DNA of 64,000 bases, taken from positions 496,001 to 560,000 of the forward strand of contig NZ_JACHXA010000002.1 of NCBI RefSeq assembly GCF_014191775.1, in the 5' to 3' direction. The position numbers and the translations under genes are program-made. Every line of letters starts with the position of its first letter. Within the stretch, counting starts at the first letter, position 1. This DNA comes from Limibacillus halophilus. Its GTDB lineage: Bacteria; Pseudomonadota; Alphaproteobacteria; Kiloniellales; CECT-8803. The notes beneath the pieces were generated by a model. It was not told where the DNA came from and searched no databases. It was given only the letters and a program-made list of their open reading frames with translations. Below, one piece after another: positions 1 through 64,000 of this stretch.

Positions 1-283
1 AGACGACGAACATCATCGCGGCCAGGATTGCCAGGATCGCTGTCCAGAACGCAGCCTGCGCCGCCAGGAGGCCGATCACCAGCGATAGCAGCGCAAGCGC
101 CACCAATTGACTGGCCATGGCGAAGTACGGCATCTCCGAACCTTGGCCAAGCGCTACGCCCGACCCCTCGGCCCAACCCTTGCCGAAAACCTTTGGGCTA
201 TAGACCAGCCAACCAAACAGGAACGCAACGATGGTTCCAACGGCGACGGCAAGAAGATTCAACGGCTCTATTGCAGTGGGCAT
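1..283 (-). CDS. DUF1761-type membrane protein, 3' end cut by window
   Basis: Reading the minus strand from an ATG at 281-283 gives an open frame to the window edge (about 94 residues seen). It begins MPTAIEPLNLLAVAVGTIVA and continues into an FGWLVYSPKVFGKGW motif, the short hydrophobic start plus W-Y-S-P pattern typical of the DUF1761 family of small inner-membrane proteins; two further hydrophobic stretches follow. A GGAGG ribosome-binding site lies about 10 bases upstream of the ATG. It starts 69 bases after the lysK stop on the same strand, so it could be co-transcribed. The family has no known function. The C-terminus is outside the window. Confidence 0.72.
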   Translation of the reverse strand, partial: MPTAIEPLNLLAVAVGTIVAFLFGWLVYSPKVFGKGWAEGSGVALGQGSEMPYFAMASQLVALALLSLVIGLLAAQAAFWTAILAILAAMMFVV

Positions 284-352
284 CGCGGATAATCCTCCGT
301 CTTGGTTATGGCGGCCCTAAAAGCCACACCCCTGCCTGCACGTGCCGAGAGT

Positions 353-1936
353 CTACTTGCTGAGGTCCTCACCCGCCAGAGCCCGTTTGATCAGCGAGAG
401 GAAATTCTCGCGACCGTAGAGGGCTATGAAGGAACCCATGCGCGGCCCCTGCTCCTGCCCCAACAGCACTTCGTAAAGCGCCTTGAACCAATGCCGCAGG
501 GATTCGAAGGGATGGCGTTTGCCGACTTCATAGACCTGTGTCTGGATATCCTCGGCGCTCGCGTCGGCGGGCAAGGCTTCCAGGACCGATACAAGATCGG
601 TAAAGGCCGCCCGGTCGACATCGTTGACTGCGCGGTAGGCCTTATGCGGCAACACGAAATCCCGGTAATAAACCAGCGCGTAGGAAACCAAGCGGTCCAA
701 CAATGGCGTATTCTCCGGCGTGGTGCCGGGGAAGTAACGCTCGATAAAGCCCCAGATCACCGTCCGATCTTCGGTGTTGGCCACACTGGCTAGATTCAGC
801 AACAAGCCGAACGACAAGGGACAGGTCGTTCCGGGCGCCTCACCGTTGTGAATATGCCAGATTGGGTTTTCAATCTGGCGCTCCGGGGTTTCGTCGGGAA
901 ACTTTTCCAGGAAGGTCAGATATTCGTCCACGGTCTTCGGGATGACATCGAAGAACAGCTTCTTGGCGGCGCGCGGCTTGTGATACATGAAGAGCGCCAG
1001 GCTCTCGGGCGGCGCATAGGTCAGCCACTCGTCCACCGAAAGACCGTTGCCCTTCGATTTGGAAATCTTCTGGCCCTTTTCATCCAGGAACAGTTCGTAG
1101 TTGAAGCCGTCGGGCTTGCGCCCACCCATTGCATCGCAAATGCGGCCTGCCAACTTCACTGAATCAATCAGGTCCTTGCCGGACATTTCGTAATCGACGC
1201 CCAGCGCATACCATCGCATACCCCAGTCGGGCTTCCACTGCAGCTTGCAGTTGCCGCCGGTGACCGGCAATTCGACCTTCCGGCCGCTTTCATCCTCGAA
1301 AACGATGGTTCCGGCATCGACGTTGCGCTCCAGGATCGGAACCTGCAGGACATGCCCGGTCTTGGGGCATATCGGCAGGAAAGGACTGTAGGTCTGCTGC
1401 CGCTCCTCGCGCAGACTGGGCAGCATGATCTCCATGATCTCGTCATAATGACGCAGCACGTCTAACAGGGCCTTGTCGAACTTTCCCGCGAAGTACCAAT
1501 CCGTCGAGGATTGGAACTCATACTCGAAACCGAAGGAGTCCAGGAAGGCGCGCAGTCTGGCATTGTTGTGATGGCCAAAACTCTCGTGCGTGCCGAAGGG
1601 GTCGGGTATCCGGGTCAAGGGCTTGTTCAGATGCTCGCGCAGCATTTCCTTGTTGGGAACGTTTTCGGGCACCTTTCGCAGGCCGTCCATATCATCGGAA
1701 AAGCAGAACAGACGCGTGGGAACATCCGATAGGCGCTGAAACGCCTGGCGCACCATGGTGGTGCGCACGACTTCGCCGAAGGTGCCGATATGAGGCAGTC
1801 CGGACGGTCCATAGCCGGTCTCGAAGAGAACGTAGCCTTTCTCCGGCGTTTTTCCTCCGATGCGCTCGACTAGCTTACGCGCTTCCTCGAAGGGCCATGC
1901 GCGGGCCTCCTGGGCCAGTTCGCGCTCGTTGGACAT
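353..1936 (-). CDS. lysK: Lysyl-tRNA synthetase, class I
   Basis: Charges tRNA-Lys with lysine in the cytoplasm. The 527-residue protein carries the class I Rossmann signature: a HIGH-like HIGT at residues 49-52 following PSGLP, and a KMSKS-like KISKSKGNG near residue 290. No class II motifs are present. Length is normal for the archaeal-type class I LysRS that replaces the class II enzyme in many Alphaproteobacteria. The ATG (complement of 1934-1936) is the first good start and aligns with the usual N-terminus. It lies 70 bases downstream of the periplasmic sensor gene of the sigma-factor module; the two need not share regulation. Confidence 0.97.
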
Positions 1937-2006
1937 GACGCCGTTCCTTTTTTCCGTTAGCCAAAAAATTGTGCGGCGCAGAAATTAGGGGGCTGCAGGA
2001 CAGTCG

Positions 2007-2480
2007 TCAATGTCCGCGGTGATCCCGTCCCATGAAACGGCGGAAGAAATCGCGATCCTGTGCCATTTCCACGAAAGCCGCCCGCTGCTCGGGTGACAGA
2101 TCGGCGAGATAGCGGTGCATGATTTCCGCCATCTCCATCCAGCGCTCCACGCGCTCGTCCTGAGCCTTCAGCATAATGGCCCGCAGGGCGTCGCGGTCCA
2201 GTTCGGGTTTGACCATCAGTGCCCAGAGATCGCGACGGCGCTCGGCGCGGCTCTCCTCGCGCCCCTCCCGGAGCTCCTGCATGGTGCGGCGCAGATTGCC
2301 AAGTTCTTCGACTTGCATATCCGTGAGATTCAGGCGGTCTCTCAAATATTCTATCCGCGCTTCCGGGTTTCCGCGCAGATGGCCGGCCATCGAACGGTAG
2401 TAAAGCGCACCGCCGACGAAGAATACGTTGAGCGCTAGGGACCCGATCAGCAACAGCCACAAGAAACGACTTTTGTTCAT
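2007..2480 (-). CDS. Periplasmic heavy-metal-sensor / Spy-ZraP-CnrX-like protein
   Basis: A 157-residue membrane-anchored protein. Residues 5-25 are a hydrophobic signal anchor; the rest is a charged, mainly alpha-helical periplasmic domain with the L-N-L-T-x-x-Q stretch and a closing L-S-P-E-Q-R-A-A-F element, the repeated LTxxQ-like signature of the Spy/CpxP/ZraP and CnrX families. I chose the ATG at 2480 because the hydrophobic segment follows at once and GAGGGG lies upstream; a longer frame to 2525 would overlap the preceding gene more. It is third in a sigma/anti-sigma/sensor gene set, 13 bases after the anti-sigma gene. By analogy with CnrYXH it may sense envelope stress or metal; there is no His-rich metal site, so the ligand is unknown. 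Confidence 0.8.
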   Translation of the reverse strand: MNKSRFLWLLLIGSLALNVFFVGGALYYRSMAGHLRGNPEARIEYLRDRLNLTDMQVEELGNLRRTMQELREGREESRAERRRDLWALMVKPELDRDALRAIMLKAQDERVERWMEMAEIMHRYLADLSPEQRAAFVEMAQDRDFFRRFMGRDHRGH

Positions 2481-2493
2481 GCCACCAAGCCCC

Positions 2494-3024
2494 TCATAAC
2501 AATGTCTCGTCCGAAGCCGGGGCAATCAGGAAGTCCCGCGCGGCCAACTCATCCACGGCTGCGACGGCCTCCAGACCGCTGAAACCCAATTCGAAAGCCA
2601 AGCCCCAAGCCAACAGCATGGCTGCGGCCACACTGGCCCAAGCAGCCGTTTGCGTCCAGCGTGACGGATCAAACCACCCCATGAACCGTCGGGCCATACC
2701 GCCCTTCACAGGTGCTTCGTCGATGGAAGGTGCACGTACCAAGCCTTGGGCGCGCAGCGTCAAGGATACCGGCGCTGCTTCAGGTTCCAGTGCGGATAAA
2801 GCCAAGACTTCCTCAAGAAGTGCCGGATTGCGCGCCAGGACCCCTTCCACCGCCTCCAGCTCGTCGCCCTCCAGAGCGCCGTCGAGGTAAGCTGCTACCG
2901 TCAGAGGGTCCAAACTCTCCGTCTGCTCTTGTGAGCCGTCTTGTTTGGGTTCTCGCCAAGCCTCTTTGGCCGCCAACCAAAGTGCGGCGCCCTCCTTCAG
3001 ATCTTTTCTATCATCGCTTGTCAT
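2494..3024 (-). CDS. Anti-sigma factor, membrane anchored, zinc-less
   Basis: A 176-residue protein encoded immediately after an ECF sigma gene. Residues about 42-76 (TVAAYLDGALEGDELEAVE and following) match the helical anti-sigma fold usually written AYLDGxLxxxExxxVExHL, but the HxxxCxxC zinc ligands are absent. A single hydrophobic segment at about 126-146 would place residues 1-125 in the cytoplasm and the last 30 in the periplasm. The ATG at 3024 has GAGG eight bases upstream; an upstream start at 3051 is possible. Role as inhibitor of the neighbouring sigma factor is inferred from fold and position. Confidence 0.8.
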   Translation of the reverse strand: MTSDDRKDLKEGAALWLAAKEAWREPKQDGSQEQTESLDPLTVAAYLDGALEGDELEAVEGVLARNPALLEEVLALSALEPEAAPVSLTLRAQGLVRAPSIDEAPVKGGMARRFMGWFDPSRWTQTAAWASVAAAMLLAWGLAFELGFSGLEAVAAVDELAARDFLIAPASDETLL

Positions 3025-3073
3025 GGCAGAACCTCGTTCGCTTCCAATCAATTATACGGCATTGCCGTGAGAC

Positions 3074-3637
3074 TCATCCCCCAGAAGATTCGTCTTGGGT
3101 TGCAAAATGCTGCCGCAACTTCAGCAGCGCTTTGTGGTGCGTCGATCTGACCGTCTGCGGATCGACTTTCAGAAAGGCCGCTGCCTCCTGTACTTCCAAC
3201 TCCTGCTTATACAGAAGCTCTAGAACCAGCGCCTGACGCGGTGAAAGCAACCCTTCGGGAATGTTGATCCAGACATACTCCTTCGCCTCCACCGACAGCA
3301 GCCCTTCCGGCAAGGCATCGATATCCTGGGTAGGCCTCGCATGGCGTCGCAAGTGGTCGATGGCGGTCGTGGTCGCGATGACCGTCAGCCACGTGGACAA
3401 TTTCGCCCGCTCTGGATCGAAACCGCGCAAGAGTTTGAAATCGCCGCGCACCAGCTTCAAAAAGACATCCTGGGCCACGTCCTCGGCTTCATGACCCTTA
3501 CCCGCCGGGACGAGTTTGCGGCGCACGGCGGCAAAGACCAGCGGTGCGTGGTCACGCACGAAACGATCCCAGGCACCCTTATTGCTGCCGAAGAGCTTCT
3601 CTATGTCGCTGGCCGTCCAATCGGGATACTGCGTCAT
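3074..3637 (-). CDS. ECF-type RNA polymerase sigma factor
   Basis: A 187-residue sigma-70 family protein of extracytoplasmic-function type. Residues about 20-90 form region 2, with the AEDVAQDVFLKL motif and the STWLTVIATTTAIDHLRR segment typical of region 2.3-2.4. Residues about 120-180 form region 4, with LSPRQALVLELLYKQ and a helix-turn-helix VDPQTVRSTHHKALLKLR. It heads the sigma/anti-sigma/periplasmic-sensor set on the minus strand and diverges from the dinG-like helicase gene (115-base gap). No strong Shine-Dalgarno is seen before the ATG. Target promoters cannot be told from the window. Confidence 0.93.
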   Translation of the reverse strand: MTQYPDWTASDIEKLFGSNKGAWDRFVRDHAPLVFAAVRRKLVPAGKGHEAEDVAQDVFLKLVRGDFKLLRGFDPERAKLSTWLTVIATTTAIDHLRRHARPTQDIDALPEGLLSVEAKEYVWINIPEGLLSPRQALVLELLYKQELEVQEAAAFLKVDPQTVRSTHHKALLKLRQHFATQDESSGG

Positions 3638-3752
3638 TCCATGGTCACTATAAGGAGCAAGGTCGTAAACTGTCGACGGGATGCTGCAGCCGGTCGTCCT
3701 CGGGGACTTTGTCTGGATGACGTAGCCCCCGGCCCGAGCTAGTCTCTAACCC

Positions 3753-6557
3753 ATGATTCGCAGCGACTCCAGCGGAGTTTCCCCCAACACCGGATCCAGC
3801 GCCATGGGACTACCCCCCACGGCGGCGCTGGTGGCCGGATTTCGGCGTGCGATCTGGTTGACGCCCGACGGCGAGATCGAAGAACTGGATCGCCTGAAGG
3901 CGCGCAGGCGTTGCGACAAAGCACCACCCATTCTATGCCATGCGCCGGCCACCGCACGTCGATTGGGACTCGAAAGCTTGGCGGCCTATGACGTGTTGGA
4001 GCTCTTCGCCTTCGTCCGCCCGGCCAGAAGCTGTGCACCGACACCGCGCGGCCTCGCGATTGCTCTAGGCCAGGACTTGCCGACCAATTTGGCTGAACAG
4101 GCTCTATCGCTGCCACGCGCCGCCGCCCTACTGCTAAACGAGGCGGCCGGCATGGAGACCAAGGATCGCCGGGAGGCGGCGGCAGTTGCCTGGACCATGG
4201 CGCGTGGAGGGTGGCTCTGGGGCCCTTACGTGCTGGCCGCATTGGGGTATGGACAGGATCGCGATCTGACAGGCGACAGGGCCGTGCAGCGGGCGCTGGA
4301 AAGCTGGCACCGGCTGGCGCCTTGGTCCGAGCATGCTCCGGAGCAACCGCCCGGCCAGCAGGCCGTCAGCCCGCAGGAAGCGCGCGAGCGCCTGCGGGAT
4401 ATCCTGGGCGACGGCGCAGAACAACGCAGCGCTCAGGCCGACTACGCCGCCGCCGCCGCCGAGGTGTTCCAGCCACGTGCCGAAGCCGATCAACCCAACG
4501 TGCTTCTGGCGGAGGCCGGAACAGGTGTGGGAAAGACCCTGGGATACCTGGCGCCCGCAAGCGTCTGGGCGGAGAAGAACGACGGCACTGTTTGGGTATC
4601 GACCTTCACACGAAACCTGCAGCAGCAGATCGACTCTGAGCTTGGCCGCCTCTATCCGGACCTGACGACGAAGTCGCGCCGGGTTGTCGTCCGCAAAGGG
4701 CGCGAGAACTACCTCTGCCTGCTGAATTTCGAAGAGGCGGTGAACCAGTTGGCCAACCGCCCCCAGGAGATCGTGGCGGTCGGATTGATGGCGCGTTGGG
4801 TCGCGCACAGCCGCGACGGCGATATGGTCGGCGGCGACTTTCCCGGCTGGCTACCCGACATCGTCGGCAGACAAAGAACGCTCGGCCTGACGGACCGGCG
4901 CGGCGAATGCATCTATTCCGCCTGCCCGCACTACAACCGCTGTTTTATCGAGAAGTCGGTACGGCGAGCGAAGCGGGCACGCATTGTCATTGCCAATCAT
5001 GCCCTGGTGATGATCCAGGCGGCACTCGGCGGGAATGACGAGGAGCGCCTGCCGACCCGTTACGTCTTTGACGAGGGTCATCATCTTTTCGATGCTGCCG
5101 ATAGCGCTTTTTCCGCTCACCTCTCCGGCCAGGAAACACGCGAACTACGGCGTTGGCTGCTGGGCGCCGATGCCAGCGGACGCAGCGCCGGACGACTGCG
5201 CGGTCTGAAGCGGCGGGTCGAGGACCTGATCGTCGACGATCAAGCAGCGCTCGAATGGTTGGATGACGCCCTGCGTGCGGCGCGCGCCTTGCCCGCCGTA
5301 GGGTGGCTCAAGCGTATCGTTGAAGCCGAGCCTCAGGGGCCGGTAGAAGGGTTCCTGGCGCAGCTTCGCCGCCAGGTTCTGGCACGCAGCGAGCGGGTCA
5401 GCGACCCCTATAGCATCGAGTGCAGCCCGCATCCGCTTGACCCCGATCTCATTCCGGCCGCCGAACGCCTGCAGGCCGCACTCGCACAACTGGCGCAGCC
5501 ACTAAGCCGCATTATGAAAAGCCTCGCAAAACGGCTTTCCGATGAACATAGCGAAGACCTGGAAAGCGAAACGAGACGGCGCATCGACGCTCTGGTGCGC
5601 AGTTTGGAGCGCCGCTGCCTCATGCCGCTGGCCGCTTGGAACGCGCTACTCGACGCCCTGCGCGAAGGGGTGACGCCCAAGGAGTTCGTCGATAGCTTCC
5701 TGGTCGAGCGAATCGAGGGCCGCGATCTCGATATAGGCGCGCACCGGCATTTCATAGATCCGACCAAACCCCTTGCCGAGGCAGTTTATCGCCGGGCGCA
5801 TGGCCTTCTGATCACGTCGGCCACGCTGACGGACGGTAGCGAGGACGTGGAAGATGATTGGCGCGCGGCCGAGGCCAGGAGCGGCACGCAGCATCTTGAG
5901 GTGCCGGCGTGGCGGGCGCAGATGCCCTCGCCCTTCGACTATCCCGCGCAAACCAAGGTCCTGATCGTCAATGACGTCCGCAAGGATGATATGGCGCAGG
6001 TCGCCGCCGCTTACCGGGCTTTGTTCCAGGCCTCGCAAGGTGGCGCGCTGGGCCTCTTCACGGCGATCAGTCGTTTGCGCGCGGTCCATGAGCGCATCGC
6101 AGGGCCGCTGGAACAAAGCGGCTTGCCGCTCTATGCACAGCACGTCGATCGACTGGATACCTCGACATTGGTGGAGATCTTCCGCGCCGAAACGGATTCT
6201 TGCTTGTTGGGCACCGATGCCGTGCGGGACGGTGTCGATGTCCCCGGCCGTGCTCTTCGCCTCATCGTATTCGACCGCGTTCCCTGGCCTCGACCCTCAT
6301 TGGTGCATAAGGCCCGTCGAGAGTATTTCGGCAAGCGTCGATATGAGGACATGCTGACGCGTTTAAGGCTCAAGCAAGCCTTTGGACGTTTGATTCGGCG
6401 CGCAGGGGATCATGGGGTTTTCGTGCTGCTCGATCCGATGATGCCCTCACGCTTACTGGGCGCCTTCCCCAAGGACGTGTCGGTGGCGCGTGTCGGACTG
6501 GCCGAAGCCGTTTCGGTTACCCAGGAGTTCCTCGCCAACCCGCCGGATCAGTCTTAA
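3753..6557 (+). CDS. DinG/XPD-family Fe-S ATP-dependent DNA helicase
   Basis: A 934-residue superfamily 2 helicase. Walker A is AEAGTGVGKT at residues 253-262, the DEAH box reads DEGHH at 440-444, and the C-terminal motif with GTDAVRDGVDVPG is present. Four cysteines (C322, C386, C391, C397) between motifs Ia and II fit the 4Fe-4S cluster of DinG/XPD enzymes, which unwind DNA 5' to 3'. The first about 240 residues precede the motor; they are much longer than in E. coli DinG and show no DEDD exonuclease residues, unlike Gram-positive DinG. It overlaps the AEC permease gene tail-to-tail by four bases. Confidence 0.92.
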   Translation: MIRSDSSGVSPNTGSSAMGLPPTAALVAGFRRAIWLTPDGEIEELDRLKARRRCDKAPPILCHAPATARRLGLESLAAYDVLELFAFVRPARSCAPTPRGLAIALGQDLPTNLAEQALSLPRAAALLLNEAAGMETKDRREAAAVAWTMARGGWLWGPYVLAALGYGQDRDLTGDRAVQRALESWHRLAPWSEHAPEQPPGQQAVSPQEARERLRDILGDGAEQRSAQADYAAAAAEVFQPRAEADQPNVLLAEAGTGVGKTLGYLAPASVWAEKNDGTVWVSTFTRNLQQQIDSELGRLYPDLTTKSRRVVVRKGRENYLCLLNFEEAVNQLANRPQEIVAVGLMARWVAHSRDGDMVGGDFPGWLPDIVGRQRTLGLTDRRGECIYSACPHYNRCFIEKSVRRAKRARIVIANHALVMIQAALGGNDEERLPTRYVFDEGHHLFDAADSAFSAHLSGQETRELRRWLLGADASGRSAGRLRGLKRRVEDLIVDDQAALEWLDDALRAARALPAVGWLKRIVEAEPQGPVEGFLAQLRRQVLARSERVSDPYSIECSPHPLDPDLIPAAERLQAALAQLAQPLSRIMKSLAKRLSDEHSEDLESETRRRIDALVRSLERRCLMPLAAWNALLDALREGVTPKEFVDSFLVERIEGRDLDIGAHRHFIDPTKPLAEAVYRRAHGLLITSATLTDGSEDVEDDWRAAEARSGTQHLEVPAWRAQMPSPFDYPAQTKVLIVNDVRKDDMAQVAAAYRALFQASQGGALGLFTAISRLRAVHERIAGPLEQSGLPLYAQHVDRLDTSTLVEIFRAETDSCLLGTDAVRDGVDVPGRALRLIVFDRVPWPRPSLVHKARREYFGKRRYEDMLTRLRLKQAFGRLIRRAGDHGVFVLLDPMMPSRLLGAFPKDVSVARVGLAEAVSVTQEFLANPPDQS

Positions 6558-7492
6558 TCGACGCCTAGATAATTCATGACAATGGAAAGGGTCACGACGG
6601 AGCAAAGCGTTGAGACGAGGATGACTGCGGTCGCCCGCTGAACATAAATTTCGTACTGCTGGGCCAGAATGAAAACCAGGGCTCCCAAGGGAAGCGCCGA
6701 GAGAATCACCGAGGACGCCGCCCACAGTGGATCCATATCAAAAACGTGAAATGCCAGAACCCAAGCAATCAAAGGTGAGATCAGCAGCTTCACGATCGTC
6801 AGCCAAGCCACTTCCAAAGCACCACGTGTCACCGAGCGGCCAACTAAAAACAGTCCCATGGCGAAAAGAGCGCAAGGACCAACCGCGCCCCCCAGAATTT
6901 CGCAGAAGGTGACCAACGCCGCAGGTAGGGGAATTTTCAACTGACCCACGACCAGTCCGGCAACGGCCGAAAGAACCAGCGGATTGCGGGCCAAACCGCC
7001 GCCAGCGGTTTTGAACAAAGGTAGAAAGCCGCTTTTCTCGCTGCGGTGGATTTCCATAACCGCGGTTCCAAGACCGATGACCACCGCTCCGTTAAAGACC
7101 GTCGCCACGACACCCGGCAGCACCCCAGGCTCACCGTAAGCCGTGAGCAGCAGCGGGATTCCCATGTAGCCGGTATTGGCGAAGACTCCCGACAGGCCAT
7201 GCATACTGACCTCGCCCAGGCGATAGCCAAGGAACTGACGCGCCAACACAACGATGAAGGCGAAGGGAATGACCATCGCTCCGGTCAATGTCAACGTGAA
7301 GGGAACCAGAGAGGGATCGTCGAGTTCGAGACGCGCCATGGCGAGGAAAAACAACGCCGGTAAAGCCACGTAAAAGACAAAGCCGTTCAAGGCGCGACTG
7401 CTGTCTTCGCCGAGCAAGCGCCTCCAACCACAGAGGAACCCCGCGAGAATGATACCGAAGACCGGAAGGACAACTTCAATGACCGCTGACAT
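6554..7492 (-). CDS. AEC-family permease
   Basis: A 312-residue integral membrane protein of the auxin-efflux-carrier (AEC) family, with about ten hydrophobic segments and the family-typical FANTGYMGIPL motif after the third to fourth helix and a matching ILSALPLGALVFILAQQY region near the C-terminus. Members export or import small organic acids such as malate or malonate; the substrate here is not evident. The ATG at 7492 (MSAVIEVVLPVFGII) starts directly at the first helix; an upstream frame to 7579 lacks membrane character. It stands alone between the helicase and the ligA tail genes. The upstream ribosome-binding site is weak. Confidence 0.88.
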   Translation of the reverse strand: MSAVIEVVLPVFGIILAGFLCGWRRLLGEDSSRALNGFVFYVALPALFFLAMARLELDDPSLVPFTLTLTGAMVIPFAFIVVLARQFLGYRLGEVSMHGLSGVFANTGYMGIPLLLTAYGEPGVLPGVVATVFNGAVVIGLGTAVMEIHRSEKSGFLPLFKTAGGGLARNPLVLSAVAGLVVGQLKIPLPAALVTFCEILGGAVGPCALFAMGLFLVGRSVTRGALEVAWLTIVKLLISPLIAWVLAFHVFDMDPLWAASSVILSALPLGALVFILAQQYEIYVQRATAVILVSTLCSVVTLSIVMNYLGVD

Positions 7493-7608
7493 GGGGCGGG
7501 AATGTGACGACAAGCGACAATTTTGTCGAGTTAGAATCGCGCATGCCCTCTGCGCGCCTGCGGCATATCCCGCCGGCATGCATACCGCCTGGACCTGTCT
7601 CGGAGACC

Positions 7609-7931
7609 TCAGAGGTCGTCAAGAAAACTGTAGGATTCGCGTGGATTTGCCAATGCATAACGGTGCAGGTCGAGGCAAAGGAGGATCAAGCCCTCCTCAT
7701 AATCGAAGGAGTAGGCGTCGGCTAAGGCTTTTAGCTTCATCAAGCTGGATGAATCGAAGGTCAAGACGTCGCGCCCCGACGCATCCCTCTCGGGCTCGCC
7801 TAGCTGGAAAAAATCGTGGATATGGATCAGTTCGTACTCACCGCCTTGATCTTGATGCACCACGACCCGACTGCCGCCGGGCTCCAATGCCAAGACCGTC
7901 CCGCTCTCAACCTGCCCGGTCGAAGTATCGC

Positions 7932-7935
<4 letters not shown>
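7609..7935 (-). CDS. Small conserved-looking protein of unknown function
   Basis: A 108-residue acidic protein I do not recognise. Residues about 8-42 read as a small beta barrel (GTVLALEPGGSRVVVHQDQ then ELIHIHDFFQLGEP), and residues 68-100 as helices (LMKLKALADAYSFDYEEGL). There is no signal peptide or membrane segment. Its ATG overlaps the stop of the upstream threonine-dehydratase-like gene by four bases (ATGA), implying translational coupling and a real gene. It is the last gene in the chain running from recN through ligA. Confidence 0.68.
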
Positions 7936-12633
<4,698 letters not shown>

Positions 12634-12660
12634 GGAACGGGTTGTACACCCCCTCGTCGA

Positions 12661-13503
12661 TCAGAAAATGGATTTCCAAGTCCGGGATATCCAGGAGCCC
12701 TTGTCCTCTTCGGGTCGCAAATCCTGCCCCGTCAACAGGGCATAACTATCGAGATACCAATCATTGCCAGGGAAGTTGTAACCCAGCACTGCTGCGGTCG
12801 ATTGCGCTTCGGAGGCCAGCCCCAATGCAAGATTGGCTTCGACTAACCTGTGCAAGGCTTCTGGAACGTGCGTCGTGGTTTGATAATCCTTGATCACCAA
12901 ACGGAACCGATTGATTGCCGCCAGATACTGGTTCCGCCGCAGGTAGTAACGACCGATGGCCATGTGCTTTCCAGCCAGATGGTCACGGGTGAGATCGATT
13001 TTCAAACCTGCATCGCGCGCATACTCCGTCTCCGGGAAGCGGCGAACGATTTCCTCCAGCGACTCTAGAGCCAGACGCGTCATCTTCTGATCGCGCTCAA
13101 CGTCGGAAATCTGCTCGTAATAGGACAGCGCTTTCAGGTAATGCGCATAGGCAATGTCCGGGCTGCCGGGGTGAAGCGCGATGAACCGATCCAATGCATC
13201 GATCGCCTCGTCGTAACTATTGTTGAGGTAGTAACTGTAAGCGGCCATCAGCTGCGCTTTAGTCGCCCAGACCGAATAAGGATGTTGGCGCTCGACTTCT
13301 TCAAACTTCTGGGCGGCGATGGTGTAATCGTCGCCTTCGGCCAAGGTGGCTATCGCGTCATTGTAGAGCTCCTCCACCGGGCGCTCTACATAAGGCACGG
13401 CGACGTCATCGCTTCCGCAAGCGGCGAGCAGAGGTCCCATCAACAAAACTGCGAGCAGCAACTTCAGGGCAGTGGCTTTTGGCGTCGTGTAGCGCTTCGT
13501 CAT
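12661..13503 (-). CDS. bamD: Outer-membrane assembly lipoprotein BamD
   Basis: Periplasm-facing lipoprotein of the BAM complex that inserts beta-barrel proteins. The 280-residue product has a signal peptide with lipobox LLAAC (lipidated C29) and then five TPR-like repeats (for instance YNDAIATLAEGDDYTIAAQKF and YDEAIDALDRF), the usual BamD/ComL architecture. Gene order lpxC-bamD-recN-ligA is common in Alphaproteobacteria. The gap of 130 bases to lpxC may hold its own promoter, which I could not assign. Confidence 0.95.
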   Translation of the reverse strand: MTKRYTTPKATALKLLLAVLLMGPLLAACGSDDVAVPYVERPVEELYNDAIATLAEGDDYTIAAQKFEEVERQHPYSVWATKAQLMAAYSYYLNNSYDEAIDALDRFIALHPGSPDIAYAHYLKALSYYEQISDVERDQKMTRLALESLEEIVRRFPETEYARDAGLKIDLTRDHLAGKHMAIGRYYLRRNQYLAAINRFRLVIKDYQTTTHVPEALHRLVEANLALGLASEAQSTAAVLGYNFPGNDWYLDSYALLTGQDLRPEEDKGSWISRTWKSIF

Positions 13504-13633
13504 GGTTCTCCATCAGCCCACAGAGGTTCGGGCGATTAGACTGTGGAGCAAGACTATAGGAGCAAGCCGGGAGTGCCTCAAGCCACTCCGCGACATGATT
13601 GGCAGTTCATTGCCTCTGAATTGGCAAAAAATC

Positions 13634-14584
13634 TTATGCGGCGCCGGCTACGGCTCTGGAAAGCACCTGCCCGCTGGCGCCCATGGGCGCGTCAACCAAG
13701 GCTGGGGTCACGAGTTCTACCCACTCCCACGCTTCGGAGTCGCTGAGAACTTCATCCAGCAAACGCAGATTCAGCGCATGTCCCGTCCGCACACCCGTGA
13801 AATGCCCGATGACCGGAGCGCCCATCAGGTAAAGATCGCCAATCGAATCGAGTACCTTATGACGGACGAACTCGTCGCTGTACCGTAAACCGCCCTCATT
13901 CAGGATTCTGTCATCATCGATGACGATGGCGTTTTCAAGCGAGCCACCTCGGGCGAAACCCATACGGCGAAGCATTTCGACCTCCTGAAGGAAGCCGAAG
14001 GTTCGCGCCTGAGCAAGTTCGTGCCTGAAACATTCCTCAGTGATCGCACCGGACCAGACCTGATTGCCGATTGCGCGGCTCTCGAAGTCGATCTCCAGGT
14101 TGATCGTCAGACCTTTGTCCGATGGCGACAAGGATGCCCATCGATCAGGGTCCTCGACGCGCACTTCCTTGAGAATTCGAATTGCTTTACGGGTCAGCGC
14201 CTGGCGCACGCGGCCAGCGCTGGCGATAAGCGAGAGAAATGGCGCGGAGCTTCCATCCATGATCGGCACTTCGTCGGCATCAAGCTCGATCAGGACATTG
14301 TCGATACCGCTCGCATAGAGCGCGGCCATCAGATGTTCGATCGTCGCAATTCGAACGCCATAAGCCTCGATGGTGGTGCAAAGGGGCGTGATGACCGCAT
14401 TGCTCCAAAGCGCCGGAACGTCAGCGCTTCCTTGGCTCAATTTAGTGCGTCGAAAGATGATTCCCGAATCGGGCGCCGCAGGGCGCAAGGTCATGGCAAC
14501 GGATTGTCCGCTGTGCACACCAACGCCCGAGCAATGAATGGGATTCTTTAATGTGCATTGAGAAACTGTCACCCTATCAAGCAT
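13634..14584 (-). CDS. lpxC: UDP-3-O-acyl-N-acetylglucosamine deacetylase
   Basis: Zinc hydrolase catalysing the first committed step of lipid A synthesis. The 316-residue protein has both beta-alpha-beta domains and the zinc ligands: H in TIEHLMAAL, and H and D in VRHKVLDSIGDL; the catalytic base region is GHFTGVRTGHALN. Start is the ATG at 14584 with AAAAGGA before it. It follows the ftsZ terminator, so it is probably transcribed from its own promoter in the 272-base AT-rich gap. Confidence 0.97.
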   Translation of the reverse strand: MLDRVTVSQCTLKNPIHCSGVGVHSGQSVAMTLRPAAPDSGIIFRRTKLSQGSADVPALWSNAVITPLCTTIEAYGVRIATIEHLMAALYASGIDNVLIELDADEVPIMDGSSAPFLSLIASAGRVRQALTRKAIRILKEVRVEDPDRWASLSPSDKGLTINLEIDFESRAIGNQVWSGAITEECFRHELAQARTFGFLQEVEMLRRMGFARGGSLENAIVIDDDRILNEGGLRYSDEFVRHKVLDSIGDLYLMGAPVIGHFTGVRTGHALNLRLLDEVLSDSEAWEWVELVTPALVDAPMGASGQVLSRAVAGAA

Positions 14585-14779
14585 TCCTTTTCTGCGGGTT
14601 TTTCAGAACCGCACCCCCCAAACTTTTATAGCATCGAGCCTATAATTGCCCGTTGTTGCTTAAGAGATAACTAAGAGTTCTCAACTTCAAAGGGAAATCA
14701 ATCTTTGTTGCAAGTTGTTGCGCGGCCTCAAAGACCACAGCTTGAAAAAGGTCAAGATATTCACTTCATTGAATAAAAT

Positions 14780-14823
14780 GACCCGCCTGCCGCTTGGATT
14801 ATAAACCTAACGGCAGGCGGGTC
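14780..14823 (-). terminator. Hairpin terminator after ftsZ
   Basis: A perfect 13-base inverted repeat, GACCCGCCTGCCG and its complement, spaced by an 18-base loop, lies 34 bases past the ftsZ stop. On the minus strand it is followed by ATTTTATT. It probably ends the dcw transcript between ftsZ and lpxC. The loop is longer than usual for an intrinsic terminator. Confidence 0.7.
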
Positions 14824-14856
14824 ACTAGGCCCCCTCAAACTTTACGGACCAGGACG

Positions 14857-16572
14857 TCAGTTAGCCTGACGCCGCAGGAAGGTTGGAATTTCGAAGAGAT
14901 CATCCTCGAACTCCGATTCGGCCGGTTGGGCGCGGCTGTCCAATCCAGACAGATTTGCCTGCTGTCCAGCAGCTGCTTCCGGTTTGGCTTCGGTCCTGTG
15001 AACCTGCGGCTCACGCCTGCTTGAGGCAAGTTTCGGCTCCGCTTCCTGCCGTCCCGCAGTTGGCACTTCACGCAGCGTTGCCGCTTCTTCCTTGCGCTCT
15101 ACACCGGTGAAAGCCAACGCCGCCTTCGTCATCTTGTTGAAGATGTTGCTGCGACGCTGGGACGCAGCCTCGTTGCTTCCATTGGCCATCGCAGCTTCGG
15201 CGAAAGGTTCGGCAGTGCGACGCGCTTGTTCTTGAATACGCGGCCTCCGCGGCGCCTCCATCGGCTTGGGCGGTATGAACGCGTCCTGGTGCTGCCCGGC
15301 AACGGCCAACTCCGGACCCGCCTCAGCCACGGCAAGCTCCGGGATACGCTCATCGACCGGCTCTTGCGATTCCACTTCTGCAACCACCGGTTCGGGCAGT
15401 TCGGTGCCCTGTTCGTCAAACTGCTCTTGCGGCTCTTCGATTGCGGCGACAGCAGCGATCAGGTTCGCATCGGCCGCCTCCTGCTCCTGGGCAAATGCCG
15501 CAGCGGCAGGACGAACCCGCTCTTCCTCCGCGACCAACGGCGCTACGCGCGGCTTCGCTTTTGCAACCGGCGCACTGATCGGCACGGGGCGTTGAGCCTC
15601 GTCCGCATCGATGCCGGTGGCGACGATGGACACGCGCATGATGCCGTTCATCGATTCATCGAAAGTCGAGCCGAAGATGATGTTGGCGTCGGGATCAACC
15701 TCCTCGCGGATACGGTTGGCCGCTTCATCGACTTCGAACAGCGTCATGTCCATACCGCCGGTGATGTTGATCAACACGCCTCTTGCCCCGCGCATCGAAA
15801 CATCGTCCAACAGCGGGTTGGAGATCGCCGCTTCCGACGCAGCAATAGCACGGCCGTCGCCTTCCGACTCACCCGTCCCCATCATGGCCTTGCCCATCTC
15901 GGACATGACTGTGCGGATATCTGCAAAGTCGAGGTTGATGAGACCCGGCATGATCATCAGGTCGGTCACGCCGCGCACGCCTGAGTGCAGCACGTCGTCG
16001 GCCATCTTGAAAGCATCGGCGAACGTGGTGCGTTCATCGCAAACCCGGAACAGGTTTTGGTTGGGAATGATGATGAGGGTGTCGACGAACTGCTGTAGTT
16101 CATCGAGCCCACTCTCGGCCATGCGCATACGGTGAATGCCCTCGAATTGGAAAGGCTTGGTCACCACGCCGACAGTCAAAATGCCATTTTCGCGAGCGGC
16201 TCTGGCAATAACCGGCGCGGCGCCGGTTCCTGTGCCGCCGCCCATGCCGGCAGTGATGAACACCATGTTCGAGCCCTCGAGGTTCTCAAGAATCTCGTCC
16301 ATGGCTTCCTCGGCAGCCGCACGACCGACGTCCGGCCGGGAGCCAGCGCCAAGCCCTGAGGTGATATGCCGCCCGAGCTGAATGCGGCGCTCGCAAATCG
16401 ACTGCTCCAAGGCCTGAGCGTCCGTGTTCGCAATCACGAACTCCACGCCCTCCAGCTTGCTGGATATCATGTTGTTAACGGCATTGCCGCCGGCGCCACC
16501 AACACCCACCACGGTGATGCGCGGCTTCAGATGATCCTGTTCATCTTTCGGTACGCTGAGGTTCAAAGACAT
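14857..16572 (-). CDS. ftsZ: Cell division GTPase FtsZ
   Basis: Tubulin-like protein forming the Z ring. Of 571 residues, about 1-320 are the GTPase core (GGAGGNAVN near 25-33, tubulin signature GGGTGTG at about 111-117, T7 loop [11 protein letters not shown]). Residues about 320-555 are a long, acidic, Ala/Glu/Pro-rich disordered linker, and the end ([13 protein letters not shown]) is the conserved peptide that binds FtsA. The long linker is usual in Alphaproteobacteria. ATG at 16572 has AGGAG at ideal spacing; an in-frame TTG at 16584 is part of that site. It follows ftsA by 119 bases. Confidence 0.98.
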
Positions 16573-16691
16573 TTTCTCCTCCAATCCCCCGTCAAGTGGG
16601 GCCTCCTCGTTGAAGCCGGGTCCTCCGGCTGCCGTTCGTCCCGTGGCGCTTTGATCGGGACCTCAATGATCGCCATTTCGCGCTCGCACCC

Positions 16692-18008
16692 TCAAAAGTG
16701 TTCGCGCAACCAGCCGCCGACACGCCCCAAGAAGGGCAAGTCGGCTTGTTGTGTCATTCCGCCGTCCTGTACTGCTGCCGCCTGCGCCTGCACGCGGGGC
16801 ATCACCTCCAGAATGCGCTCCGCCTCAATGGCGTAGAGCACAAGCCCGGCAGTGACTGCATGGGCCGGACCCGCCGTCGCCTCAGCCAAACCGACAATTC
16901 CGCTGGGACGGCCGATGCGAATCTTCCTATCGAGGATCAGGGCGGCCATATCGTTGACCCCCGGCAGTTGGCAGGCCCCGCCGGTTAACACCACGCGGCG
17001 CCCGCCTAAGCGGTACATGCCGCTTTGCTCCAGGCGCGAGCGCACCAGTTCGAAGGTTTCTTCCAGACGCGGTTGTATGATTCCGTTCAGAAGCGAGCGC
17101 GGCACCTGATGCACCGATCCCTCGTCGTACTCGCCAACCTGGGGAACGTCGATCAGCTCGCGATCATCGGCACTGGCGGCAATCGCATGGCCATAGAGTG
17201 TCTTGATTCTCTCGGCATGCGCCACCGGAGTCGAAAGCCCGCGCGCAATGTCGGTCGTGACGTGCAGGCCGCCGACCGGCAGCACATCGGTATGGATGAC
17301 CTTGCCCTCGAAGAACACGGCGATGGAGGTTGTCCCGCCGCCCATGTCGATGAGCGTAACGCCAAGATCTCGCTCGTCCTCAACCAGAACGGAAAGGCCG
17401 GACGCATAGGGCGCGACCACAAAGCCACCGACTTCCAGATGGCAGCGCTCCACGCAGTTCACGAGGTTTCGTACTGGGCCGCTCCCGGCGGTAACCAAAT
17501 GAAGATCTACCCCCAGTCGCTCACCCACCATGCCGCGCGGATCGCGGATACCGCGGCTTCCGTCGACCGAATAAGCCAGAGGGATTGAATGAACCAATTC
17601 GCGCCCTTCGCCAATGTGCCCGTTCAGATAGCTAGGTTCATGTCCCAGGCTCAGGGCGCGGCGCAGATCCCGGTCTCCCACATGTGCCCCATCCAGGGCC
17701 ACTTCGACGGCGATCTGTCGCGACAGCGGTTTGCCGCTGGAAAGCCCCAGCACGACGCGCTCGATAGTGTCGCCCGCCATCTGTTCGGCGGCATGGACGG
17801 CATTGCGGATAGCAACCTCCGCGGCTTCCATGTCGACAATCGCGCCATTCTTGATGCCACGACTGGCCTGCTGGCCAATCCCCAGCACGCGGGGAGCCGC
17901 GCTCTGGCCGCCGCTGCCGGTCTGCGCGATGAAACAACAAACCTTGCTCGAACCGACATCGAGTGCTGCGATAAGTCCGTTCCGGTTGCTGCCTGGGCCC
18001 TTCTTCAT
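16692..18008 (-). CDS. ftsA: Cell division actin-like protein FtsA
   Basis: Actin-fold ATPase tethering FtsZ to the inner membrane. The 438-residue product starts MKKGPGSNRNGLIAALDVGSSKV, carrying the phosphate-1 loop, has the phosphate-2 motif LIDMGGGTTSIAVF and the adenosine motif VVLTGGACQLPG, and ends in an amphipathic helix (PFLGRVGGWLREHF) that serves as membrane anchor. I prefer the ATG at 18008 over a GTG at 18086 because it matches the family start and does not overlap ftsQ. Gap to ftsQ is 31 bases. Confidence 0.97.
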   Translation of the reverse strand: MKKGPGSNRNGLIAALDVGSSKVCCFIAQTGSGGQSAAPRVLGIGQQASRGIKNGAIVDMEAAEVAIRNAVHAAEQMAGDTIERVVLGLSSGKPLSRQIAVEVALDGAHVGDRDLRRALSLGHEPSYLNGHIGEGRELVHSIPLAYSVDGSRGIRDPRGMVGERLGVDLHLVTAGSGPVRNLVNCVERCHLEVGGFVVAPYASGLSVLVEDERDLGVTLIDMGGGTTSIAVFFEGKVIHTDVLPVGGLHVTTDIARGLSTPVAHAERIKTLYGHAIAASADDRELIDVPQVGEYDEGSVHQVPRSLLNGIIQPRLEETFELVRSRLEQSGMYRLGGRRVVLTGGACQLPGVNDMAALILDRKIRIGRPSGIVGLAEATAGPAHAVTAGLVLYAIEAERILEVMPRVQAQAAAVQDGGMTQQADLPFLGRVGGWLREHF

Positions 18009-18039
18009 TGCTTGCTTCTTTCTCTTGGTATGATCTCGG

Positions 18040-18918
18040 TCATGTCGCTTGACCGGGTTTGCTGTCTTGCTCGCCTTCGATGCCACCCGGAATGCCGTGC
18101 AAGATCATCCGGTCAGGCAATCTGAGGTCGATGATGCGGACGTCGCGCTCCAACAACCCATGTTCACGCGCCAAACGCGCGAGTTGGCTGTAAGCCGCCT
18201 TCTCGCCGCTTTCGGGAAGCTGCACGTCGATGTCGCCCAGTAAGCGGAGGTTCCAACGCCGTCCACCGACACGCACCGCGGCAGTGACGAGACGCCCCAG
18301 GTCCGGCTCGCTATCGAGCAGGTGCACGAGTTGACCCGCGTGACCCGGCGCATCCGGGCCGACGATCAGAGGTAAGGCAGCGAACTGTCGGAGATCCCGC
18401 ACAGGAACGGCTTCGCCGTTGCGGTCGATCAGCGTGACTTTGCCGCGGTTCTGCCACAACGCGAGCGGTTCGCGCTCACGAAGCTCAATGACCAGGCTGC
18501 CGGGCAAGCGGCGACCGACTGAGGCCTCCGCAACCCAGGGCAAGGCCGCCAGCCTGTCGCGGAGGTCTGCCAGATCGTAGGCCAGGATCGGTTGTCCCTG
18601 CCGCACATCGAGAGCGGCCAGCAGTTCTGCTTGCGAAGTCCGGTTCCGGCCTACGACCAGCAAGTCTTGCAGAGCCATCCCCGCCTCAGCCGACTGCTCC
18701 ATCACCTCGACACGAAGCTCGTCCCAACCGCGCTGCGGCACCCCGGATTCCCAAAGCAGCACGCCGCCGAGCAGCAACGAAGCAGCTCCGAGCCCGGCTC
18801 CGCCGCGCCGCAGAACCTTGCGTGTCAAAAGGGACCGCCAACCAGCCGTGCGCCGCTGCGTCCCTGTTTTGGCAGAGGCGCGTTTCTTGCTACGGGCCGG
18901 GGGGTTCATGCTCGACAT
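18040..18918 (-). CDS. ftsQ: Divisome protein FtsQ
   Basis: Bitopic inner-membrane protein recruiting FtsL/FtsB to the septum. The 292-residue product has a basic cytoplasmic N-terminus (residues 1-40, with ARSKKRASAK), one transmembrane segment around 42-58, a POTRA domain (LQDLLVVGRNRTSQAELLAAL onward, about 80-155) and the beta-domain. The ATG at 18918 has GAGGAGG upstream and overlaps the end of ddl by 13 bases; the longer open frame upstream has no FtsQ character. Confidence 0.95.
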   Translation of the reverse strand: MSSMNPPARSKKRASAKTGTQRRTAGWRSLLTRKVLRRGGAGLGAASLLLGGVLLWESGVPQRGWDELRVEVMEQSAEAGMALQDLLVVGRNRTSQAELLAALDVRQGQPILAYDLADLRDRLAALPWVAEASVGRRLPGSLVIELREREPLALWQNRGKVTLIDRNGEAVPVRDLRQFAALPLIVGPDAPGHAGQLVHLLDSEPDLGRLVTAAVRVGGRRWNLRLLGDIDVQLPESGEKAAYSQLARLAREHGLLERDVRIIDLRLPDRMILHGIPGGIEGEQDSKPGQAT

Positions 18919-19826
18919 AGTGCCTCCTCCACGATCCACTCGACCAATTCGCCGAAAGGAATCCCCACGTGAGCCGCCTGCTCCGGCACCAAGCTCAACG
19001 GGGTCATGCCCGGCTGGGTATTGACTTCGAGAATGATGAGTCCGTCCTCGCCAAGATCTTCGTCGAAACGGAAATCGGCGCGGCTGACGCCACGGCAACC
19101 CAATGCGCGATGCGCCACCAGCGCCATCTCCATGACCTTTTCCGTCAGGCCGTTCTTGAGAGGCGCCGGCAAAAGATGGTCGGCTTTTCCATCGGTGTAC
19201 TTGGCGGTGTAGTCATAGAAACCCTGACGGGGCCGAATTTCAGTCACTGACAAGGGACGCTCCCCCATCACGGCAACGGTCAACTCCCGACCCGGAACAA
19301 AGCGCTCCACCATCACCTTGTCGCCATAGGGCCAACGCTCTTCATCAAGAACCAGGCTGTTGGCGCCAGGCATGATGATCTCCACACCCACGCTCGACCC
19401 TTCTGCGACCGGCTTGACCACATAGGGACGCGGCATGACATCGCCCGCCAGAACCTCCGCGCGGCTGGCGATGACGCTTTCGGCGACCGGCAATCCCGCT
19501 GCAACGAAGGACTTCTTCGCGACGCCCTTATCCATCGCCAACGCCGAGGCAAGGACACCGGAATGGGTGTAGGGAATGTCGAGCAGTTCAAGCAGCCCCT
19601 GCACGCAGCCATCCTCACCCCAATGGCCGTGCAGCGCATTGAAGACGACATCGGGTTTTGGCTGGAGAGCCGAAACCATTTCCGCCACGCCATCACGCGG
19701 ATCGATTTCCAGAACATCATGGCCGCGTTCACGCAGTGCCTTGGCACAGGCCTTACCGCTGACAAGGGAAACCTCACGCTCTGCGGAGCGACCTCCCAAC
19801 AGGACGGCGACGCGATGCACGTTCAT
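18906..19826 (-). CDS. ddl: D-alanine--D-alanine ligase
   Basis: ATP-grasp enzyme that joins two D-Ala for the peptidoglycan stem. The 306-residue protein begins [21 protein letters not shown], the family start, and shows HGHWGEDGCVQGLLEL, the ATP-grasp loop VKPVAEGSSVGV and the metal-binding end LEVNTQPGMTP. The serine-loop and catalytic residues look intact. Start ATG at 19826 overlaps the murB stop by four bases; the open frame continues upstream to 20246 only as antisense-like noise within murB. Confidence 0.97.
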   Translation of the reverse strand: MNVHRVAVLLGGRSAEREVSLVSGKACAKALRERGHDVLEIDPRDGVAEMVSALQPKPDVVFNALHGHWGEDGCVQGLLELLDIPYTHSGVLASALAMDKGVAKKSFVAAGLPVAESVIASRAEVLAGDVMPRPYVVKPVAEGSSVGVEIIMPGANSLVLDEERWPYGDKVMVERFVPGRELTVAVMGERPLSVTEIRPRQGFYDYTAKYTDGKADHLLPAPLKNGLTEKVMEMALVAHRALGCRGVSRADFRFDEDLGEDGLIILEVNTQPGMTPLSLVPEQAAHVGIPFGELVEWIVEEALCRA

Positions 19827-20764
19827 CGCGCACCTCCTTTCGCCGCCACGCCGATCCGGCGAATTTCCCACTCCAGATCGACGCCGCTTGATTCCTTTAC
19901 CCGCCGTCTCACCTCTTCGCCGAGGCCTTCCAACTCGGCCGCCGTCGCGCCGCCGGTGTTGATCAGGAAGTTGCAGTGCATCTCCGACACCTGGGCAGCG
20001 CCCATGCGAAGTCCGCGACAACCCGCGGCATCGATAAGCTGCCATGCCTTGAGCCCGACTGGATTCTTGAAGGTGGAGCCACCGGTCCTGGTTTTGACCG
20101 GCTGACTCTCTTCGCGTTGCGCCTGGATAGTCGCCATCATGCCGCCGATGACCTGGGGATCTCCCGGGCGTCCCTGCAACCAAGCGCGGGTAAAAATCCA
20201 ATCCGCAGGCGCATCGCTGTGACGGTAGGACATGCCCAGGTCGCAAGGCGTTACCCGGTGAATCCTGCCGCGACGATCAATCGCCTCGGCTTCAATCAGG
20301 ACATCCTTAGTCTCGCTGTTGTAGGCCCCGGCATTCATGCGCAGCGCCCCACCCAAAGTTCCGGGCACACCGCAGAAAAATTCCAGTCCCGCAATCGATG
20401 CGGCGTGCGCGGCCTTGGCCACCGTCAGATCGAGCGCGGCAGCCCCCGCCTCCAGGACGTAATCATCCAAGGCCCGCATCTTGGCGAAAGCGGCGCCCAG
20501 GCGAATCAGAACACCGGGCACACCGCCGTCACGAACCAAAAGGTTGGACCCAACGCCCATTACCGTCACCGGCACATCGATCGGCAGCCCCTTCAAGAAC
20601 ATTGCCAGATCTTCCATGTCGGCGGGCTTGAACATCACTTCGGCACAGCCTCCGACACGGAACCACGTAATGCGGTCCAAAGGGGCGTCCGCGGTGACAC
20701 GGCCGCGCACTTCGGGCAAACGCTCGATCAAGGGTGGCTGTGGACTGCGGAGAGCGGCGTTCAT
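19823..20764 (-). CDS. murB: UDP-N-acetylenolpyruvoylglucosamine reductase
   Basis: FAD enzyme reducing UDP-GlcNAc-enolpyruvate to UDP-MurNAc with NADPH. The 313-residue protein has [14 protein letters not shown], the FAD-binding [29 protein letters not shown], the type I catalytic SYRHS and [11 protein letters not shown] at 20764 overlaps the murC stop (ATGA). Length is normal for a type II-like alphaproteobacterial MurB. Confidence 0.97.
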
Positions 20765-22185
20765 CGGACCGCCTCCCGGCTTTGAAAAGCCTCCAGTTGC
20801 TGCGGCAAGCTCTGGGCCCAGGCAGTAATGTTGCCGGCACCTAGGCAAACCACCAGGTCGCCGGGACGGGCAATGGCTTTGATCGTCTCCGGCAAAGCCT
20901 CGGGGCCTGAAAGCGCGGTTACGTGCCGGTGCCCGCGGTCATGAAGTCCTTCGACGAGCGCATCCTTACTCGCCCCTTCGATGGGTTCTTCGCCAGCGGC
21001 ATATACGTCGGCCACGACGACATGATCCGCATCGTTAAAGCAGGTGCAGAAATCAGCGAAGAGGTTGGCAAGGCGGCTGTAGCGATGCGGCTGCACCACC
21101 GCGATGACGCGCCCCTTGGTAGCGGCGCGCGCGGCTTGGAGAACCGCGGCGATCTCGACCGGATGATGCCCGTAGTCGTCGATCACCGTGATGCCACCGG
21201 ACTCGCCGGTTTTGGTGAAGCGCCGCTTCACGCCGCTAAAGACAGCAAGGCTCTTGCGCACCACCTCGGAATCAATGCCCATCTCCAAGGCCACGGCGAT
21301 CGCAGCCAAGGCGTTTGAAACATTGTGCTTCCCAAACATCGGCAGATGCAGACTGCTGATCTTGGTTTCCTGTCCGGTCACGCGGTCGCTGACGGTAACA
21401 TCGAAAATCTGGCCGTTGCTGTCGCTGCGCAGATTCTCACCACGAACTTCCGCTTGCGGCGAGAATCCATAGGTAATTAGGCGGCGGTCGGTGACCTGAC
21501 CGATCAAAGCCTGCACCTGCGGATGGTCGATACAGACGACCGCGAAACCGTAGAAGGGCACGTTGGAGACAAAGCTCTCGAATGCCTCGTGCAACGACTC
21601 CACCGAGCCGTAGTAGTCCAGGTGTTCCGGATCGATATTGGTGACCACGGCGATGGTGGCAGGCAGCTTCACGAAACTGCCGTCGCTCTCATCGGCCTCG
21701 GCAACCAGCCATTCGCCCTGTCCCAAGCGCGCGTTGGTGCCATAGGCGTTGATGATGCCCCCGTTAATGACGGTCGGATCGAACTCGGCGCCGTCCAACA
21801 ATCCTGCGACCAGCGAGGTCGTCGTCGTCTTGCCGTGGGTTCCGCCAACCGCAATCGACCACTTCAACCGCATCAATTCACCAAGCATCTCGGCCCGGCG
21901 CACAACAGGTACAAAGCGCGCGCGTGCCGCTTTGAGCTCTGGGTTGTCAGCCTTGATCGCGGAAGAAACAACCAGAACCTGGATGTCTTCGACGTTCTCG
22001 GCACGATGGCCGATGACCACCTCAATGCCCAGCTTGCGAAGGCGGGCGACGTTTGCATTCTCGGCGATATCGGATCCCCGAACCTGATAGCCAAGATTAT
22101 GGAGGATCTCGGCTATTCCACTCATGCCGATTCCGCCGATCCCGACGAAGTGCACCGTCCCGATATCGAGAGGCATGGCCCTCAT
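20761..22185 (-). CDS. murC: UDP-N-acetylmuramate--L-alanine ligase
   Basis: First Mur ligase, adding L-Ala to UDP-MurNAc. The 474-residue protein opens with [17 protein letters not shown] (UDP-binding), has the ATP loop [11 protein letters not shown], the Mur-ligase core [13 protein letters not shown], and [12 protein letters not shown] in the C-terminal domain, the MurC hallmark. Start at 22185 overlaps murG by four bases; a second ATG three codons in is possible. Confidence 0.97.
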
Positions 22186-23342
22186 GCGGCATCCTCCTCT
22201 CGAGTCTGGGGAGCGGAATCGTTCTGATCCGGCACCAGGCCGGTCGCGCTAAACACCACTGCAGCGAGACGCTCGGCCGCTCGTTCCTGGCCAAAGGACC
22301 TCGCCGCCGACGCGGCGTTTGTCAATGTTTCGGGAGCCGACAGCAGGGTTTCCAGGCGCTCCGCCAAATGCGGACCGGAGAGATTGGATTGCGCTAGCAA
22401 CCAAGCGCCCCCCGCCATCGATAGGCTGCGTGCATTTGCCGCCTGGTGATCGTCGGCGGCAAAAGGATAGGGCACCAGGATTGCCGGTCGACCGGCAATC
22501 GACAACTCAGCGATGGTCGACGCGCCGGCCCGCGCGATTACCAGGTGTGCCTTGGCCAACTGCTCGGGCATATCGTCAAAGAAGGAGCGCAGATCAGCGG
22601 TCACCCCGCAGGCGGCATAGCGTGCCGCAATCTCTTCAAGACCGTTGCCGCGAACCTGCTGGGCGATGTGAAGCCGATGCCGTTGGGATTCCGGCAGGCG
22701 TTCGATCGCGTCCGGGACGGCCTCGTTCAAGATGGTCGCTCCCTGGCTGCCGCCGATGACCAGTAGATGCAACGGCCCATCCGCGCCTGGTGCGCGATAG
22801 GGCGCCGCACGCAGCGCGGCAATAGCGGGACGCACGGGATTGCCGGTCAACACGGTTTTGCCGCTTTCGCGCTCGTCGAAGCCCTTAACTTGTTCGAAGC
22901 AGGTCGCTATGGCGTGTGCTTTTGCCGCCAGGAAGCGATTGGCGCGCCCGGCCACCGCATTCTGTTCATGGAGAACGATCGGGCAGCGTAGATATCCGCC
23001 CACCAGCACGGGAGGTACAGATGCATAGCCGCCGAAGCCCACGACCGCATCGGGCCGGCGCCTTACTAGATAAAGAAAGGCCTGAAGCGTGCCAATTGCC
23101 AGATTGAAGGCACCCTTTGCCTTGGCCAGGAAGTCGCCCCCTGCAAGCGCGCCGGAACGCAGATGACGCGTCTCCACGGTATCCTCGAACCCGGCACCGA
23201 AACCGCCGCCGCGCTGATCGGTCAACAGGGCGACCCGCCAGCCGTGTCCCAGCAGTTGCTCGGCCAGCGCGCGAGCCGGGAACATGTGGCCGCCCGTGCC
23301 GCCAGCCGCGAGAACCGCGAGTTTTTGGCGTTGGGCGCTCAT
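22182..23342 (-). CDS. murG: Lipid II synthase MurG
   Basis: GT28-family glycosyltransferase adding GlcNAc to lipid I on the inner face of the membrane. The 386-residue protein has the N-terminal [10 protein letters not shown] loop, [16 protein letters not shown], and in the C-terminal Rossmann domain VIGGSQGA and the nucleotide-sugar motif [20 protein letters not shown]. It overlaps ftsW and murC by four bases each. Confidence 0.97.
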
Positions 23343-24466
23343 AGGTTCTCCTCCAAAGAGGAGCGTCGGCGTGTCAGCGCCAACAGCATGCCCATGCCAA
23401 AAGCCAGTGCGAGGAGCGATGACCCCCCATAAGAGATAAAGGGCAGGGTCATGCCCTTCGTGGGCATGAGGTGCAAAGTCGACCCCATATTGATCAGTGC
23501 CTGAAGCCCGAACTGGAAGACCAAACCGGCTGCTGCCAGCATCACGAAAAGGCTGTTTTCACCCCAGATGCGCGACATACCGCGAAGTACGACCACAGCG
23601 AACAGCGCCACAATGAACAGGCAAACCAATGCCCCGAATTCCTCGCCAGCAACGGCAAAGATGAAGTCGGAATGAGAATCCGGGAGCGAATTCTTGATTG
23701 TTCCCTCGCCCGGCCCACGCCCCAGCAATCCACCGTTCATGAAGGCTTCGAGCGACCGGTTGATTTGAAAGCGATCACCCGCTTGCGGATCAAAGAATGC
23801 ATCGATGCGCACGGTCACGTGCGGCAGCATGAAGTAGGCGCCGATCAGACCGACCACCCCCAGAACAATGAGGCCGGCCACCAGGATCAAGGGCAATCCG
23901 GCCAGGAAGAACTGCCCGGCCCAAACTGCGGTCACCACGACGGTCTGGCCGAGATCCGGCTGCGCCAGTAGCAAAGCCACGACCACGGTGTAGAGAAAGG
24001 CCGATATCCAAGTGCCCGGGATCGAGTTTTCCTCATCCTTGGCTGCCGCGAACATCCAGGCTGCTGTAACCGCGAAGGTCGGCTTAATGAACTCGGAAGG
24101 CTGCAAGGAGAAGCCTGCGATTGAAATCCAACGCACCGCGCCCTTGATCTCGGTCCCAACGAGCAAGGTGACAACAAGCACGGCAATGGTCCCCAGGAAC
24201 CCAAGGACGGCAACGCGCCGCACCCACTTCACGCTGAGGAGCGAGGTTCCTACCAGGATGGCTGCCGCCAGCGGCACCAGTACGAGTTGGCGCTTGGCTA
24301 GATGGAATCCATCCAGCCCGATGCGACCGCCAGCAGCGGGAGATGCGGCCAGCGTCAGCACCACGCCGAAGATCATCAGCACGCCCAGCGCGAGCAAAGT
24401 CCAACGGTCGACGGTCCACCACCAACGACCCAGGATGCTCGTATCGGTGCGGGCGAAGCTGCTCAT
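23339..24466 (-). CDS. ftsW: SEDS peptidoglycan polymerase FtsW
   Basis: Septal glycan polymerase working with FtsI. The 375-residue protein has about ten hydrophobic segments and the SEDS motifs SLQPSEFIKPTF and LPDSHSDFIFAVAGEEFG, the latter with the functionally important acidic residues, plus MPTKGMTLPFISYGGSS near the C-terminus. The N-terminal 20 residues are cytoplasmic. Overlaps murD and murG by four bases each. Confidence 0.97.
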   Translation of the reverse strand: MSSFARTDTSILGRWWWTVDRWTLLALGVLMIFGVVLTLAASPAAGGRIGLDGFHLAKRQLVLVPLAAAILVGTSLLSVKWVRRVAVLGFLGTIAVLVVTLLVGTEIKGAVRWISIAGFSLQPSEFIKPTFAVTAAWMFAAAKDEENSIPGTWISAFLYTVVVALLLAQPDLGQTVVVTAVWAGQFFLAGLPLILVAGLIVLGVVGLIGAYFMLPHVTVRIDAFFDPQAGDRFQINRSLEAFMNGGLLGRGPGEGTIKNSLPDSHSDFIFAVAGEEFGALVCLFIVALFAVVVLRGMSRIWGENSLFVMLAAAGLVFQFGLQALINMGSTLHLMPTKGMTLPFISYGGSSLLALAFGMGMLLALTRRRSSLEENL

Positions 24467-25884
24467 TGACCACCTCCCGCCTGGCTTGAGCCGACAGTTG
24501 AGGCTGCTTTCTCCAACTCCCTGACCGAGTCAATAAAAGCCTTGCCGCGGGCTTCGAAGTTCGCGAACTGGTCAAACGACGCGCAGGCAGGCGACAGCAG
24601 CACCACAGGAGCCGACCGCCGCTCCGCCGCCGCCAGGGCTTGCGCCTTGACGACGGCGGAGGCGAGGTCGCCGCAGGAATGCGTCGCCACCTTGCCTTCC
24701 AACTCCTTGGCGAAGGTTTCGGCGGATTCGCCGATTAGGAAGGCATGGGCAATCTTCGGGTAGTAGGCTTCGAGACCGGCAAGGCCGCCCTCTTTGGCCC
24801 GCCCCCCCAGGATCCAATAGATATCGTCGTAACAGGCCAGCGCCTTTGCGGCTGCGTCGGCGTTCGTCGCCTTGGAATCGTTGATGTAGCGGATGCCGTC
24901 GATCTCACTCACCAGTTGCTGACGATGCGCCAGGCCCGGGAAAGAGCGGATACAGGCAATCGCAACCGGTGCAGGCACGCCGTGCGCCTTGCAAGCCGCG
25001 TAGGCGGCGGCGGCATTCTGCCAGTTATGCCGGCCAGGCAGATTCGGTACCTCATCAAGATTGAGCACCGGGAAGCCCTCGCCATCCATGTCGTCGTAGA
25101 GCACACGGTCCAGCACATAGACCCCACCCGGAACGGCTTCGCCCGACGCAGAGATCGGGACAACCCGCTGATCGTCCGCCTTTACGAGCGCTTTGTGGAT
25201 TGCACGGCAATAATCGTCGTCGATCCCAATAACGGCGGTGCGCGGCTTGGTCTGACGACGGAAGATCTGCTTCTTTGCCGCGATGTAGCCCTCCAAACCG
25301 CCGTGGCGATCCAGATGATCGGGCGAAATGTTGAGCAGAACCGCAGTATCGAAGGTGATCGAGTAAATGCGCTCAAGCTGGTAGCTCGACAGTTCCAGGA
25401 CATAGGTTCCGTCCTGATAAAGAGCGTCCAGTTGCAAAGCAGGTGTGCCGAGATTGCCGCCCGTTTCAACCGCAGCACCACTCAGGCTCATTATATGGCC
25501 GATCAACGCCGTGGTGGTCGATTTACCATTGGTTCCGGTGACACCAAGGTAGCGCGCCTCGCGCTGTGCCCGCGCCAGCAACTCAATATCGCAGACGATC
25601 TCGATATTGGCCGCGCGCGCGGCTGCGGCAACCGGATGGGGTTCTGGATAACGATCGGGGATGCCCGGCGAGAGCACCAGCGTCGGCACCTCGTCCCAGT
25701 TCATCTTATAGAGGTCGACCAGCGGAATATCGGCGGCGCGAGCCGCGGCGCGGGTATCCTCGTTGTCATCCCAGGCCCGCACTTCGGCTCCGGAAGCGAT
25801 GAGCGAGCGGGCAGTCGCGATGCCGGACTTACCCAGACCCATCACCGCCACCGGGAACCCACTCATGTAGAAGAGGTCGATCAT
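24463..25884 (-). CDS. murD: UDP-N-acetylmuramoylalanine--D-glutamate ligase
   Basis: Mur ligase adding D-Glu. The 473-residue protein shows PVAVMGLGKSGIATA (UDP site), the ATP loop GVTGTNGKSTTTALI, NISPDHLDRHG and the C-terminal INDSKATNADAAAKAL, characteristic of MurD. Start ATG at 25884 has GAGG upstream; a second ATG six codons in would also be acceptable. Gap to mraY is seven bases. Confidence 0.97.
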   Translation of the reverse strand: MIDLFYMSGFPVAVMGLGKSGIATARSLIASGAEVRAWDDNEDTRAAARAADIPLVDLYKMNWDEVPTLVLSPGIPDRYPEPHPVAAAARAANIEIVCDIELLARAQREARYLGVTGTNGKSTTTALIGHIMSLSGAAVETGGNLGTPALQLDALYQDGTYVLELSSYQLERIYSITFDTAVLLNISPDHLDRHGGLEGYIAAKKQIFRRQTKPRTAVIGIDDDYCRAIHKALVKADDQRVVPISASGEAVPGGVYVLDRVLYDDMDGEGFPVLNLDEVPNLPGRHNWQNAAAAYAACKAHGVPAPVAIACIRSFPGLAHRQQLVSEIDGIRYINDSKATNADAAAKALACYDDIYWILGGRAKEGGLAGLEAYYPKIAHAFLIGESAETFAKELEGKVATHSCGDLASAVVKAQALAAAERRSAPVVLLSPACASFDQFANFEARGKAFIDSVRELEKAASTVGSSQAGGGQ

Positions 25885-25891
25885 CTGGCCC

Positions 25892-26980
25892 TCACCTAAT
25901 CTTCAAGGTTGAAAGGCCGATCAGGGCCAGGATGGATGCGATGATCCAGAAGCGGATAACGATGGTCGGCTCCGCCCACCCCTTCTTCTCGAAGTGATGA
26001 TGCAGTGGCGCCATACGGAATACGCGTTTACCGGTCATCTTGAAGGATGCGACCTGCACGATCACCGATACCGTTTCCAAAACGAAGAGCCCACCGACGA
26101 TGGCGAGGACCAGTTCGTGCCGCGTGATCACCGCTATGGTGCCCAGCGCCGCGCCGCAGGACAGCGAGCCGGTATCGCCCATGAAGACCATGGCCGGCGG
26201 TGCATTGAACCAGAGGAACCCGAGACTGGCGCCAACCAGCGCGGCGCAGAAAACCGCCAGTTCACCCGACCCCGGCACACCGTGCAGCCCCAGATAGTTC
26301 GCAAAGACCGCATTGCCGACGAGGTAGGCGATCAGGGCGAAGACGCCGGTGGCGATCATCACGGGAACGATAGCCAACCCGTCCAGCCCGTCCGTCAGGT
26401 TCACCGCATTGGCCGAACCCACCATGACAACGGCGGCGACCGCCAGGAACAGCCAACTCAGATTGAGCAGCGCATCCTTGAAGAACGGCAAGGCGAAACG
26501 GAACTGCAGATGCTCGGGACTGATGACCGTGATCCAGTAAGCAGCGGCGACGGCGATACCGATTTCCAGAACCAACCGGAGCTTTCCGGGCAAACCTTTG
26601 TGAGACCGGCTGGTCAGTTTCTTGTAATCGTCGACGAAGCCGATCGCACCGTAACCGCCTGTCACCAGCAGCACGATCCAAACGTACTGGTTCGAGAGGT
26701 CAGCCCACAACAAGGTGGAGATGGCGACCGCGAGCAAGATGAGAACACCGCCCATGGTCGGCGTCCCCTTTTTGGTCAGCAGGTGTGTCTCCGGCCCATC
26801 CTCACGAATTGGCTGGCCTTCCTTCTGCTTGGCCTTCAGCCAGTTGATTACCCAGGGCCCAAGCACGAAGGACAGGATCAGCGCAGTGATAACGGCGCCG
26901 CCGCCACGGAATGTCAGATAGCGGAAGAGGTTGAAGAAGATGAAGTCCTCAGCCAGCGGGGTCAGGAGATTGTAAAGCAT
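25892..26980 (-). CDS. mraY: Phospho-MurNAc-pentapeptide transferase
   Basis: Inner-membrane enzyme that makes lipid I from UDP-MurNAc-pentapeptide and undecaprenyl phosphate. The 362-residue protein has ten hydrophobic segments, the Mg-binding FVDDYKKL and [10 protein letters not shown] aspartates, and the cytosolic loop [15 protein letters not shown], all MraY hallmarks. Start and length agree with family members. The gap to murF is 11 bases. Confidence 0.98.
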
Positions 26981-26991
26981 GAGGTCTCCTC

Positions 26992-28437
26992 CTAACGTCC
27001 GTTGGCCGCGCGAAGCGGCTGGTTATCGGAGTGTTTCCGGTCGAGGGTCCTTAAACCCTCGACGATTACCGCCATGCGGCTGCCGAGAGAGCCCTTGACC
27101 ATCACTACGTCGCCGGGCTTGACCGCGGCCTGAACGATGGGGAGCAGGGCTACTGAATCACGCGCATGGGCGCCGCGACGGTCAGCGGGCAGCGCCTCGA
27201 ACAACGCCGTCATGTCCGCACCGCAGGCAAAGAGCAGATCGACATCTGCTTCCAAAAGCGGCTTGGCCAGGCCGGCATGCAGGCTGCGGCTTTCCGACCC
27301 CAACTCCAGCATGTCGCCTAGGATCGCGATCCGGCGGCTTCCCTCACGCGGCTTGGAGCGCCCCAGGACCGAGAGCGCCGCGCGCATGGATTCCGGATTG
27401 GCGTTGTAGCTGTCGTCGATCAACTCGAATGCGCCTTCGGGCATGGAGACCAACTCGCTGGAGCCGCGGCCCTTCAGAACCTTCAGGCGCGTGAATTGTG
27501 CGGCTGCCGTCGTCAGGTCCAGACCCAACGCCCGCACCACCGCCAAGACCGCAAGCGAGTTCATGACCCAATGTTCACCGGGTACCGCCAGGCTATAGTC
27601 AAAGGGCTTGCCGCCGATCAACGCGGAAACTGCGCTGCAACGGGCATAAAGCTCTGCGTTTACAAGACGAAGCTGGGCTTCGGCCGACTTGCCGAAGGTC
27701 TGAAACCGAGTTACGCCGCACGCTTCGGCGCGGGCCCGCAATAGACCGTAGTACTCGCTGGAGGCATTCAGAATAGCGGCGCCTCCGGGCTGCACCCCCT
27801 CAAAGATTTCGGCCTTGGCCTCGGCGATTGCGGCGCCTGTCTTGAAGAAAGCGAGATGAGCGCGGGCGATGGTCGTGATAACCGCCACTTCCGGCTGCAC
27901 CAGATCCACCAGATCGCGAATCTCACCCGGATGGTTCATGCCCAATTCGAACACACCGAATTCAGCGTCACGCGGCATGCGTGCGAGCGACAACGGGACG
28001 CCCCAGTGATTATTGAAGCTGGATACGCTGGCGCTCACCTTGCCGAAAGGCGAGAGTACCAAGCGCAGAGCTTCCTTCGTTCCAGTTTTCCCGGCGCTGC
28101 CGGTCACCGCCACGATTCGGGCCGATGAACGTTTGCGCGCAGCCCGACCCAGAGCCGTCAAGGCTTTGAGAGTGTCCTCGACCAGGATCAAAGGCGCGCC
28201 TTCCGGTACGTCTTCCGGCATCCGATGCACCAGCGCCGCCGTCGCCCCCTTAGCTAGAGCGGCGGCTACGAAATCATGCGCATCGTGATTGGGCCCCTGG
28301 AGTGCGACGAAGAGGTCTCCCGGTTGCAGGTTACGGCTGTCGATCGCAACACCGCCTGCGGTCCAATCCGCCCCTTTGGCCAATCCGCCGACAGCGTCCA
28401 GCACCTCGTCGCGTGTCCATAGCGGGGTCTGGGTCAT
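26992..28437 (-). CDS. murF: UDP-MurNAc-tripeptide--D-Ala-D-Ala ligase
   Basis: Last cytoplasmic Mur ligase. The 481-residue protein has the N-terminal uridine-binding [21 protein letters not shown] loop [12 protein letters not shown], the [13 protein letters not shown] and [10 protein letters not shown] motifs and [15 protein letters not shown], all of MurF type. Its ATG overlaps the murE stop by four bases. Confidence 0.97.
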
Positions 28438-29921
28438 ACCTGCCCTCCCCGCGCAAGACGTCGCGCTATTTCGCTATCGTCGAACGGCAACACCTTGTCG
28501 CCGACGATCTGCCCGGTTTCATGTCCCTTGCCTGCGATCAGAACCAGATCGCCCGGATCGGCTTCAGCCAAGGCCGCCGCGATGGCGCCGCCGCGGTCGC
28601 TGACTTCCCGCGCTCCCGGCGCTGCAGCCAGAATCTCGGCGCGGATGGCAACGGGGTCCTCACTGCGTGGATTGTCGTCGGTCACCAGCACGACATCGGC
28701 CAAACGCGTCGCAATCTCTCCCATCAGGGGACGCTTGCCACGGTCGCGGTCACCACCTGCGCCGAATACCACGATCAGACGACCTTCCGCATGGGGGCGC
28801 AAGGCCGTGAGCGCGGCTTCCAGCGCGCCGGGTTTGTGGGCATAGTCGACGAAGACCTGCGCGCCACTAACGGTCTGGGCGACCCGCTGCAGCCGTCCGG
28901 GAACGCCAACTAGTTTCGGCAAGGCCTCAAGGGCGACCGAAGGTTCCAGCCCTGTAGCCAATGCCAAGCCGAGGGCGGCAAGGACATTGTGCCCCTGGAA
29001 AGTCCCTATCAGATCAAGCTTGCCCTGCCAGTCCTGGCCCTTCACCCGCAGCGAAAGCGCGATTCCGTCGGGCAAAGCGCGGGCTTCGACGATGCGCAGG
29101 TCATCCCCGGCCAAGCCATAAGACAGAACCTCTATGCCCCGCCTTTCACAAAGCGCCGCAAGCCTGTCGAACTCCGGCGCATCAGCATTCAGAACGGCTG
29201 TTGCGCCCGTCGGCAACAGATCCCCAAACAGGCGTGCCTTGGCGTTGAGGTAGCTTTCCATGTCCGGGTGGTAATCCAGGTGATCCTGGGAAAGGTTGGT
29301 GAAAGCAGCCGCGCTGAACGTGAGCCCATCCAGCCGATACTGGTCAAGACCATGACTGGAGGCCTCCAAGGCCAAATGCTCGTATCCGGCTTCTGCGACC
29401 TCCTTCAGGCAGGCATGAAGAGCGACCGGATCGGGCGTCGTCAGGTATGGCGGAGCCTTGCTGGCGGCCGTGGCCGGGATCAACCCGAGCGTGCCAAGGC
29501 TGGCCGCCTTGCGGTCCGCCAAAGTCCAGATTTGGCGCAGGAAATCGGCAACCGATGTCTTGCCGCTGGTACCGGTTACCGCGGCAATGGTGCGCGGCTG
29601 GCGGCCATGGAAACGAGCGGCCATCTGCGCCAACGTGCGACGCGGCTCGTCGGACGTCACCAGCGAAACAGGCCTTCCGTAATCTTTCAGACTGGTGCCC
29701 ACCGGGGCCAGCACCACATCGGCGCCTCGGCCCACGGCCTGATCGATGAAGTCACGTCCGTCCACACGGGCTCCCGGTAGAGCCGCAAAGAGATCGCCCG
29801 GACGGACTTCCCGGCTATCTGCCGTCAATCCTCCGATCATCATCTCTTTCTGCTCCATCGCGGTTTGCACCTTAACTTCTTCCAGCCCAGTCAATAATTC
29901 AGTGAGTTGTCTGCCCGGCAT
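28434..29921 (-). CDS. murE: UDP-MurNAc-dipeptide--meso-diaminopimelate ligase
   Basis: Adds the third stem residue. The 495-residue protein contains TADSREVRPGDLFAALPG, ATP loop AVTGTSGKTSVADF, LSQDHLDYHPDME and, near the C-terminus, DDNPRSEDP. The DNPR sequence is the known determinant for meso-diaminopimelate rather than lysine, as expected for a Gram-negative. ATG at 29921 (MPGRQLTELL) overlaps ftsI by 23 bases; the open frame further upstream lies inside ftsI and is not MurE-like. Confidence 0.97.
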   Translation of the reverse strand: MPGRQLTELLTGLEEVKVQTAMEQKEMMIGGLTADSREVRPGDLFAALPGARVDGRDFIDQAVGRGADVVLAPVGTSLKDYGRPVSLVTSDEPRRTLAQMAARFHGRQPRTIAAVTGTSGKTSVADFLRQIWTLADRKAASLGTLGLIPATAASKAPPYLTTPDPVALHACLKEVAEAGYEHLALEASSHGLDQYRLDGLTFSAAAFTNLSQDHLDYHPDMESYLNAKARLFGDLLPTGATAVLNADAPEFDRLAALCERRGIEVLSYGLAGDDLRIVEARALPDGIALSLRVKGQDWQGKLDLIGTFQGHNVLAALGLALATGLEPSVALEALPKLVGVPGRLQRVAQTVSGAQVFVDYAHKPGALEAALTALRPHAEGRLIVVFGAGGDRDRGKRPLMGEIATRLADVVLVTDDNPRSEDPVAIRAEILAAAPGAREVSDRGGAIAAALAEADPGDLVLIAGKGHETGQIVGDKVLPFDDSEIARRLARGGQV

Positions 29922-31668
29922 CCGCCTTCGCCTCCAGGAGCGGTCCGAGTTCCCTCGGCGCCGGCAGTTCCAGATCACGACGCGCGACCCCCAGCAGCGG
30001 CGCGATCCGCTCGACGACGTTGCCGACGACGGGTGCTGCGACCCAGCCGCCTGTGGCGTAGCCATAGGTCCGCTTGAGGCCCTTGGGCTCATCGACCATG
30101 GCGAAAACGACATAGCGCGGGTTGTCCATCGGGAAGGCGCCGACGAAGGAGGCTATGCGTGCGTTGTCCGAATAGCGCCCTCCGCGCAGCTTGTCGGATG
30201 TGCCTGTCTTGCCGCCGACCCTGTAGCCCTTCGCATTGGCAAACTTGCCGGTTCCCTCAACGACTACCTGGCGCATTAGCCAGCGGACTTTCTCAGAGGT
30301 CTCGGCCTTCAGAACCCGCTCGCCACCGACCGGCTTGTTGGGCGGACGGCGTAGCAAGGTCATCGGCTTTTGGATTCCGCCGTTGACCACCGTCGCCATG
30401 GCACCGGCGAGCTGCAGCGGCGATACGGAAAGACCATGCCCGTACGACACGGTCATCATGTTGATTTCGCGCCACGGCAGCGGCACCAGGGGTGACCCGA
30501 CCTCGGGCAACTCAATGGAAATCGGCTCCAGCAGACCAAGCGCTCCCAGATACTGTTGCTGCATCTCGGAGCCGATCTGCTCGACCATGTGCACCGTGCC
30601 GATGTTGCTGGAATAAATCAGGATTTCCGGCACGCTCAGCGCCCGCCCCTTGGGCTTGTAATCGTTGATGGTGAAGCGCGCGATGCGGATAGGCTTGGAA
30701 ACATCGAAGCTGTCAGTGATGGAGACGCGACCGCTGTCCAACGCCATGGCGGCGGTGAAGACCTTGAAGACCGACCCCATCTCGTAGGTGCCCAGCGTCG
30801 CCCGGTTGAAACGCGCATCGTTGCTGGCGGTTCCGACCTCGCTGGGCTCGAAGGTCGGCAGGGAGGCCATGGCCACCACTTCACCAGTTTCGACATCCAG
30901 CACCACGCCGGCAGCGCCAATGGCGCTGAACTCATTCATGGCAATGCCCAGCTCTTCGGCCAGCACATGCTGGACCCGGAGATCGACGGAAAGCGGCAGG
31001 GGTTCAGTACGGCCGCGCAATACCTCGTCGAAGGCCTGTTCCATGCCCGCTAAACCTCGATTGTCGATGTCGGTAAAGCCGACGATCTGCGCGGTCAGGG
31101 CCCCTTGCGGATAAACCCGCTTGTTCTCTTTCTGGAAGTACAAGCCGGGCACGCCCAGCGCATTGACTTCAAACTGTTCACGCGGAGACAGGTCACGTTT
31201 CAGATAAACAAAGGCACGGTCGCTGGACAGCAAACGCTCTAACCGCGGCTCGCTGACATCCACCAGCACGGCGGAGAGTTGCGCCGCCACGCGCTTGGGA
31301 TTGTCGATCTGCCGGGCGTTTGCATAAAGCGATGCGGCAGGCAATGTAGTCGCAAGAACGATGCCGTTCCGATCGACGATGTCGGCGCGCCCGGTTTCCA
31401 GGCGTTCCGCATCACTGGTTGAAGCCACATGCGGCTCTTGACCTGGCTTGAAGACCGCCAGTTCGACCAAACGGACGGAGACGATAACAAAGGCGAAAGC
31501 GAAAATGGAGGCGGCCACGATTAAACGCGTGCGGCCCACGTCGATGCTTTGCTTGCGCCGACTACCGAGCACCACATTTGGCTGCCGCCCGGTCTGCATG
31601 TCGAGACCGAGCGGCGGGCAGGGAGAAACTGTGATGCTGGCGCTCCGTCGGAACAAGCGAGGGATCAT
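29899..31668 (-). CDS. ftsI: Septal transpeptidase FtsI (PBP3)
   Basis: Class B penicillin-binding protein cross-linking septal peptidoglycan. The 589-residue protein has a basic cytoplasmic tail, one transmembrane segment around residues 48-68, a PBP dimer domain, and a transpeptidase domain with SVFK (active serine in EMGSVFKVF), SSN (YSSNIGTVHM) and KTGTS. Overlaps ftsL by four bases if the ATG at 31668 is used; an internal ATG at codon 24 would shorten the cytoplasmic tail. Confidence 0.97.
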   Translation of the reverse strand: MIPRLFRRSASITVSPCPPLGLDMQTGRQPNVVLGSRRKQSIDVGRTRLIVAASIFAFAFVIVSVRLVELAVFKPGQEPHVASTSDAERLETGRADIVDRNGIVLATTLPAASLYANARQIDNPKRVAAQLSAVLVDVSEPRLERLLSSDRAFVYLKRDLSPREQFEVNALGVPGLYFQKENKRVYPQGALTAQIVGFTDIDNRGLAGMEQAFDEVLRGRTEPLPLSVDLRVQHVLAEELGIAMNEFSAIGAAGVVLDVETGEVVAMASLPTFEPSEVGTASNDARFNRATLGTYEMGSVFKVFTAAMALDSGRVSITDSFDVSKPIRIARFTINDYKPKGRALSVPEILIYSSNIGTVHMVEQIGSEMQQQYLGALGLLEPISIELPEVGSPLVPLPWREINMMTVSYGHGLSVSPLQLAGAMATVVNGGIQKPMTLLRRPPNKPVGGERVLKAETSEKVRWLMRQVVVEGTGKFANAKGYRVGGKTGTSDKLRGGRYSDNARIASFVGAFPMDNPRYVVFAMVDEPKGLKRTYGYATGGWVAAPVVGNVVERIAPLLGVARRDLELPAPRELGPLLEAKADAGQTTH

Positions 31669-32204
31669 TGCGTCCCTCCGAAGCTGGCGAGGGTCGCCCC
31701 TATGGTTGGTACGTGCGTCGCCGCATAAGTCGTCGCTTGATCTTTATGAACATGGAGGTCGGCCTGCGCTGGAGAGGAGAACGCAGGTCCGACCCCGCTT
31801 GGCGCAATCCCATCAGGAGAAGCTTGAGAGGGCGCAGCTACGAAGATAGGTCCAGACAAAGTAGGTTTCGGTTGCGGGAGAAGCGGTCCGGCATCGGCGG
31901 CGCGAAGCACAACGCCTTCCAGCCGAAGCGGCAATTCATCCAATTGAGCGGTGGCGAAGGTCACCGGCTGGCCATCGGACCCGACTTCAAGGTAACGCTG
32001 AGCCAGTTCGGAGATACGGGCCGGACGGTTCAGGTAGCTCCACTCCGCGCGCAACACCTGGATCGTTTCCTGCTCGTGCAGGATTCGAGCGTTCGCGGCG
32101 GCAAGCTCACCTTCAAGCTCCTGTACCTTGTATTTGACCTGGAACACGACGATCGCCATGACGATCCCCACGACGCTCCAGAGGAATGCGGACCAGCGGA
32201 TCAT
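31665..32204 (-). CDS. ftsL: Divisome protein FtsL
   Basis: Bitopic protein that activates FtsW/FtsI with FtsB and FtsQ. The 179-residue product has a transmembrane helix at about residues 5-22 and a coiled coil about 25-60 ([19 protein letters not shown]), then the conserved [21 protein letters not shown]. After that it carries a Pro/Ala/Ser-rich tail of about 95 residues, longer than most FtsL proteins. Identity is supported by position between rsmH and ftsI with four-base overlaps on both sides. Confidence 0.92.
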
Positions 32205-33166
32205 GCGCGGCCTCCCTCAATGAACGAGCCTTCCCGCTTGCGCGCGGCGCGCAAGCGGGCGGAGCGGGCTCGAGGATTGATCCGGATTTCTTCGTCGCTT
32301 GGCTTGAGCGCACCCTTGAACAGCAACTCCAGGGTCGCGGCCTCACGTGATTGGACTTGTGGAAGATGACGCGAGCCCCCTTCGCCGCCACTGCGGGCGC
32401 GCAGGAAACTTTTGACAATGCGGTCTTCCAGCGAATGGAAAGAAACCACCACCAGGCGGCCGTTCGGCGCCAGTAAGGATTCGGCTGCGGCAAGACCCCG
32501 CTCCAACTCACCGAGCTCGTCATTCACATAAATGCGCAGCGCCTGGAAGGTGCGGGTCGCCGGGTCGATGGCCTGCGCGCCGCCGCCGCGAATTGCGCCA
32601 CGCACCACTTCGGCAAGCTGCAGCGTGCGGGTGATCGGCGCTTCCTGGCGAGCCGCCACGATGGCGCGGGCGATGCGGCGCGACTGCCGCTCCTCTCCGT
32701 AACGGTAGATGATATCGGCCAGCGCGGCCTCTTCCTGATCGTTCACCACGTCGGCCGCCGTCGCCCCCTCGCCGCCCATGCGCATGTCCAGTGGGCCGTC
32801 ATGGCGGAAGGAGAAGCCGCGCTCGGCTTCGTCGATCTGCATGGAGGAGACGCCGATGTCCAGCGCCACGCCCTCGACCGCCTCGACGCCGTCGGCGTGC
32901 AGCAGACGGTCCATTTCGCCAAAGCAACCGGCCAAGAGGGTCAAACGTCCGTCGAAAGCCTTTACCAAGGCAGCCCCCGCCGCCAGGGCGGTCGGATCGC
33001 GGTCGATGGCCCAGACGCGGCAATTTGCCGCCTCCAGGATACCCCGGGTATAGCCGCCGGCGCCGAAAGTGCCGTCGAGATAACGTCCGCCGTCATGCGG
33101 AACCAACGTCTCAAGGACTTCTCGAAGCATGACCGGAGCGTGGCGGTCTTGGGTCAGGTTCGTCAT
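32201..33166 (-). CDS. rsmH: 16S rRNA (cytosine-1402-N4) methyltransferase
   Basis: SAM-dependent enzyme methylating C1402 of 16S rRNA. The 321-residue protein shows the start [13 protein letters not shown], the SAM loop [39 protein letters not shown] and the C-terminal [13 protein letters not shown]. The ATG at 33166 shares one base with the mraZ stop; a GTG immediately before it would give a four-base overlap, so either could be used. Confidence 0.97.
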
Positions 33167-33633
33167 CACGCCCCCCCGTCCCGACGCGGCCGGATCGGCA
33201 AGGTCAGGCCCTTGGTGCGGGCGCGCTGACGAGCCTCTGCCTTGTGTGCTGCCAGGGCATCGGGCTGCCAGATCTGGAACAGCGGACCCTTGCCCACGAA
33301 ACAGCCCCGATCGGTGATGCCCGCATGGGCCATCAACTCGGCGGGCAACACGATGCGCCCTTCCTTGTCCATGCCCAACGGCTGTGAATCTGAAAAGAGC
33401 GAGGTCGCCAGATCGTCCTGATCATCCGAGAAGAGGTCGATCTCGCTGATGCTCTCACCCAGTTGTTCGATGAAGTCCATCGCGCAGCCCTCGATGGCCG
33501 CAGCGCGGTAGGACGGAAACAGAATGACCGTTTGATTGTGGGGCTCGGGAAGCTGGGCACGGAACAGCGCGGGCACGGAAATCCGACCCTTGCTATCTAA
33601 CCGGTTCTCGTAGGTGCCTAGAAAGGTGGCCAC
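33166..33633 (-). CDS. mraZ: Transcriptional regulator MraZ
   Basis: AbrB-like ring-forming DNA-binding protein that regulates its own dcw operon. The 155-residue protein has two MraZ half-repeats, [19 protein letters not shown] near the N-terminus and [16 protein letters not shown] at about residues 87-103, each with the D-x-x-G-R core. Start is GTG at 33633 with GGGAG seven bases upstream; no ATG fits. It is the first gene of the cluster and has candidate MraZ boxes about 150 bases upstream. Confidence 0.96.
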
Positions 33634-33780
33634 CTGTTGCTCCCGTTCGTTGCCCAGTTCAACGCCTTAGCCAGGGACTACCTGGCGATTTATTCGGGTG
33701 TTATTCCCCTGGCGCTTTTCCCCCGGCGCCCTGTTGTCCCACGAGCGGTATGGACAAACGCACTGCCGCACACTCGCTTA

Positions 33781-33815
33781 TGGGAATAAATGGGATATCA
33801 TGGGAATTCATGGGC
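33781..33815. promoter_or_regulatory. Four MraZ boxes (TGGGN repeats)
   Basis: On the plus strand TGGGA, TGGGA, TGGGA and TGGGC start at 33781, 33791, 33801 and 33811, that is, with exact five-base spacers. This matches the known MraZ target of TGGGN direct repeats with five-base spacers. They lie 148 bases before the mraZ start. The TGGG reading is on the strand opposite to the dcw genes. Binding by MraZ is inferred from the pattern. Confidence 0.85.
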
Positions 33816-33820
33816 GTCAA
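33792..33820 (-). promoter_or_regulatory. Candidate mraZ promoter interleaved with MraZ boxes
   Basis: On the minus strand TTGACG (complement of 33815-33820) is followed after exactly 17 bases by TATCCC (33792-33797). The -35 element is good, the -10 is poor. If real, three of the four MraZ boxes fall within or next to the core promoter, which would explain repression by MraZ. Tentative. Confidence 0.35.
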
Positions 33821-34147
33821 TGAAAAGCGCAGTAAAAAGCGTAGTCTCACAAGGCTTTACTCGACCCTCGCAATGCATCGAATAAGCCTAAAATCGTCAT
33901 TAATTGCTGCAGCAAGCAATCAAGCAGCGGAATGTGGCGAGTTTTTGTTCCGGTTGTGTTCCCGCAACGACAAAACCACGGGAAAACAAGGCGCTGTCAC
34001 GCAGCGTGAATCTAAGTTCTTCTTTTGTTCTATTTGAAAGAGGGCTGGAAGAGTAGAGTTGGGTGGACCGGTTAAATCTGTTTTTAAGGTTTAAACACGC
34101 TGATTAATCGATAGATATTCTCTCCACACATTGCTACCAATAGAGGC

Positions 34148-35038
34148 ATGACAAAGATCATTGTAGCGATCCCAAGGCGGTTCAATCTCACAACAGTCCA
34201 TAGCTTCCTGGCTAAGCTAATCGGCCCTGAGGAGAAACCCAAAACTAAGAATTTTATCTTTGATTTCCAGTATCTTGAATTTATTGATGGAGGTGGCTTA
34301 ACAGCCTTAACCAACATTATTGAGTGGCTCCGGTTGTACAATGCCAGCATCGAGTTCTGCAATTTCTCACACTCAAATGAGAGCGTTCGCTATCTCGATG
34401 ATTGTGGATTCTTCGAACTCTATCTGGGTCGGCCGCTTTTGGGCGTCGCCAAAGTGCGCAAGACAACGCTCCCAGCTCGCCAAGTATTGCACGCCGAGAG
34501 TTTTCAGTGGCTTGAATTGACTTTCAAGCCTTGGCTGGCAAACCTTCTAAACATGACTCAGGCGTCCCTTGCCAGTATCAACGCCTGCTTAAAAGAGATT
34601 TTTAACAACATCGATGATCATTCGACGAAGGACATCGGGTGTATACACGTACAACATTACCCGAATGTGGATCGTGTCGAAGTCACGATTTCGGACTTCG
34701 GGGTTGGTATACCCGCAAGCCTTTCGCAGAAATACGCGTTCCATAATGATGGCAAAGCAATTCTTCTAGCGACACAAGAAGGAATCACGACAAAAAGCCT
34801 CGTCAACAACCGCGGCGCGGGGCTCAAGCTGCTGATTGATTACGTGGTATCTAGAAATAATGGGAAAGTTATCATATATTCCGGTCATGGCGTGGCCCAT
34901 TTTTATCGCCGCCCCAACGGCATTGGTGAGCGCTCTTGGGTGAAGGCCAACTTCTATCCTGGCACACTGTTGAACATCAGCTTTCGGACCGACACCATAG
35001 AACAGGTGCCAGACGATAGGGAGGATTTGGAATGGTAA
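34148..35038 (+). CDS. STAS-like domain fused to a HATPase (histidine-kinase-like ATPase) domain
   Basis: A 296-residue cytoplasmic protein. Residues about 1-95 resemble a STAS domain (FIFDFQYLEFIDGGGL then a helix and ASIEFCN), but the loop that in SpoIIAA carries the phosphorylated serine (D-S-S-G) is D47-G-G-G50. Residues about 135-280 are a GHKL-type ATPase: N box E150, N154, H158; G1 box DFGVGIP at 183-189; G2 box NNRGAGL at 220-226. No sensor, membrane segment or phospho-acceptor His domain is present, so it resembles SpoIIAB/RsbW-type kinases more than two-component kinases. It overlaps the next gene by seven bases. Base composition is low in GC compared with flanking genes, suggesting acquisition by transfer. 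Output unknown. Confidence 0.8.
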   Translation: MTKIIVAIPRRFNLTTVHSFLAKLIGPEEKPKTKNFIFDFQYLEFIDGGGLTALTNIIEWLRLYNASIEFCNFSHSNESVRYLDDCGFFELYLGRPLLGVAKVRKTTLPARQVLHAESFQWLELTFKPWLANLLNMTQASLASINACLKEIFNNIDDHSTKDIGCIHVQHYPNVDRVEVTISDFGVGIPASLSQKYAFHNDGKAILLATQEGITTKSLVNNRGAGLKLLIDYVVSRNNGKVIIYSGHGVAHFYRRPNGIGERSWVKANFYPGTLLNISFRTDTIEQVPDDREDLEW

Positions 35039-35328
35039 TCAGAGCTTTAGATCACGTACCTCAGTGCTATACGTCAAAAGACGGCACAGTGATTTTTACC
35101 TTGATTCGCGCCGCTTTTTTGCGCGACCAATCCGTTACCTTATCTTTTGATGGCGTAGATGACGTTCCCTCGTCCTTCGTGAATGCTGCTTTCCTCAACC
35201 TCCTGGATTCGTTCCCGCTGGACTACATTCAGAAAAATTTAAAGGTTGTAGATTCGACACGTCAAATTAACGACATAATTCGACGTCGGTTTGCCGTGGC
35301 GCATAGTAGCCCAGTCATAGCGGCCTAG
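35032..35328 (+). CDS. STAS-like DUF4325 protein
   Basis: A 98-residue protein whose second half (VPSSFVNAAFLNLL ... IQKNLKVVDSTRQINDIIRRRF) matches the DUF4325 STAS-like pattern. It keeps a Ser-Ser pair (S47, S48) where SpoIIAA-type proteins are phosphorylated. The ATG lies within the last codons of the STAS-HATPase gene, so the two are translated together, and a kinase-substrate or partner-switch relation is likely though unproven. Low GC like its partner. It is followed by a convergent GNAT gene 11 bases away. No DNA-binding domain. Confidence 0.8.
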   Translation: MVIRALDHVPQCYTSKDGTVIFTLIRAAFLRDQSVTLSFDGVDDVPSSFVNAAFLNLLDSFPLDYIQKNLKVVDSTRQINDIIRRRFAVAHSSPVIAA

Positions 35329-35339
35329 TATTCCAAGCC

Positions 35340-35837
35340 CTAGTCCAGCGGCAGTTTCATGCCGATATGACTGGCCTTGAAACCGAGGCGTTCATAAAAG
35401 CGGTGGGCGTCCGGGCGCGTCTGATCGGTGGTGAGCTGTACGAGGCCACACCCTAAAGATCGCGCACGCTCAATGGCGAAGGCCATCAAACGTTGACCGG
35501 CCTGCTGGCCACGTTGGGAAGAGGCGACGCGCACGCCTTCGATCTGCGCGCGGGACATGCCGCGTCTGCTGACACCGTGAATGACCGTAAACTGCAAACA
35601 GCCTACAACCGCACCGTCGATCTCGGCCACCAAAAGCTCATTGCCGCCTTGCATGGACATCGCGGCGAAGGCTTTTCCATAGGCTGGATCTAGCGCCTTG
35701 CCGTTTGGTCCCGGCGGGACTTCACGACCGGCGCCCAGATTGTCGGCGGCCAGGAGCGCGACAACGCTGGGCAGGTCGGCTTCGCGGGCCGGACGGATCA
35801 TCAGGGGCGTCGTCTCGCTGTTTGGTTCTTGGGACAT
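35340..35837 (-). CDS. GNAT-family N-acetyltransferase
   Basis: A 165-residue acetyltransferase. The beta-strand plus pyrophosphate loop reads IEGVRVASSQRGQQAGQRLMAFAIERA, the R/Q-x-x-G-x-G/A acetyl-CoA motif, followed by LGCGLVQLTTDQTRPDAHRFYERLGFKAS, typical of the fold. The substrate cannot be told. ATG at 35837 is preferred; the longer frame to 35945 would run into the RNase P RNA gene just upstream on the same strand. Convergent with the DUF4325 gene. Confidence 0.9.
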   Translation of the reverse strand: MSQEPNSETTPLMIRPAREADLPSVVALLAADNLGAGREVPPGPNGKALDPAYGKAFAAMSMQGGNELLVAEIDGAVVGCLQFTVIHGVSRRGMSRAQIEGVRVASSQRGQQAGQRLMAFAIERARSLGCGLVQLTTDQTRPDAHRFYERLGFKASHIGMKLPLD

Positions 35838-35881
35838 GTGCGTCACCCTTCCCGCCCCGTGGGACTTGTAGAAAAATAAAG

Positions 35882-36298
<417 letters not shown>

Positions 36299-36304
36299 GG
36301 GTTC

Positions 36305-36333
36305 TATGTACGCTGGGCCACCTTCTGGATCAA
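36305..36333 (-). promoter_or_regulatory. rnpB promoter
   Basis: On the minus strand TTGATC (complement of 36328-36333) and TACATA (complement of 36305-36310) are separated by exactly 17 bases, and the mature RNase P RNA 5' end (36298) lies six bases after the -10 box. This is a good sigma-70 promoter, and its -35 box overlaps the stop codon of the upstream aminopeptidase gene. Confidence 0.72.
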
Positions 36334-38369
36334 GCCAGCGGTTGCGTAGCTGCCGCCAACCAGGTGCGGTCGGCTTCGTCCAGGTGCTGGCCCACGGTGG
36401 CAAAGACGCGGGCGTGATAAGCGTCGATCTGCGCCTGCTCCTCTCCAGTCAGAAGATCGAGGCGGATGACACGCCGGTCGTAGGGCGCAAGCGTCAGGGT
36501 ATGGAACCCCAGCAGAGGACGCTCGCGTCCCGGCAGATCGATCTCCTCCACCACCTCCAGGTTCTCGATGCGGATGCCGTAGGCGCCCGGCTTGTAGTAC
36601 CCCGGCTCGTTGGAAACGATCATGCCCGGCTGCAAGGCGATGCTGTTGGGAACCTTGGAGATACGCTGCGGCCCCTCGTGCACCGACAGGAAGCTGCCGA
36701 CGCCATGGCCCGTGCCGTGATCGAAGTCGAGACCCGCCTGCCAAAGATACTGGCGCGCAAGTGCATCGATCTGACTGCCGGTGGTGCCCTTCGGGAAGCG
36801 CTGGCGACCCAGCGCCAGATGCCCCTTCAGAACCAGAGTATAGCGTTCGGCCATTTCCACGCTGACCTCGCCGATCGGCAGCGTGCGGGTGACGTCGGTC
36901 GTGCCATCGGAATACTGTCCGCCGCTATCCACCAGATAGAATTCACCGCGCGTCAGCGGCCGGTTGGTCTCTTCCGTTACCCGGTAGTGGTTCAGCGCAC
37001 CATTCGGACCGACGCTTGAAATGGTATCAAAGGAGAGATCCCGCAGCTTCCCGGTCTCGCGCCGCAAGCCATGGAGCTTGTCCGCCGCCTCCATCTCGGT
37101 GATCGGATTGCCGCTATCGGCCCGCGCGCAAGCCTCGCGATCCAGCCAGGCCAGGAAGCGGATCAGCGGCACGGCGTCGCGTTCGTGCGTGCGCTTGGTT
37201 CCGGCAACCTCAACCGGATTCTTGCAGGCCTTGGCAAGCTGGCAGGGGTCGGGCGCATAAAGCAGCTTGGCGCCAGCCGCCGCCAACCGTCGGAAGAACC
37301 AAATACCCGCCGAACCAGGGTCGGCGAGAACCTTGGCGCCGCGCGCACCCAGGCCATCAAGCGCCGCACCCAAAGCGTCCGGGTCTTGCAGTCGCACGGA
37401 ATTCCCAAGTGTTCGCGCCAGAGCCGGCGTCACCTTGCGTTTATCGACGAACCAGTCGAGCGCCCCATCGGCATGCAGCACCGCAAAGGACAGGCAAAAG
37501 GGTGTGCGCGGGACATCCGCGCCCCGCAGGTTCAAAAGCCAGGCGATGGAATCAGGCAAGGTCAAGACCGCCGCCTCGGCTCCCCGCTTGGCGAGATCAT
37601 CCGCCAAAGCGGCGCGCTTATCCTCGCTGCTGCGCCCCGCGAACTCCAAAGGATGCGGGATCGCAGGCGACAGGGGTGCGGGTGGCTGCGCGCTCCAGGC
37701 ATGATCAACCAGGTTGTCGTCAAGCGGCACCAGTTCGATACCGCCCGGCGCCAGAGCCTGAATCAGGGCCTCGACCTGAGTCGGTGTGTGCAGCATGGTG
37801 TCGTAGCCCACGCGGCCGCCATTCGGCAGTTTTTCCAGCAGCCATTCGGCAGGCGGCTGCTCTGTGACGTGCAGACGCTCAAAATGCGCGCCATCAACTT
37901 GCTGCTCAAGCTGCAAGGTATAGCGCCCATCAGAAAAGATCGCCGCTGCTTCCTCTAGAACCAATGCAATGCCCGCGGAGCCGGTGAAGCCGGTCAACCA
38001 TGCCAGCCTGTCGGCGCGCTTTGGCACATACTCGCCCTGATGTTCGTCTGCGCGCGGCACAAAAAAGCCATCCAGTTCGCGCTCGGCCATCGCCGCACGC
38101 ACGCCGGCGAGCCGCTCGGCAATCGGTGGCCGCTTCTTTGAACCGGCGGATCGACGCCGCGCCTTGAGATCCTGGAAGACGCGAACCAGCTCCGGTGATG
38201 GATTTTCGCTCACCAACGCGGTCCAGGCGAGGGAATCCTCGCCCTCCGGTGCGGCCAGAACGCCATCCAACAAGGCCTCCAAATCGTCCAGTTCGAGCAC
38301 GATACCGTTCTGTCTCAGCAGCTCGACAAGCTCTGCATCAGACGCGGGGCTTCCTTCACCAGCAGTCAT
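36330..38369 (-). CDS. Aminopeptidase P family metallopeptidase (M24B)
   Basis: Xaa-Pro aminopeptidase removing N-terminal residues before proline. Of 679 residues, about 80-350 form two creatinase-N domains (ERLAGVRAAMAERELDGFFV, WLTGFTGSAGIALVL) and about 390-620 the pita-bread domain. Metal ligands are visible: D in LVDSGGQYSDGTTDVTRTL (two aspartates), H in DFDHGTGHGVGSF, E in VSNEPGYY and E in GIRIENLEVV. The C-terminal domain has RPLLGFHTLTLAPYDRR, as in the eukaryote-like XPNPEP1 subgroup. An N-terminal extension of about 75 residues (LVELLRQNGIVLELDDLEAL) precedes the usual start. ATG at 38369 is used; a TTG lies seven codons upstream. Confidence 0.94.
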   Translation of the reverse strand: MTAGEGSPASDAELVELLRQNGIVLELDDLEALLDGVLAAPEGEDSLAWTALVSENPSPELVRVFQDLKARRRSAGSKKRPPIAERLAGVRAAMAERELDGFFVPRADEHQGEYVPKRADRLAWLTGFTGSAGIALVLEEAAAIFSDGRYTLQLEQQVDGAHFERLHVTEQPPAEWLLEKLPNGGRVGYDTMLHTPTQVEALIQALAPGGIELVPLDDNLVDHAWSAQPPAPLSPAIPHPLEFAGRSSEDKRAALADDLAKRGAEAAVLTLPDSIAWLLNLRGADVPRTPFCLSFAVLHADGALDWFVDKRKVTPALARTLGNSVRLQDPDALGAALDGLGARGAKVLADPGSAGIWFFRRLAAAGAKLLYAPDPCQLAKACKNPVEVAGTKRTHERDAVPLIRFLAWLDREACARADSGNPITEMEAADKLHGLRRETGKLRDLSFDTISSVGPNGALNHYRVTEETNRPLTRGEFYLVDSGGQYSDGTTDVTRTLPIGEVSVEMAERYTLVLKGHLALGRQRFPKGTTGSQIDALARQYLWQAGLDFDHGTGHGVGSFLSVHEGPQRISKVPNSIALQPGMIVSNEPGYYKPGAYGIRIENLEVVEEIDLPGRERPLLGFHTLTLAPYDRRVIRLDLLTGEEQAQIDAYHARVFATVGQHLDEADRTWLAAATQPLA

Positions 38370-38603
38370 TCCACAACCCTTCAAATCCAAACCCGAAACT
38401 TAAAAATCGTTTTATTTCGGTAAGTTCTACCGCGTTTCTAGTCATGCTGCGGCTGCAATGCTGCAGTGCAAAACGGCCACTTCTCAGCCATGCGTCCCAG
38501 CGCCATCTTCCAGTCCATGAAGGCAACGTCGGCATGGAGCTAACGTCGCTTAGAGATAAGCTCGCAATAAAGGCTTGCATAGTGTCAAGTTGAGGTGACT
38601 GAG

Positions 38604-38984
38604 ATGTACTACGAGAAAACCCTAATCAACGACGCGATCCTGGCAAAGGCGCGCCGTGAGCAGTCCGAGTTGTTTCGGGCGTTTTTCGCTTCCTTGGGCA
38701 ACAAGTTGTTCAAGGGCATTCCTGAGCGTCTGCGTCGCGCTTACCAGCGCCGCCGCACCATGATCGCGCTTGAGCGTCTGGATGAACGCACGCTGGCCGA
38801 CATCGGCTTGGCTCCGGGCATGATCCGTCGCGCTGCGATCAGTGCTGCCGATTTTGCCTACGATCAGGAGATGCGTGGCGTTTCCAAGCCGACCTTCCTG
38901 ACGCCGGCTCAGGCCATGAATCAGGCCGACGGATTCGCTGCCAAGCGGGTTGCCAACAGCAACCGCCAGAAGAAAGCTGCGTAA
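38604..38984 (+). CDS. DUF1127 small protein
   Basis: A 126-residue basic protein with the DUF1127 core RRTMIALERLDERTLADIGLAPGMI at about residues 50-75. DUF1127 proteins are short, Arg-rich alphaproteobacterial proteins; some bind RNA and affect phosphate or carbon responses, but most have no known function. Here the core is preceded by about 45 residues and followed by about 50, longer than the minimal 45-70 residue forms. ATG at 38604 has GAGG ten bases upstream; a GTG at 38595 is the alternative. Single gene ending in a hairpin terminator. Confidence 0.88.
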   Translation: MYYEKTLINDAILAKARREQSELFRAFFASLGNKLFKGIPERLRRAYQRRRTMIALERLDERTLADIGLAPGMIRRAAISAADFAYDQEMRGVSKPTFLTPAQAMNQADGFAAKRVANSNRQKKAA

Positions 38985-39024
38985 AGCAAACCCCGCTTTC
39001 CGGCAGACCTGCACTGAACGAAAG

Positions 39025-39058
39025 GGACGGCGCTCCGTTGAGGGGCAGCCGTCCTTTT
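39025..39058 (+). terminator. Intrinsic terminator after the DUF1127 gene
   Basis: GGACGGC at 39025-39031 pairs with GCCGTCC at 39048-39054 around a 16-base loop and is followed directly by TTTT on the plus strand, 40 bases past the stop codon. It also sits just before the convergent prmA gene end. Confidence 0.75.
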
Positions 39059-39089
39059 CGCGTTTCAGGGTTGGTCGGTCCCCGGACCT

Positions 39090-39992
39090 TTACAACGGGC
39101 GGCGAAGGACCAGCGTCATCCACTCATCCAGCGGGTAGCGCGCCACCAACTCCAGCCCTACCTCAAGGTGGCGGTCTCCGACTTCGCGTTCCTGGTGATC
39201 GAGCAGCCCGGACAAGACAGCATAGCCGCCCGATGCCAGGTTGGCCGCCAGATCATCGGCCATCTCGCAGAGCGGCCCGGCTAGAATATTGGCGACGATC
39301 AAATCGTAGGGTGCCGAGTCGCGCACGACGTCGCTGTTGTAGCCATCAGACAGCTCCGCCCGCACTGCAGATGATAGGCCGTTGAGGCGCAAGTTTTCCT
39401 GGGCGACCAGAACGGAATCCCTATCGTTGTCTACTGCCAGCACCGGCCTGGACCAAAGCCGCGTCATGGCCATGGCCAACACGCCGGAACCGCAGCCCAT
39501 ATCGAGCGCCCGCTCGTAGACGACCCCCTGTTCATGCAGGTCCTGCAAGGCCAACAGACAGCCGCGCGTGGTCTCGTGCCGACCGGTCCCAAAGGCCTGA
39601 TTGGCATCGATCAACAGCGAAATGCTACCCTCGGGCGGTGTTTCCGTTACATGCGAACCATGAATGTAAACCCGTCCGGCGGTAATCGGCGGCAAAGATT
39701 TCTGACTCTCCGACACCCAATCGGTCGGAGGCAGGGGTTCTGCCTTGTAAGCGGGCGCATTCTGACCGAGACCGCTGGCCAACGCCGCCAATGACACCGC
39801 CGCCGTCAAGGCCGCGCGATCCGGCTCTTCCCCTAGATAAAGCACCACCGGCACCACACCTTTATCATCGGGGCCGCCCGTCACCAATGCGCCGCCTAAC
39901 GGCATCAATGCCTCTTCCAGCACAGCCAAGCCGTCGGCCGGAAATTCCAGGTCCACACGCCAGCCGTTGCCGCCATCGTCCGATTTTGTCAT
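39090..39992 (-). CDS. prmA: Ribosomal protein L11 methyltransferase
   Basis: Trimethylates ribosomal protein L11 using SAM. The 300-residue protein has an N-terminal substrate-binding domain, then INANQAFGTGRHE-like DANQAFGTGRHETT, the SAM motif LDMGCGSGVLAMA, and VANILAGPLCEMA (the N-P/A-P-L post-motif variant of the family). Length is usual. Its ATG shares one base with the stop of the upstream helicase gene (TAATG). Confidence 0.95.
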   Translation of the reverse strand: MTKSDDGGNGWRVDLEFPADGLAVLEEALMPLGGALVTGGPDDKGVVPVVLYLGEEPDRAALTAAVSLAALASGLGQNAPAYKAEPLPPTDWVSESQKSLPPITAGRVYIHGSHVTETPPEGSISLLIDANQAFGTGRHETTRGCLLALQDLHEQGVVYERALDMGCGSGVLAMAMTRLWSRPVLAVDNDRDSVLVAQENLRLNGLSSAVRAELSDGYNSDVVRDSAPYDLIVANILAGPLCEMADDLAANLASGGYAVLSGLLDHQEREVGDRHLEVGLELVARYPLDEWMTLVLRRPL

Positions 39993-42277
39993 TAGCCCGC
40001 CTGATCTTCGGGGACGACGAAGGAGGCCATGACCTTCTTGTCGCCCGCCTTATCGAAGGAAATGGAAAGGCGGTCGCCTTCCCGCTCGATCACCACACCA
40101 TAGCCGAATTTCTGGTGGAAAACGCGCTGACCAACCTTGAATCCGGGCTTGGAAAGCTGCCCGACCTCTTCGGCTACGCCGTCGATAAACCGCTTCGGCG
40201 CAGCACCCCTCGCGTGGCTCTGGGCCCGGCGATAACCGGGTGTCGTGCGCCCCTGCCCCCAGTCGGAGAAGCCTGCGAAGCCCGAGAAGCCCCCGTAGCC
40301 GCCGCCTCTGCTACCATAGAGGCCGGCATCGCTCTCGACCTCCACGTGGTCCTTGGGTAACTCGTCCAGGAACCGTGAAGGTAGGGCCGCCGCCCAAGAG
40401 CCATGCAGACGCCGGTTCGCAACGAAGGATATGACCACCCGCTTGCGCGCTCTGGTCAGGCCCACGTAGGCCAGGCGCCGCTCCTCTTCCAAGCCGCGCA
40501 GTCCCGTTTCGTCCAGGGCTCGCTGATTGGGAAACAGCCCTTCCTCCCAGCCCGGCAGGAAGACGCTATCGAACTCCAGCCCTTTTGCGCCATGCAAGGT
40601 CATAAGCGTAACTTGCTCTTGGTCCAGGGTCTGGGTGTTCTCCATTACCAGACTGACGTGCTCGAGGAACTGCATCAAGCTGTCGAACTCGGCCATGGCG
40701 TTGACCAATTCCTTGAGGTTCTCGAGCCGCCCCGGCGCATCAACCGATTTATCCAGTTGCCACATCTCGGTGTAGCCGGACTCGTCGAGAACAATCTCGG
40801 CCAACTCCGGGTGGGGCGTATCGCCGACCATACCGGTCCAGCGGTCGAGATCGGCAAGGAGACCGCCTAGGGAGCGCCTTGCCTGCGGCCGCAGCTCATC
40901 GGTTTCAACGATTCGCCGGGCAGCCTCGGTCAGGGGAATCTCAGCGGGACGTGCCAAGCCATGCAGCAACCGGATGGTTGCGTCGCCCAGCCCGCGTTTA
41001 GGTTTGTTGACGATGCGCTCAAAGGCCAGATCATCGCTCGGCGATTGCAAGAGCCGAAGGTAAGCCAGCGCGTCGCGTATTTCCGCGCGCTCATAGAAAC
41101 GCGGGCCACCGACGACACGGTAGGGCAGTCCCAAGGTGATGAAGCGCTCTTCAAACTCGCGGGTTTGCGCGGTCGTGCGCACCAGGATGGCGATCTCGTC
41201 GAGCGAATGCCCCTTGCGCTGTAGGGCTTCGATTTCGTCGCCCACGTAGCGGGCTTCCGCCTCGCCGTCCCAAAGACCGCGAACCCGCACTTTCTCGCCT
41301 TCGCCGCCTTCAGTCCAGAGCGTTTTCCCAAGACGTCCGGCGTTCTGCTTTATCAGACCGCTGGCCGCACCCAGAATGTTTCCGGTCGAGCGATAGTTGC
41401 GTTCCAGACGAACCAGTTTTGCGCCAGTGAAATCTTGCTCGAAACGCAGGATGTTGCCGACTTCCGCACCACGCCAGCCATAGATCGACTGATCGTCGTC
41501 ACCCACGCAACAAATGTTGTGATTGGCCTGAGCAAGCAGTCGCAACCAAAGGTACTGCGCCACGTTGGTGTCCTGGTACTCATCGACCAGAATGTATTTG
41601 AAGCGGCGATGATATTCCTCCAGCACGTCCGGGTGCTTCTGAAACAACGTCAGACAGTGCAGCAACAAGTCGCCAAAATCGCAGGCGTTCAACGTAATCA
41701 GTCGTTCCTGATACTGGCGGAAGATTTCCACGGCGCGGCCCGCCGCCATCTCGCCGCCGTCGGTTGTCTTCAGGCGGTCGGGCGTCAGCCCCTTGTCCTT
41801 CCAGCGCTCGATGGCCGAGAGCACGGCCCGAGCGGGCCATTTCTTGTCGTCGATCTGCTCGGCTCTCAGAAGCTGCTTGACCAGCCGGATCTGATCATCG
41901 GTATCGATGATAGTGAAGTTCGAGGCGAGGCCAAGGCGCTCTGCATGTTTGCGCAGTATGCGCGCAGCCAAGGCGTGGAACGTGCCCAACCACCAACTCT
42001 CAACATGATCAACACCCAGCAGGGAACTGACACGGTCTTTCATCTCCCGCGCCGCCTTGTTGGTGAAGGTCACGGCCAGAAGCTCCCCGGGCAGGCAACG
42101 GCGGGTGTAGAGCAGATGCGCAAGACGGGTGGTCAACACCCGCGTCTTACCGGTACCCGCCCCTGCCAGGACCAGGACGGGCCCGTCCAGGGCCTCGACC
42201 GCCTCCCGCTGGGTGGGGTTGAGCTTTGCAAAATAAGGTGGTGTGGCCGCCGCAGCGGCTGAAATCGAATCGGCCAT
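39992..42277 (-). CDS. uvrD: UvrD/PcrA-type DNA helicase
   Basis: Superfamily 1 3'-5' helicase acting in nucleotide excision and mismatch repair. The 761-residue protein has Q motif LNPTQREAV, Walker A LAGAGTGKTRVL, motif II LVDEYQDTN, motif III GDDDQSIYGWRGAE, motif V TLMTLHGAKGLEFDSVFLPGWEEG and motif VI EERRLAYVGLTRARK. The C-terminus holds a Tudor-like PcrA domain (GQRVFHQKFGYGVVIERE), which contacts RNA polymerase in relatives. Start ATG at 42277 (MADSISAAAAATPPYF) fits better than one at 42313. Co-transcribed with prmA. Confidence 0.96.
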   Translation of the reverse strand: MADSISAAAAATPPYFAKLNPTQREAVEALDGPVLVLAGAGTGKTRVLTTRLAHLLYTRRCLPGELLAVTFTNKAAREMKDRVSSLLGVDHVESWWLGTFHALAARILRKHAERLGLASNFTIIDTDDQIRLVKQLLRAEQIDDKKWPARAVLSAIERWKDKGLTPDRLKTTDGGEMAAGRAVEIFRQYQERLITLNACDFGDLLLHCLTLFQKHPDVLEEYHRRFKYILVDEYQDTNVAQYLWLRLLAQANHNICCVGDDDQSIYGWRGAEVGNILRFEQDFTGAKLVRLERNYRSTGNILGAASGLIKQNAGRLGKTLWTEGGEGEKVRVRGLWDGEAEARYVGDEIEALQRKGHSLDEIAILVRTTAQTREFEERFITLGLPYRVVGGPRFYERAEIRDALAYLRLLQSPSDDLAFERIVNKPKRGLGDATIRLLHGLARPAEIPLTEAARRIVETDELRPQARRSLGGLLADLDRWTGMVGDTPHPELAEIVLDESGYTEMWQLDKSVDAPGRLENLKELVNAMAEFDSLMQFLEHVSLVMENTQTLDQEQVTLMTLHGAKGLEFDSVFLPGWEEGLFPNQRALDETGLRGLEEERRLAYVGLTRARKRVVISFVANRRLHGSWAAALPSRFLDELPKDHVEVESDAGLYGSRGGGYGGFSGFAGFSDWGQGRTTPGYRRAQSHARGAAPKRFIDGVAEEVGQLSKPGFKVGQRVFHQKFGYGVVIEREGDRLSISFDKAGDKKVMASFVVPEDQAG

Positions 42278-42334
42278 GGCGGGCAATATAGCGCAGCCGG
42301 TTCGCGCCTGCACGCCGTCGCCCGTCCTGTTTTA

Positions 42335-42369
42335 CAAAAAAAAGTGGACCGCCCGAAAGCAGCCCACTT
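42335..42369 (-). terminator. Intrinsic terminator after the cysteine hydrolase gene
   Basis: On the minus strand AAGTGG and CCACTT (42342-42347 and 42364-42369 on plus) bracket a GC-rich inner stem and are followed by an eight-base T run. It lies about 48 bases past the hydrolase stop and 60 bases before the helicase start. Confidence 0.88.
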
Positions 42370-42417
42370 CCTTGAAAGCCGCCTGAGAAGAACTCCCCTT
42401 GGAACGGCGTCTCGTTA

Positions 42418-43275
42418 TCAAGCAGCTTCGGTTATGCGCTTCGTCGCTTCTTCGGTCGTCCAGAGCGCATTGGCGATGTAGCGGAAGTTTATGAGTGCTG
42501 CCATATATCCGTCACCCTCCGGCAACATGGCTGCGGCTGTTGCGTCACGTACCACCGCGACCTCGTAGCCTTGTTCCAGCAGTTCATGCAGGTGCGCCTG
42601 AACGCAAAGGTTCGCCGACATGCCCGCCAGGATCACCTTATCGATTCCCGCCTTGCGAAGCTGCAAACTAAGATCGTTGGCTTCCGGACCATACACCTTG
42701 TGCGGCGAGGCGATGATGGTCTTGCCGTCTTCAATGTAAGGTTTGTATTCCGGCATGAAGTCTGCGCCCGACCCTTCAAAGCCGTCTGTCGACAGCGGAC
42801 CCTTGCGATCGAACATGCCAATCGCATGCATCAATTTCTCAAGCGGACCGCCGAACTTCCAGCCATGATCGGTGGGGTAGTAGTAGTGGGGCGAGATCGC
42901 CACCGTCATGCCAACCGACTTGGCGGCTTTCAACAGCTTGCCGATGTTCTCGACCGTACCGTTGGATTCAACACTGGCGCCCACTACGCCCCAGGTCACA
43001 CCATCCGGGCTCAAAAAATCGATTTGGGGGTCGGTGATGACCAGAGCGGTGTTTGCCAGATTTACGTCGACATCGGTCTGCGGCAGCGCTGGTTCGGCAG
43101 GGTCGGCATAGGCCCCCTCACCCGCCGCCTCGGCGACTCCGATGCCGCCGGAAAGGCCGACACCGGCTGCGACCGCGGCAGCGGCGCCACCTCCCATCAA
43201 CAGCTTCCTGCGGCTTTCATGAATCTCCTCGCTATCAGGCGCAGACCCTTCATTGTGATGATCGCAACATTTCAT
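42418..43275 (-). CDS. Exported isochorismatase-like cysteine hydrolase (Tat signal)
   Basis: A 285-residue member of the isochorismatase/nicotinamidase superfamily. The catalytic triad is visible: D82 in VITDPQIDFL, K193 in SPHKVYG and C224 in GMSANLCVQAHLHEL. The N-terminus begins MKCCDHHNEG, followed by a twin-arginine region (ESRRKLLMGGG) and an alanine-rich hydrophobic core, so export of folded enzyme through Tat is likely; superfamily members are mostly cytoplasmic. ATG at 43275 has GGAGGG upstream. Divergent from an AraC regulator (186-base gap) that may control it. The amide or other substrate is unknown. Confidence 0.87.
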   Translation of the reverse strand: MKCCDHHNEGSAPDSEEIHESRRKLLMGGGAAAAVAAGVGLSGGIGVAEAAGEGAYADPAEPALPQTDVDVNLANTALVITDPQIDFLSPDGVTWGVVGASVESNGTVENIGKLLKAAKSVGMTVAISPHYYYPTDHGWKFGGPLEKLMHAIGMFDRKGPLSTDGFEGSGADFMPEYKPYIEDGKTIIASPHKVYGPEANDLSLQLRKAGIDKVILAGMSANLCVQAHLHELLEQGYEVAVVRDATAAAMLPEGDGYMAALINFRYIANALWTTEEATKRITEAA

Positions 43276-43461
43276 TTCTAATCCCTCCAATTCATCGACA
43301 GGCCGGATGCGTCATTGCACCACGCTTCTGCAACGCAGCTTCGGGGTAACGGCGAGCCCTTAGGTCGTTCATTTGTGCCTTATCGTCCAGTTTGATGTTG
43401 GCGCAACTGCCATGCGGGTGTATGCATCCTTGGGAGCTTTAGAATCCTTGAAGGCCTTTTG

Positions 43462-44439
43462 ATGCTGCTGAACAACCTGCTTGATGCGACCGAGGTAACC
43501 GTGGAGCCCTTCGCGATCTGCGAGGTCGAGACGGGTGCCGCGCTAGACCTTGGCGCGCACGCGGTGCCGACGATCCATTATCTGCTGCAAGGTTCGGCCG
43601 AGATTAGCTTTACGCAGGATCGTCGTTTGCTGCTGCATCCCGGCACGGTCGCTATCATCCCCGCGCACTGGCACCAGCACATGACCGCGCGCTGGACCGA
43701 CGAAGCGCTAACGTTGACCGGCGAGCCGATTGCCTCGGGCGTAAACAGCAACTGTTGTCGTGACCTCGACCCAAGTTGGCGGCACCATCTGGTGCTTCGC
43801 GAAACGCATGACCCGCTTGGCCAGGAAGCCACCGGTCAACCCCGCACGGTCATGGCCTGCAGCCTGCTGCGCGCAAGCTTTTGCGCCGGGACAGGACTGT
43901 TTGATTATCTCGACGAGCCAATAATCGCACATGCGCTGCCGAACGATCCCCTCGGCTGGACGCTGAACCGGCTGCTGGAAGAACTGGCGACCCCCCGGCC
44001 TGGCAGCCTGGCTAGTGCCCGTGTCCTGCTGAAGGAGAGTCTGATCCTGCTGCTACGCGGGCACTGCAAGGAGGAGGACTGCCGCCTCCCCTGGCTGGCA
44101 GCGCTGGAGGACGAGCGTTTGGCGAGATCGCTCCTGGCGATGACCAACGATCCCACCGCGCCGCATGATCTGGAGAGCTTGGCGGCTCTCGCGGGCATGA
44201 GCCGGTCCAGTTTTGCCCAGCGCTTCTCGGACGCTTTTGGCCGCGGCGCAATCGACCTACTGATTGAGCTGCGTCTGAAACATGCAGCCCAACTTCTGAG
44301 CGGCAGCCGCCTGCCCATTGACCGGATCGCGCAGAAAGTCGGCTATCAAAGCCGAAGCTACTTCACGCGCGCTTTTCAAACGCGTTTCAAGATAGCGCCG
44401 GGAGCGTATCGGCGGCGGAGCCGCCAGGTCGCGAAGTAA
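43462..44439 (+). CDS. AraC-family transcriptional regulator
   Basis: A 325-residue regulator. Residues about 10-190 are a cupin-like AraC_N/cupin_6 ligand domain (HAVPTIHYLLQGSAEISF, LHPGTVAIIPAHW), and about 225-320 two helix-turn-helix motifs: DLESLAALAGMSRSSFAQRFSDAFG and PIDRIAQKVGYQSRSYFTRAFQTRFKIAPGAYRR. That arrangement matches the AraC cupin_6 regulators. ATG at 43462 has AAGG upstream; a TTG precedes it. Divergent from the Tat cysteine hydrolase, so a link is plausible; the ligand is unknown. Confidence 0.93.
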   Translation: MLLNNLLDATEVTVEPFAICEVETGAALDLGAHAVPTIHYLLQGSAEISFTQDRRLLLHPGTVAIIPAHWHQHMTARWTDEALTLTGEPIASGVNSNCCRDLDPSWRHHLVLRETHDPLGQEATGQPRTVMACSLLRASFCAGTGLFDYLDEPIIAHALPNDPLGWTLNRLLEELATPRPGSLASARVLLKESLILLLRGHCKEEDCRLPWLAALEDERLARSLLAMTNDPTAPHDLESLAALAGMSRSSFAQRFSDAFGRGAIDLLIELRLKHAAQLLSGSRLPIDRIAQKVGYQSRSYFTRAFQTRFKIAPGAYRRRSRQVAK

Positions 44440-44503
44440 CACACCGCTTGTTTACTTCCCACCCCCTTGACCTCCGAGACCAAGTGCACGCAAGAATGCC
44501 GTC

Positions 44504-44522
44504 GGCCTTCATGGTGAAGGCC
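44504..44522. repeat. Perfect hairpin upstream of the aspartoacylase-like gene
   Basis: GGCCTTCA and TGAAGGCC form an eight-base stem with a three-base loop, 38 bases before the aspartoacylase-like start. No T run follows, so it is not an intrinsic terminator; it could be a leader hairpin or operator. Confidence 0.4.
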
Positions 44523-44560
44523 CGACCAGACGAAGACCAAGACCGAAAGGGATAGATTTG

Positions 44561-45703
44561 ATGGCAGCAGAGGTCCAAAAATTCACTCTTGCACCTGCTG
44601 GACCAGGTAGCAGCCGGGAGTTATTCGCCCTTTTCTACGGGAAGAGGAACGCGCGAAAAAAGGCCTATATTCAGGCTGCCATCCACGCAGACGAAACACC
44701 TGCGCTGCTGGTTGCTCATCACCTGCGCCGGCTTCTCGATCAAGCCGCGGGCAAAGGCCGGATTCTGGGACAAGTCGTCTTGGTGCCCTTCGCCAACCCG
44801 ATCGGCCTTTCACAGATCGTCAATGACGAACTGTCAGGACGCTATGAAGTAGGCGGCAAGGGCAATTTCAATCGCAACTGGCCGGACCTCTTCGCGGTTG
44901 TGGAAAAGCGGCTCGACGGCTTGATCGGTGAGGACCCCGTCACTAACCAGAAGGTTTTTCGCACGGCAGTGGTCACATGGCTCAACGACTGGAAACCGAA
45001 TAGCGAGATGGAGACTTGGCGCAAGACGCTGCTCGGTCTGGCCTATGATGCCGATATCGTACTCGACCTTCATTGCGACGACGACGCCTTGATGCACCTC
45101 TTTATCGCGCCACAATCCTGGCCGGATGCCGCCGACCTTGCGGCGGATCTTGGCTGTGCTGCGGTCATGACGGCAGAAGATTCGGGCGGCGGTTCGTTTG
45201 ACGAATGTTTCTCTGCTCCTTGGACCAAACTGGCGCGTGCCTTCCCGGATGCGAACATTCCGGCGCCACCGCTATCGGCAACCGTCGAGCTTCGCGGCAG
45301 GCCCGATGTGGACGACGCCACCGCCGAAAAAGACGCCTTGGCAATATTCAAGGCGCTACAGCGCCGCGGAATTATCGACGGTGAAGCGCCACCGCCCGCC
45401 AAGCCCATCTGCGACGCCACCGATTTGCGCGCAACCGAAATTCTGCGCGCGCCAATGGCGGGGGTTGTGTCCTATAAAGCAGCGCTTGGGCAACAGATCA
45501 AAGCTGGCGATCTGATCGCTGAGATCGTCGATCCGGCGGCCGATACCTTGGGACGAGCGAGGGTGCCGCTACACGCCGGGACAAACGGCGTTCTTTTGTC
45601 CAAACGCCAGCACAAGTGGGTCGTTCCGGGCTTTTCGATTGCGAAGATTGTTGGCGAGGAAATCCTCGAGGATCGGGTCGGTGTCTTGCTGGAAAATCGC
45701 TGA
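44561..45703 (+). CDS. Succinylglutamate desuccinylase/aspartoacylase-family amidohydrolase
   Basis: A 380-residue zinc enzyme. Zinc ligands are H42 and E45 (AIHADETPAL) and H171 (LDLHCDDD), the M14-like set of AstE/aspartoacylase enzymes that cleave N-acyl amino acids. Residues about 295-380 form an added biotinyl-lipoyl-like barrel (APMAGVVSYKAALGQQIKAGDLIAEIVDP), as found in DoeB/EutE-like deacetylases of ectoine breakdown and in related succinylglutamate desuccinylases. ATG at 44561 has AAAGGGA upstream. It lies alone between the AraC gene and the convergent ClC gene. The substrate is not established; no ectoine genes are next to it. Confidence 0.87.
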   Translation: MAAEVQKFTLAPAGPGSSRELFALFYGKRNARKKAYIQAAIHADETPALLVAHHLRRLLDQAAGKGRILGQVVLVPFANPIGLSQIVNDELSGRYEVGGKGNFNRNWPDLFAVVEKRLDGLIGEDPVTNQKVFRTAVVTWLNDWKPNSEMETWRKTLLGLAYDADIVLDLHCDDDALMHLFIAPQSWPDAADLAADLGCAAVMTAEDSGGGSFDECFSAPWTKLARAFPDANIPAPPLSATVELRGRPDVDDATAEKDALAIFKALQRRGIIDGEAPPPAKPICDATDLRATEILRAPMAGVVSYKAALGQQIKAGDLIAEIVDPAADTLGRARVPLHAGTNGVLLSKRQHKWVVPGFSIAKIVGEEILEDRVGVLLENR

Positions 45704-45710
45704 CCAGCTC

Positions 45711-47558
45711 TCAGACCTCGCCGCGCTCCTCGCGACGGGCCTGCTGCAAAGTGCGGTGGTAGGCAACCATCACCTCGTGTTCGTGGACAAAACCCAGGAA
45801 GCGCTGTTCCTCGCGATCGAAGACGACGGGAAGATGCACTTCGCCGCTGGCGCCGAAGGCCTGCACAGCGGTTTGCAGATCGTCGCGGGCCGTCAAGAGG
45901 TACCCCGCCTTATGCATTGTATCCTGGGCCACCATGATTTCATCACTGGAGGAATCGAAGGCTAACTCCGCCAAATCCGGGAAGGAAATCAGACCAACCA
46001 GACGTTCATCGTCATCGACAACGGCCAGCAAACTCCAGGGGGCCGCCGCCAGCTTGCGCCGCACCTCGGCTAAGGGTGTGCTAGGATCCACGCTCTCGAC
46101 CGCTTTGTCGGTGAAGCCCGAGACCTCCAGGGCGCGCAGCAAACCGACCTCGCGACCGCCTGCGAGGCTGATGCCGCGCCGCTCCAGCTGCCATTGGAAG
46201 AAACTCTTGCCAAAAAGCTGCTGCGTGATGATCGAGGCGATCGCCGTGGCAATCATCACGGCGATGGTCAACGCGTAGTCGTTGGTCATCTCAAAAATGA
46301 TCAAGACCGTCGAGATCGGCGCGCCAAGCACTGCGCCGGAAACAGCGCCCATTCCAACTATCGTGTAGGCCCCATGACCGGACGATAGATCGGGAAAGAC
46401 GCTGGTCGCCAGCACACCGAACGCACCTCCCACCATGGCGCCCAAGAACAGCGACGGCGAGAAAATTCCCCCGCCGAAGCCAGAACCTAACGAAAGCGCG
46501 GTGGCCAGGGTCTTCATCAGAATAAGCGCAAAGAGCAGCCATAACGGCAGGGTTTCCGACAGCGCGGCATCGGTCGCGCCATATCCGACCCCCAAGACTT
46601 GGGGAAAGACCAATGCGATACAGCCCACGGCCAGGCCGCCGATCGCCGGACGCGCCCACGACGGCACTTTTGGGAACCGCAACCAAGTATCCTCGACGGC
46701 CATGATGGAACGCATGAATAAGATCGCGGCAATGGCGCTGATGATGCCTAGCAACGCAAACGCCGGAAACTCGAAGAAGGAAGTGATCTCCCGCGTCGCC
46801 GGCAGCACAAAGGCCGGAAAATCGCCGAAGTACATGCGGCTGACCATCGTACCCAAGACGCTGGCAACGACGACCGGCGCGAAAGCCGACAACGCATAAT
46901 GGCCAACAACAACCTCCAGCGCGAAGAACACGCCGGCGATAGGTGCATTGAAGGACGCCGCGACCGCAGCGGCGACACCGCAGCCGAGCAACGTCCGGCT
47001 CATGGCGCGTCCCAGATGGAGGCGGTTGGCGAAGAACGAACCGATGCTGGCTCCAAGATGCACAACCGGGCCTTCACGACCCACAGAGCCTCCGCACCCA
47101 ATGGACAAGGCATTGACTACCGCAGCCTTCAAACCGACGATCGATGACATGCGGCCGCCGCGAAAAGCGCTGGCTTCGATGACCTGTGACACAGCCTGCG
47201 GTTGCTGGCGGCCGGGCATGAAATGATAAACAAACAGCCCGATGATCAAGCCGCCGAGCATCGGCGACAGCAGTATCCGCCACCAGGGCACAGCATCGAT
47301 AGCGGCCAGGAGGTTCTCGCCGCGAACCGAAAGCGCTAACCACTGGAAGAAATCAATTCCAAGACGAAAGCCGATTCCGGCCAATCCCCCCGCCAGTCCG
47401 ACTAGGATCGATAACAAGAACAGCTTTAGATGCGGCGACTGCAGGGCACGGCGGGTCCGATACCACCGCAGCGCCAGTATACGGCGTTGACGCCGCAGGC
47501 GACGCCCAAGATCAAAGTCGGCTATTGAAATCATCCCCGCGTCCTCTGGTTCGTCCAT
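45711..47558 (-). CDS. ClC-family chloride/proton antiporter with CBS pair
   Basis: A 615-residue protein: residues 1-40 cytoplasmic and basic, about 45-450 with many hydrophobic segments, and about 475-600 a CBS-domain pair. ClC motifs are GCGGSVGREGP (with the gating glutamate) and GFGGGIFSPSLFLGA; the first GSGIP-type motif is replaced by a less conserved stretch (GRQQPQAVSQVIEAS). The retained glutamate favours a Cl-/H+ exchanger rather than a channel. Start is uncertain: I prefer the ATG at 47558 (MDEPEDAGMIS), leaving a 127-base spacer to the divergent GNAT gene; upstream ATGs at 47687 and beyond would overlap it. Confidence 0.9.
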   Translation of the reverse strand: MDEPEDAGMISIADFDLGRRLRRQRRILALRWYRTRRALQSPHLKLFLLSILVGLAGGLAGIGFRLGIDFFQWLALSVRGENLLAAIDAVPWWRILLSPMLGGLIIGLFVYHFMPGRQQPQAVSQVIEASAFRGGRMSSIVGLKAAVVNALSIGCGGSVGREGPVVHLGASIGSFFANRLHLGRAMSRTLLGCGVAAAVAASFNAPIAGVFFALEVVVGHYALSAFAPVVVASVLGTMVSRMYFGDFPAFVLPATREITSFFEFPAFALLGIISAIAAILFMRSIMAVEDTWLRFPKVPSWARPAIGGLAVGCIALVFPQVLGVGYGATDAALSETLPLWLLFALILMKTLATALSLGSGFGGGIFSPSLFLGAMVGGAFGVLATSVFPDLSSGHGAYTIVGMGAVSGAVLGAPISTVLIIFEMTNDYALTIAVMIATAIASIITQQLFGKSFFQWQLERRGISLAGGREVGLLRALEVSGFTDKAVESVDPSTPLAEVRRKLAAAPWSLLAVVDDDERLVGLISFPDLAELAFDSSSDEIMVAQDTMHKAGYLLTARDDLQTAVQAFGASGEVHLPVVFDREEQRFLGFVHEHEVMVAYHRTLQQARREERGEV

Positions 47559-47685
47559 CGGATTAAACGCTTTCCGGCGATGGTATGAAACCCCCTGGAA
47601 CGCGCGGCGCATCACCCGTTGTCGGATAAACCAATGCAATGCTAGCGTCTGCGTTTTCCGAATCCAGCCTGAAAGCAAAGCGCCC

Positions 47686-48171
47686 ATGACCTCATCACCG
47701 AAGATCCGATTCGCACGTAGGGAAGATGCAGCGGTCATCGCTGATTTGGTCACTGAACTGGCGCGCTTCGAAGGCAAGGTCGGTGCCTGCACACCTGAAT
47801 TTATCGAACGCTGGGCTTTTGGTTCCGCGCCTGCTTTCGAGTTATTGGTAGCGGAAACAGACTCCGGTGTGGTCGGCTACTTGGCCTTTTATCGCGCTTT
47901 CTCGCTGTTCAAAGGCGGCCCGGTTCTCCTGATCGAAAATGTTTATGTTCGCGAGGCGCTCCGCGGCCAGCGGTTAGGGCGAAAACTGCTCGCCGCCGCC
48001 GCCGCCGAAGGCAGGCGTCGAGGCTACATCCGCTTGGAGCTGAACGTGCGCGGGGACAACCCAAAGACTATTGCCTTTTATGAAGGCCTGGGGCTTTTCG
48101 CGCCCGGTGAATCCGTGATGCGAAGCGAGGACGCGGCGTTAGCGACGCTGGCAGAGGAGTGTGACCAATGA
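47686..48171 (+). CDS. GNAT acetyltransferase (first of tandem pair)
   Basis: A 161-residue acetyltransferase with VYVREALRGQRLGRKLLAAAAAEG as the acetyl-CoA loop, and the following RLELNVRGDNPKTIAFYEGLGL, typical of the diamine-acetyltransferase-like subgroup. It overlaps the second GNAT by four bases (ATGA), so both are translated as a pair. It shares general architecture with the second protein, including DLV-x-x-LAxFE near the N-terminus, which suggests an old duplication. Substrate unknown. Confidence 0.92.
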   Translation: MTSSPKIRFARREDAAVIADLVTELARFEGKVGACTPEFIERWAFGSAPAFELLVAETDSGVVGYLAFYRAFSLFKGGPVLLIENVYVREALRGQRLGRKLLAAAAAEGRRRGYIRLELNVRGDNPKTIAFYEGLGLFAPGESVMRSEDAALATLAEECDQ

Positions 48172-48653
48172 CCCTCTCGATCCGCAAAGCGGAGCCCGGC
48201 GATACAGGCGTTATTATGGGCCTCGTTCGAGACTTGGCTGCCTTCGAAGACCTTCTCGACGACGTGCGGGCCACCGAGCAGGATTTTCTCGACACCGGGT
48301 TTTCCAGCCATCCGTACTTTGAATGCCTCTTGGCCGAATGGCAGGGAAAAGCTGTTGGATTTGCTCTCTTTTTCCACAATTACTCGACGTTCGAAGGGCG
48401 GCCGGGAATTTACCTGGAAGACATTTTCGTCAAGCCGGAGGCCCGAGGTTTAGGCGCGGGTAAAGCGTTATTGGCGCGTATCGCCAAACTTGCGATCGAG
48501 CGTGACTGCCGCCGCTTGGATCTGTCAGTGCTGCATTGGAATCCCGCACGCGCCTTTTACGAGTCATTGGAAATGACTCACATGAACGAGTGGTGCGCCT
48601 ATCGCCTTTCAGGGAACGGTCTCAAAACCCTCGCCGATTCCGACAGAACCTAG
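48168..48653 (+). CDS. GNAT acetyltransferase (second of tandem pair)
   Basis: A 161-residue GNAT of the spermidine/spermine acetyltransferase-like type: N-terminal VRDLAAFEDLLDDVRATE, YSTFEGRPGIYLEDIFVKPEARGLGAGKALL (acetyl-CoA loop) and LHWNPARAFYESLEM. The GIYLEDIFV-x-PE pattern is typical of diamine acetyltransferases of the SSAT family, so a polyamine or related amine is a reasonable guess. Ends four bases into the convergent pentapeptide-repeat gene. Confidence 0.93.
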   Translation: MTLSIRKAEPGDTGVIMGLVRDLAAFEDLLDDVRATEQDFLDTGFSSHPYFECLLAEWQGKAVGFALFFHNYSTFEGRPGIYLEDIFVKPEARGLGAGKALLARIAKLAIERDCRRLDLSVLHWNPARAFYESLEMTHMNEWCAYRLSGNGLKTLADSDRT

Positions 48654-49174
48654 CGCCAGTTACAGCGACCTTTGGAGCCTTCCGCACAAACCGTTTTGCC
48701 GTCCGTCCAGGTAGCGCCCGACAGATCGGCAAAGGTCAAGTTTGCACCTTCCAGGCGCGCATCAGTCAAGTTGGCACCACGAAGGTTCGCCCGAAACAAC
48801 ATTGCATTCCGCAAATCAGTCCCAACCAACGATGCGTCCGTCAGATCCGCTTTCGTCAGGTCAGCATCCGACAACTTGGCACCGTCGAGCATCGTCCCGA
48901 TCATCACCGAGTTGACGAATTTGGCCCGATACCCCTCCACCTCGGCAAAGACACTGTTGCTGAGATTCGCCCGCACAAAAGAGGCCTCTCGTACTCTACC
49001 GCCGGTGACGTCAAGCCCGCTGAGGTCCAAACCATCCAACGAGCAGCGCTGCCAATTAACCAAAGGCTGTGGCGGGTCCGTGCAGGCCGCTGAAGCATCC
49101 CGCGCGTCCAAACCCAAGGCAAGCGCTGCAAACCCCAAAGATAAACACAGGTTCAACAACCACCGATTTCGCAT
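48650..49174 (-). CDS. Exported pentapeptide-repeat protein
   Basis: A 174-residue protein with a cleavable signal peptide (MRNRWLLNLCLSLGFAALAL, cleavage after DASAA near residue 29) and then a run of A(D/N)LXX pentapeptides (ADLTKADLTDASL, RANLRGANLTDARLEGANL), which fold into a right-handed quadrilateral beta helix. Two pairs of cysteines at the ends may form disulfides in the periplasm. Members have diverse roles and none can be assigned here. Its start overlaps the stop of the thioesterase gene by one base. Confidence 0.9.
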   Translation of the reverse strand: MRNRWLLNLCLSLGFAALALGLDARDASAACTDPPQPLVNWQRCSLDGLDLSGLDVTGGRVREASFVRANLSNSVFAEVEGYRAKFVNSVMIGTMLDGAKLSDADLTKADLTDASLVGTDLRNAMLFRANLRGANLTDARLEGANLTFADLSGATWTDGKTVCAEGSKGRCNWR

Positions 49175-49671
49175 CAGGGTCTTGTCCCTGGAAGCGGTGG
49201 CTTGGCAATGGCGCGACCAGCTTCAGCCGGCATTTCAAGAAGGGCATGGTCATTCATGATGGACTGAAGTTCCTCGCATACTTGTTTGGGCATAGGCGCG
49301 ACCTTGCGCAGATTCATATCCATGTAGAGATGGACCCACTCCATGGTGGCCGCAACGAATCCTTCAGTCTCATGCCGCATGATCGTGATAAAACGAATAC
49401 GCTTCTCATCAAAACCAAGCAGTTGCACATCACAGACCAGCGGATCGCCGAGATTGACCTCTCGCTGATAGGTAATATGTCCTTCAACACTGAAAATGGA
49501 ACCCTGCAAGGTCTTGCGTTCCTCAGGGCCAAGGCCGATCCTCTCCAGGAATACATCCGTGGCTTGATCGAAAACTAAGACATAGTACGCAACATTCATG
49601 TGACCGTTGTAATCGATCCAATCCGGCGAGACGGTCGTACGGTACAATCTCAACGGTCCTGCTGCCGACAT
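49174..49671 (-). CDS. Hotdog-fold thioesterase (4HBT type)
   Basis: A 165-residue acyl-CoA thioesterase-like protein. The catalytic hotdog motif is WIDYNGHMNVAYYVLVFDQATD, with the D-x-N-G-H-M-N core of 4-hydroxybenzoyl-CoA-type thioesterases, followed by VEGHITYQREVNLGDPLVCDVQLLGFD. This relative includes enzymes near carnitine catabolism, but there are no carnitine genes here. It is transcribed with the pentapeptide-repeat gene; the acyl substrate is unknown. Confidence 0.91.
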   Translation of the reverse strand: MSAAGPLRLYRTTVSPDWIDYNGHMNVAYYVLVFDQATDVFLERIGLGPEERKTLQGSIFSVEGHITYQREVNLGDPLVCDVQLLGFDEKRIRFITIMRHETEGFVAATMEWVHLYMDMNLRKVAPMPKQVCEELQSIMNDHALLEMPAEAGRAIAKPPLPGTRP

Positions 49672-49781
49672 TCAGTTCTCCTCCGTAATGCGCCTTGCTC
49701 CAATGTCTCGACGACGATAAAGCAAAGGCTGGAAGGGTCAACGGGCGAGCGTGAGCCGCGGGCAAGGAAGAGGCGACCAAC

Positions 49782-50714
49782 ATGGCGGCAGTAAGATGGA
49801 TGGCGGCCTTGGGACGGCATGGTACGACAGTGCTGTTCGGCTCGATTTTCCTGGGTTTGCTTTTGCCATCGGCGGCCAGCTTTCTTAGACCGACACTGCC
49901 CGCTTTCGTTTTTCTGTTGCTCTTCATCTCTTTGTTGCGTGTGGATTGGAGCGCGCTGGGCCAAGTGCTGCGGCGGCCATTCCTGATAAGTGGTTTGGTC
50001 GTGGGTTTGATGATTGCAGCCCCCGTCTTAACCTGGGTTCTGTTATTGCCCCTGCCAATTCCCGAAGGGCTGCGTACGGGCATCGTGCTGATGGCTGCCG
50101 GACCGCCGATTCTAGGCGCGACGGCAATCGCATTCTTGTTGCGCCTTGATGGCGCCGTGACCTTGGTTGTCTGTCTTTGCTGCACCTTGCTGACGCCGAT
50201 AACGGTGCCGCCGGTCGCACTCATACTGCTTGGCCTCGACCTCGACATCAGCCTCCTTTCCTTCATGGGGCGCCTTGGAATACTGGTCGGTGTGTCCCTG
50301 CTTCTTGCCGTTGCGGTGCGGCGCAAGGTGGGCAGCGTTGTTCTGGCACAGAATCATGAACTGCTGGACGGTCTAGTGGTCCTGTGCATGGTCGGATTTG
50401 CAGTTGCCATCATGGAAGGCGTGACAGACACGGCGATGGTCGATCCCCAACGTGTCGCGCTTTGGACCCTGGCCGGTCTTGCCGCCAATCCTCTGTTACA
50501 GGTCCTAGGCTACGCAGGAACGCGTTTCCTGGGTCGCAACCGTGGATTGACCGTCGGTCTGATGATGGGTAATCGCAACATGGGCTTGCTGCTGGCGGCG
50601 CTACCCGCGGGCGCCGATCCTGGAGTCGCACTCTTTTTTGCCGTCGCTCAGATACCGATGTACACTCTGCCGGCACTGCAAAAACGCCTGTACCAGCGGA
50701 TTGCCAGAACGTGA
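49782..50714 (+). CDS. BASS-superfamily (bile acid:sodium symporter-like) transporter
   Basis: A 310-residue inner-membrane protein with nine to ten hydrophobic segments. The family signature appears in the two unwound-helix regions, AAGPPILGATAIAFLLRLDG (about residues 106-125) and LTVGLMMGNRNMGLLLAAL (about 266-284), where sodium-binding residues of BASS/ArsB-like proteins lie. Diverges from the thioesterase gene. Substrate unknown; sequence divergence from well-described bile acid or arsenite carriers makes a specific call unsafe. Confidence 0.78.
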   Translation: MAAVRWMAALGRHGTTVLFGSIFLGLLLPSAASFLRPTLPAFVFLLLFISLLRVDWSALGQVLRRPFLISGLVVGLMIAAPVLTWVLLLPLPIPEGLRTGIVLMAAGPPILGATAIAFLLRLDGAVTLVVCLCCTLLTPITVPPVALILLGLDLDISLLSFMGRLGILVGVSLLLAVAVRRKVGSVVLAQNHELLDGLVVLCMVGFAVAIMEGVTDTAMVDPQRVALWTLAGLAANPLLQVLGYAGTRFLGRNRGLTVGLMMGNRNMGLLLAALPAGADPGVALFFAVAQIPMYTLPALQKRLYQRIART

Positions 50715-50973
50715 TGCTAGGTTTCAATCACTGTTGCATTAATAACACAGGATATTTTTTGCTGTTTTTTTCAAAGAGATGACGCTTGCAGATAAACCTG
50801 GGTTATACTTTTCGAAAGAACTATGGGGTATTAATCTAGGGTATGACGGCTAGCGACGCGCCGGGGGGCAATCTAGTATGGATCGAGTAAGACGTGAAGA
50901 TGCGCAGAACAACGTGCATGGTGAAATAAGCACGGGTTCCGTGCGAACCGATTTTGAGAATGGAAAGGCCGCC

Positions 50974-51744
50974 ATGACTGTCGGAGCCTTTGATCGAACG
51001 CTGACGGGCCTGACCCGGGCAATGGCTGTTGCCATGATGCTCTTTGTGTCTGCCTGTGCAGGCGCACCGGCGGAAGAACAGGAAGCGCAACAGCCCGGTG
51101 CCGTGGAAGATCCCTTCGAGGATGTGAACCGCGTCATCTTTGATATCAACCTGTTCCTTGACGATTTCCTGATACGCCCTGTTGCAGACGGCTACCGCTA
51201 TGTGCTGGCGCCGGGCGCCAGGGATGTCGTGCGCGATTTCATTCGAAATCTGACAACCCCTGTACAGCTCGTGAATAACATCTTGCAGGGTGACTGGGAT
51301 CAGGCATTGGTGACCACACAGCGCTTCTTCATCAACACCGCCTCAACCGGCGGTCTTGTGGACGTTGCGGCACTGGAGGGCTATCCGTTCCGCAATGAGG
51401 ATTTCGGCCAGACGATGGGGGTTGGCGGTGTTGTGGAAGGACCTTACTTAGTCCTGCCGATCATTGGGCCGTCCAATACGCGTGATACCGTCGGCATGGT
51501 CGTGGACATCTTGATTGACCCGATCACTTGGGCTACGTCCAGTATTACTGCTGGTTATATAGGCGCTTCAGGCGGCCTGGACGCGCGAGCGCGAAACGTG
51601 GAGGCGCTGGACGAATTGCGGGAAGACTCGGTTGACTACTACGCTCGCCTCCGCTCGCTATACACACAAAAGCGCCGAAGTGAGATCGTCAACGGCGAAG
51701 CCGACCAGGGCTCGTTCCCAACACCAGGCCTAGATTCCCAGTGA
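50974..51744 (+). CDS. mlaA: Outer-membrane lipoprotein MlaA (VacJ)
   Basis: Lipoprotein that removes mislocalised phospholipids from the outer leaflet. The 256-residue product has a signal peptide with lipobox VSAC (lipidated C28), then the MlaA domain: EDPFEDVNRVIFDINLFLDDF, GARDVVRDFIRNLTTPVQLVNNILQGD and RFFINTASTGGLVDVA. ATG at 50974 is chosen because GGAAAGG precedes it and the signal peptide follows; the frame is open back to 50878. Immediately upstream of mlaC. Confidence 0.94.
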   Translation: MTVGAFDRTLTGLTRAMAVAMMLFVSACAGAPAEEQEAQQPGAVEDPFEDVNRVIFDINLFLDDFLIRPVADGYRYVLAPGARDVVRDFIRNLTTPVQLVNNILQGDWDQALVTTQRFFINTASTGGLVDVAALEGYPFRNEDFGQTMGVGGVVEGPYLVLPIIGPSNTRDTVGMVVDILIDPITWATSSITAGYIGASGGLDARARNVEALDELREDSVDYYARLRSLYTQKRRSEIVNGEADQGSFPTPGLDSQ

Positions 51745-51797
51745 CTTGTTACTACATCACAAATCTGAAGCCGATTTCGCGAACGGGTTTTGCTGCC

Positions 51798-52475
51798 ATG
51801 GATAAACTGAACGATATCATGACCGGGCGCCGGACTGTCGTTTCCGTCTTGGCTGGATTCGCGCTAGCTGCATTCATGCTTTTGGTACCTGTCGAATTGC
51901 GAGCATCTGGAACGCCGGAAGCCTTTATCGGGCAACTGCGTGATTCCGCGGTTAAGGAACTGACCGACAAATCCGTTCCGCACGAACAGCGTAAACAGCG
52001 CTTCCGCCAGTTACTGGCCGAAGGTTTCGACATCCCTGCCATTGGCAGCTTTGTCACCGCCAAGTATTGGCGGCGCGCAGATGCTGCGGCTCAACAGGAT
52101 TTTCTGGATGTATTCCAGGATGTCATAACCCTGCGTTTCCTGCCCATCTTCGATCACTTTGAGGAAGGCACGGAACTGGAAGTCAATCGCGTAGTGAACG
52201 ACAAGGACAGCCCTCGGGTGATCGATGTCTTCTCAACGCTGGTGCGCCCGGTTGGTGAACCGGTCAGCATCGCTTGGCGCATTCTGGAAACCGACAGCGT
52301 CTACCAAATCGTCGATGTTCGGGTCGAGAACCTCAGCATGGCGATCACGCTTCGCTCTGAGTACACCTCGCTCTTGCAGCGTCACAACGGCGACATGGCC
52401 GCGCTGGCGAAGGAACTGCGTCGCCGCGTTGCCGCCGGTGACGTCGGCGATCCGGCTATCACCAACGCTCAGTAA
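51798..52475 (+). CDS. mlaC: Periplasmic phospholipid-binding protein MlaC
   Basis: Shuttles phospholipids between MlaA and the inner-membrane MlaFEDB transporter. The 225-residue product has an N-terminal signal peptide (about residues 12-35) and the Ttg2D/MlaC domain: RQLLAEGFDIPAIGSFVTAKYWRRA, SPRVIDVFSTL and WRILETDSVYQIVDVRVENLSMA. Start is uncertain: ATG at 51798, or a GTG at 51741 that overlaps the mlaA stop by four bases. No mlaFED genes lie beside the pair in this window. Confidence 0.92.
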   Translation: MDKLNDIMTGRRTVVSVLAGFALAAFMLLVPVELRASGTPEAFIGQLRDSAVKELTDKSVPHEQRKQRFRQLLAEGFDIPAIGSFVTAKYWRRADAAAQQDFLDVFQDVITLRFLPIFDHFEEGTELEVNRVVNDKDSPRVIDVFSTLVRPVGEPVSIAWRILETDSVYQIVDVRVENLSMAITLRSEYTSLLQRHNGDMAALAKELRRRVAAGDVGDPAITNAQ

Positions 52476-52503
52476 TTTTCTCGGGAAGTGTCGTTAGGCG
52501 GAT

Positions 52504-52531
52504 AGGCGGGAAACCGAAAGGCTCCCCGCCT
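52504..52531. terminator. Candidate bidirectional terminator between mlaC and ettA
   Basis: AGGCGGG at 52504-52510 pairs with CCCGCCT at 52525-52531, with a further inner AACC/GGCT partial pairing, between two convergent genes. No clear T run follows on either strand, so the call is tentative. Confidence 0.4.
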
Positions 52532-52553
52532 CTATTGCCGATCCGAAACCCGT

Positions 52554-54227
<1,674 letters not shown>

Positions 54228-54553
54228 GGGTATCCCTTGGGTTTTGGCAGGACGCGCCCGATTGCTATCGGGTCGCTTCTTATATCGCACCGCGTGATGA
54301 AGGAGTCGGCGCGGGTTTTACCCTATCCCAGGCAGCCGTGCAATGTGATCGCAGCGCTCCCCTCACGCTTGCCGCCGGAAGGTATCGCCAAGCACCACGC
54401 CGCACTTGCGGTCCGGACATAAGCGAGGAACTATAGGTTTGTATGACAGTGATTGATCGAGCCATTTCGTTCTGCCGAAACACCGTTTGGGAGCCATCAA
54501 TCGATGCAGTCAGCCAAAACCGGGTTTAGCACTGACGGGGAGACTCCGGCGTG
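54228..54553. other. Intergenic spacer between ettA and the unknown gene
   Basis: A 326-base divergent spacer. Apart from the ettA leader hairpin at 54257-54272 and the GGGGAG ribosome-binding site of the plus-strand gene at 54537-54542, I see no coding frame or structured element. It should hold the promoters of both genes. Confidence 0.5.
54257..54272 (-). other. Short hairpin in the ettA leader
   Basis: CCCGAT and ATCGGG with a four-base loop, 30 bases upstream of the ettA start. Small and perfect; a role in ettA leader regulation is only possible. Confidence 0.3.
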
Positions 54554-55231
54554 ATGGGCGGCCAACCGAACTCCGAAGGTATCGGGCAGCGGATATCAGC
54601 GTTCCTGGGAACGCTTCGTCAATATGTGGGGCTGTCGGGCAGTAGGAAACGCGAGCCGCTCAACGACCCGGAAAGCTTACGCACGTTTCTGGAAACACGC
54701 GCCAGCTTGGTCGCGCAAACCTCACTGTACGGTTATCTGCGGACCCGTGCCGGGTCACGCTATCCTGACCTCTTCGACGATGACAATTTCGTTGTGTCCA
54801 TCAATATCGCCAAGTGGCAGATCTGGCTGGATTGTCTGAGCGATCTGTCAATCTACACCGGGGCATTGGTCATTCAGCGCAGCGACATTGAAGAGGATCG
54901 CCTCGCGCTGTTCATGGAGTCTCTGGTTGAATCCATTATTGCCGATGCCGGGTGGCCCCACGAAGCCGGGATGGCCTTCCCGGAACACGCCGAAGGTGTT
55001 CTGACACGCATTCGGCATTGCACTTGGAGCACCATAGAAGACGGTGAAGATGCTTTTTCGCGAAGTCCTGACTCCCTTGTTACCTGGACCCCTATCATCG
55101 ATGAGCTAAAGCAATTGGATGCATCCATCGTCCGCAATTCCGTGCGCTATCGTTGGCAGGAGATCCGCCGCGAGTATCGTGATCTCTTGGATGCCGAATC
55201 CCTCGTCCAGAGATTGCCGCCTACAATTTGA
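54554..55231 (+). CDS. Protein of unknown function
   Basis: A 225-residue soluble protein I do not recognise. It is mostly helical, rich in Trp and Leu, with no signal peptide, no membrane segment and no recognised catalytic motif. Notable stretches are RASLVAQTSLYGYLRTRAG, FVVSINIAKWQIWLDCLSDLS, and a C-terminal RYRWQEIRREYRDLLDAESL helix. The ATG at 54554 follows GGGGAG; an adjacent GTG at 54551 has slightly better spacing. Codon pattern and ribosome-binding site support a real gene. It converges on the exonuclease-CBS-DUF294 gene 17 bases away. Confidence 0.72.
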   Translation: MGGQPNSEGIGQRISAFLGTLRQYVGLSGSRKREPLNDPESLRTFLETRASLVAQTSLYGYLRTRAGSRYPDLFDDDNFVVSINIAKWQIWLDCLSDLSIYTGALVIQRSDIEEDRLALFMESLVESIIADAGWPHEAGMAFPEHAEGVLTRIRHCTWSTIEDGEDAFSRSPDSLVTWTPIIDELKQLDASIVRNSVRYRWQEIRREYRDLLDAESLVQRLPPTI

Positions 55232-55248
55232 AGCCTGTACGCTTCGTT

Positions 55249-57360
55249 CTATCGGGACACCGCGTTACGCAGATCATCGACGATTTCCCTCAGATGCCCC
55301 AGACCAGACAAAAGGTCCTTCTTGTCCGATCGACGCATATCCTTCAGGGCAACGCGACTGGAAGGACGAATCCCTTCTGCGAGGTCCGAGAGCTGCTGAC
55401 GCAGTATTGCTGTCATAAGTTGGCTTTGCAGGGTGAGCAGAATCTCCGCATCCGCTTCGGCAAGATTGCCGAAGACCACCGCGTCACGCAGGCGTTCAGG
55501 CGTTGCCCGGGACTTTGATGCGGCCCTCAGTCCCAGCGTTCTGGCCAAACTAACGAGAGGCAACAGCCCATCGCGTTTCAGGTCTACCCTTCCCTCCTCC
55601 AACGGCAAGCGATTGAAAAGGCTAAAACGCGGCGCAACGGCGGAAACGGAGTCTGCCAGATAGGTCAAAAACCCGATGGACTCCGATGCCTGTTGGATAG
55701 CGTCGTTCTTGATTGCGCGCGCAATTTCGGCGGGCCCCACGACCGGGGCGAGATCGAAGAAAATATCAACATTCAATAGATCCTCGGGGCTTGCCTTGCG
55801 CAGCCAGCCGTCGACGCGGCCACGCCAGTCGGCGACATTGCCGCGCCATAGCGCATTCTTGACCATGATGCCGCCTTTACAGCGCGGCACTCCTGCCGCA
55901 TCCAGAAGATCGGCCATGCGCTCCCCCAGGGCTGCAAACCAGGGATCGTCCGCCTCACCACCCTCGTGGATCAGGGCATTGTCCTGATCGGCGCCCAGAA
56001 GGCTCTCTCCGCGACCTCCCGACCCCAGCACAATGACGCACCAAGGCGCCGGCGCCGGTCCCAATCCCTGCGCTTCCACTGCCTGTGCCGCTAGCTCAGC
56101 CGCCCGCGCGGTCAAGGACTGCAATTCCTGCGACACGAAGCGCGCGATCTCCAGCCCGTCCAGGTCTTCCGTTAACAGTCCGCCCGCCACCTCCGGAACC
56201 CGCGCGAAGGCTGCAGCCAAGCCTTGCAGGTCTTTCGCCGTCACCAGAGCGTCATCAAGCATCACAGCGCCGCGCGCGCGATGATCCAGCAGGTCCCGCT
56301 GGGAAATCATGCCGAGCGCCGAACCGTCGTTTCCCGCCACGCAAATGTGCCGGATCCCCAACCGGTCCATTCGGCCAAGCGCCCGGTAAAGCATATCTTC
56401 GGCACCCAGGGTTTCCACCGGTGCAGACATCACAGATGATACCGGCGCATCATCGATATCGACCGTACCTTCCGCCAACAGGCGCAGCAGATCACGTTCG
56501 GTAAAGATTCCAATCGGCGGCGAAGCAGGTTCGCCGATCAGCAAAGCCCCCACCTTGCACTCGACCATCCGCTGCACCGCCTTGCGGAGGGTCGTAGCAC
56601 CGGGAACCATGATCGGCGGACGCCGCATATGATCGGCCAACCGTGCCTGGAAGGCATGGCTATCGATCCGGAACTCACCGCTCGTTTCGCCCGGATCCAT
56701 GTGATTTCCGGGTGCCGTGTGCCAGCCTGCTTGTACCTCCCGGCGCTGGATATCGTCGCGCCCGGCCGCAAAGGCCTGCGCCTCCGCAAGCGTCCTGATA
56801 TCACGCTCCCGAAGCAGGTCCAAAAGACGCGACCATGCTTGCGCTGTCGCCTCGCAATCGCCCATTGCGTCGTGCCGCCTGGTGATCGTTACATCCAGAA
56901 ACGCCGCCACTGTTTCCAAGGCAAGATCAGGCAGCGCTGGTTGTAAGGCGCCCAGCAATTGACCGACATCCAATTGCTGCGGATCACGCCAAGCCACCCC
57001 TATTCGCGCAGCCTCATGCTTGAGTATCGCCAAATCAAAAGCGATATGGTGGCCGACCACGACCCGATCGGAAATCAGATCGGCGATGGACCCGTACAGA
57101 TCGGAAAACCGGGACGCATCGGCAACCTGTTGGTCATCTATGCCGTGAACGCGCGTGGCTGCCGGTGGGATGGACACCCCGGGATTTACCAGTTGGTTCA
57201 ATTGTGGTTCCGGGAGCACGCGGGCGCCTGCCATGGCAATACCGGCGATCTGAACGAGCCTGTCCTCCTTCACGTTGAGTCCGGTGGTCTCCAGGTCCAG
57301 CACCAGAACAGGCAAAGCCACCAGCGGCGTGTGACCAGCAGGTGGCAATTTGCCTGGCAT
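55249..57360 (-). CDS. Exonuclease-CBS-DUF294 nucleotidyltransferase fusion protein
   Basis: A 703-residue four-part protein. Residues about 15-180: DEDDh 3'-5' exonuclease domain with all five residues (D22, E24, D109, H163, D168). Residues about 235-365: CBS pair (PPIGIFTERDLLRLL and GMISQRDLLDH), likely to bind adenosine nucleotides. Residues about 390-530: DUF294 nucleotidyltransferase-like domain with GSGGRGES at 446-453 and D458/D460 as probable metal ligands, as in GlnD-type enzymes. Residues about 545-700: helical DUF294 C-terminal domain. ATG at 57360 has GAGGAG nine bases upstream. The combination implies a regulated nuclease and nucleotidyl-transfer activity; substrate unknown. Confidence 0.9.
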   Translation of the reverse strand: MPGKLPPAGHTPLVALPVLVLDLETTGLNVKEDRLVQIAGIAMAGARVLPEPQLNQLVNPGVSIPPAATRVHGIDDQQVADASRFSDLYGSIADLISDRVVVGHHIAFDLAILKHEAARIGVAWRDPQQLDVGQLLGALQPALPDLALETVAAFLDVTITRRHDAMGDCEATAQAWSRLLDLLRERDIRTLAEAQAFAAGRDDIQRREVQAGWHTAPGNHMDPGETSGEFRIDSHAFQARLADHMRRPPIMVPGATTLRKAVQRMVECKVGALLIGEPASPPIGIFTERDLLRLLAEGTVDIDDAPVSSVMSAPVETLGAEDMLYRALGRMDRLGIRHICVAGNDGSALGMISQRDLLDHRARGAVMLDDALVTAKDLQGLAAAFARVPEVAGGLLTEDLDGLEIARFVSQELQSLTARAAELAAQAVEAQGLGPAPAPWCVIVLGSGGRGESLLGADQDNALIHEGGEADDPWFAALGERMADLLDAAGVPRCKGGIMVKNALWRGNVADWRGRVDGWLRKASPEDLLNVDIFFDLAPVVGPAEIARAIKNDAIQQASESIGFLTYLADSVSAVAPRFSLFNRLPLEEGRVDLKRDGLLPLVSLARTLGLRAASKSRATPERLRDAVVFGNLAEADAEILLTLQSQLMTAILRQQLSDLAEGIRPSSRVALKDMRRSDKKDLLSGLGHLREIVDDLRNAVSR

Positions 57361-57378
57361 GCCCAAGCTCTCCTCAGG

Positions 57379-57735
57379 TTAATTGACGATCTTACCGATC
57401 AGATAAGCAACACCCTGGCCAATCTCGCTTTCCAGCGGAAAGGAAAGCATTCCCATGACCGAGTATCCGAGCAGCCACGGCATAAGATAAAATCGTGTCA
57501 TAAAAAAGAACCAAGCCACAAACAGCGGTACCATTGGTGGAATCAAGAAACCTGGTGTCACTGGCTTGAAAACGCGAAGGATCGGGTCGGTAACCTTCAC
57601 GAAAAACTGCATAAAGAAGAATTGGCTTTTCTCCGGCAGAAACAGCCCCATCCCAAATCGCCCGATCAAGGTCCACATGATCATGCCGAGAAGGTAATCG
57701 ATTATAATTGCCCATAAGGGAATCGCACTAAGCAT
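57379..57735 (-). CDS. Small inner-membrane protein, YggT-like
   Basis: A 118-residue hydrophobic protein with about three membrane segments (residues 5-30, 63-80, 84-110) and a central VTDPILRVFKPVTPGFL, similar to the DPhhRPhRRhhP motif of YggT proteins, although it has only one such unit and longer hydrophobic ends. Function is not known. It starts 18 bases before the exonuclease-CBS-DUF294 gene on the same strand and is probably co-transcribed; a terminator for the symporter gene lies just upstream. Confidence 0.7.
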   Translation of the reverse strand: MLSAIPLWAIIIDYLLGMIMWTLIGRFGMGLFLPEKSQFFFMQFFVKVTDPILRVFKPVTPGFLIPPMVPLFVAWFFFMTRFYLMPWLLGYSVMGMLSFPLESEIGQGVAYLIGKIVN

Positions 57736-57782
57736 AGAAATCCTCCGGCGCTATGCTGCCGTGATAAAGATCAGAAAAGAAG

Positions 57783-57818
57783 AAAAAAAGCCGGGACGAG
57801 AAACTCTCGCCCCGGCTT
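57783..57818 (-). terminator. Intrinsic terminator after the SSS symporter gene
   Basis: On the minus strand AGCCGGGGCGAGAG and CTCGTCCCGGCT form a strong stem with a TTT-type loop, followed by a T run of seven. It is 18 bases past the symporter stop and separates that operon from the YggT-like gene. Confidence 0.93.
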
Positions 57819-57835
57819 CAAATGCAACATAGCGA

Positions 57836-59695
57836 CTAGTGCTGTGAACCGAGAATGGTATCGCCGCTTGGAACGCGGACTTCATCCACCATTGCTTGAG
57901 TCTCAGCATCCGGTTCCTTGGTCATCAAGGTGACCACCACCATGGCGATCAGGCTTGCCGCGGCACCGACGATGCCGAAGCGCAAATCATCAAGCCCAAT
58001 CCATGGCGTCATACCGGCGAACTTCACCATGTAGAGGTACCAAGAACCAACACCCAGTCCGACCGCCATACCGGCAATCGCACCTGGTCGGTTGGCCCGC
58101 TTCCACCAAACGCCAAGCACAAGCGGGAAGAACAGACCCGACATGGCAAAGCAGAAGGCCCAGGCCACCGCCCCGAGAATACCCGTGAGCTTCAGACTGG
58201 CGACAGCGGCGCCGGCGGCCCCGATGACGATCAGCAGGACGCGTGCAACGACCAGACGCTTCCTCGTCTCAGCCTTGGGATCGATGATCTTGTAGTAAAG
58301 ATCATGCGACAAGGCGTTGGCGATGGCGAGCAACAGTCCGTCGGCCGTGGACATCGCAGCTGCCATGCCACCCGCGGCCACGAGGCCGGAGATCACATAA
58401 GGCAAACCGGCGATTTCCGGTGTAGCCAACACGACGATGTCGCCGCGGATGAACAGTTCGTTGATCTGCAAGATTCCGTCGCCGTTACCATCGGCGACAG
58501 CAAGCATACCGACCTCGCTCCACCGTTGAATCCACTCGATGGCGTTCACATCGGCAATGGCTTTACCGATGATGCTCGTCGCGAGATTGGGATCCATGAT
58601 CTGCAGCTTGGTGAAAGTCGCAAGCGCAGGGGCCGTGAAGTAGAGCAGGAAGATGAAAACCAATGACCACGTCACCGAGTTACGCGCCGCCTTGACGGAC
58701 GGCGTGGTGAAATAGCGCATCAGAATGTGCGGCAGCGATGCCGTACCGAGCATCATAGCCGCTGCAAGAGTCACGAACTTCCACGCGGCAAGACCACCAC
58801 CGGTGTCCGCGTGAAGGGTTGTCAGGGCTTTCAAGCCCGGGAAGGTCGAAGCAGCTCCCTCGGCGGGCGCCATACCGACCTGCAACATACCCTCGAGTTC
58901 CTGAATTCGTGCGACGGCATCGCCGTAGACGAACTGAGGAATGACGCCGAAGCCCTGCTTGTTGGACATCCAGAACACCGGCAACAGGTAGGCGATGATC
59001 AGCACGATATACTGAGCGACCTGCGTCCAGGTAACGGCCCGCATTCCGCCAAGCATGGAGCACAGCAGAATGGAGATAAGTCCAAACCAGACACCGACTT
59101 CAAACGGGATCTGCAAGGCACGCGATGCAATGGTACCCGTCGCGTTGATCTGCGCCGTCACGTAGGTGAAGGAAGCGATCACCAAAACCAGAACAGCGAG
59201 GAAACGTGTCAGGTTTCCGCCGTAGCGCGTACCGATGAAGTCCGGCACCGTATAACAACCGAACTTGCGCAGATAGGGTGCCATCAAGACCGACACCAGC
59301 ACGTAACCGCCGGTCCAGCCAACCACGAAGGCAAGGTACCCGTGACCGCCGAAGTAGATACCGCCGGCCATCGCCACGAACGATGCACCAGACATCCAGT
59401 CTGCCGCTGTTGCCATGCCGTTGAACACCGCAGGCACTTGCCGCCCGGCAACATAGTAGGCGTCGACCTGCATGGTGCGGGAAAGCCACCCGATGAGGGC
59501 GTAGATGAAAATCGTGAAGGACAGGAACAGGATGCCGATGACGTCAGCACTCACTCCCATCGTTTCAAGAACCGCCATTAGAGCGAAGAATAGTAGAAAA
59601 CCACCCGTGTAGAATCCGTAGATCTTGGGCAGATTGTCGATGAAGTTCCCCTTCATCCTGAAGAGGCCACCGAATGGATCGTTTACGTTTGACAT
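57836..59695 (-). CDS. Sodium:solute symporter (SSS family), large subunit
   Basis: A 619-residue SSS-family permease with about 13-14 hydrophobic segments. Family motifs include YYVAGRQVPAVFNGMATAADWMSGASFVAMAG (the helix 1-2 sodium site), GGYVLVSVLMAPYLRKFGCYTVPDF, and TAQINATGTIASRAL. It is closest in type to ActP/YjcG-like cation:acetate symporters and the SSS members partnered by DUF4212. It contains an inserted loop (about residues 255-290, 390-440) with an EF-hand-like DGNGDGILQINEL. The small subunit gene lies 14 bases upstream. Substrate is probably a short-chain organic acid or amino acid, not proven. Confidence 0.9.
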   Translation of the reverse strand: MSNVNDPFGGLFRMKGNFIDNLPKIYGFYTGGFLLFFALMAVLETMGVSADVIGILFLSFTIFIYALIGWLSRTMQVDAYYVAGRQVPAVFNGMATAADWMSGASFVAMAGGIYFGGHGYLAFVVGWTGGYVLVSVLMAPYLRKFGCYTVPDFIGTRYGGNLTRFLAVLVLVIASFTYVTAQINATGTIASRALQIPFEVGVWFGLISILLCSMLGGMRAVTWTQVAQYIVLIIAYLLPVFWMSNKQGFGVIPQFVYGDAVARIQELEGMLQVGMAPAEGAASTFPGLKALTTLHADTGGGLAAWKFVTLAAAMMLGTASLPHILMRYFTTPSVKAARNSVTWSLVFIFLLYFTAPALATFTKLQIMDPNLATSIIGKAIADVNAIEWIQRWSEVGMLAVADGNGDGILQINELFIRGDIVVLATPEIAGLPYVISGLVAAGGMAAAMSTADGLLLAIANALSHDLYYKIIDPKAETRKRLVVARVLLIVIGAAGAAVASLKLTGILGAVAWAFCFAMSGLFFPLVLGVWWKRANRPGAIAGMAVGLGVGSWYLYMVKFAGMTPWIGLDDLRFGIVGAAASLIAMVVVTLMTKEPDAETQAMVDEVRVPSGDTILGSQH

Positions 59696-59709
59696 GATCG
59701 TGTCCCCCC

Positions 59710-59976
59710 TCAGCTTTCTTCGGCGACGCCACAGTCCTGATCAATCCTGTCCTGCTGCTTCGCAAACAAGAAGAGCTGGACAACGAAAGCGATCAGGGAA
59801 CCCTGGGCAGCCATGTAAAAGCCAAGCGGCCAGCCGAAGAAGTTAATGCTGTTGAGGCTGGACGCGAACAAATGCACCAAATAAGCGAAGAAAAACCATA
59901 CGACCAAGTGCTTGATCATCAGCGCCTTGGTTCGCTTCCAGTGTTCTTCGCGACGTTGTGTTGTATCCGTATTCAC
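59710..59976 (-). CDS. DUF4212 symporter small subunit
   Basis: An 88-residue two-helix membrane protein. The DUF4212 pattern is present: REEHWKRTKALMIKHLVVWFF, then FFGWPLGFYMAAQGSLIAFV. These proteins are found immediately upstream of SSS symporter genes and are regarded as a small subunit. ATG at 59976 has GGGAGG upstream and the symporter gene follows after 14 bases. Confidence 0.93.
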   Translation of the reverse strand: MNTDTTQRREEHWKRTKALMIKHLVVWFFFAYLVHLFASSLNSINFFGWPLGFYMAAQGSLIAFVVQLFLFAKQQDRIDQDCGVAEES

Positions 59977-60514
59977 CGAGTTTCCTCCCGTTCAAATCGC
60001 GGTGTTAGGACTTCGTCGAATGCAAAGCAGGAACACACAAACATTTTGGTAGATTCGGAACTAAGTTGCGCGTGCCTCCCGCTAAACAGTTCACCGTTTT
60101 ACTGTACCCGACTCTTTATTATTTATTTGTAGACGGCTACCAACCGAGAACCCTCGGCCAAATCGGGCGCTCTTATTTCAGAGCATTGCAACTAGAGGGA
60201 AAAGTACAAGTCATTCCCCGACCTATTCCCCCTGCAGATAAACCCGGATAACCGCTGCAAACGCATCAATTACCCGGGGCATATCGGATCAGACAACTCC
60301 TTCGCCTATCCGAATATGATTATATATTATAGCAGACCTCCTTCACAATACAGCTTTAAGCACATCTGACGGGCGTACCGGTGAGGGGCCTTTTGGGTGA
60401 GCGCTCATCATTTTTTGAACTTCCTGTTTCAGTCATTTGGGTGAATGGAGGTTCACAAATGTTGGCCTTTTAAGGCATGCTTTACGGTGAAGATCCACTT
60501 TTTGAGCTAGCGTT
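59977..60514. other. 538-base intergenic region between DUF4212 and the small membrane protein
   Basis: AT-rich divergent spacer. A short stretch around 60320-60345 (ATGATTATATATTATAG) is the most AT-rich part and may hold promoters, which I cannot assign. At 60459-60473 a GGAGG ribosome-binding site precedes a five-codon frame (MLAF plus stop), 41 bases before the next gene. No conserved RNA or longer convincing frame. Confidence 0.5.
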
Positions 60515-60883
60515 ATGGAGCGGATCGAGCGAACGGCGGAGCTTTCCGTGCTGCGAGCCCTGGCATTTATCGGCTTTGGCATTACCATATTAATGATGGG
60601 CCTTAGCTACGATGCCGCATTGGCCTTTCTGATCGGCGCTAATTTATCCATCTTGTTGGCTGCAATCCTGGTTCTCCGCGGTTTAACGGCCCCGCGACGC
60701 GACAGTCGATCAACCCATGCCTGGATCATGTTGGGTGGAGATTTCGGTGGCGTACCGCGAGAGCGCGTACAGGCGGTTCTGGGCTTGATACTGCAGCGCG
60801 TTTACTACAAATACGCCCTGCGAGCCGGCATCATCGGGATGATCCTTTGGGGCATCAGCGCAGCAATCCGTTTTGCCCTCTGA
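60515..60883 (+). CDS. Small membrane protein of unknown function
   Basis: A 122-residue protein with three hydrophobic segments (about residues 10-28, 30-53 and 100-120) flanking a polar middle (GLTAPRRDSRSTHAWIMLGG then FGGVPRERVQAVLGLILQRVYY). No family is recognised. It may be a single-gene unit; its 3' end nearly abuts the convergent Asp/Glu racemase-like gene (16 bases). Presence of a start ATG without a strong ribosome-binding site makes the start less sure. Confidence 0.65.
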   Translation: MERIERTAELSVLRALAFIGFGITILMMGLSYDAALAFLIGANLSILLAAILVLRGLTAPRRDSRSTHAWIMLGGDFGGVPRERVQAVLGLILQRVYYKYALRAGIIGMILWGISAAIRFAL

Positions 60884-60899
60884 CGGTCCCCTGGCACCG

Positions 60900-61646
60900 C
60901 TAAGCCAAACTAAAAAGACGACCCGCCCCCGCGATGGGATCAGCGACGCCGGTCACGCGCAGCATGTGCCAAGCCAGCACCTGATTGCTGCAAAGCGCGG
61001 GTTTGTCGATCAGCGACTCGACCTCCTCGATGGCTTCGAAGGCGCGTAGATTGGTGCAGGAAGCAAAAACCGCATCACATGTGTCACTGCTTCCGACCTC
61101 TACCATCGCCCGAATGATCGAATGGCGGTCGATGCGGGCGACCTTCCACTCTTCCTTTTCACCGAACTCGCCAAACGAAGTAACTTGGACCTTGGCTTGT
61201 TCCAACCGCTGCCGTAAGGCATCGGAAACCTTCTCCACATAAGGGCTGACCATTCCCAAGCGCGTGATCCCCAAGGCCCGGCATGCCGCCTTGAGGGCGG
61301 TCATGGGATTGGTAACCCGGGCCTCCGGATGTGCCTGTTGCACCATGGCCTCTACCCGTGACTCGCCCAAGACCGTAGCGCCAGAGGTGCAGGCATAGCC
61401 AATGACATCGAACGTTGAGGCAGTTGGAAAAAGCCCCGCAGCCGTCGGCAGCGCCTGCTCCATTTCACTCAATGTCTCTACCGTGACTTCCAGAGAGCTG
61501 GGAATCCGGCTGTGATAAAGCCAAAGATCGTCGGGCAACCTAAGCGCACGGAAATCCCGCTCGATGGTTTCATCGGTCTTCAGCACGATCAGCCCGAGTT
61601 TCCGGCGCGCATCGCTGCCTTCATTCAGTCGGTAGGGTAACTGCAT
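60900..61646 (-). CDS. Asp/Glu racemase-superfamily enzyme (maleate isomerase / arylmalonate decarboxylase-like)
   Basis: A 248-residue cofactor-free enzyme. The two catalytic cysteines are C86 (GYACTSGATVLG) and C197 (FASCTNLRAFEAI), in the positions of maleate isomerase, arylmalonate decarboxylase and the EutA protein of ectoine utilisation. It is last of three same-strand genes, 39 bases after an M24 peptidase-like gene and downstream of diaminopropionate ammonia-lyase. The reaction cannot be stated; an isomerisation or racemisation of a product of that operon is likely. Confidence 0.87.
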   Translation of the reverse strand: MQLPYRLNEGSDARRKLGLIVLKTDETIERDFRALRLPDDLWLYHSRIPSSLEVTVETLSEMEQALPTAAGLFPTASTFDVIGYACTSGATVLGESRVEAMVQQAHPEARVTNPMTALKAACRALGITRLGMVSPYVEKVSDALRQRLEQAKVQVTSFGEFGEKEEWKVARIDRHSIIRAMVEVGSSDTCDAVFASCTNLRAFEAIEEVESLIDKPALCSNQVLAWHMLRVTGVADPIAGAGRLFSLA

Positions 61647-61685
61647 TATCGATCCCCTCTCTGACCGGCCCGCCTCATGCTGGAA

Positions 61686-62879
61686 CTATCGAATAATCGG
61701 AATCTCGGCCGCGGCGCGCCGCGTCAGGAGATGCGCGCCGTCCGGGCGAATCACAATGTTTTCCTCATGTACCATCACATGACCCGGCTCGAAGGTCATA
61801 CCTGGTTCCAGAGTCAATATCATGCCGGGTTCCAATCGTGTTTCGTCACCTGGTCGGTTCGATGGCCATTCGGTCAACTGCATTCCCAGGCCATGCCCAA
61901 GGCGCCCCACGTCATTACCCATTGCCCCCGCCCTGTCCATCACGTCCTGCATAGCGGCAAAAACTTCAGAGCAACTTGCGCCCGGCTTCGCTGCTGCCAG
62001 CCCCGCTTCCGTTGCCTCGTAAACCGCGGCGTAGGCTCGCTTCACGGCATCGGACGCGTGACCAAACGCATAGTTGCGATCGAAGTCGCAGAAATAACCG
62101 TCGAAAATCGAGCCTGTATCCAAGATCAAAATGTCGCCGGCGGCGACGGGCCGGTTCGATGGTGGGGATATAATATCGCCATATCCGCCCGGACCGGCAC
62201 CTCCCACCAGGTAGGCAACGTCATCGGCGCCGCGCTTCAGACATTCGATCTTGAAGCGGCGAAATATCTCGATTTCGCTCATACCCTGGTGCAGCAAGCC
62301 GGGCAGGTCTTCGAAGACTCCTGAAACCAAGTCACAGATGTAGGCGATTTTCTCGATTTCGGCTTCTGATTTAACCTGGCGAAGGCTTCGCAAAATGGCT
62401 GAGGCATCCTGGATGGCGATCCCCGGCAGCCACTCCAGCAAAATCCGGTAATCGCCAAGCGGCATCCGCAGGTGCGTCTCTGGCCCTTCGGGCAAACCCA
62501 CCGCGCCGTTTGGTCCAACAAGCTCCAACAAGGTCGCGGCAAGCAATGACACGCCTTCGTCGTCGGGGGCAGGCGAAGACCAGGTGCGGATATCCTCGAC
62601 CCAGGTGCGCGCCATGCATTCCTTACCGATGGCGGGAATGACGGCGACCGGCTTTCCTTGCTTGGGGAGGATCAGGAACCAAGGTCGCGTCGGGCTTTGC
62701 CAGAACTGTGTCAGGAAGCCGGAAAAGTAACGGACTTCCGGCTCGGTCGTCAGCAACAAGGCATCCAGACCCTGGGCTTCCATCAGCGCCTGGGCCCGCG
62801 TGGTCCGATTCACGAACTCCTGGTCCGGAAATCCACGTCGCGGTGCGCTCGATTGCTTGTCGTTCCCGGCGTCAGGCAT
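61686..62879 (-). CDS. M24-family peptidase-like hydrolase
   Basis: A 397-residue creatinase/aminopeptidase P-fold protein. Creatinase-N domain about residues 20-155 (ALMEAQGLDALLLTTEPEVRYFSGFL), pita-bread domain about 165-390 with the metal ligands DTGSIFDGYFCDFDR (two D), H in GRLGHGLGMQL, E in LEPGMTFEPG and E in HEENIV. It resembles M24 hydrolases of catabolic operons (such as ectoine hydrolase) more than house-keeping PepP. ATG at 62879 overlaps the end of the ammonia-lyase gene by eight bases; the frame is open further upstream but without family similarity. Confidence 0.9.
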   Translation of the reverse strand: MPDAGNDKQSSAPRRGFPDQEFVNRTTRAQALMEAQGLDALLLTTEPEVRYFSGFLTQFWQSPTRPWFLILPKQGKPVAVIPAIGKECMARTWVEDIRTWSSPAPDDEGVSLLAATLLELVGPNGAVGLPEGPETHLRMPLGDYRILLEWLPGIAIQDASAILRSLRQVKSEAEIEKIAYICDLVSGVFEDLPGLLHQGMSEIEIFRRFKIECLKRGADDVAYLVGGAGPGGYGDIISPPSNRPVAAGDILILDTGSIFDGYFCDFDRNYAFGHASDAVKRAYAAVYEATEAGLAAAKPGASCSEVFAAMQDVMDRAGAMGNDVGRLGHGLGMQLTEWPSNRPGDETRLEPGMILTLEPGMTFEPGHVMVHEENIVIRPDGAHLLTRRAAAEIPIIR

Positions 62880-64000
62880 CGTTGCCTGCCAGAATTTGCT
62901 GATAGATGGCCGGATCGGTTGCGCCTTCGCAGCCAAAAACCAAGACACGAGATGTGTCGTCCAGTCCGAGAGAACGGCGGAGATCCTGGTCGCGGCACGC
63001 AGCGACAAGAGCCACCAATCCTGGTACGGCCGACTCGCCCGCTTCGATTGTACCGCCTCCGGCTTCACCCGATGCCAGCAGCCGCATCATCGATTCGACA
63101 CCCTGCTCTTCGATGGCCAGGAAGTCCTGAGCGCCGCGGGATAGAATATCCCAGGCCAGCAGCGAAGCTTCGCCGCAAGAAAGCCCGGCCATGATGGTCT
63201 CCGCTTCGATCGGCACCGTCGCGGGGCGACCGGCGCGCGCGCTTGCCAGGATGCATGCCGCCGTTGCGGGCTCAACGATCACAAACCGCGGGCGGGCGGC
63301 CCCCAAGCGCTGCCAGAAGGTCGCGCAGACCGCAGCCGCCACGCCGCCAACACCGGCCTGTATGAAAACATGGCTGGGTGGTGGACCCTCGATTTGGTCC
63401 AGCACCTCGGCCGCCATGACGCTGTACCCAGCCATGACATTGCGGGGCAGGTCCATATAACCTTCGTATGAGGTGTCGGAGACCACATACCATCCGTTAG
63501 CCGCCGCTTCCTCCGCGCAACGCCGCAAAGAGGCATCGTAATCGCCATCGATGCGGACAACTTCAGCGCCCAGCGCCTCCATGGCTTCCTGCCGCCCTTT
63601 GCTAACTTCGGCATGAATATAAATTCGGCAAGCGCAGCCAACCATCTGCGCACCCCAGGCCACCGAGCGCCCGTGGTTGCCGTCCGTGGCCGTCACCACC
63701 GTAATATTCTCCACCGCACGCGCCAGCGCGCCGCTACGCAACGCGGCCAAAGGCGGACGTTCACCCTTTTGCGCTTCCAGCAAGTCGGCCATCAGACAAA
63801 CGACGGCGTAGGACCCACCCAAGGCCTTGAAGCTCCCCAACCCAAATCGAGGGCTTTCGTCCTTGTAGAGCACCTCGGCCAGCTGCAGCCCTTCCGCCAG
63901 GTGATTCAGCGACCGCAAGGGTGTTGGCTCATAGCCCGGCCAAGTCGTGATTTCACGCTGAGCGGCTGCGGTCATCGTGGAGGAAAGAACGGCCTCTAAC
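62872..64000 (-). CDS. dpaL: Diaminopropionate ammonia-lyase, 5' end beyond window
   Basis: Fold-type II PLP enzyme converting 2,3-diaminopropionate to pyruvate and ammonia. The PLP lysine is in GLGSFKALGGSYA, followed by TATDGNHGRSVAWGAQ, IQAGVGGVAAAV and FGCEGATDP. The ATG at 63975 leaves only 14 residues before the conserved GYEPTPL, about 28 fewer than in E. coli YgeX, has no ribosome-binding site, and the frame stays open upstream to the window edge with residues (LEAVLSST) that fit the family. I therefore treat the start as lying beyond base 64000. First known gene of a catabolic set with the M24 and racemase-like genes. Confidence 0.88.
   Translation of the reverse strand, partial: LEAVLSSTMTAAAQREITTWPGYEPTPLRSLNHLAEGLQLAEVLYKDESPRFGLGSFKALGGSYAVVCLMADLLEAQKGERPPLAALRSGALARAVENITVVTATDGNHGRSVAWGAQMVGCACRIYIHAEVSKGRQEAMEALGAEVVRIDGDYDASLRRCAEEAAANGWYVVSDTSYEGYMDLPRNVMAGYSVMAAEVLDQIEGPPPSHVFIQAGVGGVAAAVCATFWQRLGAARPRFVIVEPATAACILASARAGRPATVPIEAETIMAGLSCGEASLLAWDILSRGAQDFLAIEEQGVESMMRLLASGEAGGGTIEAGESAVPGLVALVAACRDQDLRRSLGLDDTSRVLVFGCEGATDPAIYQQILAGNDA

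What the first reader, a model, noticed from the sequence alone, without database searches (positions are those of the whole stretch)
34148..35328. Two-gene STAS-HATPase / DUF4325 unit in a low-GC pocket
Seen: a STAS-like domain whose phospho-site loop is D-G-G-G is fused to a complete GHKL ATPase (N, G1, G2 boxes) and overlaps a second gene for a DUF4325 STAS-like protein that keeps Ser-Ser (S47-S48). GC is low (one sampled 60-base line 35%, another 52%, against 67% in rsmH). Known: SpoIIAB/RsbW kinases phosphorylate a serine in a separate STAS partner. Inference: the fused STAS is a dead or regulatory copy and the DUF4325 protein is the real substrate, forming a transferable partner-switching module. 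No sigma factor or phosphatase lies next to it, so its output is unknown.
Basis: partly seen in the sequence, partly recalled or inferred. Interest (0 to 1): 0.65.

Follow-up and report, generated by a model that had tools for sequence, protein, structure and literature searches.

The report
Toxin-less VapK–VapS-type kinase–substrate pair
Two overlapping bacterial genes encode a protein kinase and its likely target, related to a newly described DNA-damage-linked phage-defence switch but without that system's toxin gene, and this stripped-down pair has spread as a mobile unit through prophages and chromosomes of distant bacteria.

Summary
In detail: a STAS–GHKL kinase gene (34148-35038, "K") overlaps a DUF4325 gene (35032-35328, "S") by 7 bp in a low-GC pocket between mraZ and a GNAT gene/rnpB. 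But relatives are already described: the pair resembles VapK–VapS, the sensor half of the vapKSC toxin–antitoxin/anti-phage operon, and CapK–CapS (EMBO J, June 2026). What differs: the window K lies in a well-supported clade (30 rows, 100/100) with no VapC, no conserved third gene, no VapC-blocking tail on S, and a clade-specific conserved helix on S. The clade spans Alphaproteobacteria, other Pseudomonadota, Desulfonema and Bacilli; copies lie next to prophage lysis genes, in two cases directly behind restriction genes, or alone between other genes, as here (an insertion into an otherwise conserved rnpB–mraZ gap). Best reading: a mobile, possibly ssDNA-triggered kinase→STAS switch for stress or phage defence whose output acts in trans. 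Activation and output are inferred, not shown. New variant of a known kind.

The parts
34148..35038 (+). K: STAS-GHKL kinase (VapK/CapK-like), 296 aa, no N-terminal HTH
   Evidence: ORF; Pfam STAS over cut-off, HATPase_c under it; AF2 pLDDT 91.2, nearest fold SpoIIAB Z 14.8; clade tree
34148..34432 (+). K STAS domain (about residues 1-95); F45 and degenerate loop D47-G48-G49-G50
   Evidence: Pfam 5-91; STAS folds align at model residues 1-95; column counts
34457..35002 (+). K GHKL kinase domain (about residues 104-285): N box E150/N154/H158, G1 183-187, lid with TTK, G2 223-225
   Evidence: VIA alignment to SpoIIAB 104-283; invariant columns in 37 rows
35032..35328 (+). S: DUF4325 STAS-like protein, 98 aa, VapS-like
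   Evidence: ORF; Pfam DUF4325 47.1 bits; profile of 7 S proteins hits PDB 9z7o VapS at E 3.2e-9; window S alone only E 0.87
35170..35175 (+). codons of S Ser47-Ser48; Ser47 aligns with VapS S48 and begins helix 47-59
   Evidence: alignments, column counts, AF2 secondary structure
35260..35307 (+). codons of S C-terminal helix 77-92 (clade-specific Q78-I79-N80, I83, R86)
   Evidence: AF2 helix 77-92; 81-94% conserved in the clade, nearly absent in the vapKSC-type rows
35020..35038 (+). GGAGG ribosome-binding-site-like stretch and ATGGTAA overlap inside K's 3' end (translational coupling of S to K, inferred)
   Evidence: junction comparison of 29 loci
34039..35884 (.). insertion in the conserved rnpB-mraZ gap: K, S and a GNAT gene (ORF 35340-35945 as listed; a later start near 35837 would clear rnpB)
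   Evidence: flank alignment to G001; rnpB next to mraZ in 9 of 9 other genomes tested

Best explanation
The two genes form a complete, mobile kinase-substrate switch of the VapK-VapS/CapK-CapS type that carries no toxin or DNA-binding part of its own. K (STAS-GHKL) is probably kept off until phage infection or DNA damage produces single-stranded DNA, which by analogy binds the groove between its STAS and kinase domains near F45. Active K then phosphorylates S on Ser47. Phosphorylation changes what S binds. Because no effector gene travels with the pair, S itself most likely acts on a target already present in the cell, perhaps through the clade-specific C-terminal helix (residues 77-92). The likely outcome is a growth or replication brake that protects the host (or the resident prophage) against phage or DNA damage. 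Shown here: gene pair, homology, conserved catalytic and phospho-site residues, overlapping coupled start, a clade without a third gene, horizontal spread, prophage and some restriction-system contexts. Inferred from homology: the kinase reaction and ssDNA sensing. Inferred only: S as the output, and the protective role.
For: The S profile finds PDB 9z7o VapS at E 3.2e-9, and the alignment puts window S47 on VapS S48. S47 is S/T in 31 of 31 clade rows. K's kinase domain is nearest SpoIIAB and RsbW by fold and its ATP-site residues are invariant. K tree: 30 window-like rows form one group (100/100); with a Bacteroidota trio (97/89) and then the vapKSC-type rows they form larger groups (98/93). 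Published: CapK phosphorylates CapS when given ssDNA; vapKSC protects E. coli against one phage and needs VapS S48 and VapK F54 (PMC13373217). F45, just before the loop, is aromatic in 24 of 30 clade rows. Context: the pair follows lysis genes in Streptococcus phages and in a phage-gene-bearing S. agalactiae plasmid record; endolysin, holin and integrase families occur among 91 neighbour proteins; a type I restriction system lies directly upstream in the nearest relative by identity (L034/L131) and Eco57I-type genes upstream in Streptococcus ferus. No recurrent third gene in 32 loci. Single-chain proteins join the HATPase and DUF4325 parts.
Against: No experiment exists for this clade. ssDNA activation was shown for CapK only; the authors could not test VapK. 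VapK and CapK sequences were not in hand, so F45 = VapK F54 is positional inference; 6 of 30 clade rows lack an aromatic there. S48, not S47, is the strictly invariant residue in the clade (31 of 31; S47 is 27 Ser and 4 Thr), so the acceptor could be S48. R222 near the lid is kept in 20 of 30 only. Window S alone finds VapS at E 0.87 only; the fold of S has no significant Foldseek match. Defence neighbours are few: no PADLOC family matched more than 2 of 91 neighbour proteins. LexA-type boxes upstream are not a clade feature. A complex model could not be run.
Confidence: 0.55

Rival explanations
1. Classical partner switching: K is an anti-sigma factor for a host sigma factor encoded elsewhere and S is the anti-anti-sigma factor.
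For: K's GHKL domain is closest to SpoIIAB and RsbW by fold; S has a weak STAS-like fold match (SpoIIAA Z 5.3).
Against: No sigma factor or phosphatase among the six window neighbours scanned and no recurrent third gene in 32 loci; the nearest characterised relatives act on a toxin or a repressor; a pair moving between Bacilli and Alphaproteobacteria would need a conserved sigma partner.
Confidence: 0.13
2. Orphan remnant: the pair is what is left of vapKSC after loss of the toxin, without a function of its own.
For: No PIN gene; S lacks the long C-terminal tail. Some copies are broken: K split over two ORFs in L059/L113 and L119, region around G2 missing in L036 (same locus as L118), K fragment and S separated by an IS5-type transposase in L007. 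L130 shows a vapK-vapS-type pair without a visible vapC.
Against: A single 30-row clade across phyla keeps the ATP-site residues, S/T47, S48 and a clade-specific helix in S and an overlapping start site; repeated independent decay would not give this.
Confidence: 0.12
3. Prophage-serving device: the pair neutralises host defences (for example holds a host VapC in check) or tunes prophage induction by sensing ssDNA.
For: After lysis genes in Streptococcus and Bacillaceae prophage-like loci. Outside the window clade, related pairs lie between repressor and integrase in phages Javan172 (with a Peptidase_M78 protein) and Marinitoga MPV1.
Against: Many copies, including the window's, are not beside phage genes; S lacks the VapC-blocking tail.
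Confidence: 0.13

Closest known systems
VapK-VapS-VapC (vapKSC), PMC13373217, PDB 9Z7O
   Same: K has STAS + GHKL without N-terminal HTH; S is a STAS/DUF4325 protein with S/T at the VapS S48 position; adjacent co-directional genes; found on mobile DNA or near defence genes
   Different: no PIN toxin gene; S ends at 98 aa without the VapC-blocking extension; S has its own conserved C-terminal helix and an invariant S48 (A or P in the five vapKSC-type rows)
CapK-CapS regulators of immune operons, PMC13373217
   Same: STAS-GHKL kinase followed by STAS substrate; restriction genes directly upstream in some loci (88 of 443 in the paper; L131 and L116 here)
   Different: K has no N-terminal HTH, S has no winged HTH; no immune operon follows
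SpoIIAB-SpoIIAA / RsbW-RsbV
   Same: kinase fold (Z 14.8 to SpoIIAB 1til_E, 11.5 to RsbW 6m37_C); STAS-type substrate with Ser at a helix start
   Different: STAS fused to the kinase; no linked sigma factor; S is only a distant STAS-like fold (Z 5.3 to SpoIIAA)
Single-chain STAS-HATPase-DUF4325 and HTH-HATPase-DUF4325 proteins (N-terminal parts assigned by eye)
   Same: the same HATPase and DUF4325 parts joined in one chain (7 and 4 of 25 DUF4325 matches in the class)
   Different: one gene; the six STAS-type forms put in the tree lie outside the window clade; the HTH forms L018, L021, L030 read G-Q-A-F, without Ser, at the S47/S48 positions

Membership tests
vapKSC | kinase with CapK-like STAS and GHKL domains, without N-terminal HTH | tested here: met
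vapKSC | VapS-like STAS protein with the conserved Ser/Thr (VapS S48) | tested here: met
   S47 aligns with VapS S48; S/T in 31 of 31 clade rows
vapKSC | adjacent VapC-like PIN toxin gene | tested here: not met
   a GNAT gene on the opposite strand lies 11 bp after S; no conserved third gene in 32 loci. Positive controls: PIN found by Pfam in L013, L128, L129
vapKSC | VapS C-terminal extension that blocks VapC (residues 94-116) | tested here: not met
   window S is 98 aa; model helix ends at 92 and the tail has low confidence; the vapKSC-type rows run further
vapKSC | conserved aromatic for ssDNA (VapK F54) | tested here: inconclusive
vapKSC | phosphorylation of S by K and phage protection | not testable with these tools
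   needs biochemistry and plaque assays
CapK-CapS | N-terminal HTH on the kinase | tested here: not met
   STAS match begins at residue 5
CapK-CapS | winged HTH on the STAS substrate | tested here: not met
   S is one 98-aa domain
SpoIIAB/RsbW anti-sigma kinases | GHKL serine-kinase fold with Glu/Asn/His N box | tested here: met
   (catalytic roles recalled)
SpoIIAB/RsbW anti-sigma kinases | linked sigma factor or PP2C phosphatase | tested here: not met
   (six neighbours; one without a family); an unlinked partner is not excluded

The most novel reading that the evidence does not exclude
In the window clade the STAS protein itself is the effector and acts on a target conserved from Bacilli to Alphaproteobacteria, making this a minimal two-gene immune or damage-response system.
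Probability: 0.3. Interest if true: 0.7.

Novelty: new variant of a known kind. Interest (0 to 1): 0.5.

Why it matters
The published survey kept only loci with vapK, vapS and vapC (Methods), so pairs without a toxin were left out by design. A toxin-less clade that crosses phyla suggests that the sensor half is useful alone and that S has another target. It gives DUF4325, still 'unknown function' in Pfam, a testable role as a kinase substrate, and the K–S–third-gene operons suggest that the module swaps effectors.

Tried and rejected
SOS control of the pair: two GTTCN7GTTC boxes (alphaproteobacterial LexA consensus, recalled) lie upstream of K (33947, 34016), and one lies about 50 bp from the LexA DNA-binding-domain match in this genome; none lies within 400 bp of the recA match. 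Rejected as a property of the pair: such a box also lies in the rnpB–mraZ gap of 7 of 9 other genomes of the order, none of which has a K match, and of 33 other upstream rows scanned only L065, L061 (other strand) and L113 (Bacillus-type) had one (L131 and L034 are one locus, L111 and L064 near-copies).

A C-terminal acidic 'EE-x-F-E-W' motif in K looked like a protein motif; it is explained by the ribosome-binding site and ATGG start of S encoded in the same bases. The PADLOC hit of K to DrmA covers only the HATPase part. Foldseek found no significant match for S (best E 0.15); VapS did not appear. A look for close relatives of Escherichia VapS gave nothing in viral contigs, 2 records each in plasmids and phages and 4 of 398 genomes. 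The equivalence of the ssDNA residue could not be verified. In one search I first read nine reverse-strand loci in the wrong orientation; redid them. L037 is below the Pfam cut-off and lies inside a transporter-like ORF; dropped. The first viral scan with window K alone found no relative.

Full report
WHAT IS THERE. K (34148-35038 +, 296 aa) and S (35032-35328 +, 98 aa) overlap by 7 bp. K is STAS plus GHKL; S is DUF4325. Composition differs from the surroundings: GC 47.6% and 46.8%, GC3 0.56 and 0.49, against window GC 59.9% and GC3 0.76-0.77 in rsmH and mraZ. The genome has one DUF4325 match. With K as query, the only other hit in 57 relatives of the order was a 79-residue match at E 7.7e-4.

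TAXONOMY. The tools name no genome. The window's class is Alphaproteobacteria by inference: same-class genomes G682 and G418 share contigs (same lengths and K proteins) with named Methylobacterium (L107) and Rhizobium (L118) records.

AN INSERTION. In the order, rnpB sits directly upstream of mraZ: RNase P RNA was found on the mraZ locus of 9 of 9 other genomes tested (the window's own 1.5-kb flank did not reach rnpB). Aligned to the nearest relative (G001), window homology stops at about 34038 on the mraZ side and 35885 on the rnpB side, two points about 120 bp apart in G001. The window has K, S and a GNAT gene there; in 11 other genomes the best GNAT relative has no mraZ within the flanks fetched, so the GNAT gene seems to belong to the insertion or to have moved too. 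No integrase was named among the six neighbours scanned, and only short repeats (up to 24 nt) were found.

ARCHITECTURES. DUF4325 matches in the class: 25 in 22 of 385 genomes. By ORF inspection: 9 STAS–HATPase + DUF4325 + small third gene (L020, L022, L025-L029, L040, and L035 cut by its contig), 1 divergent case (L039), 7 single-chain STAS–HATPase–DUF4325, 4 single-chain HTH–HATPase–DUF4325, 3 pairs like the window (window, L034, L036), 1 spurious (L037). Domain names here are partly by eye. The single-chain forms argue that HATPase and DUF4325 work together.

WINDOW CLADE. A tree of 55 K proteins puts 30 window-like rows in one group (100/100), K of the third-gene operons in one (100/99), six single-chain forms in one (100/99), and the vapKSC-type rows (L013, L128, L129 with a PIN gene by Pfam; plus L012 and L130, without) in one (100/99). 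The clade holds Alphaproteobacteria, Massilia, Desulfonema, Bacillaceae and Streptococcaceae, the mark of horizontal spread. It is rare: of 398 genomes of the same phylum, 28 (own included) had any match to the K profile at E 0.001 and 2 besides the window's had a full-length window-type hit.

NO THIRD GENE. In 32 window-type loci the next ORF after S is on the other strand in 20, on the same strand in 9 (4 of them within 50 bp, none of the four related to another), and not seen in 3 (crude ORF calling; some loci are near-copies, such as L111 of L064). Clustering gave no recurrent neighbour beyond phage-type genes, ABC-transporter ATPases and near-copies (the print-out was cut and only partly repeated). 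By eye from those clusters, lysis genes lie within three genes of the pair in about 9 of the 32. I scanned 91 neighbour proteins: 87 of the 150 that one search listed (doubtful ORFs and all of L060, L065 and L119 left out) plus four I added (three restriction genes of L131, one ORF of L061). Of the 91, 6 matched the commonest endolysin family, 4 a holin family, 3 an integrase family. PADLOC on the same 91 gave 142 families, of which the 25 shown are restriction and Mads types, none with more than 2 members: defence neighbours are few. Restriction genes lie directly upstream in L131 (the L034 locus; type I HsdM/S/R) and L116 (Eco57I type).

RESIDUES. S47 is S (27) or T (4) in 31 clade rows; S48 is S in 31. 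In the five vapKSC-type rows position 47 is S or T and 48 is A or P. Over all 40 rows of A12, 39 have S/T at 47; the exception is L009 (H). S47 begins helix 47-59 in the model. The clade-specific helix 77-92 has Q78 87%, I79 90%, N80 81%, I83 94%, R86 84%; the vapKSC-type rows share none of these except I83 in one. In K, position 49 is variable, so the fused STAS is not a conserved phospho-acceptor. F45 is aromatic in 24 of 30 clade rows and W in 4 of 5 vapKSC-type rows.

STRUCTURE. K model: mean pLDDT 91.2, pTM 0.89, residues 221-223 and the tail weak; SpoIIAB first (Z 13.9-14.8), RsbW 11.5, other GHKL proteins about 10-11, STAS proteins on residues 1-95 at about 10. S model: mean pLDDT 92.7; only moderate STAS matches (SLC26A11 Z 7.5, RsbS 6.3, SpoIIAA 5.3), so the placement of S rests mainly on the sequence link to VapS.

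COUPLING. In 19 of 29 junctions S starts ATGGTAA, ATGGTGA or ATGGTAG, where K's last codon TGG and its stop overlap S's start; GGAGG (15) or GGAAG (5) lies just upstream in 20 of 29 (L034 uses GTG at the same place and is missed by the count of 19). The conserved K tail is therefore explained at the RNA level, as translational coupling.

KNOWN SYSTEM. PMC13373217 (abstract; sections 7, 11-14 and 17 read; other passages by find) describes CapK–CapS and VapK–VapS–VapC. CapK, activated by ssDNA, phosphorylates CapS S54; VapS S48E no longer binds VapC in a pull-down done once; vapKSC gives about 2 logs of protection against one phage; S48A and VapK F54A abolish it; ssDNA activation of VapK itself could not be tested. 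The term DUF4325 does not occur in its main text, and its search kept only loci with all three genes. In the open-access library 'DUF4325' occurs in 2 papers, 'vapKSC' in this one only, 'STAS-like domain-containing' in 1; PMC9341999 and PMC7924643 list such a gene in prophages (one passage each). Subscription papers and preprints outside this library were not searched.

MECHANISM. K–S as kinase and substrate: likely. ssDNA trigger: plausible by homology. S as output through its C-terminal helix: my inference from the absence of an effector gene and the clade-specific conservation. Defence role: suggested by kinship, prophage slots and two restriction neighbours, but untested.

Noticed in passing
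L135:7913-8461, L136:8033-8521, L137:8004-8450, L138:8068-8640, L132:8030-8554, and the matching genes of L139-L141: Three-gene operons K-S-small protein in the window's class: the third protein (about 145-190 aa) has an N-terminal hydrophobic stretch (by eye), a Trp invariant in 8 of 8 rows (YW in 6) and TGG-x-F in 4 of 8; no Pfam family over its cut-off in 5 of 5 scanned. Possible effector-swapped version of vapKSC. Type I or MmeI-type restriction genes lie upstream in L135 and L137.
   Followed up: partly
window 34016-34030 and 33947-33961: LexA-type boxes GTTCN7GTTC in the rnpB-mraZ gap; one is also present in that gap in 7 of 9 other genomes of the order, suggesting SOS control of the mraZ (division) operon.
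   Followed up: partly
window 33780-33814: Repeated ATGGGAAT..ATGGG boxes upstream of mraZ, resembling MraZ operator repeats (recalled).
   Followed up: no
L036/L118, L059/L113, L119, L007: Broken copies of K in or close to the clade: region around the G2 box missing, K split over two ORFs, or an IS5-type insertion.
   Followed up: partly
L130:7402-8808: A vapK-vapS-type pair in a genome of the window's class with no PIN gene seen after it, near a DUF262-like gene (by eye).
   Followed up: no
L012:3237-5279: Streptococcus phage Javan172 carries a vapK-vapS-like pair between a regulator gene with a Peptidase_M78 (ImmA-like) gene and the integrase.
   Followed up: partly
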